NCBI RefSeq assembly: GCF_964275005.1
Contig: NC_092688.1
Span: 26,452,934-26,516,933 of the forward strand
Direction of reading: 5' to 3'
DNA length: 64,000 nt
Source of the DNA: Diadema setosum
Lineage: Eukaryota; Echinodermata; Echinoidea; Diadematoida; Diadematidae
Part shown: piece after piece, positions 1 through 64,000 of the stretch
Layout of the letters: each line of letters begins with the position of its first letter
Position numbering within the stretch: the stretch's first letter is position 1
Notes under the pieces: generated by a model
The model's input: the letters and a program-made list of their open reading frames with translations, nothing else
Told to the model about the DNA's origin: nothing
The model's database searches: none
Program-made: the position numbers and the translations under genes

Positions 1-163
1 CGCCCCCTACACGGATTGCCGCCTGGCGACAATCCGTGACGCTTGTGCAGTTCCCGGTTTTTGACCTCGAAGGCGACAATCCGTGTTGGCAAAAAAAAAA
101 AAAATTGTTGCGACACGGATTGTCGCCCCGTCACAGATTGTCGCCCCGGGCTCGGGGTGGTTC
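1..163. repeat. GGCGACAATCCGTG motif cluster A
   Basis: Five copies of the 14-mer GGCGACAATCCGTG lie here in both orientations (about 9-23 and 113-145 inverted; 27-40 and 72-86 direct), some with one mismatch. The first 23 bases are an inverted copy, one mismatch apart, of 2141-2163 in cluster B. The two clusters may be the ends of one 2.2-kb element. The left edge is cut by the window. I do not recognise the family. Confidence 0.6.
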
Positions 164-206
164 CTCCGGTGTTAAGCTTTGGTGGGATGGGTATGACTGG
201 TAAGTT

Positions 207-331
207 ATGCGTATGTGTGTGTGTGTGTGTGTGTGTGTGTATTGTGAGCTGCATGATATGTGATGTGTATGATTTGTTGTGTGTGTGTTTGTCTGTGTGT
301 GTGTGTGTATGTGTGTGTATGTGTGTGTGTT
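207..331. repeat. (GT)n microsatellite, interrupted
   Basis: Two runs of GT (about 209-240 and 293-331) separated by an imperfect TG-rich spacer. The long Cys/Val open frame across it is a by-product of the repeat. Confidence 0.9.
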
Positions 332-1425
332 TGGAGTATGATAATACAATATGTAGAAACTGTGCATGTGTGGTGGTCATAGTGGTAGTGGTTTGTTTGT
401 CTGTATGTATACGTGTGCCTGTATGCTTACGTGTGTATGTGGAATATAGCGGCGCTACTGTGGCAATACAAACGCCTTCAGAGTGTATGAGCACGTGTTT
501 AAAAAATTCACACCAGCGTTGATCTAAAAATAGTATGGATGTGTGAACCAATATCAGCGGTGAGGCAGGCTAGGCGAGAGAGAGAGACCGAGAGAAAATA
601 CATACGAGGGAGGTACTCTCCCCAAATGTTATTTGTCTTTGTTCATTTTTCACTGCAGTCATTTTCTTCCATCAGTCTTATAAACTAGAACGTCCATACC
701 ACTATTCTTTGTCCCAGAATAGGTTTGGCATGCTTTATGCATGAGCGAATAATTTCCACACGCCGTAAAAAATTGTCAATCGTTAGTTGATTTTAGCACA
801 AACGAACTGCCATTGCACACCGCTAATACATACGTAATACAAACAAACACCAACAAACACTCAAACAAATCCTCATAATGCAAATAAACCAACTCAACAC
901 TTTTTTCCTTGATATTCATTGATTTCATTCAAATCATTCATAAATCGACTCATTCTGGGTGTAACATGAAAAAAAAAGTTACAAATGGCAATTCGAAACA
1001 GAAACAAATCCATTTGTCAATTCATACCACAAATAATCTCACTTCAACATAGATAACTCGATTATAGACCAACCCTACTAACAATCTCTTCACGAGAAAG
1101 TTTTGACATGTAGGGCCCGACCAAATCTATATTCCTTGAATATATTGGTTTGGATCATGTAACACCTTCTTACTTACAAGGGCATAAAAAAAAAAACACA
1201 AATACATTACACGAATGTAGAATGAAATCAGTCATAAAAAACCCGACCACCCCCTCCCCTCCTCATCCGAAACTTGATAGGGCCTACATCTATCCTAAAT
1301 ATTAAATCCTACCAACATCTGTCATACCATTTATAACTATCCTTCTTCAAATCCAATCCCCAACCCACCAACCCCTGATTAAACAAAACCTAAATCATCC
1401 CACACCCACATTCACCAACCCAAAT

Positions 1426-1430
<5 letters not shown>

Positions 1431-1457
<27 letters not shown>

Positions 1458-1645
1458 GAAGGTTCCGTTATTCCGAAGTTTCGTTTTTTTCCGAGGCTTC
1501 ATTTTAATATCCGAAACACACAATTCCCTATACCTAGAGGTTCGTTGATCCAAAAATGAAATTCGAAATAACGAACCTTCGGAATAATGAGCCTTCGGAC
1601 GAATGAGCCTTCGGACGAATGAGCCTTCAGAGTAACAAACTTTTG
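1431..1645. repeat. (CA)n followed by a CCGAAGG palindromic repeat, copy 1
   Basis: A CA run is followed by alternating TTATTCCGAAGG and CCTTCGGAATAA motifs in both orientations, and by a segment that recurs inverted at 29890-29930 and 37125-37150. This is one of three copies of a palindrome-rich family in the window. Open frames here are repeat artefacts. Confidence 0.7.
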
Positions 1646-2135
1646 CAATAACGAAATGTAACCCCCCTCCCACATACCGACGCACACCCGAACCGATACC
1701 ACATTCCTTCCTGATGAAACGATTTCCCAATGTTGATAAATAAGACATAATGGACCGTGTGCAGAAAAGCAGCATCTGCCCGCACGCAAGCTCCACTCCG
1801 AATTCATAATTACACAAATCTGCCAAACAAACTAATCAAATTCAAAGCTGCTGATAAAATCAATATCAACGTTTATGCCAGCAACAGCTTACTAGTTATC
1901 CCTCCCCACGCGCAGCTAGAAAACATAATAAACACATTCTTCCATCACACACACACACACACGCACAAACGGACACTAAATTATCATGTGCACGCGCACA
2001 TACACACTTCCTTGAAACCTCACCATGACTTTTTACATGGCATGTTTGCATGGATGTAGCCATGTAAGTTATGTGTTAGTATTTAAATGATTATGTCCAG
2101 AACGATATTACCCAGCAAAATGTGCTTCGAGGGCG

Positions 2136-2224
2136 GGCGACAATCCGTGTAGGGGGCGACAATCCGTGCCGTCAACGCCCGTCACGGATTGTCGCCCCGA
2201 GCAGGAGGCGACAATCCGTGTCGC
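2136..2224. repeat. GGCGACAATCCGTG motif cluster B
   Basis: Four copies of the 14-mer: two direct at about 2137-2151 and 2155-2169, one inverted at 2183-2197, one direct at 2207-2221. The first two are separated by GTAGGG-type sequence that pairs with the very start of the window. Confidence 0.6.
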
Positions 2225-2279
2225 AACACAGACTTTTTAACTTGTCCATGAAATTTTACCAACTTAGAAAGGAACGTAA

Positions 2280-2615
2280 CAAAATTACCCAAGTACTGGT
2301 AAGAAATACCCAGGCTTAACGTGCAAAATAATGTTGGTAAAAGGCGAATTTCTCCCCAAGTATCAGTTGCCCGAAAAAACTTACCCAACACGCAAAGGGA
2401 ATGCGTCACTTACACAACAGCGGGGCAAAAAGTACCCAACTCTCCATTACCAATTCTGTTGGTAAATATTCGCCCAATATTTAAGTCAAAATAATTGCCC
2501 AATGTGGGTTTAATCACCTAAAAGCTCAATGGGGCGATAATTGCCAGGATGTTTTTTTTTTTTTTAACCAACCAACAATTACCCAACTAAAAAATGCCCA
2601 ATATCTTAAGAGTGT
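2280..2615. repeat. TTACCCAA-rich dispersed-repeat-like segment
   Basis: About 330 bp with many copies of TACCCAA, GCCCAA and the inverse TTGGTAA, plus a poly-T run. It has the look of a degenerate inverted-repeat element, but no clear ends are visible. Nothing coding was seen. Confidence 0.35.
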
Positions 2616-3056
2616 ATCTTAACATGACGCTAAGACAGTCCTCATCCAATACACTGTTATAATCATGTAGGTATAATATCTTCAAATGTGGATATTTGGG
2701 AATTGTTTATAATGCAGGTTTGTAGTGTAGATATAGTGAGCATTTTCTTCTTTTTCTCTGTTGCATACCTATTTAGTATTTCCAGTCATGAGACATGTGA
2801 TGTGTTCTTATTGGAATAATAGTGTATTACCACTATTTATTGGGTTACGTTGTTTAAATAAGATAACAAAAATAAGTGTAAAAACAAAATGATTGGATAA
2901 ATAAACATTTTAATAAAAGCATATCAACATAAGAATAGAAAAACAAAAACGTGTATATAGATTAACTTTTTATAAAATAAAAATATCAATATTTGCAAGT
3001 CATTCGTATTATGTTAATGTAATCTAATACATATGTCATTATTTTGTGCACACATG

Positions 3057-3089
3057 CCACACACATACACACACACACACACACACACA
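3057..3089. repeat. (CA)n microsatellite
   Basis: CA dinucleotide run in the region upstream of gene A. Confidence 0.85.
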
Positions 3090-3325
3090 AATCACAAACA
3101 ATGCAATCCGCCTCACAATGCAGAATCAGTCCATCTTGATGTCTTTTTTGAGAAAATTCTTGAAGATTATTGCCTTGTGCAGTATGCCATGCAAATAAGA
3201 AACCGACCTTTTGAATCCTATTCATGCAACCATGGAATAGCTATTCAAACAAAGACCTGTACTCGTCATTTTGGTGAAGTGCGATCCCCCAAACCGGAAA
3301 CCCTCCCCCCCCCCCCCCCCCGGCC

Positions 3326-3352
3326 CAAAGAGAGAGAGAGAGAGAGAAATGA

Positions 3353-3389
<37 letters not shown>

Positions 3390-3434
3390 GAGAGAGAGGG
3401 GAAGAGAGAGAGAGAGGGGGAAAGAGAGAGATCT
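3326..3434. repeat. (GA)n microsatellite
   Basis: GA/GGAGA purine tract after a poly-C run, about 300 bp upstream of the gene A TATA box. The Arg/Glu-rich open frame across it is a repeat artefact. Such tracts can sit near promoters, but no function is shown. Confidence 0.85.
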
Positions 3435-3709
3435 AAGAGAATATTCCTTGCAGCTATTGTTGATGTATCATTTCAATTGTCATTTTTTGTTTCTAATGGG
3501 TTTAAAGCCCCGCCCCCATTCCTGCAGTCATGCAAACATATTTACAATGACCTGAAATCAATCATATTTGTGTGTATTATTTCTTAAAATTCCTCACTTC
3601 ATTATTCAACAATAGAGAAGCAAATGTCTATTTTTAAACGCAACTTTTGGAGGGAGAGAGACAGGCGGACTTTTTTTTTTTCATTAATTAGTGTGGAAGT
3701 GTGCCTGGA

Positions 3710-3743
3710 TATAAATACTGCTCAGTCCCATAGTGTCACTCAA
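3710..3743 (+). promoter_or_regulatory. TATA box and initiator-like site of gene A
   Basis: TATAAA at 3710-3715 lies 124 bp upstream of the gene A start codon. An initiator-like TCACTCA at 3737-3743 lies about 29 bp downstream of the TATA box, which is normal spacing. The first coding exon and a strong splice donor follow without an in-frame obstacle. Computational reading only; the transcription start is not proven. Confidence 0.5.
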
Positions 3744-3833
3744 AGTCTCGGTACCGTTGCTCCTGATCACATCTGCCATCCGATAGATATTATACTACAG
3801 TAGGCTACATTTCGGCGAAGAGTAAATTGCATC

Positions 3834-3863
3834 ATGGACTTAGCTGAAAACTCTATTGGAAAG
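3834..3863 (+). CDS. Gene A exon 1 (coding part)
   Basis: Encodes MDLAENSIGK and ends AAG|GTAATA, phase 0. It is assigned to gene A by matching phase with exon 2 and by the upstream TATA box. Confidence 0.6.
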
Positions 3864-6800
3864 GTAATATTTTCTTAGTTATTGATTTGGTATATTGCAT
3901 AGTTTCCCCATAAAGCGCCATCCACCATATTTTTGTCATTTGTCTGCGGTTTGACATGTTATGTCTTTGATTGTTTTTGATTTTTTTTTATGTGCGTGTG
4001 TGTGCGAGCGTTTGTGTGTTTTCTTAAGATACTTTAGTTGGAGATAATTAATATTTTGCTTTACTCTTATGGTTGTTTTCATCTCCCATTTACATATCTT
4101 TATCTCTATTAACATCGTCATTGTGTGAATTTACAATCTTCATTTGATCATCATACAACTTTCTGAATTTCATCCCATAAAAAAAATCCATCGTATTTTG
4201 TATGTGATGCATTGCCCCAGTAGGTTTGGCAGAGCAGTTCCGAGAGAGCTAAAAGGGCTACCCTGCTAAAAGAAAACGAAATTAAGTATAGGTTTTCCCG
4301 GCCAGTTTCGCACTTTTGTCAGTCCAATTCCTTATTGCTGCATTCAATTCAGCAAATTTTAGGGTATATGACATTTTTGGTAGTTCTATTTTATGATCTC
4401 TTCATTCAAATTCATTTTGGAGCATTCAAATTACTTTCAACCTCATTCTAATTAACACTTGAAGAGTTTGTTCGCAAAAAAAAACGATAAGTCCATTTTT
4501 GAAGATTTGGAAGTACTGTCTCTGTCATAAAGTACAAAATAATACCTTTTAAATGATATATTGGTCACTACAAAGGTACATTCTTGAAGTTATGGTCAAA
4601 AGAAGCAAAAATGTTCTTATTATTCTCTTTATTTTTCTTGACCTTTAATCGCAAATATCTCCATTTGGCAAATATGGACTTATCGGTTTTTGCGAACAAA
4701 CTCTTCACTTTTTCAATTGAAATTCATAAAACAGGCATTAAACAGGCGTTATTCGTTCATTCGATTTAGAATTATATAGTCAAGTGATCACGTATTATGC
4801 TGCGTGCGTTCATTCGAATTCATTTTTGAGCGTGCAGTTTTACATCTTTTGCAGTCAAAATAGCACACATGTTTATGCCCTGGTTCTTTCTTTATTTCTT
4901 TAACATAGTAATTGTTTTCTAAGCATCATTATATTTCATACTTTCGTTTTCATTTAAGAGATTTTTGCAAGATTTTTCTTCTTTTTTTTTTTCAATGAAG
5001 ATCGCACTATGGATCACCAGTCCAGGAAAATGTAAAATACAATCATAAGACAAATTAGTGGATTAAAATAATATCATTCTTAGTTGCTGTCCAAATGTGT
5101 AATAATATCTCTTGAAAAAAAGGTAATTATCATTCTACGGAAAAAGGAACTGCAAGGCTGAATGGATATTGAGATCATTATCAAATGGCAAACTGCTAAA
5201 TTTTGTCCTCCATGATGACAGTGTCTAAAATATATATGAAGAGTTTGTTTGCAAAAACCGATAAGTCCATATTTGTCAAATGGAGATATTTGCGATTAAA
5301 GGTCAAGAAAAATAAAGAGAATAATAAGAAAATTTTTGCTTCTTTTGACCATAACTTCAAAAATATACCTTTATATGTAGTGACCAATATATCATTTAAA
5401 AGGTATTATTTTGTACTTTATGACAGAGACCGTACTTCAAAATCTTCAAGAATGGACTGATCGGTTTTTGCAAACAAACTATTCATATCTTAATAACACG
5501 AGATGGCATCAGCTATACGCAGTACCCTATGTCATGACGGTACCCCGTGGTTCCAATTCGTACATCATATTGTTATAACTCATGTCTTAATAAATCATGT
5601 GAAAGTTATCTTTTTTACTATGATTGTAAATATAATCAGTTATCAATTTTGTAATAATGATGATTATTATTTGGAAATCCCCCCCCCAAAAAAAAAAAAA
5701 AATTAATAAGAAGAATATGAATTTAATCTATCGTCACATTCTGATCAAGAGATTGGATTTAGGACTACCTGACAGTGGACTGCTTTATTTTTCAATCCCC
5801 TTTATTCTGATATATCGAGCATTTTGTGTGTGCTTCTTTTTTCTCCTACAATGTATGTAACAAGACACAGCCACTGATTGAGTATTTTGTTGTTTCTTTC
5901 TTGTCATTCTCTTACTACATCTGCGTTTCTCATCATCGTTGTTATTTGTTTCTTAGTGTCATTAATATCAATACAGTTATGTAATCATCAGTACTTTTGA
6001 TATTAATGTCATAAGTGTTCTTACCTCCAGTGAATTTACTTTACTATCTTCATAAACCATCATCCTCATAATCTACGGACTATCACAAAAAATTTCATAA
6101 TTTCCGTTGTTACTTTGTTGTAGTGAATAATTCTTTTCACAATTTTCCATACCAGAAGGCAACACCTTCTCACAGTGAGACGGTAGTTGTGACACCAGCT
6201 ATGAAAACTAGTCGCCTTGTTGCCGTCGGTGTCATGTGCGTTGTCATCGTTTCCGTGATTGGAGCGTTTGTTATTGGGACAGCGCTGATCGTTCAGCGCG
6301 ATAACTGTCCCGTGAAGGACTGCTCTGAGGGGTTGAGCGAGGACATGACGAGCACAAAAATCATTGAGACTGATACTGTAAGTTCCTAAAGAAAACAAAA
6401 CAAAAAGTAATTTAAAAGACAAGAAACAAAAGACGTTATCATTGCCAGTGCTAACTATCACGACCTCTACAACAGCAAATAGGTGTAATGAAGGTTAAAA
6501 TAAAACGGGATGATAATAACAATCACCATATCAATTATTGTAATAGCGACGAAATAATGATAACAGTGATGATAGCTTACAATATATAAAGTCATAATAA
6601 AATTGCTGCTAATGACAATGATTTAAATGCAGAGTGCACAAAACCTCATGTGTAATATGCTTGTGTGTGTTCGTGTGTGTGTTTCTTTACGTGTGCTTCC
6701 TTTACTAACATTTTACACTCTTTTTCTTTTGTAAGTCAAATTCATTGAGTTGCGCTCGTTTCAAGCTTGTCTCAACGTTTGCCCCTCTTTCTCAACGATA

Positions 6801-8636
6801 CTTAGTAGTTTCATAATGAATTGATTATGCAAATACTCTTTTTTGTCCTCAGCTTTACATGCAGTCGTATTATACATAATTGTTTCAAAAACAGTGATTC
6901 GTTGTATTTGCATTCTCAAAGACTCTGTGAAATTGGAAATAAGATTTGAATTAAATTGGACCTACATGAATTAGATTGAAGATGTAAAAAGGCAATCCTG
7001 GAAAAAAGAATAGTACATAAATAGTATACATAATAATGTAAAAGAATATAATACATATAATACATAAAATCATAACCCCAAAACAATCAGGAGAGGGTGA
7101 AACTTCGAAAAATACAATTCAATCAGTATGATGATGGTTCATATTATGAAGTATGTATTGTCTTGCCATTTAAACTTTGTGAGAAAATTTCCAAGTAAAA
7201 TAACTGTATATTATATACGCATTAAAACTTCGATCTTTCGAATAGGTTCTTACATGCCACCAAAACAGAGCTACCAAGTCTCACGCATTCTGCGTGAGAC
7301 TCAAGCGTCTCACGATCTCACGCATAGCATACATTTTTCTCATGCATCTTGCGAAGTCTTCAACTTAGGCCCTTAATAATGAACATAGCTCAAAAGATTA
7401 AAGTGATAATTGCAATTGAAGGTATAGGCCCCTATTTTCCTTTTGTCTTTCAAAATAAGTAAAAAATAATCACTTAAGTATGCACCTGATATTACCATTA
7501 CGAGTTAAAGATTGAAAAAGCTCCCTATCGTGGAAGGCCACAGGGGGGGGGACCCCTCCCACACCCTCGCTCGCGCGCACATTCGCTCACCGAGATGCCG
7601 AGTCATGAAAATCTCACTCATAATTTTTTTTTTTTTTTTTTTTTAACTTGGCATCCCTGCAAACAGCAAAGAGACTTTGTTATTATTATAATCATTACAA
7701 TGATACATGTATCAATGCTATCGGCGCTAACAAAGGCTCGGCTATATTTCATGTCCAGACCAAATAGCTAATGACTATGTAGATTCTGAAGAGGAAAAAG
7801 AAGAAGAGGAAGTGCTAACAAAAATATGAAAATGACTCATTATGAGAATAATAACTTGACGTTGTTAATAACAATAACGATAACAGCATAACTGATGTTT
7901 TAATTTTTTGATAAATGGATAGTATGATAATAAATAGTGATGACATTATCGTGGTAATTTCAATAATAACGATAATAATAAGCTGATGTATTTTTTTGTG
8001 TGTATGTGTGTGTGTGTGTGCAAAATATTCATTATATATTGTTGTCAAACGGTTACATTGAATACAAAGATTGCAGGGTCCATTGATACAGATAAGATTG
8101 ACTAAAACACTAAATTGATAAGATTAGATTAGATTTGATTAGATGAGACACCGCTAGATTAGAGAAGATTAAATTTGATTAGGTTTGACTAGATTAAAGC
8201 AAACTGGTCAAACTGATGTTCTGAAGTGCAACTCTAAGCCCTAAGTGATTAACCGTGAAAGGAAGAGCGGAATTACGATATAAGTGACTGGTGTGTATGG
8301 TTAGCCTATACAAATTTATTTACTTTGCTTCAATCCTATTTAACTGCAATCTCTAACCAGTCCATGGAGGTAATGAAAATCGGAGACGACGGAGAAATGA
8401 TGATGGAGACAATGGAATTCATGGCAGATTCTAACACGGCCCTCATCGAGACTCCGGGGAACTTCACCGGCTCCTCCCCCGCAACGTTCGCTGTCGACTT
8501 CGATCGAGTGAGTTATTCCACCGCCACGGCTCTTTGTTGTGGGTTTCTTGTGTATCACGCCAATGATATAAACTAAAGTTGCAGAAGGAGAAAGAGGGGG
8601 CAGAATGTTAATGCATCAAGTGAGATAGAAAATTTT

Positions 8637-8667
<31 letters not shown>

Positions 8668-11600
8668 GATTTTTGAAAAGCCATCAACATTCAATCAATT
8701 GGAGGGACATAACACGAGAATGAAGATAAGCAAACAGTCTGAATATAATGATACAAAGAACTTTCATTAGCTCGGGATGATCATGCAATAGGAAGGTAAG
8801 GCTTCTGACAACCTTTAGTAGTTTTGCTGTAAAAATTTGCCTGTAAAAATTCCTCGAGCTAAATAGTTTCACCGTTTCTCTTGCCCCGTTTGTTTCCTGA
8901 TCATCAGACTGAAGAGCGGGGATAAATTGTATCCTGAACCCGTAAAGAGAGGGTAATCTACTTTTTTTTTCTTTCTCTTACTGTGGCATCATTCCATCCG
9001 TGAAAAAGCCTTTGAAAAGACTTTTTTGATGCAAAAACAAAAATGAAAAAGTCCATTTAAATTAAGATAATCAGATTGTTTTTCTGACTATTTTTGCTGT
9101 TTTACGGGTATGTGTCCCGCCAAATTACAAAACAGTTATAAATAAAGTAAGAGGGGCATGTGCTGGGAAGTATAAATATTTTGAGTACATTCTGCTATGT
9201 ACAATCAATCATGCAAGCAATAATTAATTATTGTTGTAGTGATAAGGGAAATTCATTCATCATTTCATTATCATTTTCTTGATCTTTTCACAGAATGTTG
9301 TCTTCGTGAACATTCACGATGTTAACTCGTGCGTTGGCTTCGCTCTGCGACAGGACTTTTCGACTTCCTTCAAATCTTTTCTTCGCGGTGACAGTAACGA
9401 GGTATTATTGGCATCATACTTTCCCACCATTATCTCCTTTTCGGATGCTTCGATTACTTTTTCCCCCTCCCCTTTGTTAATTTGGATGTTGTTATAGAAT
9501 ACGCTTCTATCGGAGTTTTTTTTTTTTTTTTTTTTTTTTTGGTATTAGTCCTACAACATGTGGTCAGTGCCGACAGTGACTATTCTGAGCAAAGTGTTTG
9601 TTAATACAGTCACTCCAACCTTTACTTCCCTTCCTTTATTACTATTTAAGGTTTGATTGCAGAAAGTGCTAATGGCTATTTATATTTCAAACATGCTCAA
9701 GTGAGTTAATCATCGGATAAAGCAAAATGAAAAAAGATCCCATTAAACAACAATTACTAAATAACAACGAACATTATGAAGGTTATGATTAATACTTTCC
9801 CATGTATTCGTGCATTATATTTGAGTCAGCTTAAATCAGACATATTTTAAATTTACAATACGAGAGTTGACTCAATTTCGATCAATCTCTTCATCTGTAT
9901 TTTACAAATTTCTGATTAAGGACCCTGATTTAAAGGGATCGGTTTTGGTAGAGACCTTATTTCAGGTTTCTAAAATTGTTTGGTGAACTAATGAGAAACC
10001 TCTTATGAAATATGAAAGAGCATTCATAATTTATGAGGAATTCAACGTTTATTTGATGAAAATTGGTTTTGAAATGGCTAAGATATCCAAAAAAGAGCGA
10101 TTCTGATGAAGTGTGTGACCCACCCTTAATTATTACGATCGTTTTGTTTTACATTGGGTGTTTCAGTCATTCCAAACCCGATTTTTATCAAATAAACTTT
10201 GAATTCCTCTTATAATTGTATATGCTCTGCACTATATCATTTTTTTTTAGTATCTCACAAAAAGTTAAAAGCCCAATTCTTAACTTCACCAATACTGTAC
10301 CATCCCTTTCAAAGGAAGAGAAAACTAAATTAATATACAAATTAACATGGAACATTGTTTCAGTAGGGGAGCTTCTGCATTGAAGACACTGTTCCTTCAT
10401 TGGATCAACCATTATTTTGTTTGTCAATATTTATCCATTCTGCAGGAAATTCTAACATTCCCATTATACACTGTTCTGCAGGTTTCCGTAGGGAAAGGTC
10501 TAACGCGCAAAATGATTCCTTTCCTCAACTCTGAGTTACAGAGGTGCTTAGAAAAAAAAAGTGTTAGTCTCTACATTGTTTTCCTTTTCCAAGGCTGTTA
10601 TTTTTGATAAGTAATAAAATCAGTTAGGTTAAGTATTACTTCTTTGCTATAGCTTCATTTTGCTATCTTAGTATACAATAACAAAAGGCGAATCCCATAG
10701 TAAAGAGACACAATAGTACAAAAAGCATTCCGTTTCGCAGCTTCGGTTATATTTAACACTTTCTCACTTAACGACAACTTTAAGATTTTATGTGACATTA
10801 ATTATGAAAAAAAAAATCCTATTTACATAGCCATGTATCCATTCTTAAAATAATTTTCTGTGCTTTGAATTGTAGTTTGACGATTTGGATACTCCATTAT
10901 ACGTTTGTGAGTGGTACCGGCGATGATGATGAATTATTTACATAATAAGAGTGCAGAAGATGAAAGGAAGGAAGACGAGAAAGGAATGGACATATAGGAA
11001 CAATTACACGGTACCTTTTTATCATCAAAGTTACTGTACAGCATGAACACCTCAGCCACTCACTGGAATCAATTTGCCGCTCCGTGCCATCAGTTGTGCT
11101 GGGGGAATATGAAATACACTACAACATTACTACTATTGCCTGATCGCTTTCAAATTTTCAGTCGTAAATAAATAGGCCTAAATAAAATGTAATCATCATT
11201 ACCATTAAACATGTAACTATAGCACACACACACGCACGCACAAACACACATACACACCTGTTAAAAAAACATCGCTAGAGTAAAAAAAAAAAAAAAATAA
11301 ATGTCATGCTGCTCAAGGACACAGATTAGGGAGTTTCGCTACACAACGAGAAGACCTTTACGCGGAAGCAATCACCTGTGATAGTCCCCGTACTCTTACT
11401 CCCGACACCATTATCTAGGCAGTTTCGCTTTCATGGTAGGACGGAGGCGTGGGGACAAGATCGCTGATTGGCTGGCTGGCTGGCTGGCTCACACCTGCCC
11501 AGCTGCATCGGGACCGAACGCTATTTTGGCGAATACCGTCCTCGTTTTCCCCAGGACGGGACGTTTCTCGGATTTGATCATGCGCAGAAGCAAACTTTGC

Positions 11601-11966
11601 ACACAGCACTCTCAAATAAAGGCTGCGTCGTACTTGCGAAAACTCCCTATAGTGTCGTGACATGGGGGCGAACCTATACCTTCTCAATGAAAGGCATGTA
11701 AACGAGAGAATTTTCTTCTCACATTATAGGTGACGATCGTCTCTTCCCAAGTTCTCACCGAGAAGTACATTAATGCTGGCAGGATTCCATCCCGGTACTT
11801 GCAAGCCGCGAATGGACCAATCATAAGTGGAATGTGCGCCGGAAGGGACACTGATTGGCTGGAATATGACGTCGAAGGAACACGCCGTCTTGCGAAGCGG
11901 GGCCCATACGTCAGTATTAGAGTCTGCGCGTGGTTTGTGTGTGTCATCATTATAGTAGCACTGTAG
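3834..11966 (+). CDS. Gene A: BRICHOS-domain type II membrane protein with two-Cys C-terminal tail
   Basis: Five exons join in phase 0: 3834-3863, 6156-6377, 8361-8507, 9294-9401 and 11730-11966, giving 247 residues. The start ATG has A at -3 and G at +4. Residues 1-30 are cytoplasmic and end in KTSR. Residues 31-56 form one hydrophobic membrane segment. A Met/Glu-rich stem follows with an N-glycosylation sequon at N118. Residues about 125-220 fit a BRICHOS domain: ATFAVDFDR with the conserved Asp (D130), Cys146 in VNSCVGFAL, and Cys205 in IISGMCAGRDTDWLEYD. BRICHOS domains are chaperone-like regions of secreted or type II proproteins (ITM2B, chondromodulin, surfactant protein C, annelid arenicins). 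After the domain comes RRLAKR (221-226), a possible convertase site, then 21 residues with two cysteines. The last boundary is uncertain: GTCAGT at 11910 could act as a donor and remove the tail. Confidence 0.72.
4461..4706. mobile_element. MITE, GAAGAGTTTGTTCGC family, copy 1
   Basis: 246-bp element in gene A intron 1, with inverted ends GAAGAGTTTGTTCGCAAAA and TTTTGCGAACAAACTCTTC. It is flanked by ACTT on both sides, consistent with a 4-bp target duplication. Its interior is the reverse complement of copy 2 at 5238. Confidence 0.85.
5238..5484. mobile_element. MITE, GAAGAGTTTGTTCGC family, copy 2
   Basis: 247-bp copy in the same intron, opposite orientation to copy 1, flanked by ATAT on both sides. 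Apparent ORFs in it mirror those in copies 1 and 3 and carry no known protein. Confidence 0.85.
6156..6377 (+). CDS. Gene A exon 2: cytoplasmic end and membrane anchor
   Basis: Acceptor CCATACCAG|AAG, donor ACT|GTAAGT, phase 0 to 0, 74 codons. It encodes a basic KTSR stop, a 26-residue hydrophobic segment rich in V, I and G, then QRDNCPVKDC. The positive residues before the segment favour an N-in, type II orientation. Confidence 0.75.
6378..8360. other. Gene A intron 2
   Basis: About 2 kb, AT-rich. It contains short GT runs (6660, 8000), a poly-T run, and an imperfect segment of CTCACGCAT/GCGTGAGAC repeats at 7260-7330. A GC-rich block at 7520-7610 looks like part of a dispersed repeat. No coding signal was seen. 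Confidence 0.5.
8361..8507 (+). CDS. Gene A exon 3: stem and start of BRICHOS domain
   Basis: Acceptor CTAACCAG|TCC, donor CGA|GTGAGT, phase 0 to 0, 49 codons. It carries an acidic Met-rich stem, the NFT glycosylation sequon, and the first BRICHOS strand ATFAVDFDR. Confidence 0.75.
8640..8668. repeat. (GA)n microsatellite
   Basis: GA run in gene A intron 3. Confidence 0.85.
9294..9401 (+). CDS. Gene A exon 4: BRICHOS core with first cysteine
   Basis: Acceptor CTTTTCACAG|AAT, donor GAG|GTATTA, phase 0 to 0, 36 codons. It encodes NVVFVNIHDVNSCVGFALR, which matches the BRICHOS pattern of a beta strand followed by the first conserved Cys. Confidence 0.75.
9930..10312. mobile_element. TTAAAGGGA palindromic element, copy 1
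   Basis: Long inverted-repeat element in gene A intron 4. Left-arm motifs (TGAGAAACCTCTTATGA, AACGTTTATTTGATGA, TGGCTAAGATATCCAAAA) recur inverted on the right. A second copy lies at 26711-27109. The ends resemble TTAAAGGGA/TCCCTTT. Confidence 0.7.
11325..11651. mobile_element. TTAGGGAG-terminated element
   Basis: ATTAGGGAGTTTCGC at the left and GCGAAAACTCCCTA at the right form inverted ends about 320 bp apart, directly upstream of gene A exon 5. The ends resemble those of the elements at 15193 and 35354. The overlapping ORFs on both strands show no recognisable protein. Confidence 0.5.
11730..11966 (+). CDS. Gene A exon 5: BRICHOS end, Lys-Arg site, C-terminal tail
   Basis: Acceptor ACATTATAG|GTG, phase 0. 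It encodes the second BRICHOS Cys in GMCAGRDTDWLEYD, then RRLAKR and a 21-residue tail with CX4C spacing and a hydrophobic end, then TAG. An AATAAA lies at 12028-12033 inside an A-rich run. The alternative donor at 11910 would end the exon after KRGPY in phase 0, but I found no convincing phase-0 exon downstream. Confidence 0.65.
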   Translation: MTIVSSQVLTEKYINAGRIPSRYLQAANGPIISGMCAGRDTDWLEYDVEGTRRLAKRGPYVSIRVCAWFVCVIIIVAL

Positions 11967-12641
11967 AAAAAGTGATGCATGACGTTTTACGCTTGTGGCG
12001 AAATTGTGTTGCTGAATTAAAAAAAAAAATAAAACCAACAGTTTAAAGTGTACCCACTTGCATATTCAGATTTTCACTTGCATAATCAGATTTTTGTTTT
12101 TACCTTTAATAATACTGAGTCTTCACGTAAGTTTCACGTAAGTTGTATTTTATCCGGGGGGGGGGGGAGGCGACCTTACTTATTTCGATCAATTTTCTAC
12201 ACTTATATGATTATGCAGGCTATACCTCAAGGATCGCGTTATATCAAGGATAAAAAAAAAAACCACAATAGACTTTGTTCAGGAACAGCAATGTTAAGAA
12301 ATTAAATGAGTTAAACTCCTCCATGCCTTATCACAAACAAACAAAAATTGAATGGTTTTGGGACTTGCATTTGAACATTAAAGATCGGTTTCATTATCAT
12401 ATTGGGTACCAAAATTTCGGGATTTATATAAGATTTGGTTGAGCAGTAATGTTTTCAAAATTCGTAACAGATCACGATGAACAGGGATAACGACGTAGCA
12501 GCTTCACAAACGAATGCCTGATTGGGTGCTCAGTATTGAAAAGCAGAATAAACGAAGAAAGAATGCAAGGTGCATTTGGCTGGTAAAATGGTATGGGGAT
12601 GGAATTACATTTCTACATCAGTAGAATATGTGAGCCCTATA

Positions 12642-12749
12642 AATTAACGACAACAATACACGCACATGATTAACTTTACAGGAATGGTTGCATGTATGCC
12701 ACCATTCCTGTAAAATTAATCATGTGCGTGTATTGTTGTTGTTAATTTA
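12642..12749. repeat. Near-perfect hairpin, 47-bp arms
   Basis: AAATTAACGACAACAATACA at the left pairs with TGTTGTTGTTAATTT at the right. The arms continue through GCACATGATTAA and ACAGGAATGG with few mismatches, leaving a loop of about 14 bases. It is likely a small foldback element. Confidence 0.8.
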
Positions 12750-14055
12750 TTCGTGTTGGTTATTCTGCTCAATTATCACAATAAATTCCACTTAGCTATA
12801 TATGACACTGCACCATTGATCTATGTACATGTAGGCCTAGTACATGATCAGAAATTATATAAATCGTCTGGCATGCCCCTATTATTCGTGCTGATACTCG
12901 TTTGTTCAAGATAAGCATAATAAATCCGCATGTGGTATAGACTGCACGGACTGCATTATGAAATCACGATACAGGTATTTGAATTAAGCTGCACTGAAAC
13001 ACAGACATTTGCTTTATATACTGTTATCGCACAAAGTATTTGCTCCTCCTGCTATATCGTACACGTAATAACAAGTAGGCCTACCTTGTACGAGAATCGC
13101 CAACTTGAAATACAGCTTTTCATTCTGTAAGGGATATAAATAAACAAGAAGCGGAAAAAAAAAGTTGAAATCGAGAACGTTCCAGCCCATTGCGTCTTAA
13201 ATAAGGAGGAAAACTGTGTCGTTATTAAGGTGAAGGGTCACGACCAGTGTTATTTTTTTTTTTCATATAACCGGAGAGTCATCCTAAAGATACACAGAAA
13301 CCTTGAATAAAAGGTTTGTAAGATACGTATACAGTACATAATAGTATAATTTGGAGGAAAATCCCGTCGAAAGTTATTATTATTATTTTCTTTTTCACAG
13401 TTTAGTGCCGCTACGAATAAATGAAAAGGTTTGTCAACTCAACATGGTTAGCTGCCCTTTCTGATAAACGATCAACATTGTATAACGTCATCACACCGCA
13501 GTCGACACCCCTCCGGGTCGACAACTCTTCCGTATCATAGGACTGTCCATTACGCTGGCCAGACGATTAAACCCATCAGCCAATCGCTGGCATTCATTGT
13601 TGTACATGCTAATAAATGGAAAATAAAGAGGAACATTACTGTACACAAAGTTGTGTTTTTTCTTGATTATGTATGTCTTGAGAGATGATAAAAGAGCGAG
13701 GAATCAATGATATTTATAATTTTGGATTTTATGAAGACCTATGAAGACCTAGTGATGTTAGTTCTAAGGCAACTCCACGTGAAGGTCTGCAATGACGTTT
13801 GTCTGCACATACTCGGATCTTAACAGTGAAATGTTCCCTTTACTGCTCTTCACATTATGCTCCCTTCCCTCCCCGCCCACACCAAGAAAAAAAGAAAAAA
13901 AAAAAGAAAAAGGGACCAGATCGAGCTCTTAGCCAGTCTTATTGATGAATTTAAGTCTTTGCTCTCAGCTATGAGATATTTCCCTCAGACTTGTGAATCC
14001 AAGTGCGTTTTCAAATTGGTGACCTCTGGCGTCGACTTTTGCGCCTTCGGTCTTG

Positions 14056-14058
<3 letters not shown>

Positions 14059-14103
<45 letters not shown>
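14059..14103. repeat. (CT)n microsatellite
   Basis: CT run at the end of a 89-codon open frame (13857-14126). No family is recognised in that frame. Confidence 0.9.
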
Positions 14104-14104
<1 letters not shown>

Positions 14105-14757
14105 TTTCACCATGGATCTCATCTAAATCGAGTGTAAGGAATTGGCAGTTCTAAAATTCAAACATGTTAATTATAAGATTGGCCCTAGAATCTCTGCAAC
14201 CTGATTGGTCAACTATTGTGCATTGATTAGTATTATCCACACGGAGCCATGCGTCCGGTAAAATCCAATGGGGGAACACTGATTCTGGTTGATGAACTTT
14301 CCCAGGAATTACGGGCCTATTTCATAGAACGAACGATGCAGAGTCATATTCCGCGGATCGGTGAGAATTATACCCTCGTTTAACTTTGGAAACAGTCGAA
14401 AACTTACTCGCTGCGCTCGTGGGTTGAGACAGTTCCAAAGTTAATGTTGAACATCTAATTCTCCTAGATCCACTCTGCCTAGGCATTGTATAGGCCAACA
14501 TTTACCAAATCGTCCATTTGTCATCTATATACATTAATGATAGTGGACACTGCTGAAGTTGATTCATGGACATTTTATTTCGAAGCCCTATCCAAATTTT
14601 CATTGGAAAAGGATAATTCGAAACAATCTCTGATTATGGACTGCTTTTGACTAGAAACTATACAGAAGAGCACTCTGAGAGCGCAGACCTCCGTCAAGCA
14701 GCTAATATACACACAAGTACACACATCCTGAAAATCGTCCAATTTCCCAATATACAA

Positions 14758-15114
14758 TTAAAGGTCCAGTTTACCTTTGGGAGCAGTGATTTCAAAAATG
14801 TTCAAGATATCACATTTGATGCATATGTGTAGGTCTGTTGTATCATAAAACATCCTACCATATGAAATATTTGCAATAAAACCTAAAATATAAGGAGATA
14901 TCAGGGTTTTTCTCAGTAAACCGTAACTGTATACGGTTTAGTCTTGAAACATTTTTATTATAACTATTGTTCACATTTTGTGTATTTAACAACACTTGAC
15001 ATCGATTATACGGATTCAAATTTTGACAGTGGTTGTTTCTATCCCTAACTCACATTTTAGAACTATTTTAAAGCACTAATGCTTTCATCTGCAAATGGTA
15101 AATTATGCCTTTAA
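14758..15114. mobile_element. TTAAAGG-ended element, family 2, copy 1
   Basis: 357-bp segment with TTAAAGG and CCTTTAA ends. It contains an inner palindrome around GTAACTGTATACGGTTTAG. A diverged but collinear copy lies at 57381-57750, which confirms a mobile or dispersed repeat. Confidence 0.75.
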
Positions 15115-15192
15115 GCCTTTTGTTACTATATCAGCTTCCAGCTGCGCGATGCCTCGCCCAAGGAGCATGAGCGCGTACATGCAAACCAGTAT

Positions 15193-15320
15193 TAGGGAGC
15201 TTTAGATTTTCGCGACGGGGACGTTCAGAGGGGAAAAAAATACACACCAAAAAACATACAAACAAACAAAAACAAACCAGCCCTGGTCTGAGCATGCGCA
15301 GAATCGCGCATATCAGACGC
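15193..15320. mobile_element. Partial copy of the TTAGGGAGCTTTAGA hairpin element
   Basis: Starts TTAGGGAGCTTTAGATTTT, followed by a diverged version of the arm of the complete element at 35354-35508 (GACGTTCA, GGTCTGAGC). Only the left half is clear. Confidence 0.5.
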
Positions 15321-16061
15321 GATCCATTTATAGCTAGCGCACCTGAGTTTTCACCAAAGAGTATCTAGCTAGCGCTAAGAGGGCTTACTAGTATAACTCC
15401 CCAACGCCAATATGCCGAACTCTAGACTACTCAGACCACTGACTCAGACCCGCGATTTCGCTGAGTAGGCCCGGTCCTACGCTCATTGGCGAAATACGGG
15501 CGCCATTAGGGCGCCGATAGAGGGCGTATATTACGTGATCATAGCATGTAGCAGCGCCTAGAAGGCTCTTGATCATAGCTGTAATGTCATTATAATAGTG
15601 ATTTCTGTCTCTCTTCCATTGTTTTCCCCCTTTTTAGGGGGGCATACAGGGAAATGTACCTCGTTTTGTCATACAGAAGTATCATTCCTGTCTAATCATG
15701 AAATGCAATTGAAGAAGTGCCCTTTATTTTCCAATATGCAGTCCAACAAATTTTGAGCTATTGTAGCCCGAGAGAGTTCTAAAGAGATAGACGGCGTTTG
15801 TCAGCTCAAATACAAACTTTGAGGAACTAGAGATAGAAAGTAAATGACATTATTTCAATTTTGTATCGACAGAAAATATGCTTCTGGTGATATTGTGAGC
15901 TCTGAAACACAGTTTTACCGTTGTGTGCCTCCTTAAAGATAATAAAAAGTTTTGGTACCTCAAAAGTTTCCCTGAATTTCCGTGTTTCAGGTTAAAGTAC
16001 CTTTCAAATAACTAACACTGTGAGACTTACTCGCCCCAAAGTGCTCTCATTTCTTAGTAAT

Positions 16062-16762
16062 CATGCAATTAACTGCGACCAGCAGCCCTATACCCATAGC
16101 GACCAGCAGCCCCATACGCATAGCGTAATGGGGCTTCGCATTGTAGCATTCAGGATCATGACAGATTTGGTATCGCGGGTAAATATCAACTTAAAATCCA
16201 AAAAAAAAAATTCTTCAATTTGAAGACTTACCAATTAAGGTGAAGTCTTGAAAACAGGCTTCCGGCAACGTTTGGTTCCGCCAATAGTCCCTTTCTGTTC
16301 GAATTGACGACTGAATATGACTCTGTCGAGAGGACCTTGGGAGAGCTACATACACTGATTACTACGGCCAGCGCATACGCACACATCACATGCGAACAAA
16401 TTTCAAATCCACGAACGGATAAGATGTTTGTGTGCGCATGCGCTGGTTGTCAATTCAGTGTAGCTCTCCCAAGGTCCTCTCGACCGAGTCACATTCAGTC
16501 ATCAATTCGAACAGAAAGGGACTATTGGCAGAACCAAACGTTGCCCGAAGCCTATTTTCAAGACTTCAACTTAATTGGTAAGTCTTCAAATTGAAGAATT
16601 TTTTGGATTTTAAGTTGATATTTACCAGCGATACTACATCTGTCATGATCCTGTAAGCTACAATGCGAAGCCCCATTTAGCTATGCGTATGGGCTGCTGG
16701 TCGCAGTTAGCTACTCAGTATGCGTATGGGGCTGCACGCTGCTGGTCGCAGTTACCATGCAA
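16062..16762. repeat. Foldback element with arms of about 330 bp
   Basis: CATGCAATTAACTGCGACC at the left matches inverted GGTCGCAGTTACCATGC at the right. Between them the arms pair through AAGACTTACCAATTAA, the poly-A block, AGTCCCTTTCTGTTCGAATT, GAGAGGACCTTGGGAGAGCT and GCGCATACGCACAC. The loop is only about 40 bases. ORFs here are shadows of the palindrome. Confidence 0.85.
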
Positions 16763-17063
16763 TAATAGTCTGGGAGCTAGCGACCACTCAATTTACCCCA
16801 TCAAGCCCAAAAGGTTTGACCCCTCAGAGTTGTTGGGGCCACCCTCCTCATTCACAAAATGCGCGTCAGCCTGATCCCTGAGGGTGGGTACGGCCCCCAG
16901 GGACCCCCCTAAAAGGGCCCTTGGCGGGTGTAATTTACCCCATGGAGCCCATGGACCAAACTTGCGGTAAAAGAATGTCCTATGGGTGTACATCATAAAA
17001 ATATAAAAACTGACAAAATATCTGGTTGGGAAAGGGGTTGCCAGACCGCTAGTTTGCAGGCAC

Positions 17064-17213
17064 AAACCCTTGTTGGTGGTGAATGAGTCTGCGCCAAGAC
17101 TACACTTTCCCATAGGTCCTGTACTGTAGCGTCTCCCTACAGTCCGAGGGACAGTGCCAGTTTAGTGCATGTAGTAGTCTTGGCGCAGACCCCTATACTC
17201 CTAACAAGGGTTT
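17064..17213. repeat. Inverted repeat around GTCTGCGCCAAGACTAC
   Basis: AAACCCTTGTTGGTGG to GTCTGCGCCAAGACTAC pairs with GTAGTCTTGGCGCAGAC to AACAAGGGTTT, and GCGTCTCCCTACAG-type sequence forms the loop. GTTTGCAGGCACAAA recurs directly on both sides (17052 and 17239). Confidence 0.7.
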
Positions 17214-17271
17214 GGCCTATATCCTGGAACCCAGGGTAGTTTGCAGGCACAAATTGACCAGGCACAAGAGA

Positions 17272-17273
<2 letters not shown>

Positions 17274-17303
<30 letters not shown>

Positions 17304-17312
17304 ACACACACG
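17274..17312. repeat. (CA)n microsatellite
   Basis: CA run, slightly interrupted. The open frames across it are artefacts. Confidence 0.9.
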
Positions 17313-17757
17313 CACATACGTTCACATATTTCTTCATGTACCTACATACCTTTACACAAAACACATCTCACAGGTTTCTACAGCCATGATACCTTGCACA
17401 TGTACAATAAATGTCAGACCTATAGGAAATTCACTATTTTTGAATGTTTTACATGGATGCTATTAATGTACATTCAATCAGGAACACTTAAGAGAATTTA
17501 GAATTTGTGTGAAGTTGTATTATGTTATACTGGCCCTACCATCTATATTATGTATATGGTGTCATGAGACACCATAGCTTTTCAGAAAATGCTGAAATGA
17601 ACCCTGTGTTGTGAGTAGAGACTTCAGTTTCAGACCAACCACAGAAGCACTAAAGACCAGTTATATAGCACATTGAAGTATATATGATATATACTTCATA
17701 TATATATGATATATATGAAGTATATATGTATGTATATATGATATATACTTCACTACT

Positions 17758-17878
17758 TATATATATTCCTGATATTTGGAATTCACTCCCTCTCCACATA
17801 AAACAGTGCACATCTCTCTATTCCTTTAAGGCAAATACAAAGAAATATTTCTTGGCACAATATCATACGGTACAGTAA
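17758..17878 (+). pseudogene. 3' end of a non-LTR retrotransposon reverse transcriptase ORF
   Basis: The frame encodes PDIWNSLPLHIKQCTSLYSF then KANTKKYFL and a stop. This matches the conserved C-terminus of CR1/L2/jockey-type reverse transcriptases (xWNSLPxxI...FKxxLKxYL). The 5' side is abruptly lost into an AT microsatellite at 17676-17755. A plausible 3' UTR continues to about 18250. It is a 5'-truncated insertion; the clade is undecided. Confidence 0.75.
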
Positions 17879-19807
17879 TCATTAAACATGTACCTCTTAT
17901 ACTCAACAACAAGGCAATATTTGGTCCACCCCCTTTTCCTTTTCTTTTACTTTGCTGCTTGACCCTTCGCCCATATTATAACATATCCAATCATTTTCTT
18001 AGAAGTGCTGACCATCAACACTTTCGCGCTTCATCACCTGCACACGCACTCACAGGCACCACTCCTGTTTACCAAGTAATTGTATAGAACTGGATTTACA
18101 CGCACTTTAACATGGCCCATCTGTATTAGTGTTCAAGTACTACAATAAAAAATGGTAATTTAACTCTGGCTGTCCGTCTGTTCAAGCACGGCTTATAACG
18201 GCGGCCCTCTGCATCATATGTATATATTATATATTGTACTGTGAATTAAGTCATTATTGGCCATATAAACATTTTGTATGTTATTTAACGTTTTATTTGT
18301 CTTTACATACAAAATATGACTTACTATGTAATATGTCAATAATTTTCAGAATTGTATTTGTGTAATTGAACCTGCCTCTGTTATTTTTGTTATTCTGAAA
18401 GAAAATATGAAATGCAGAAAATGAAATCTTTTCAATATATATCTTTTCAATAAGTAAACCATATTATCAACAGTGTTCAATATAACTTTTATAAAGTTCG
18501 TGTCAACAAAAGAAAGTCAGATACAGCTTGGAGTATTTTTTTTCTCATGATTTTATGTTTAAAATGCAAAAACCAACTCTCAATCCTTACATGATTTTTT
18601 TTTTTAAACCTCAAAAAAAAAAATTTGAGGTTTTGGCTAATGGATATCACGAAAAATGGCAAGGATTACAACATTTATGCCAGTATTTCCTTTATTTGAT
18701 TTTAATAAATTCCAAATCATATGTATTCCTGAACTTCCTTGAAACATTAAATAACAAGGTTTACTATAGAACACTTATTTCAGCACTTCTGTCGACTTTT
18801 TGTTCCTGGAGATACTTTATAATGGAGATACATTATAACTTTATCTTTATGATAATTCTGGAGATACATTATAACTTTATAATAATTCCCAGCCCCAACA
18901 CAAATGAAACTCAATTGTATCACATACTGCAAACTTCACTGCCATTGACCCTTAATAGCCAGTATTACACACAAAGTTGAAACACTGAATCATCACTTGA
19001 ATGAAATGCTAAGCTCTATCATGCAGGTCTTGATGTGTTCTCTTTATATCAGCACTTTTGTCAACTCCTCATTTCTATAATCATCTTTAGTTTTCCATCC
19101 CCACACAAACAAAACTCAATCTATGGTGTCACATACTGCAACGATAGCATATGATTGTCATTAACCCTTGACATTACACATAAAATTGAAACATCAAACT
19201 ACCAACTGAATGAAATGCTAGCTTGATTTCTTTAAAATATAGCATGCATGTTGAGAGCATCCACATGATTGTTCTTGTGTTCTCTTATTATATCAACATT
19301 TTTATCAACTCATTTGTGAGATACTTTGCCTCCACCACCCCCCCCCCCAAAAAAAAAATCAACTTTCAGGGTGTCACGAATAGTTATGCAGTTATAATGC
19401 AGTTCATGCGTATAATTTAGTTGTCATTGACCCTGGCATTTACAAATCAAGTCATGCATCATATTATATAGGGTAGACAACAAAGGGCTTGTTTCAGCAT
19501 TTCCAAAAACTATTTGTGACATACATACTATGGAAACATAATGAAGGATAAGCAGGCTGCGTGGCCAGTAAAACATAGCAACTACATCTCGCTTGAGATC
19601 TTGCTTTCGAGTTCTTGCTTGAAGGTTCATTGATAGTATCCATGTAAAACATTCAAAAAGTATGAACATCTTTAATTAGGTCTGACCTGTATTATGTGCA
19701 GGTGCTGTGGCTGTAGAATTAGATTACCAATTCAAGTGACATATTTTGTGTACTTGTACAATGTATATACTTGGAGTCATGTGCGGAACATAAATGTGTG
19801 CGCGTGA

Positions 19808-19808
19808 G

Positions 19809-19893
<85 letters not shown>

Positions 19894-19919
19894 AGGGTGT
19901 GTGTGTTATATATATATAT
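19808..19919. repeat. (GT)n microsatellite
   Basis: About 100 bp of GT with a few GC interruptions, ending in an AT run. Confidence 0.95.
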
Positions 19920-21819
19920 GCATGCATACATACAAAATACAATACTGTGAATAACAAATACGTGTTTGAAAGATGATATGAGAAAAGAGAGGGAAGAAAT
20001 AAAATGTTTGACTCACTTTGATTACTTTTCGTACTCATAACCGAACAAACTATTTAGAATGATCGATGTTCTTGACATCATCAAGGAATAAAATTAAAAA
20101 GAGAATGAGGGATTAGTAATGTAAAAATAGAAGAGAAGAGATGTGCATGTGGATTGTGTATATGGATTGTGAAAAAAAAATATGTATCAGAGTGTATCAA
20201 AATGTATTAAGTTGAGTTTAAGTTTTGGTATAAATTTTGTATCCATTGACGAAAATGATTATGAAATTGGTCCAGAGAATTTTGTATAAATTTGTTTGTA
20301 TATTATGTTTCCCATTGATGAAGAATAAAATATTCCTTAAAACAAAAACAAAAAATCATTGCATGTACCACCTTCTATCAACTAACGCCCCCACGTATGT
20401 CTTTTGATTGTTATGCTTTTTTTCAATAATCTGTATAATTTTATTGACACTCAATTCAATGCAAATATAATATCATCAGCTGACGCCGCTGTACAAACAG
20501 AAAAATCACACTCTTTGACGCAAATAACAACGGTGTTCTGCCGAGGAGGTACTACCTTTCTTGCATAAATAGTACTTTCTTAAAAATTGAAATTAAACTA
20601 AATATTTCAACACCTAGCCGGCATTCCAGTCATCAAAAATTGATCATTGAAAGGAAAGTGAGAGAGAGAAAAAAACACACACACACACACAATAGTATTG
20701 TATAGCTAAACAGAATGCCATCATCTTGTAAATTGCCCAAAGAAATCCACTCTCCCCGCAGCTCTTCGCAGTTGCCCCTCCTGACCCTGTAATCTTTTTT
20801 TAGTCCCCCCCCCCCCACACACACACGCACACACACATGCACACACATTTACGTGGACCTGTATAACGGGACTTTAAATGAGTCTGTGGGAGAACTGGCG
20901 ATGGAGAGGACTATATTGTTAGAAACGTGGAGGGCGCTCGTGATGACATCACCCAATAACAAAGTAGGTAGAATGGTATTATACAGAAAAATGAACAGAC
21001 AGCTAATCAATAAGGGTCAGCGAAGGATATGCTTGCTCCTGAATTATCCCTTTGGTTTGCTTTAAACAAATGGTCACTATGAAGGCATGTTTCAGACGAT
21101 AATTTATTACTACAGGCCCCCCCCCCCCCTTAATCTTTACCACATTATCGTATTATGATGAAGTACATGCATGGTGTACAATGAGAATATAATGTTCGTG
21201 CATATCATGATCAAAAATGTGTTTGAAATAATCCATGCGTTTGTGTGCCTATTGTCTACAAACTAATCTTATTTCATGAAATTAAATTCTTCAAAGCCGT
21301 AACAAAGGATCTGACAGGACCAGCAAATTACCATTAAAAAAAAAGTGTTTCCTCTGTTGAATTATGATTATCAATTTAGCAATCAATTTCAAGTATAAAA
21401 GGTATCAAACTGGATCGATCCCAGCTGAGGTATTAGTATTCAGAACATATAAACTGTGTTCAAGCTACTGTTTGGCGAATATTCTTGCTCAAGTACCTTT
21501 CAAACTGCCAGTAATGATTGTATTATCGTGTCTGCAAATTTTTCTTTGACGATCTTTCTGTCTATACGTCTTCGCCTTTTTCCCTCTATCTATCTATCTA
21601 TCTATTTATCGTTCTGTCTGACCTTCTATTCATCTTTCTGTCAGTTTGTTTGACTCCCCATTTTCTCTTTTCCCCAATCTTAGAAGTTTTATTGGCCTGA
21701 CATCGAATCGAGAACATGATTACGTAAGTCTAAAGAATAGGATTAAAAGTAAATTTACAGCGATAAAATTGTACTTTTCTATAGCACAATTTACTGCATG
21801 CAGGTCATGAACGTTTCCA

Positions 21820-22025
21820 TGACATTTGCTCCTGCGACAATATTATTGCTCACATAAAATATCTGCACGTTAAGCGAAACATAAAACCTACCCACAAATA
21901 TAACCCTCACCCTAATCCTAATCCTCACATCGGAATAAACATAAATCCCTATCAAAACCCTAACCGTAACCCTGTAAGTCCTTGGAAAAAATGAAACCGG
22001 AGCAATTATCGCAGGAGCAAATGTC
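21820..22025. mobile_element. GACATTTGCTCC-ended element with CCCTAA-like interior, copy 1
   Basis: ATGACATTTGCTCCTGCGA at the left and TCGCAGGAGCAAATGTC at the right are inverted ends. The interior has degenerate AACCCTAA/CCCTAATCCTAATCC motifs. An inverted-orientation copy lies at 50101-50302. The telomere-like motif is part of the dispersed element and does not indicate a chromosome end. Confidence 0.75.
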
Positions 22026-23102
22026 TTGTCACCGTCATTAACACACTGATTAACGGAAGGGTAATTTGATCGTTTCTGCAGAATAACTTCTGTAATCTTG
22101 AATTTGTAAAACGGCTTGACCAAGACTCATCAATATAACGGGGTTTGGGAACTGGGACAGTCGCTTCTTTTCCAGTGGACGCTGCGATCGACACCAGAAC
22201 AATACGATAGTATCTTGAGTTGATGAGCTATTATTGGGTTCGTGAAAGGGCGCGCATTGTAACGAGTAGTCACACTACAACGTTTGATAACATTAATTCT
22301 TCAAGGCTTGAAGGATTAATGTTATCACTGAGTGACAAAGAACATGGATGAAATTTGAAGGAAAAAGTCATTATCATGATTAAACATTTGAATTCTCAAA
22401 TATCTCTTTTACGTTTATTTATCACATTTTAAAACAAAGAGTCATAACGTGTTTAACACAGCGCCACGACATTTTGTTCGTCAGATGACAAATGGTCTTT
22501 CGAAGCAATTTTGACAACCAGTTTTCAAGACCATATACGTTTCTTTTTCAGCGATTTTAACGATTATAAAGCTGCCAATGCTTGTCAAGTTAAGCCTGAC
22601 AGCCGTAGTCGGGCCTACATTCCTTCTTTCTTTGTCATTTTACAGCTCCCCTTCTTTAAATCAACAACATTATGGCTATGTAGATATTTTACCATTCATA
22701 AATAACTTGATGCGAAAAAGTACTATTAGTAAATTAAAGATCATGCAATTTCGTGTCGAAGCTAAGAACGCTGGGCTTTTTATAACTTTCGAGATTGTGC
22801 TTGGAGATCGCTTGAGGAATTGAATGTTAACATTCTATTGATCAACTCATTGCTCAAAGGAAAGTGCAATCATCCATAGAAATGCGATTCAGCGGTGATG
22901 TCAGTTCCTTTTCTTTAGACCAATCTTCTTTTCTTTTCGTCACTCCCGCTCTAAAAGGATTTAACCGGGCTGACATAAAGTGATGGGCATATATTAATCT
23001 CCTCTTAATGGCTGTCTACAACTTGTAGAAACCTTTGTCTGAAGCACAGATATCGATTCCTGTGCTTAAAAGCCTAAATTTTATCTGACCGTTTAGACAC
23101 AG

Positions 23103-23207
23103 ATGTATACAGACGAAGTTAACAATAGGGTGGAACAGCGATCGCCAATAAGAATAGATCGGTCGCCTGAAAGACACAACGACCCTAGCGACGGCCCGGG
23201 AGCAAAG
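23103..23207 (+). CDS. Candidate upstream or alternative first exon of gene B
   Basis: 35 codons from ATG, rich in charged residues (NNRVEQRSPIRIDRSPERHN), after AG and ending AAG|GTTAGT in phase 0. The acceptor-like AATAG|GCC at 24020 would carry the frame in phase into the gene B start (AYQPVMVF). This is purely inferential: it could be a 5' UTR exon, an alternative N-terminus, or chance. Confidence 0.25.
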
Positions 23208-24034
23208 GTTAGTTTAATATACTCTCCTGCGTAGCTCTCCGCTTTCCCATGGCGCGCGACTTCCGAAGATACAGCAGCAACCTCGTATAGTTTTCTGTGT
23301 TTTGTCGATACTAACCAACATATCTGACCTGCTGCATGTGGAGACTTGGTGTATATATGACAACTAAAGGAATCCGTAGCATTTCATCCGGACGAGCATG
23401 AGACTGGCGAACTTCTTATTTTACGACGTGGACACACTAACAAGAAATCGTGTCGTCTGCCAGTTGTATCCAAACAGTGAGGTCGGAGTGAGCTTCGCGC
23501 ATTGGTGAAAAGTCGTCTGTACACGAACGGGGTAAACATTTGCAACTCTAGATGTTTGACATTTTCTTCCATTTCGGCCTCCTTAGACGCCATAAAACGG
23601 AGTTGTGCTTCCATGGGGACAATTTCCTCTGTTAACAGCAAAGATTGGAACCTGTAAAGTCTGTTGCACCTGGGTTATGTACATTTCGAAGACAATCATG
23701 AAGTGAGGAAGAGTAGAATAAAAGTTACTTATAGGAATACTTCTTTAGTGGGATCGAAACTGATGAAGCCGCTTTTACTGCTTTTACTGTTCGACATAGA
23801 CTGAAGGATCGGACTGCACTTTGTTGGTATCGTTGAACGGAGCGTCTGCTAACAAACTTACGAGTCCAGAGGAAAATGCATATACATTTTCAATCTGCTT
23901 TTGAGTATAGACTAACTGCTACATAGTCATTGAGACATCAGACATCAGACATCAGAGCTGTGCCTTGGATCATAGACCGTGTCCTATTCATTCTGTTCCT
24001 CTGGAAAAACGGAGAATAGGCCTATCAACCAGTC

Positions 24035-24062
24035 ATGGTATTCATTACAGTGAAATATGGAG
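24035..24062 (+). CDS. CXorf65: Gene B exon 1 (coding part)
   Basis: ATG to GGAG|GTAAGT, 28 coding bases, phase 1 exit. It encodes MVFITVKYG, the first beta strand of the family. Confidence 0.75.
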
Positions 24063-27000
24063 GTAAGTCAAGATCTCGACCAAGGTGCAAGCAGAGTATG
24101 TTGGATAGGGACTCACACGCATTTCGTGATTATGAAAAAATATATATTTTTTTTCTAACAGCCAAAGTTTGTTCTCGGCTATCACCCCTACCCCGCCCCC
24201 CCCCCCCCCCCCCCCATCATCATTTTCTGAAACATGTGATGTGCATAAAACACTCTCTGAGCCTTACTTAGGAGTACGTAAAATATTTTTGAAAAATACT
24301 TGGAAGTTATAAATGTATGAATAATTCAACGTAGACCGACAGCAAACACCTTATTTGGTTTGTTGCATTAGGTGTGTTGCATTAAGTGCAATGGGTATTT
24401 CGATCTGTTACAGACGATAATTAACCCCTTCCCATTTCGTAATTACGAAACAGTTACACGAAGTGCATATGTACACACTGTCACGTACAATGAAGATCTA
24501 TCAGACGTGGGATATTTGTTCAAATTATGTTCAACAAGGTAATTGACTGGGCCTTATCGAAGTATGTACTTAGCCCCTTATTTGCATTGCGTAGTTATTT
24601 GCGCGACTTCCTTGCTCCACGTAAGGGGCTGAGTGAGTGCATGTAGAGTAATCATCATTCGGTGTTATCGCTGTAATCATATTAGTCATTACATTCTCAT
24701 CTCTATTGTTTGCATCATTCAAATCCTTATGTTATAATGAATCATTTTATGTCTTCCATGTGACGTATAGGTCTTATCTACATTGTATTTAAAGGCTCGA
24801 CACTGGTACATAATTGACAGCACTAATCAAATAAATAGTATATATAGGTGATACATTTTCGGAGCTTGTTTCCGATGAAGAGTGACTCTGTCTTTTGAAC
24901 GTGTATAATTTTGCTGATCTGATTCGATAGTAAGTAAACAGATTCCCAGCACAGCAAGAACAAATTATGTATAGTGTGGTCAATGAATACATTGACCACA
25001 TCACTTTTGATGTGTGAAGCTTGTAGTTGGTTCTCCCTCTCAATATCAACCATTTTTAGGACGATATCTGCATGGAATAAGAATAAAAAGGGACAAAGCT
25101 AAATAGTTCAAATTTCAAATGCTTTTGGCTCTAATATCTAATGATAATAGCGTATATATATATATATATATATATATTGTTTTCATTCTTTAGAGAGAAG
25201 TGTCTTTCGGTTTGAAGGTCTACAAAAAGGGGTATACGATTTGACTTTGACCATGAACGGGACACTTATCTATACGTCAGTCACAGTTGCTGAGGCTATA
25301 AGCTCTGTGCCCATATCTGAATGATTATGAACCCATACGAATAGCGCCCACGACATTTTGCACGTTGAGAATGGGGATTTACAACTTTGAGCACAGGTTA
25401 AACACTTCACGTGCTGGACAATTGCTGAAAGTATTACAGTAAACAACTTCAGACATAGGGATTGCTGTGTCAATAAAGGTAATATCATGGTTAATGCACG
25501 ACATGTGTATTAACTGAATTCCACTGCACTGTGGGCCAGAAAAGGGAGGAGAAGATGCACAGTCGCCTATGTAGCCTATATTATGTACACTCAGTATTCA
25601 AAGCTCACTTCTTTCAGCATAGCATGCACTATCATTGATTGACAATACAGTACACTACCGGCGTTGAAGAGTTCCTTTGACACTGATTCTATCGATCAGG
25701 TAAAGCCGTGGTTAAGACACGTCCCCTTTTATCGCCGCAACATTTGGATGGGATCGATGCAGATCGAATACCTGCTTGTCCGACATAACACGTGACACGG
25801 TTAAGAAGGCAGTGCAAACAAAATGCGTAAATAATACCAGTTGTGTGAAGATAGACCTATACATTGTGGTTATAACGGAGATACAGTGTAGATATAATAT
25901 AGACCGACACTTAATAGAGAAATATACAAAATTACTCCTACGAGAATAGCCAATTTCGAAATCCTGCAATGTTACTATTTATTCTGAATTTTAGCTATGT
26001 ACTTATAACTCCAATCACATCTCTCATATGATGCGAGTATGCAGTCCCTTTATTTTTTTTTTCACCGGATGATTCTTTCTTTAATTTTTCTGGTTGTTTC
26101 TTTTACTTCTGTCTATCACTGCATTAAATATTGTTATTGATTACGACACCCCTCCTAAAAAAGAATCCCTAGTATAGGAGAATATTCCCGATAAGTACCG
26201 CATTTCTCATAGATTCTATCTCCTATTCCGCATCCTGTCTCAGTCTCTCCCTGTGTTCCACTGAATGCCAAGACAATGGAATCTTATCGCGGCTTTATTT
26301 CTGTTATGCACACTAGCATTGTATTATGTCCCTATCTCTCTATTGTGCTCATATTATTGTGCTAATATCATCATAATTCTAACTTTCAACGCGATGAATG
26401 AACAACTGAACATATTTAGAGATTTCTACTAATGCTTGTATAATAAGCATAGTTATATAATTACTCATAGAAACTTACAGGTGATTCCGATTATGATAGG
26501 GAACAGAAAAAAAAACGATTCTGAAATTGATGTTGATATACATCTGGAAGAAATAGAAGGAGGAGGGAGAATAGATGATGGAGAATGAGAATATTGAAAA
26601 TACGTTGAATGTAGTCAAGCAATACTATTCTTTTTTATCTTTGTCGTCACTGCATAGATAGATAAGGAAAAGTAAAAACCAGTTGGTTAGCGTGGTGTTT
26701 GCAAGTACAGGTGACCTTAAAGGGACTGTACAGTACTGGTTGAGGTGGGGATTCATGTTTTGAACATTCCTAAGTGAGATAATGAGAAACCTCTTATGAT
26801 ATGAATGAGCATGTAATTTTAGGGATTCAACGTTTATTTGATGACAATTGGTTTTCAAATGGCTGAGATATCCAAAAAAGTGATAATAACAAAATGCGAC
26901 AAGCCACGCCTTTTATTAGGATCTCTTTGTTTTACCTTGTTTTTGGATATCTCAGCCATTTCAAAACCGATTTTCATCAAACAAACTTTTGATACCCCTT

Positions 27001-30000
27001 AGAATTGCATGCTCTTTGACATCTCATAGAGTGGTTTCTGAATATCTCGCAAAACGTTAAAAGCTAAATCCTCACCTCGACCAGACCTGTACACACCCTT
27101 TAAGGTCACGAAATTGACTTAGCTGTATTTCACAAGGAATTGAAGTTGATCTTAAAGGGAAGATAAACCCCAAGAGCAATGTGGATTGAGTGAAAGCAGC
27201 AACATTAGTAGAACACATCAGTGAAAGTTTGAAGAAAATCGGACAATTGATGCAAAAGTTATGAATTTTTTAAGTTTTGGTGTTGAAACCGCTGGATGAG
27301 GAGACTACTAGAGGTTATGACGTATGAGTGGACAACAATACCAAGAAAATATAAAGAAAATTCTACAAAAATCCATTTTTCATGAAAATTACAAATTCCA
27401 TCAACTTGATATTGACATATGTTAAGGGTAGCATTTATTCCCCCTGCTTTCTGAAAGAGGTTGGTCCATTGCTCTTTCATGATTCTAGAAAAGTGAATTT
27501 TTGTTGAATTTCCTTTATATTTTCTTTGTATTGTTGTCCACTCATACGTCATATCCTCTAGTAGTCTCCTCATCCAGCGGTTCCAACACCAAAACTTTAA
27601 AAATTCATAACTTTTGCATCGATTGTCCGATTTTCCTCAAACTTTCACTGATGTGTTCTACTAATGTTGCTGCTTTCACTCAATCCACATTGCTCTTGGG
27701 GTTTATCTTCCCTTTAAAAGTTATAGAAGATCAACTTAAAATTATGTAATGACATTAGTTTCCCTGTTCAGATATACTTAATGTTTTCAAAATCCACTTC
27801 AAAAATCATCTCGTCCTTTAATCTATTTTATATACATAATTTAATGGCTGCATGAAAAAGTCTCCACACTTTTGACGTACGTTTGGATGTTTGAATATCG
27901 TTGAAGACACACGCAGCATTAATACCACAGAAATCTTACGTTGATCTTAACTTTTCAAATCGACTTGAATTCTTTGTGAACCTTGCAACCAAAAGGGATT
28001 CTCCTCATGTCCTTACCCAATGACGTATTTCTATTCCCTTGAGAGGGACGTCTTACTCCAAATTGCCAATGAAAGAACATTGTTATTATAGACTAGCTCA
28101 CGGGTAGCTCGTGTTTGACGCGAAGTCTGAAACAAACAGCTGTGCCTTTACGTGCAAGAATAGCAACAATAGTTATTCGATAGTCTTTTCTGCTGGAAAC
28201 AAAAACCAAATCAATATCCTTTGTTTTGTCGATTTCACGATGATTGCATTCTCTTCGATATTCTCCAGGACGATGGTATTGATCCCTCTTTTGTTCTTTG
28301 AATAGGGCGCATTTTTTTATACATTTTTTTTTACGTAAATCAAGTCTCATGTAGATCACTCTGTGCGATAAATCGGCCATACAATAGCTAGTGTTTTCGA
28401 ATTAATGGTATCCTTGGTCCAAAGTCTAATATTCAGCCATTCTTAGCCACCCTGTTACACTTTTGGGAATAACTGTTAGACTTAATTCACATGACCTCAA
28501 CTTTAGTTGTTGAAAGGTGGAGCTCTTTTTAGAGTTAAGAAGTCCTCTGTAACCAGTATGTAACAGGATGCGAGAGATAGGCAAGAATTTTATCCTCTAA
28601 TTCTCACGCAAAACTCAGCCCAATCAACAAAGTTCGAGGTGAAAAGGGAAGGTTCTGGTGACACATGTTCACTTCTCATAACACAAGGCCACTCAGCAGT
28701 ATAGTGTAAAGTTTGACGAGAGATATTCTATAATCTCATTTTCAACCTTCAGGTATAAAAGCGTAAGTTGAGATGGTTTGGAAAATGATGCCATTGACCT
28801 CTAAACTCGCAATCAGAAATCATCAAAACTTGGGACAGTCGAGAAATGCACACATTATAGAACGCCACGATCGTGACAAACTTCAACAACTCACTTAAGC
28901 AGTCTATACACAGAGGTGTGTTGTTGCCTCTTGCAAACAGAAGGAACGTGCCTTGTTATTCAGCAGTACAGAGTCAAATACAGCATTTTGTTTGATGAAA
29001 CAATGTAAGAAACAATGGTTTATTATATTGAAGAAACTCTATAGAAGTCTTCTTGTGATCAGGTCGAAAAGTGCGTCTCACATTGTTAGGCCCAATTTGA
29101 ATGAGTCCATCTCCCCTCCTCTTCGTCGTATATTATTCATCGAATATATTTCTGGATGTGGAAATCAGGGACTACACGGTTATAAAGCTTCTAGTTTGGA
29201 ACTTGTTTGTAGACAAACATATAACCTGATTGACACATTGCAGAACATGTAGAAGGTCATTATATTTCACTTCAAGATAATTGAAATAGATCTTGAGAAT
29301 GAAACGGAGATAAAGAGACAAACCAAAATTGACAGGGAAATTTGGCACACGGCAAGTTAAAAGGTCCCCCTCAAATTTCTTCAAAAACTTCTGATTCAGA
29401 ATAAGTCAGACCCTGGCCTTATACTTATGAAGTTTCGATGTCATTTCTCCTTTTGAAGAGAGTATTAGAACACACCATTTACTCACATTAAACTACTCGA
29501 CAACCACGTTGTATACCACAAAATCGCTTTGAGACAGAAAACGTAATCGTTGAGATATTGACGATTGCAAGTGGTAACAAAGTTTTTGTGGTAACTTTCT
29601 GGACGTGCAGGGTCTGTTCATGTAATAATATTGAATAGGGCCTACTACAAAAAATGTTGAAGGTGAATGCTATGCGACGTCATATTGCAGTGTGTGATAT
29701 ACCGTAATGTTGGTTACAGCTCGTTATTCCGAAGGTTCGTTATTCCGAAGGCTCTTCAGTCCGAAGATTCGTTATTCCGAAGGTTCGTTTTTCCGAATTT
29801 CATTTTCGGATTAACAAATCTTCGGAATAACGAACCTTCGGAATAACGGCACAAATGTTCGGATTAACGAACCCTTTTTCATTTTCGGATTGACGAACCT
29901 CTATAGGTATAGGGAATTTGTGTGTTTCGGATTAACGAACCTTCGGAATAACAAACCTTCGGAATATCGAACCTTCGGAATAACGAACAGCACCCGTAAT

Positions 30001-33000
30001 GTTCATACAATATCAAGGCGCACTCAAAATTCTTGTGCTGGTCGACTGGGTTTTTACCTTGAAATGACATAAAAGTGTGTGTGGTATTATAAAGAACATT
30101 GTCGAACAACAGTATAACCTCTCATGGTGTTTCTTTCTTGTGTGTTTTTCTATCCACAGACAACCAACAGCGGTTATTCAACCCTTTCTGTACCAGCCGA
30201 AACTTGCTGGAATGCATACGAAGGCAGTGTCATATGACAGAAGATAAAGGTATTTGGAAATAGAATTGGAAAGAAAAATCTTTGACCTCTGTTTGGCAAC
30301 CAAAAGAACATAAAGTATAAAAGATGAGAGAAAAGAAAGATAAGGAATATGAACATAGACTCAGAACGCATATACACACAAGCCATAAATAACAATATTG
30401 TGAATGTCATATATACACATACATATTACGTAAATATATTACAAATAAATATATACATGTACATATTATAAGTATAAAGTGCATTTATACATACATGATA
30501 AACGTTTGTTCGATAGTATGGTCCGGCAGTTCTTCAACTGCTTTTATTGTAAACAAGAATAGGTGTTGTTAGGTTGATGTTTCTACGAGCTAGGGCATTT
30601 CCACTTTCCCACTTTTTGAAGCTTCGTTATCCAAGATAGATTTTTATATTCCTGCCCAGGATAAAATGTCACGTTTTACATTGGCTTGAATCATATGAAT
30701 GCCTTTCTGAATTTAGTCTCTTCCACACATTGTGATGAACGTTGCCAACGATCGAGAATACACTGTAAGGTCAGTGACGCTGGATTTGGAGAAAGTTTTG
30801 CATTCTGGTCGATGATTGTTTGGCGATTGTTACACGCTACGCTGATTTCGTTAAAATCGAGAACAGAGAATGCTTCGCTCTAGCGGACGAAATAATCTCG
30901 AGCCTGATACAAAAACCTTTTCAGCAGGCGAACGTCAAGCTAATCAAAACGTTATCCTGAATCAATGCCGTGAGAGACAGATAAGCAGCTGCGCGAAAAA
31001 TTCGGTTCGATCCTGTTTCCATGACAACCATGAATTGCTGAGTTTCTCATGACAGGAGTTTTCAGGTGTTCCTTTTTTTTTTTATATATATACCGTTTCT
31101 TTACTTGTTATTGATAATCAGATTTTGCAACTGTGAGAATTGACGCTTACAGGCGATGTAGCTATGCAGTATAGGCACGACGTCACCTTGTTCGGACATT
31201 GTTTTACTTGTGTAGATGGTCATCTCAACAATGACATCTCAATTTGCGACGCAGGTTGAAATCTCAACGGCACAATACAGTTATATGCTAACCTAATCAT
31301 TAATAATTAAAGTTTGTAAGGCCGGTCACTTTCCTATGGCATGTATGGGGAAGCGTTTGGCATGATTTATGGCTACGTTTCGTTAAGATAGATAGGCCTA
31401 TACGTACCTACTCGCATCGTCATATTCCTCTATCAGGTTTTGAGTTAGATACATTCAACAGGCTTTTTATGCCCATCTAATGCCTTCATTTCAGTTCACG
31501 TTATAACGAAATGTTATCAAGTCAGCTCAGGAAACATTGTCAATTTCTATAAAACTCTCTCCGCTTTATCACGCACGTGTGTAAAGATTGCAGACATATG
31601 CCCGTGGGGAAACATTGGCGTATACATCGAATGAAAGATTTATTGAATGATAAGTCAGCACAACTAGTGACGTCACAAATGAAAGGCTTCTGACGCAACA
31701 GAGGAAAGGCGAGCGATTGAAATGGTAGCAGCAGTCAGTTAAATATTCAGCAGGTACATTCAGCGCGTTCAGGATGCATAATTTTCTTTCATTCCAGCGA
31801 GGAACCCTATAGTGTGCCACAGGTGATTCGAGCATTCTTTTGACCACGGCGAACGATGCAAGCGGAAAAAAAAAAAAAAAAAAAATCTTGACTCCCGCAG
31901 AACAGAACCGCCGGCTTTTTCCAGGTCTCTGTAATTCATATCTTTTCTATCGAAGTGCGGAATAAATCATTCACGACTGTCAAATGGCAAACTTTTCAAA
32001 TATGATCGTTCATCATGATCCAGCAAGTAAATTAATATTCACGCTTATCTAAGTATATGGATACACTTCTATGTCTGTTGCAAAATTAAACGAGAATGCA
32101 TACAAATTTATATATTGTATTTTTTTTTATCTATCCAGTCGTCAAAATAAGATTACTATAATGAAGGCTATTCAACAAATATGTTGACATCCCCTGTACG
32201 ATGATAACTTACGATAATGATAAATCATGTAATTTTGTCATTACCGATAGTTACATGTTCAAGAGTTACTACTTCTCATAATCATGATAGAAATAGCGGC
32301 AGAATGGATAGCGGTGTAATATATATCATATTACCGCCAGACACTATGAGATTGGCAGTTGTTTAACATCTTTTTTTTTTTAAATCTCGACTCTGATCTT
32401 CAGTGCTATTGTAGGTACATGTATATTGCCGTGTTATAGGGAACATGTCAAACCCTTTACAAAGTCTGTCGGGTTGCCAGAATCTTGAATGGAACCAGTC
32501 GAGCCATATATATCATACAGAGTCTGTCGGGATTTTAAAACTTCGGAGGAAACTGTCAAACCCTTTACAAAGTCTGTCGGGCTTTTTGAATCTCGTAGGG
32601 AACCAGTCAAGCCATTTACCGTGTTTACAAAGTTTGTCGGGATTAGAATAATTAGGAGGGAACCTGTAAATTCCATTACAAAATCTGTCGGGATTTCAAA
32701 ATCCCGGAGGGAACAAATAAAGCTCTATGTACAAAGTCTGTCGAAGGGAATCAGTCAATCCTTTATCTGTGTTTACAAAGCTTGTCGGGATTAGAATAAT
32801 TAGGAGGGAACCTGTAAATTCCATTACAAAATCTGTCTGGATTTCAGAATCCCGGCGGGGAACAAGTCAAACCCATTACAAAGTCTGTCGAAGTTTCAAA
32901 TCTTGGAAGAAACTAGTCGAGATCTATGTACAAAGTTTGTCGGGATTTCAGAATCTCGGAGTGGACCAGCTAAGCTATATGATGTATACGAAGTCTGTCG

Positions 33001-36000
33001 AAGGGAATCAGTAAAGTCCTTTACAAAGTCTTTGGGATTTCAGAAACTCGGAGGGGGAACAAGTCAAACCCGATACAAAGTCTGTCGAAGTTTCAAAATC
33101 TTAAAGGGAACCAGTCGAGCTCTATGTACAAACTTAAGTGTCGGAATCTTTCAGAATCAAGCTCTATGTACAAAGTCTGTCGGGATTTTAGAATCTCGGA
33201 AGGAATCAGTGAAATCCTTTACAAAGTCTGTCGAGATTTCAGAATCTCGGAGGGGCAGCAAGACTAGTCCAACCATTACAAAGTCTGTCGAGATTTGAAA
33301 ATCTTGGAGGGAACCAGTCAAGCCCCATGTACAGATTTCAGAATCTCTATGTCCTATGTCGAAAACAACGGAAGTAAATAATTCGTGTTTAGCATAATTA
33401 TAGGCCTATACATATCGCTATATATTTATGTGACCTTCTGAAACACGATATTGAACTGAAGTGAAGGAAGGCTATGAAAATGTTGATTTCCATTGTCAGA
33501 GTAAAGTGATTGTGAGCTTGCTATACCCTTCAGAGAGACTGGTTTACTGCACTCACAGCTTTTATTTCGTAGCTCCACCTCGCTTCTTCAGGAGAATACT
33601 GGTGCAGGTGATTCGAGATTGATTATTTCGCATGCCATGCACGCAATGTTTTCTGTATATTAGCAGTATATCGATCCTTGGGAGTTAATTATTAAAAACG
33701 AACCCTATGGAAATGACTTGTGTTTACTCCCGTGTAGAAAACAAATCTGGGCCCTGCTGCTTTAAAGCTGAGATCAACCGTAAGTGAAAATACCAAACGT
33801 AAGTCTCTGAATACTCACTTATGACTGACTGATACATGACTTATTCTTGATTTAAACTTTTATGCAACAGGAGCCTGGACACTTGCTGACTGTATAGGAG
33901 ATTGGATTTACCCTGTGCGTTTGAATTTTATTTGCGGACATGACGTCATGAATATATAAATCCTCAAATATTTGTGTGTGTTCACTATTAAGTAACTTGT
34001 ATAGTAAAAGCAATGTGCTGACGTAAGCCACTTTTATTCACCGTGTTTTTCATTTCTGAACCAGTCACCTTGGATTTGTCGGATGGTGCTGGGAACGTGA
34101 AGAACTTACATTCGGCGGACAACCAGCAATCCTACGCCAACAGCTTCCTACAGGGGCGTGAGACGTACTGGCTTATCAAGGTCGAAAGTAAGCGGCTACC
34201 ATGGCAATAAACTTTCAGCCAATCACGACACTGAACATAGATTAAATAGTCGGAAGCGTTATAACTTAACGCTACGGATAATTGGATGGTCAATTAAAGG
34301 AACTATCAGTTCATTGATAATGACATGTTCGTTCTTATAACAGGTGAAGTATACTATTTGTTTAAGATTTGTACTCTACGAAGTCCATTAATGCACTCCA
34401 GTGATTCAAGCTGACATTGCAACTATTGATCTCTTTGTTTTAAGGCTTTGGATGTTGATCTAACCAGATCTAAAAGGTTTATCCCCCCAAATGAAAGTGT
34501 AACCAAATATGATGTTCATCTCTTTTACCTCTACAGGAAAAAAATGCACTGAGTAATCAAATATTACTAATCTATAATTATGTTAGCAACAACATCCCGT
34601 TTTAGATATATAAAAGAGAGCAAAACAAAGGGTAGACAATAATGATTCTTGTATGACTGCAGCCGTGCATTCAGTGCCCATAATAAAAAAAAGAAGAATA
34701 CAAGAAACCAGAGAACACTGCTCATGATGAATGCCTAGCATTTTGATGTGAACTTCACTCAAAATAACCGATTATAAAATATTCATATTCATAGGCCCTT
34801 TAACCTGTGGACATCACTCGCTTATCTCATCATTGTTTTATTTCAGAGGGAGCCACGGACCGTGACCCAACGAAATATTCTCTACTGATTGATAACCCCG
34901 AAGAAACGTGCCCAGAGCTACTCAGTAAGTCATGAAAAGATCCTGTGAATACAATGAATAACACAAGTGCATATATTTTTATATGTTTAAGACGGTCCTG
35001 AAAACGTATTTATTATTAAAAAAAAAACATTTTGAATGAGTTATGTTTGCATTTGACAGTATCTTACTGTCCTATTTTTTTCTCTTTAAAGCGCAGAGAG
35101 ATGCAAACATAATTGCAGTGATGTGCTTTATGAAGTATCGTATCGTTATTAAAATGGAAAAAATATGGGGAAAAGTGATAATTATTAAAATATCGAAATA
35201 TAGGAAGAGTATAGTAATGTAATAGATATATCAACGGTAGGGGAAAAAAGAAAAGGAAGAAGAAAAATAAAGAAGGTGATACATTAAGAGAATGAGAGAG
35301 TGTTAAGATTTTAGCAATATATGGGATTCTGTAATGCGGTATCATCAGGAACTAATAGGGAGCTTTAGATTTTAGACGCGCGGACGTTCAAAGGGGAAAA
35401 AAACATGGTCTGAGCGTGAGCAGTAGCACACGTCAAGCTACTGCGCACGCTCAGACCATGTTTTTTGCCCTTTGAACGTCCGCGCGTCTAAAATTTAAAG
35501 CTCCCTAATGATAGAAGAAGATAACGTAAAAAACAAACGGCATATAGGACATAGTGTACGTTATGGAAGGGCGATACTAGGCTGTATACCAGTCGTATGC
35601 ACTATAAAACTAATAACGTCTTTCTTCTCCCTATACCCTCAAATCCTTTCTCTTCCCTCCATGTTCACCTCTTCGTCTCCTTCATCGTCAGCTAAACATT
35701 TCACCCTCATAGTCTTCCGCACAATTTTTTCTTCACCTTCTTCATTCTCCCTATAATCTTCCTTTCCTGATGATTAAATCTCCTCTCATTCCTTCTCCTA
35801 CAATTGCTATCAAATAGATTTGTAGACGGAAATTCCCATGCTATACCCTCCAAAATTCCCATCATTGCCGTCATTGTATTGACTGCCACGATGTAATCTG
35901 CCCATTATTAGTTTTCGCCTTTCATTTTCATTCCTTATCAGATCGCCTTCAGGATCTATCGCGCCCTCAAGCGGTACTAAAGGGCAAAGACTCGTGGGTC

Positions 36001-36087
36001 AACGTCCGAAAGAAGCTGAACAAGACGAAGTCGAGCCTGAGTATCGGCCGATCACCTCGGGGCTCGTCGGGCAAGGGAAAAAGATGA
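24035..36087 (+). CDS. CXorf65: Gene B: CXorf65/C22orf15-family protein
   Basis: Five exons join with phase-1 junctions: 24035-24062, 30160-30249, 34065-34187, 34847-34924 and 35942-36087, giving 154 residues. The N-terminus MVFITVKYGDNQQRLFNPFC resembles my recollection of human CXorf65, which opens MFIFIKHGDNQQF and has an Asn-x-x-Cys position. Then come VTLDLSDGAGNVKNLHS, FLQGRETYWLIKVEKG and PELLNRLQDLS. These match the family pattern of a beta-rich, ubiquitin-like N-terminal fold, a Tyr-x-Leu-x-Lys-Val-Glu strand and a PELL helix. The last 40 residues are basic and rich in Ser and Lys. The molecular function of the family is unknown to me. Start context is good (G at -3, G at +4). C22orf15 is the alternative relative; the DNQQ motif favours CXorf65. 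Confidence 0.8.
24063..26710. other. Gene B intron 1, first part
   Basis: AT-rich intron sequence with a poly-C tract (about 24195-24217) and an AT microsatellite at 25152-25178. The open frames here show no recognisable protein. Confidence 0.5.
26711..27109. mobile_element. TTAAAGGGA palindromic element, copy 2
   Basis: Ends GTGACCTTAAAGGG and CCCTTTAAGGTCAC are perfect inverted repeats. Inner arms share TATCCAAAAAA, AACGTTTATTTGATGA and GAGAAACCTCTTATGA with copy 1 at 9930. It lies in gene B intron 1. Confidence 0.85.
27152..27717. mobile_element. Long-TIR element, arms about 210 bp
   Basis: 566-bp element starting TTAAAGGGAAGATAAACCCC and ending with its inverse. The arms pair over about 210 bp, through AATGTGGATTGAGTGAAAGC and GAGGAGACTACTAGAGG. 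A fragment of one arm recurs at about 63518-63590. The TTAA at each end suggests a TTAA target site. Confidence 0.9.
28000..29715. other. Gene B intron 1, middle part
   Basis: No repeat or gene recognised. An open frame at 28953-29252 (99 codons) has no recognisable domain and no clear splice sites. Confidence 0.4.
29719..29995. mobile_element. CCGAAGG palindromic repeat, copy 2
   Basis: CAGCTCGTTATTCCGAAGG at the left and CCTTCGGAATAACGAACAGC at the right are inverted ends of about 20 bp. The interior is alternating TTCGTTATTCCGAAGG motifs. It lies about 165 bp upstream of gene B exon 2. Confidence 0.8.
30160..30249 (+). CDS. CXorf65: Gene B exon 2
   Basis: Acceptor CTATCCACAG|ACAACC after a long pyrimidine tract, donor AAAG|GTATTT, 90 bp, phase 1 to 1. 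It encodes DNQQRLFNPFCTSRNLLECI plus RRQCHMTEDK. The DNQQ and Asn/Cys positions identify the family. Confidence 0.8.
32439..33340. repeat. Minisatellite, unit about 51 bp, about 17 copies
   Basis: Imperfect tandem repeat with the core ACAAAGTCTGTCGGGATTTC, then AGAATCTCGGAGGGAACCAG. Unit length varies between about 44 and 57 bp. Several frames stay open for long stretches, giving repeated Ser-Val-Gly-Ile-Ser-Glu-Ser-Arg-Arg peptides. No splice or start evidence supports coding. It lies in gene B intron 2. Confidence 0.9.
34065..34187 (+). CDS. CXorf65: Gene B exon 3
   Basis: Acceptor CTGAACCAG|TCACC, donor GAAA|GTAAGC, 123 bp, phase 1 to 1. It encodes VTLDLSDGAGNVKNL and FLQGRETYWLIKVE. Confidence 0.85.
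34847..34924 (+). CDS. CXorf65: Gene B exon 4
   Basis: Acceptor TTTATTTCAG|AGGG, donor CTCA|GTAAGT, 78 bp, phase 1 to 1. It encodes KGATDRDPTKYSLLIDNPEE then TCPELL. Confidence 0.85.
35354..35508. mobile_element. TTAGGGAGCTTTAGA hairpin MITE
   Basis: 155-bp almost perfect palindrome in gene B intron 4. TAGGGAGCTTTAGATTTTAG to ACATGGTCTGAGCGTG pairs with CACGCTCAGACCATG to TAAAGCTCCCTA, with a loop of about 20 bases. Confidence 0.9.
35942..36087 (+). CDS. CXorf65: Gene B exon 5 (terminal)
   Basis: Acceptor TTCCTTATCAG|ATCGCC, phase 1, ending in TGA. It encodes NRLQDLSRPQAVLKGKDSWV and a Lys/Ser/Arg-rich tail ending KGKR. The GC content is clearly above that of the neighbouring introns, as expected for coding sequence. 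Confidence 0.85.
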
Positions 36088-36279
36088 TGTCACGTGGGTA
36101 GAGAGAGAGAAAAAAAAAATCATAGGGCGCGGAACTATGTCTTTTTCATCATCGGTAAAATTTGGTACAGCGAGATGCCGACATTAAGTGAACGCTAACA
36201 AGAAAGGGATGCTTTTGAAAATTACTCGAGTATACACGAAGACTGTGGCAGGACACAACAGAAAGAAGACCGAATGAAC

Positions 36280-36285
36280 AATAAA
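36280..36285 (+). terminator. Candidate polyadenylation signal of gene B
   Basis: AATAAA about 190 bp after the gene B stop codon. Other AT-rich candidates further on cannot be excluded. Confidence 0.45.
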
Positions 36286-36852
36286 ACACAATGGAATCCC
36301 TATGTGAGGGAATTATTGATGACTTGTGGTGCACGGAGTGGCGAAAGTTGAACTGTATGCTTAGTGGAAATTGGCAAAGGTATGGATAAACAATGAAGGT
36401 ATGACAATGAACGCAAAACCAGTAGAAATTGTGAATATTCACGTGCAAATTATTTTATGTGTGTGTTAGAGCATTTTTTTCCATTTTTCAAATCAATGCA
36501 CAACTTCAACGTTAAAGACTCATTGTGAAGGATTGTGTATCAATTATGAATACGTATACTGATCATGTAGTATTTGCCCTTTTGCTGGGTTGCACACTGA
36601 GCATTTCATGATCACATTGCTTGCGTATGATAACAATCGTGTAGATGTTAGGTTATAGAGGAAATGAAATGTCATTTTGTGTGCAATTTCCTCTTGTTGA
36701 GAAACAGACGTAAAGTGTTAAAGTAAGATTTTTTTCCATTTTTGAATGAAATGGGACTGATACGCACTGCCTTACTCCCAAAAAAAGAGAACAGAAACAC
36801 GACACATTGTAGAAAAATCAGAGTTTCTGTTTAATCCCCCATCGCATCAAAA

Positions 36853-37155
36853 GGTTACAGCTCGTTATTCCGAAGGTGCGTTATTCCGAAGGTTCGTCAA
36901 TCCGAAAATGAAACAAGGTTCGTTGTTCCGAAAGTTCGTTAACCACAAAATGAAATACCATACGTTTCGTAAGTCCGAAGATTCGTTAGTACGCAGCGTA
37001 ATTTCGTTTTCGGATGAATGAACCTTCGGAACAATGAACCTTATTTCATTTTTGCATTAACGAACCTTCGGAATAACGCCACAAAAGTTCGGATTAACGA
37101 ACCCTATTTCATATTCAGATAAGCGAACGTCTAGGTATAGGGAATATGTGTGTTT
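36853..37155. mobile_element. CCGAAGG palindromic repeat, copy 3
   Basis: Begins ACAGCTCGTTATTCCGAAGG like copy 2, runs through mixed-orientation motifs, and includes the shared TAGGTATAGGGAAT segment. The right end is less clear. Confidence 0.75.
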
Positions 37156-37200
37156 ATGATTTTTTTTTTCATATCTTTCTTTTTGCCAAATACTTGAAAA

Positions 37201-37640
37201 TGTTACTGTTATATGTGGAAAACAGTTCATTTGCATATTATACTTTCAAAGCATCGAACAATCGTTTTTTAACTGCAATATTTGTTTTCATACCTTACAT
37301 TTTTACAAAATATCTAAAACAATTGTAAGACTTTTTAGAGGGCCACGCAGCTCAAAAATGTCACAAATCTGGAAACATTGTTAAGAAATGCTCTTTTAAA
37401 TGTTGCTGATATAATGTGGAAAACAGTTTATTTGAATATTATACTTTCAAAGCATTGAACAATCGTTTTTAACTGGTATATATATATTTTTTTCATATCT
37501 TCATTTTTTACAAAATATTTCAAACAATTGTTGTAAGACTTTCTAGAAGGCCACGCAGGTCAAAAAGAAATTTATGTCACAAACCGGAAACATTAAGAAA
37601 ATAACGCTCTTTTAAAATGTTACTGGTAGATGTGGAAAAC
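37201..37640. repeat. Tandem repeat, unit about 200-217 bp, 2.2 copies
   Basis: TGTTACTG...ATGTGGAAAACAG recurs at about 37201, 37401 and 37618. The shared body contains CTTTCAAAGCAT and GGCCACGCAG. An open frame from the third copy runs to 37826 with no recognised domain. Confidence 0.85.
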
Positions 37641-38249
37641 AGTGGTCCTCAGGGGAGTCAGTCCACATTGATTGCCAACATTAGATACTCTGATATACAG
37701 GACAGGTGGTACTATTTCAGCCAAACCTTTGGTGAACTTTTGATGCTGCTATGGGGAACCTTTGGGAGGGAGCAATGTGCAGAATTTCATGGCAAGGAAC
37801 TCCGATTAAGTACGGTGTACTTGTAAGTTGTGTAATTATGTATTATGACATTTGATCTTATCATTATTATAGTAATTAGAATATTAGAATATTATGCATG
37901 ACATTGCATATTATGACAGGGTTATTGCTATATTCATGTCTATGCAATGTACATTATACATTATGTACCAGTAATTGATATGTTTATTGTGACACTACAT
38001 ATCAATTTCATCATAGCTGATTAAATAGAAAAAAAAAAAAAAAACCCAAAGAAACATATCAGTGATATTCTTTTCAGTTAATCATTTTTCAATACCAGAC
38101 TCATCAGGAATTCATGCTTATCCAATACGATCACACATACACCACTCACACAACCACTTATATACATGTGTGCATACATACGTATATACATACAAATGGT
38201 TCATAATTATATTTATATATAATATATAACACAATAATAATCATAAAAA

Positions 38250-38256
<7 letters not shown>

Positions 38257-38335
<79 letters not shown>
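38257..38335. repeat. (TA)n microsatellite
   Basis: About 78 bp of alternating TA. Confidence 0.95.
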
Positions 38336-38638
38336 TTATGAACCTCAAATATAAAAAAACAATTGGGCTGCAGAGAACACCACAAAATGCAAAGTGGCAT
38401 GGCAACATTGTAATTGTGACCACATGAGAAACATTTATTCAACTATTTTGAGCTGATACTTTTATGAAAATATGCAATACCTTTTCTTTTAATACATTTT
38501 ATATGTCATCTCTGAAAGTCACACACAAAACCTTGGTATGTCCTGGGAGGTGGGAACCTCCCTGATATGTCATACAATTGCTACTCTGTCAAACAATTGA
38601 TATTCTGACATGCAAAAAGACACATTTTTACCACATTT

Positions 38639-39007
38639 CTCAGAGACTCCAACCCTAAGCACCTTCTGATCTGGAGATTCTCCCGCCTGAAACCCCTACC
38701 AAATGGGAGACTCCAACTTGATGTGCGCGAAGTGCACATCACGAGCGCAAAGTTTCTTGCGGCCGGGGTCCAGAACCCGCTTGGGCCCTATAGAAGCTCT
38801 AATAATTAGGGTTCTTGATGCTCTCTCGAGCTATCTAAAGGCTTATTTTTCAACATACAAAGACAAAAAGTAAGAAATCATTTCAAACGGGAGACACAGA
38901 GCCAGTGCGGGAGAAATTAAATCTCAAACGGGAGAACGGGAGATTTTGCAAAAGTGGGCTTTCGGCGGGAGATCTCCCGTCGAAAGTGGGAGAGTTGGAG
39001 TCTCTGA
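38639..39007. mobile_element. TCAGAGACTCCAAC-ended element
   Basis: TCAGAGACTCCAAC at the left and GTTGGAGTCTCTGA at the right are perfect inverted ends. The interior repeats GGGAGAT/ATCTCCCG in both orientations. A fragment recurs near 60625-60657. Confidence 0.75.
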
Positions 39008-39037
39008 TTTCTCTTAAACAATGCTGCACTTGAATCA

Positions 39038-39105
<68 letters not shown>
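39038..39105. repeat. (CA)n microsatellite
   Basis: Pure CA run of about 65 bp. His/Thr and Val/Cys open frames across it are artefacts. Confidence 0.95.
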
Positions 39106-39110
<5 letters not shown>

Positions 39111-39841
39111 TATGTGGAATACATTTTAGCATTGGCCCTCTGTTCTTTCAAATATCACAGATTAAGAGTAACATTTCATCATTTTGATACAAATTGTCTC
39201 CCACAAAACAATACTCTCAACTGGGTAAATCCATCCAACACCACCAATATCATCTTTCTATTTTCCCCTGGTCTCTACAATAGAGATATAACACAGCTGA
39301 AATGTAGTGCTGGAAGATGCATGGTTAATGACTTAATATCATGCTACAGCTGTAGTCTTTTTACAATCACTATTTAGAATAAGTTAACAATGATTGTTGA
39401 ATATGATTTCCACCTTCCGATTTTGCATATAGCACAGCATGACTCTAGTGTTAATGTAGTGCCATTTCATCAGCAGTTACAAAGTACTGTATAAACACAC
39501 CAATAACACATACAAAGAAACATATTATCAGATCTCCCAAGGAATTATCAAATACATGTACATGTAGATTTGGCACTCATGGAAAAAAAAAATGTGCAGA
39601 ATTAGAAACTGGAACAGATATTTCTTCAGAAGTTATTGAAACTGCCATGCTTCTCAAGTAATAAGTCCAGATGTTGTCACTGAATTCACAAATTCTGGTA
39701 ATAACGAGGGAAGGAGGAGATGTCATATTTTTAAAAAGCATGAATGCATTAACGTCAACCATGAAGAATGAAATAATTATTCACAGTACACCTATACACA
39801 CCCAGCCACATGTCACTGCACATGATCATGTAAGAACATAT

Positions 39842-40073
39842 GAAGAGTTTGTTCGCAAAAACTGATAAGTCCATATTTGCCAAATGGAGATATTTGCGAT
39901 TAAAGGTCAAGAAAAATAAAGAGAATAAGAAAATTTTTGCTTCTTTTGACCATAACTTCAAAAATGTACCTTTATATGTAGTGACCAATATATCATTTAA
40001 AAGGTATTATTTTGTACTTTATGACAGAGACCATACAAAAATGGACTTATCAGTTTTTGCAAACAAACTCTTC
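39842..40073. mobile_element. MITE, GAAGAGTTTGTTCGC family, copy 3
   Basis: 232-bp copy, same orientation as copy 2, flanked by ATAT on both sides. It lacks about 15 bp of interior near the right end relative to copy 2. Confidence 0.85.
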
Positions 40074-41611
40074 ATATAGACCTTCAAATAGAAATACTGC
40101 AAAACTATTTTGCAGATATTAAGTACCACTGAGATTTGGAAGGACCACACACAGCGAGTCATATTAGTGATCAATGTGTTTTTAGTTGCTGATCAAACGT
40201 ACTGTGAATGTCGGACAACGACTGGAAACATAAAGCAGGATTTGACAGAACTCACTGACGATGTGTATTATCCTGATATCTAGAGATATGATGCACTTTC
40301 CATCTTTTCAAAACAATCAGTGTTCAGATTAAAATAAAGAGAATAAAAGTGACATGGTGGAGGTGGTGGTAGTTGGGAATACTTACCCACACCCTCCGAT
40401 TAAACAGTGCTTTATTATTGTTGAATACACAGCAATGAGATATCCTCAAAACTGGGAGATAACTTCAGTTTTTCACGATGCGGATCACAGTACTAAACAA
40501 TGAGTGAAGGTAGACAGAGATTCACATATTGGATACAGAACATCATACAAAACTAAACACACACACATTAAAAAATATAAATTAAAATCCTCTGTTACAT
40601 GAATGAACTCGAAAACACAATGATATAATGGCATTAAAATGGTAGTACTTGCATATTGTGCATCATACAACTCTGCTATAAATAATAAATTCAATGTCAA
40701 CAAATAACAGAAACCATCTTGAGCTGAATGGCATTGAATTTAGCATTATTGATGATGGACACACTCTACATATGATGTACATATACCTATAAGTCACAGA
40801 AAATCTACAATCCCCCCATTGCAGGCAAATATGAGCAAAGATGAGGGCACCACCTTATCAAACTTTAATCCATGACAGATACATGTCTGTTGGTGGTTTC
40901 ACAAATCAGGAAATCTATAACATGCAGAAACTGCGGGATTTCACCCACCAACTGCAACTTGGTTGTTGGTCATAAGTGAGGAGCAAAGGGTGTGTGTCAA
41001 CACTGATAACTTTTATTCTCTTTAGTGGAAATAATTTGAAATGGGGAGTACACCAGCATGTTACTATGATTTGGATTGGTTGATGAAATTGTAAAAAAAA
41101 AAAAAAAGAAGGCAAAAGTTGCCCTGTCACTTAAATCCTGTAAGGAGAAAACTATAGAAGTCTTCCAATAAATCATATTGAAATAGGGAAATATATTTAA
41201 AAAGCCCAACTTCCTATTAAAAGAATGTGACAGACCAGCTGTGATACTTTTTTCCTTATACACACATACATACACATACAGGCATACATAAAATCTGCTG
41301 CATTTAAAGTGCAAACATGATAATGCATTGGAAGATCCAGAGGTGGGGGGCACCGGGCGCGCGCCCCCTGTTTATTTGTTGTTAAAACAAAAGAAATAAA
41401 ATGAAATCAAACCCGGAAGAGGCACCAGAAATATTTCTTGGCCCCCCCCCCCCCCCTTTATGGAATTCCTGGATCCGCCCCTGTAATGTGTGATACAGAA
41501 TTATATACATATACAAGGCTTGCCTGGTAGCCCAGGGCCACCAAACTTCCTAAAAGGCTATCTTTTTGTGGCTCAATCAGGCAGTTAATATCCAAAATCA
41601 TTCTTCCACAA

Positions 41612-41690
41612 TGTATTCTCTTTCATTTCAGGCAACCATATTTTTTCATTCCAGGCAACCATATTTTTTCATTTCAGGCCACCAAAATTT
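41612..41690. repeat. Short tandem repeat, CAGGCAACCATATTTTTTCA
   Basis: Three tandem copies of a roughly 25-bp unit (CAGGCAACCATATTTTTTCAT type). Confidence 0.75.
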
Positions 41691-43107
41691 AAATTTATGG
41701 ATTTCAGTGGCCTATATGTATCAAGCCTTGCCATATGTATACTGGCAAACATCAATATTTTTGCATGATTAATCTATGGCACTGGGTGGCTCAAAAACAT
41801 ACTCGCGGGTTCTTGAATTCGTGCTGTGCAATTGACAACCCATGAAAACGTGCAGATAAAATTGTGAATATATTCTTGCCGGATTGTAGATTTGTCAGAA
41901 AATCTTTTTCTGGCACTTGTCAATACTAGTGAAGGAAAAGTTGAGAAAGAGGCTCTGAGAAAAATAATGGACATCTTTGTGCAAATCAAAAAAAAAAAAA
42001 AAAAGAAATATTCAAGGCTTTAATACAGTACGAAGTGTGAGGTGACAATAGGGTGGGCAGGATGAATTCTGGCTAAAGTAATAGTAGCAGTAGTAGTAAT
42101 AATAATAACACTGATGGTGATGATTATAGTGTTACTACTGCCACTACTACTATACGTACTACTGCTACTATAACCAAGGAGGTACTAGTTACCTCCCTGT
42201 TATAACTAGTGGCATTCCTCATAACTGTTATAAAAATAATGATGTTAATAATATCTATAATTGATGTATGACAAAACAATGCAAAATAAAAGCAAGCAAT
42301 TTTCTTTTTGCCTGCTATATCTAATATCATTCTATATCTCTGATCTCATGGTACATATAGGGGAGGGGTTTAAATGTTATGTCTTTTGTAGTTTCTTTCA
42401 TGTTCCCTAGTTGTGTAGCTCGAGTAAATTTCTTGTCGCAATGCGAGCCAGTTACCAGTTACCATAGTGTGTGCTGTGAAAGCTGTGAACTGTTTACAGC
42501 AGCAGTGAGCTCCTTGTCGTGCTCACTCTACTAATCGTAAGTTTTTGCCAAACAAAGAAACACAGGAAACTCATCCTATTCAACTGAGCATAAAAAACTG
42601 CTTGCACAAAAATGTTTGCTTATATTAGTCTTAGCCCACTGAAAAAAAAGTGACTAATTGCACTTGGGGATTCACAAGAGAAACAAAGTCAGCTACTACA
42701 TCTCATGAGCGAACATATCATAGTAATAAAGATGAAAGACATAAAACCTAGAGAGAGTTTAATATCTTTGGTCCACGACTGTCACCATGTAAATATAATC
42801 ATTTATATCATATGTTGCATACATTTCTACACCTAGCACTCTCTTATATCTGTGGTAATTTCTCTCTTCTGAGATTTACAAACATCACAATATCAGCATT
42901 CAGAGAAGAGTTTTTTTATCAGAGCTTTAATTCAAAGGAGAGAAAGAAAGCCATTGCAAAGTTTTAGTAATATAAGAGACATTTGTTGAGAGTTGTGACC
43001 ATCAAGAGGTCTAAAGGTCTTTTGTATTGCTTCAGAAGCTTTTGTGTGATATGCACAGAGTTTGGCACAAGTGCTGTGCAAACAATGCAATGCACATGAC
43101 ACCTATG

Positions 43108-43474
43108 GTTGTTGTTGTTGTTGTTGTTGTTGTTCATTTTCCATCTGTGAAGATGGCTGGATAGCCCATATTCAGCTACACTAAGCTGGTCTTCCATGGG
43201 GTCCAGTTGGATGTGGGGTAGGACCACTTCACCGGGTTAGGCACCCTGCTCTTTGCGATGAATGAATGAAGCGGGATCTTTTACGTGCATGAGCTGTGAC
43301 TCTCTCATACACGGGACCTCCATTTTATGTCCTATCCGAGGGACAGAGTGTTTTGCCTCTTGCTAGAGGGGACGGTATGTTTACACACAAAATTGCTCAG
43401 TCCAGACTCGGGTTCGAACCCGGGCCGCGTGATCGTGAGGCAGACGTGCTACCGACTGAGCCAACTCACCGCCC
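43108..43474 (-). mobile_element. tRNA-derived SINE
   Basis: Read on the minus strand, the head GGCGGTGAGTTGGCTCAGTC has a pol III A box, and GGGTTCGAACCC at 43409-43421 is a B box. A unique body of about 270 bp follows, and the element ends in (AAC)n, seen as GTT repeats at 43108-43135. This is the layout of a complete SINE. The 135-codon open frame covering it is not a gene. Confidence 0.85.
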
Positions 43475-43534
43475 TAAATATGAGAAACACATGTCTACCT
43501 TGACATCTGGCCTCGTGAAATCATCATACTATAA

Positions 43535-43930
43535 TTCGAGCAACGTTTGTCTGTCTGTTTGTTCCTCTACTCCTCCCAGGTCCTTGGTCCGATCTCCATC
43601 AAACTTAGTGGGTGGATGCAGGTTGACCGCTAAATTGCCCTTGAGGGGTTCATTTTTTGGAAAGGTCAAGGTCACTGGGGGTCAAAGGTCAAAGAACTTC
43701 TAATCTCCGTCAGCTGCAATAATCAGACACCCGATAGAGGGCGCTATATATGGGGATTCCCCCAGAAATATCCTCGATGGGGATTTCCACGTTGTAGGCC
43801 TACTTATGCTTCCAGCAAGTTTGGCCAAGATCGGACCAGTAGCGCAAAACAGTTATTTGACCTCTGTTGACCCAGTGACCTTGACCATTTCTGGGGGAAT
43901 CCCCATAGAGGATTTGTGGGCACTGGCTGA
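43535..43930. repeat. Inverted segment with GGTCAAGGTCACTGGG
   Basis: AAGGTCAAGGTCACTGGGGG near 43661 and CCCAGTGACCTTGACC near 43869 face each other, and GGGGATTCCCCCAGAAAT pairs with ATTTCTGGGGGAATCCCC. It is probably a relative of the larger 44414-45723 element. Confidence 0.55.
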
Positions 43931-44413
43931 AGCCAAACAAGCATGATACATGTACTTCATCATAGCCCCCCCCCCCCCCCCCCATGCCCCACTTCGGCTG
44001 ATTCAGCACTCTACGGGTACATTGACTAGTTCTATAAAAGTGTATACTGATAATTAATCCTAGTTTGTTAGATTTTTATACACGAGCCTCACAGAAGACA
44101 CTTAGATCTTTATGGTTTTATTCAAACATTCATTTTTAAAAGGGTGAATACTCTGCCTTATCTGATATTGTGTGCACTTACAAGTACCAAAACACTCTAA
44201 CTGATAACTTCTCACATCAGAGCATACCTAGGAAATAACATTAAATTGCAACATAATACACAAAAATAAATTTGCAGTCAAATTGCACAATAAAAAGTAA
44301 TAAATTTGCAGTCAAATTGCACAATAAAAAGTCGATAAATTCCTTCTAAGCAAATTGTTAATGGAATTGAATGTCCAATCATATGTGAAACTAGAGATGT
44401 CGCTATGGCGACT

Positions 44414-45723
44414 GATGCCTCCGCCATAATGCATGATTGTCCCAATAGGCGTATAGTACAATGTCTTCACAATGTGTGATCCATGACAGTTTCACATAAC
44501 TGGCAAAATATTGAAATGACAGGTTTGTCAGAAATGTCTTGAACTGGGTTTGCTATAATTTTCTAAGAGTGCAGGTACACATATTTGGGGAATTTTGGGA
44601 AAGTTTATGCAATTAGTAATTTCCAAGGTACGAAGAAAGAGTGTGATGACGGTACAAAATAGATTTTTTTTTTTTTTTTTTTTTTTTTGGGGGGGGGGCA
44701 TTGAAACCTGGCCTTTGACCCTTAACCTTTGACCTTCTGGCTGGAAATTTCCCGGAGAATCTCCATTAGGTAATGCATGTATTAAGTTTTGAAACTAATA
44801 ATGCAAGCATTGCATATACTAGTATATGAGGGAAATAGTAAAATTTTGAGGAGTTGACCTTGACCTTTGACCCCTGACTATTGACCCATGACCCCTAAAT
44901 TCCCTAGATAATCCCTGCCAGACAGTACATGCATATGTACCAAGTTCCACGAAGATACATTGAAGCATTTGAGAGAAAAGTAATATTGCAACATTTTCAC
45001 CTAACCTTTGACCTTTTGACCTTTCACCTTATGACATGAAACTCTCTCTGGAGAATCTTTACGCAGTAGTACATGTCCACACCAAGTTTCAAGAAAATAC
45101 CTTCGGGCATTGCATAGATATGGGGGAAATTGCCACATTTGTAGCATTTGACCTTGACCTTTTGACCTTTGACCTCTTGCCAATGTCACTAAAATCTACT
45201 CAACTAATTGTCCCATCATACATCATCCTTGGACCAAGTTTGGTGAAAGCTGCTTCATCCAGTTTTGAGTTATCACGTAAACAGATAAATTTTAGGATTT
45301 GACCTTGATCTTTGACCTTTGACCTCTGTCCGATTTCACTGAAAAACTAATCAAGTAATTGTCCCATCATACATCATCCTCCAACAAAGTTTGGTGAAAT
45401 TTGCTCCATCCAGTCTTGAGTTATCGCGTAAACGGATACAATTTCATGATTTGACCTTGACCTTTGACCTTTGACCTTCAGCCGATTTCACCCAAAATCT
45501 AATCAAATAATTGCCCCATCATACTTCATACTTGGACCAAGTTTGGTAAAATTCCAGTAAATATTACTCAAGTTATCGCGTAAACGAAAGCGGACGGACG
45601 TACGTACGGACGTACGGACGTACAGACGTACGGACGTACGGACGTACGGACGGACGGACGGATGGACGGACGGACAACCCGAAAACATAATGCCTCCGGC
45701 ACCACTTCGTGGCGGAGGCATAA
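44414..45723. mobile_element. TATGCCTCCGCCA-ended element with DR1 sites, copy 1
   Basis: About 1.3 kb. The left end GATGCCTCCGCCATAATGC and right end GTGGCGGAGGCATAA are inverted. The interior repeats a unit of about 130-150 bp whose common part is TGACCTTGACCTTTGACC. Perfect TGACCTTTGACCT motifs lie at 45163, 45313, 45458 and 45465. A GACG/GTACG array lies at 45588-45675. Copy 2 is at 50887-51987. No transposase frame is present. Confidence 0.85.
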
Positions 45724-46587
45724 AAACAGATGTTTACATCATGTAAACGGGTAAAGCTTATTTAACAAGGTAGACTTTACGAAAATATAACTATTCATCT
45801 CTCAAAAGTACAAATATGATACACATCTTCATGCTACTATAGTACTAACATTGTGAGATGGAATGCACATTGCACATATCATTTGCTGCAACCTCATCAA
45901 GTCATATCTGATGCTTTGAGGAGCAGGCTACCATCCCTGGCATTTACAGATTATTTTTGCAGTCACATCGAAAGAGATATCTCAAGATGCATTAAAGTGA
46001 AAAGAATTTCAGTAAAATTGTGAAGCTCACTTGAATACATATGCTGGAAAGTGGATCATACTCTCAGCATGTGACAAAAAGCCTATCAAATCATCTGTAT
46101 GTATACCTCCACATATATAATAATAATTCTGAAACAATAAACATTAATCTCTGAATTGACATAGAAAAATCGGCTATGTAATAGACTGCAGTATACTTAA
46201 AAAGAAACTCATCTCAATATTCTTGTTGACTTTATAGAATAGATTGACATCAAACAGACAGACTAATACAAAAGATTTCATTAGAATCGGGGCTAAATAA
46301 AAAAAAAAAATTCTGAAAATTTAACATCTCATCCATTTGCAAATGACAAAGAGGTTGGTCACAATTATGTTATGCAAATTAGTCAAGATGGTGGTGACGT
46401 CATCATCCGCCACGTCTTGCATTGACCTGTGTGAATTAACTTGACCGATAACTGTAAAGGAATTTTCACTGCTTGTTTGACTCTCTCTTAAAGTCACCAT
46501 GAATACCGAATGGAATTTACCCCAGGGTCAAGCACCTTTTTGTGGCCTTGTCAACAATCACATACTGGATTCATCCCGGTCTGCTGG

Positions 46588-62228
<15,641 letters not shown>

Positions 62229-64000
62229 CTGCAAAAATAACACACATACACAGGTACAAAAAAAAAATGAAAGATTGCACAACTACTGTAGAGGGAACAA
62301 CAAAACAATGCCCTGAGAACACATGCATAAAAACAAGACACAAGATTTTGGAATAGTGTAGTGTATGCTTTTGCTGTGGCAGGGGGAAAAAGACCTTGTA
62401 AACACCAAGAAAAAACTATTTGATTAAAAAAAAAAAAAAAAATGTGACTGGACTTTGCACACACTAGTGAATTATGGCATACACACTGGTGAATTATGGC
62501 ATTCACATCTACAAGATATCAACAAGAAAAAGGGTAGGCTGCAAATGGTTGCTATGATGATATTTTCTGTACCTATGAGGTAAACTCAACTGAGTGAGAT
62601 CAACATGATGAGGTGTGTTTTCATGTCTTTACCTTTTTGACTCAGCATGCCCTGTTTGTTGCTCAAGACAACATTAAATGATGCTTAAACTTGAATAGAA
62701 AACCAAATCAGGTACAGCTGGTACAGATTTGTATCGAATCGGCGACACAGATCATATCAGGCATATCAGCTGCATTACTTCCCAGAAAGGGGCTAGGTCT
62801 TTGATTTCAACTTGTCTTGTTGTCCCACTTTGAAGAGGGCACTTGTTGCAATGTTCATTAAAATTGGCCCTAGATGGAGATTTCTATTGCAGTCCCAGTG
62901 GTTCTGTAACAACTCTGCAGCATTTTACTGTGTGAGTATTTTGCCACTGCAAGGCCCGGTTCATGCAGTATGCAGAAATCAAGGACAGTACACACATGTT
63001 AATACTTGACTTGAATGGCAGGTAACACCAGTGCAGTGCTGTAGTTCAGATATTAGGGTCCTAATCTAGACTGAAGCATAAGAGCTTTGCCGTTTACATT
63101 TTGTTGGAAGCAAACTATATGTATTCAAAACCATGGCAGTTTTGCTATGCAACATTCAGCATGATAGCATGGAATCTAATGGGTAATTTTGAGAACAGGC
63201 TGCATGATTAACATTACTCCTACTCCTGGTAATCATGGCAAATGATTTCCAATTCTGACTGAATCTAAATGAGCAGTGCTACTACCCTTACATGCACATA
63301 CATCAAGTCAAGATGGCCTGCATGTCTTTCATAAAAACTAATGTTTGTACATTATCACTATTTTGTATGCCCCTGCATGTGCCAATGTAGCCATGTGAAT
63401 CTTAGAACTCAATATTCTCATTTGTGCTCCAACTCTGATGGAACCCCTACAATTGTTTTTCTACCGTAATTTCATTTATCTATTTGTTTTGCTTGGTTTC
63501 ACTCGTTTCATTACAGGAGAAGGAAACCCATTTTAATGTTAATTGAGTGAATGCAGCAACATTAATAGGACACATCAGTGTAAGTTTCAATCTCACTATT
63601 GGTCATAGTTTCATGACATTGTTTGTAGTGCTGGTCACATACATGCATACATCTGTTGAGGCAATGATTTTCTCCTTTAAAATGAAAACATAGTTCCGGT
63701 AAGGGTTTGGGAACCTGTATGGCACCATTTCATATTTACTTGCAAAATATCCAAAGAGTCTACCAAGAAACTTAATTACCTGGCTGACGCAATTTGGCAG
63801 GATAATGAGTTGTTTTGGAGTATTTTGAGATCAAAAGTGTGGTCGGTATACCAACTGTTATTCCAGAAGGATCCAGACTAATGCGGTCTCAGTGAAAACT
63901 CGGCCCTATTTCAGACAATTTACACGCAGTTCGCGATCGCCATATTCTATACATAGGCACTTGATAGTCGCACATTAATTTTGCATGCGCGCCAAAGAGG
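62229..64000. other. Gene C intron or upstream sequence
   Basis: No exon with the first alpha-repeat signature (FLAFGNGAPD type) was found on the minus strand. 63518-63590 is a fragment of the long-TIR element at 27152-27717. Otherwise nothing recognisable. Confidence 0.5.

Follow-up and report, generated by a model that had tools for sequence, protein, structure and literature searches.

The stretch of Diadema setosum DNA analysed here (64,000 nucleotides, referred to as the window) raises the question of whether a sea urchin gene encodes a BRICHOS-type proprotein from which a short, cysteine-bearing peptide could be cut, as in the annelid arenicins.

Gene structure and family of the window locus

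The window gene was found to have five predicted exons with AG/GT borders, all in phase 0, whose translation gives 247 amino acids (Table 1). Positions 3671-3877, which comprise the promoter, the 5' UTR and exon 1, aligned at 72% with the paralogue C3. These borders, exon 1 and promoter of C3, and a comparison of 15 loci confirmed the original prediction of a five-exon reading frame with a 21-residue tail after LAKR. Exons 3, 4 and 5 had identical phase-0 borders at all 15 loci, exon 3 being 147 nt long throughout and exon 4 either 108 or 111 nt. The borders of exon 2 were less well checked than those of exons 3-5: a phase-0 GT was located exactly at its end, or at most 3 bases away, at 15 of 15 loci, and a phase-0 AG at most 9 bases from its start at 14 of 15, with none for L028.

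Table 1. Predicted features of the window gene (positions in the window).
Feature	Position	Strand	Basis or remark
TATA-like element	3709..3715	+	within promoter alignment to C3 paralogue
Exon 1	3834..3863	+	MDLAENSIGK; C3 paralogue MDLAENSSKK, donor at identical place
Exon 2	6156..6377	+	short N-terminal stretch, membrane anchor, linker start
Hydrophobic membrane anchor, residues 31-56	6216..6293	+	read from translation; putative type II orientation
Exon 3	8361..8507	+	linker end, BRICHOS-like domain start; Asp130 codon 8496-8498
Exon 4	9294..9401	+	BRICHOS-like domain; Cys146 codon 9330-9332
Exon 5	11730..11966	+	BRICHOS-like domain end, linker, cleavage site, tail, TAG; Cys205 codon 11835-11837
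Predicted proprotein-convertase site, Lys225-Arg226 in RRLAKR	11895..11900	+	translation, paralogues
Predicted mature peptide GPYVSIRVCAWFVCVIIIVAL, 21 residues, Cys235 and Cys240 (CX4C)	11901..11963	+	translation
Candidate polyadenylation signals	12016..12033	+	ATTAAA (12016), AATAAA (12028)

A donor-like GTCAGT in phase 0 at position 11910 suggested that exon 5 could be spliced to an unseen exon, which would make the 21-residue tail an artefact. However, in each of the 14 paralogues the final exon reads on to a stop codon with the Cys tail just before it, and the window CX4C aligned with the CX4C of C3. A motif scan of the three plus-strand frames from 11967 to 20000 revealed no four-Cys stretch except in a simple repeat at 19810. 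Since the last exons of all paralogues end behind the Cys tail, the doubt about 11910 is largely answered; we regard such a splice as very improbable, and the earlier concern about a misplaced exon end was not borne out.

The family comprises at least 15 loci in D. setosum, including the window gene; 15 is a minimum, because the genome counts are lower bounds. The window protein had seven database relatives (E 5e-41 to 5e-39), and the protein searches (E <= 10, shared 5-residue words required) returned neither relatives outside Diadema nor an annelid precursor. Together with dN/dS values against C3 of 0.42 in exon 2 and 0.35 in the domain, these relatives indicate, as far as sequence can tell, that the predicted gene is more than a chance reading frame. 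The dN/dS values were computed for 15 of the 105 possible pairs; no finite dS could be obtained for the pair WIN/L026, whatever the region, nor for L029/L031 in the tail region. Three further weak matches on C15 (29233499, 31006677 and 31024626; E 0.06-0.7) stand outside the 15 loci. Each contained a single open stretch similar to the terminal part of the domain (P0004 giving the best E, 2.6e-7), a search for an upstream exon with the Asp-Cys motif found none, and the L041 stretch from this set had no Pfam match.

Relation of the domain to BRICHOS

The hallmark of BRICHOS is a conserved Asp and two Cys (PMC9627735, PMC9714404). All 20 aligned domains of the family had the Asp and both Cys, with a predicted disulphide between the Cys residues. 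The D-x15-C motif was present in the window protein and in P0001-P0012, and the distance between the two Cys was 59 in the window protein, as in Bri2, and 60-61 in the 11 relatives having both. P0012 is a shortened model lacking the second Cys, and P0013, a 111-residue fragment whose spacing row is meaningless, was excluded from the alignments. The translation also had the order of a BRICHOS proprotein, namely anchor, linker, BRICHOS-like domain, convertase site and beta-prone C-terminus, and AlphaFold placed a two-strand hairpin at the C-terminus with low confidence.

Structure comparison pointed in the same direction. The BRICHOS structure 2yad was the top row of both VIA tables, leading the best non-BRICHOS row by 3.5 and 2.2 Z units, and it was almost fully covered in these matches, which were obtained with structures of relatives; judged by these models, the domain has the BRICHOS fold. 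The Pfam profile PF04089 (control: Bri2 fragment, 75.2 bits) matched two of 12 database members at 16.7 and 18.2 bits, below the cut-off of 25, over 3-88 of its 91 positions, and did not match the window, C3, L028 or L031 proteins. The original prediction had counted the lack of a BRICHOS hit against itself; taken literally, this applies to the window protein, which has no Pfam match, whereas the sub-threshold hits and the structure matches of its relatives oppose it. The domain could alternatively belong to another half-barrel-plus-helix fold, of the type of ependymin-related proteins or LolA, its BRICHOS likeness being convergent. We consider this improbable in view of the lead and near-full coverage of 2yad, the two hits across almost the whole profile, the invariant Asp and Cys pair with Bri2-like spacing, and the proprotein architecture.

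Comparisons with a single Bri2 sequence were negative, whether made with hhalign or as pairwise alignments tested against shuffles, and sequence searches of the PDB returned nothing relevant for either the window protein or the family profile. A whole-genome search for the BRICHOS family found none, which says nothing about absence, because the 14 control genomes gave none as well. Hits to DUF4488, Chordopox_A33R, zf-RAG1, DUF179, DUF2561, DUF4883, DUF7011 and NCBIfam were below their cut-offs wherever a score was printed.

C-terminal tails and their evolution

A basic site (KR, RR or R-x-x-R) directly preceded the tail in 14 of the 15 genes; C3 has GQR instead. The tails were 16-30 residues long, and the window protein, with 21 residues behind KR, has, as arenicin-type precursors do, a C-terminal peptide of about 20 residues right behind such a site. 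The spacing of arenicin-3, C-x3-C-x8-C-x3-C, occurred in seven of the 15 tails. PDB searches with six tails (P0006, window, L026, L030, C11 and C3) left four without a match; the P0006 tail was identical to arenicin-3 at 14 of 19 residues, with matching Cys spacing. The tails of L023-L025 had charges of +3 to +4, that of L035 a charge of -4. The window tail is not cationic (charge +1, GRAVY 2.13), its hydrophobicity lies far above that of the other 14, and no solved peptide matched it, all of which agrees with the earlier caution against a classic antimicrobial role. Because it has CX4C only, without the arenicin-3 spacing, we did not file the window peptide as an arenicin.

The evolution of the tails differed between subfamilies. 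In the arenicin-3-like subfamily the tail was constant while its flanks drifted, and in another the tails were hypervariable; Fisher tests covered six pairs among four genes. Between the window gene and C3 the rate in the tail (0.48) did not clearly exceed that in the 3' flank (0.51), and we therefore claim no positive selection for the window gene.

The window gene might be drifting to loss within a family that is defensive as a whole, its peptide lacking the outer Cys pair of the clade and no longer working. Where C3 has TGC for one of the outer Cys, the window gene has TAC, and a gap of 4 nt displaces the end of the frame; the extreme hydrophobicity of the tail and the lack of the gene among the annotated proteins returned by our searches would also fit. 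Nevertheless, the direction of the tail differences between the two genes is not established, the domain has an omega of 0.35, and both the splice sites and the promoter are preserved. Moreover, the domain carried five unique changes in the window gene and 10 in C3; the tree included five D. antillarum proteins only (P0001, P0002, P0006, P0007 and P0011). Loss is thus rather doubtful, and by its sequence the window gene is a divergent, very hydrophobic member of the Diadema family. It is likely a functional copy in this family of at least 15 loci, which would encode type II membrane proproteins whose tail is chaperoned, cut and freed.

Proposed function and comparison with known systems

In the proposed mechanism, the anchor would insert the chain into the ER with a lumenal C-terminus, and the BRICHOS-like domain (Asp130, Cys146-Cys205) would shield the beta-prone C-terminal hairpin during disulphide formation. 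A convertase of the furin/kexin type could then cleave behind the basic site, releasing a Cys-bearing peptide of 16-30 residues. For most family members, the released product is probably an arenicin-type host-defence peptide that acts on membranes. The window copy, having only the inner CX4C pair in common with C3, would yield a strongly hydrophobic, barely charged hairpin, and its target may therefore be a lipid or a protein and not the bacterial envelope in general.

Vertebrate BRICHOS proteins free C-terminal products, Bri23 and chondromodulin, that are not known to be antimicrobial, and hydrophobic, weakly charged tails are common in the family, as in the window gene and L035. The tails could accordingly be signalling, venom-like or surfactant-like, their fast evolution reflecting another arms race (predators, gametes or commensals). 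We find this unlikely, as one subfamily closely resembles arenicin-3 in sequence, has its Cys spacing, and keeps the tail constant despite drifting flanks. Host defence in most of the family remains our preferred reading. Two parts of the original prediction are supported. The first is that the protein is a BRICHOS-like proprotein, anchored at its N-terminus and bearing a convertase-type site before a Cys peptide that may be released; the second is that it represents the arenicin arrangement in a deuterostome, for which the tail of the relative P0006 is the strongest evidence.

Bri2 has a type II anchor, a BRICHOS domain, a basic cleavage site and a short two-Cys C-terminal peptide (Bri23). 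This layout recurs in Diadema, and in the window protein the Asp and the two Cys are spaced as in Bri2; the difference is that no sequence similarity to Bri2 is detectable and that the Diadema genes form a multigene family with variable tails. The annelid BRICHOS peptides (arenicins, abarenicin, alvinellacin, capitellacin and HfBRI) share with Diadema the succession of hydrophobic segment, linker, BRICHOS, basic site and short Cys peptide, and five precursors from Heteromastus are likewise transmembrane proteins (PMC10745061). The alvinellacin gene, however, has five introns, the last in phase 1 (PMC4002450), whereas the Diadema genes have four, all in phase 0, with the tail and the domain end in one exon.

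Echinoid strongylocins and centrocins are made from propeptide precursors (PMC10608444), resembling in this the peptides proposed for Diadema, but their propeptides are short and anionic, and the passages of that source on propeptides name BRICHOS for polychaete peptides only. BRICHOS-linked antimicrobial peptides are likewise placed in marine polychaetes where PMC10608444 and PMC11767717 treat them. The BRICHOS domain as such was already known from echinoderms, since PMC2751770 mentions a divergent group with sequences from echinoderms and amphioxus; a search on BRICHOS and Diadema, outside which lay most subscription papers and all bioRxiv preprints, found nothing.

We lean slightly towards the view that sea urchins of Diadema, a reef genus known for disease die-offs, encode in the germline a whole set of hairpin host-defence peptides chaperoned by BRICHOS, which would be the first such set outside annelids. 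A single chaperone scaffold, conserved and duplicated to 15 or more loci, would carry a releasable tail under selection, constant in the arenicin-3-like subfamily and outpacing the neighbouring non-coding DNA in another, and the arenicin system would be either older than the protostome/deuterostome split or reinvented on the same scaffold. If the sea urchin match is true, the origin moves back to the bilaterian ancestor, or convergence has reached the level of a 19-residue peptide. The family would also offer new natural hairpin templates for work on peptide antibiotics and amyloid chaperones, one of them very hydrophobic and with only one pair of Cys. Variation in Alvinella lies in the BRICHOS part, the peptide being nearly constant (PMC5431198), whereas in one Diadema subfamily the tails are hypervariable; this reversed pattern, with a conserved scaffold and a variable peptide, would provide a natural test of how far BRICHOS tolerates a change of client.

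Structure of the window gene and its closest relative

The five exons of the original prediction could be joined in one frame, and their translation gave 247 codons and a stop. The protein comprised, in order, a short N-terminus, a hydrophobic segment of 26 residues, a linker with two Cys and a domain with Asp130, Cys146 and Cys205, behind which RRLAKR was followed by 21 residues that include a CX4C pair. All four introns were in phase 0. We also noticed by eye an apparent inverted pair of ~250-base stretches in intron 1, which is perhaps a small mobile element.

In the tree, the window gene and the family gene on contig C3 grouped together with a support of 1.00, a long branch apart from the rest. 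Exon 1 and the TATA region were kept between them (MDLAENSIGK in the window gene, MDLAENSSKK in C3). Judged from the sequence, the window gene appears not to be decaying, because omega against C3 was 0.42 in exon 2 and 0.35 in the domain, and because it carried five unique changes in the domain against ten in C3. The two tails, i.e. the C-terminal Cys peptides predicted to be cut off behind a basic site, aligned round a common CX4C. C3 has an outer Cys pair as well, which the window gene lacks owing to one base at one end and to a 4-base gap that shifts the frame at the other. Homology searches returned annotated proteins for members on C15 and C11, and neither of these two genes was among them; both are probably unannotated.

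Coordinates of the features discussed
Feature	Sequence	Position	Strand
Window	contig C4	26452934-26516933	
Window gene, five exons	window	3834-11966	+
Stop codon TAG	window	11964-11966	
Donor-like GTCAGT	window	11910	
Apparent inverted pair (approximate)	window	4460-4710 and 5236-5485	
C3 family gene	contig C3	29822066-29827390	
L024, exon 2	contig C15	30016635-30016871	
L022 (C11), last exon	L022	near 5568-5810	
Domain-end-like stretch	L041	4000-4150	
Domain-end-like stretch	L042	4678-4820	
Domain-end-like stretch	L043	4746-4600	-

A family of at least 15 loci with a shared tail exon

Among 5.8 billion proteins, homology searches returned 7, 12 and 13 matches, all from D. setosum or D. antillarum. 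We then searched the 912.7 Mb assembly with two queries, the window protein and a relative from D. antillarum, and the matches grouped into 15 gene loci (the window gene on C4, one each on C3 and C11, and twelve on C15). Another three single matches on C15 were weaker and are left out of this count. Exons 2-5 were located in the 14 fetched loci besides the window, with exon 2 of one C15 gene on a separate piece (L034). Phase-0 AG/GT borders at exons 3, 4 and 5 were present in all 15 loci; exon 3 was always 147 nt, exon 4 was 111 nt in 13 loci but 108 nt in the window gene and C3, and the borders of exon 2 fitted throughout save for one start. A short exon 1 was found in all three further loci inspected beyond the window gene and C3. 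Contamination is an unlikely source of these genes, since they lie in several places on large contigs (38-49 Mb for C3, C11 and C15), have introns and have relatives from two species. Exon 2 of L024 has one in-frame stop in the assembly, which may be an allele, an error or a pseudogene; the frame is uninterrupted in P0006, a close relative from D. antillarum.

The end of the domain and the tail shared one exon in 15/15 loci, and no relative used the phase-0 donor-like GTCAGT of the window gene, which largely answers the main doubt over the tail, namely splicing at this site to a further exon. Nor was any four-Cys stretch found 3' of the gene on the + strand to position 20000, save a simple repeat. 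KR, RR or R-x-x-R immediately preceded the tail in 14 loci, the exception being C3 (GQR, with RR slightly upstream).

The three C15 matches left out of the count (near 29.23, 31.007 and 31.025 Mb) each had a stretch similar to the end of the domain, the best with E 2.6e-7 and 39% identity to the database protein P0004. The fetched pieces showed no exon upstream of these stretches that carries the Asp-Cys motif, and the three may represent a second group of more distantly related BRICHOS-like genes.

Arenicin-like tails

The tails held two to five Cys, and seven of the 15 had the frame C-x3-C-x8-C-x3-C (L023, L024, L025, L026, L029, L030 and L033). CAYVCAYVNGFR(V/L)CYRRCW was contained in the tails of L023 (annotated as P0004), L024, L025 and the D. 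antillarum proteins P0002 and P0006. The P0006 tail gave 12 PDB matches, with arenicin-3 at the top (E 1.9e-5, 14/19 residues identical), the others being arenicin-1, arenicin-2, AA139, Ap9, NZ17074(N1), N2, N6, two chimeric peptides and 7ald, a BRICHOS protein peptide that we take to be capitellacin. The L026 tail also matched the arenicin group (best 4.8e-4); the tail searches gave no PDB matches for L030, C11, C3 and the window gene. The window tail has a charge of +1 and, with a GRAVY of 2.13, is the most hydrophobic of the 15, so that the earlier caution over calling it a classic antimicrobial still applies to this gene. In C11 the tail finishes with ...CYWRWYG, and its terminal Gly could serve C-terminal amidation. 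The annotated tail of P0007 (D. antillarum) is without Cys and differs from those of its D. setosum relatives; it may come from a gene model that is shifted, or be another peptide.

Selection, proposed mechanism and origin

Of the 14 computed pairs for which pairwise NG86 omega in the domain was finite, 13 gave 0.13-0.35; the other, L032/L033, gave 0.85, from only 8 changes. The tails of L023-L025 were 0.94-0.97 alike vs 0.68-0.86 for their flanks, so that by this comparison the arenicin-like peptide is under constraint. The L029/L030 tail (0.75) was likewise above its flanks (0.44 and 0.60). Among L026, L032, L033 and L035, the tail was less alike than both 3' flank and intron in 6/6 pairs (0.42-0.65 vs 0.77-0.86 and 0.79-0.88; one-sided Fisher P for tail vs 3' flank 0.017 to 1.6e-7, the six pairs coming from four genes and thus being non-independent). 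Shuffled sequences had a mean of 0.44, and for tails with values near this, replacement by conversion or small indels would be as possible as stepwise selection. This pattern differs from that described for Alvinella, where the peptide is nearly invariant and the BRICHOS part variable (PMC5431198).

BRICHOS proproteins are described, in passages of earlier work, as having a hydrophobic segment, a linker, a chaperone domain, a convertase site and a beta-prone end (PMC2751770, PMC9714404, PMC10745061, PMC11767717). The proposed route would combine this known plan with the anatomy of the Diadema precursors, and a function of the released peptide is suggested by the sister tails and by selection. 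The shared precursor plan and the identical Cys frame in several subfamilies may indicate common descent of the Diadema tails and annelid arenicins. Alternatively, the likeness may be explained by convergence: no annelid precursor was among the protein matches, the tails changed fast in part of the family, and the alvinellacin gene has one intron more than the Diadema genes, the last in phase 1 (PMC4002450). We found no report in the open-access literature searched linking echinoderm BRICHOS with BRICHOS-linked antimicrobial peptides. Such peptides are known from annelids, and echinoderm BRICHOS proteins were already noted in a passage of PMC2751770.
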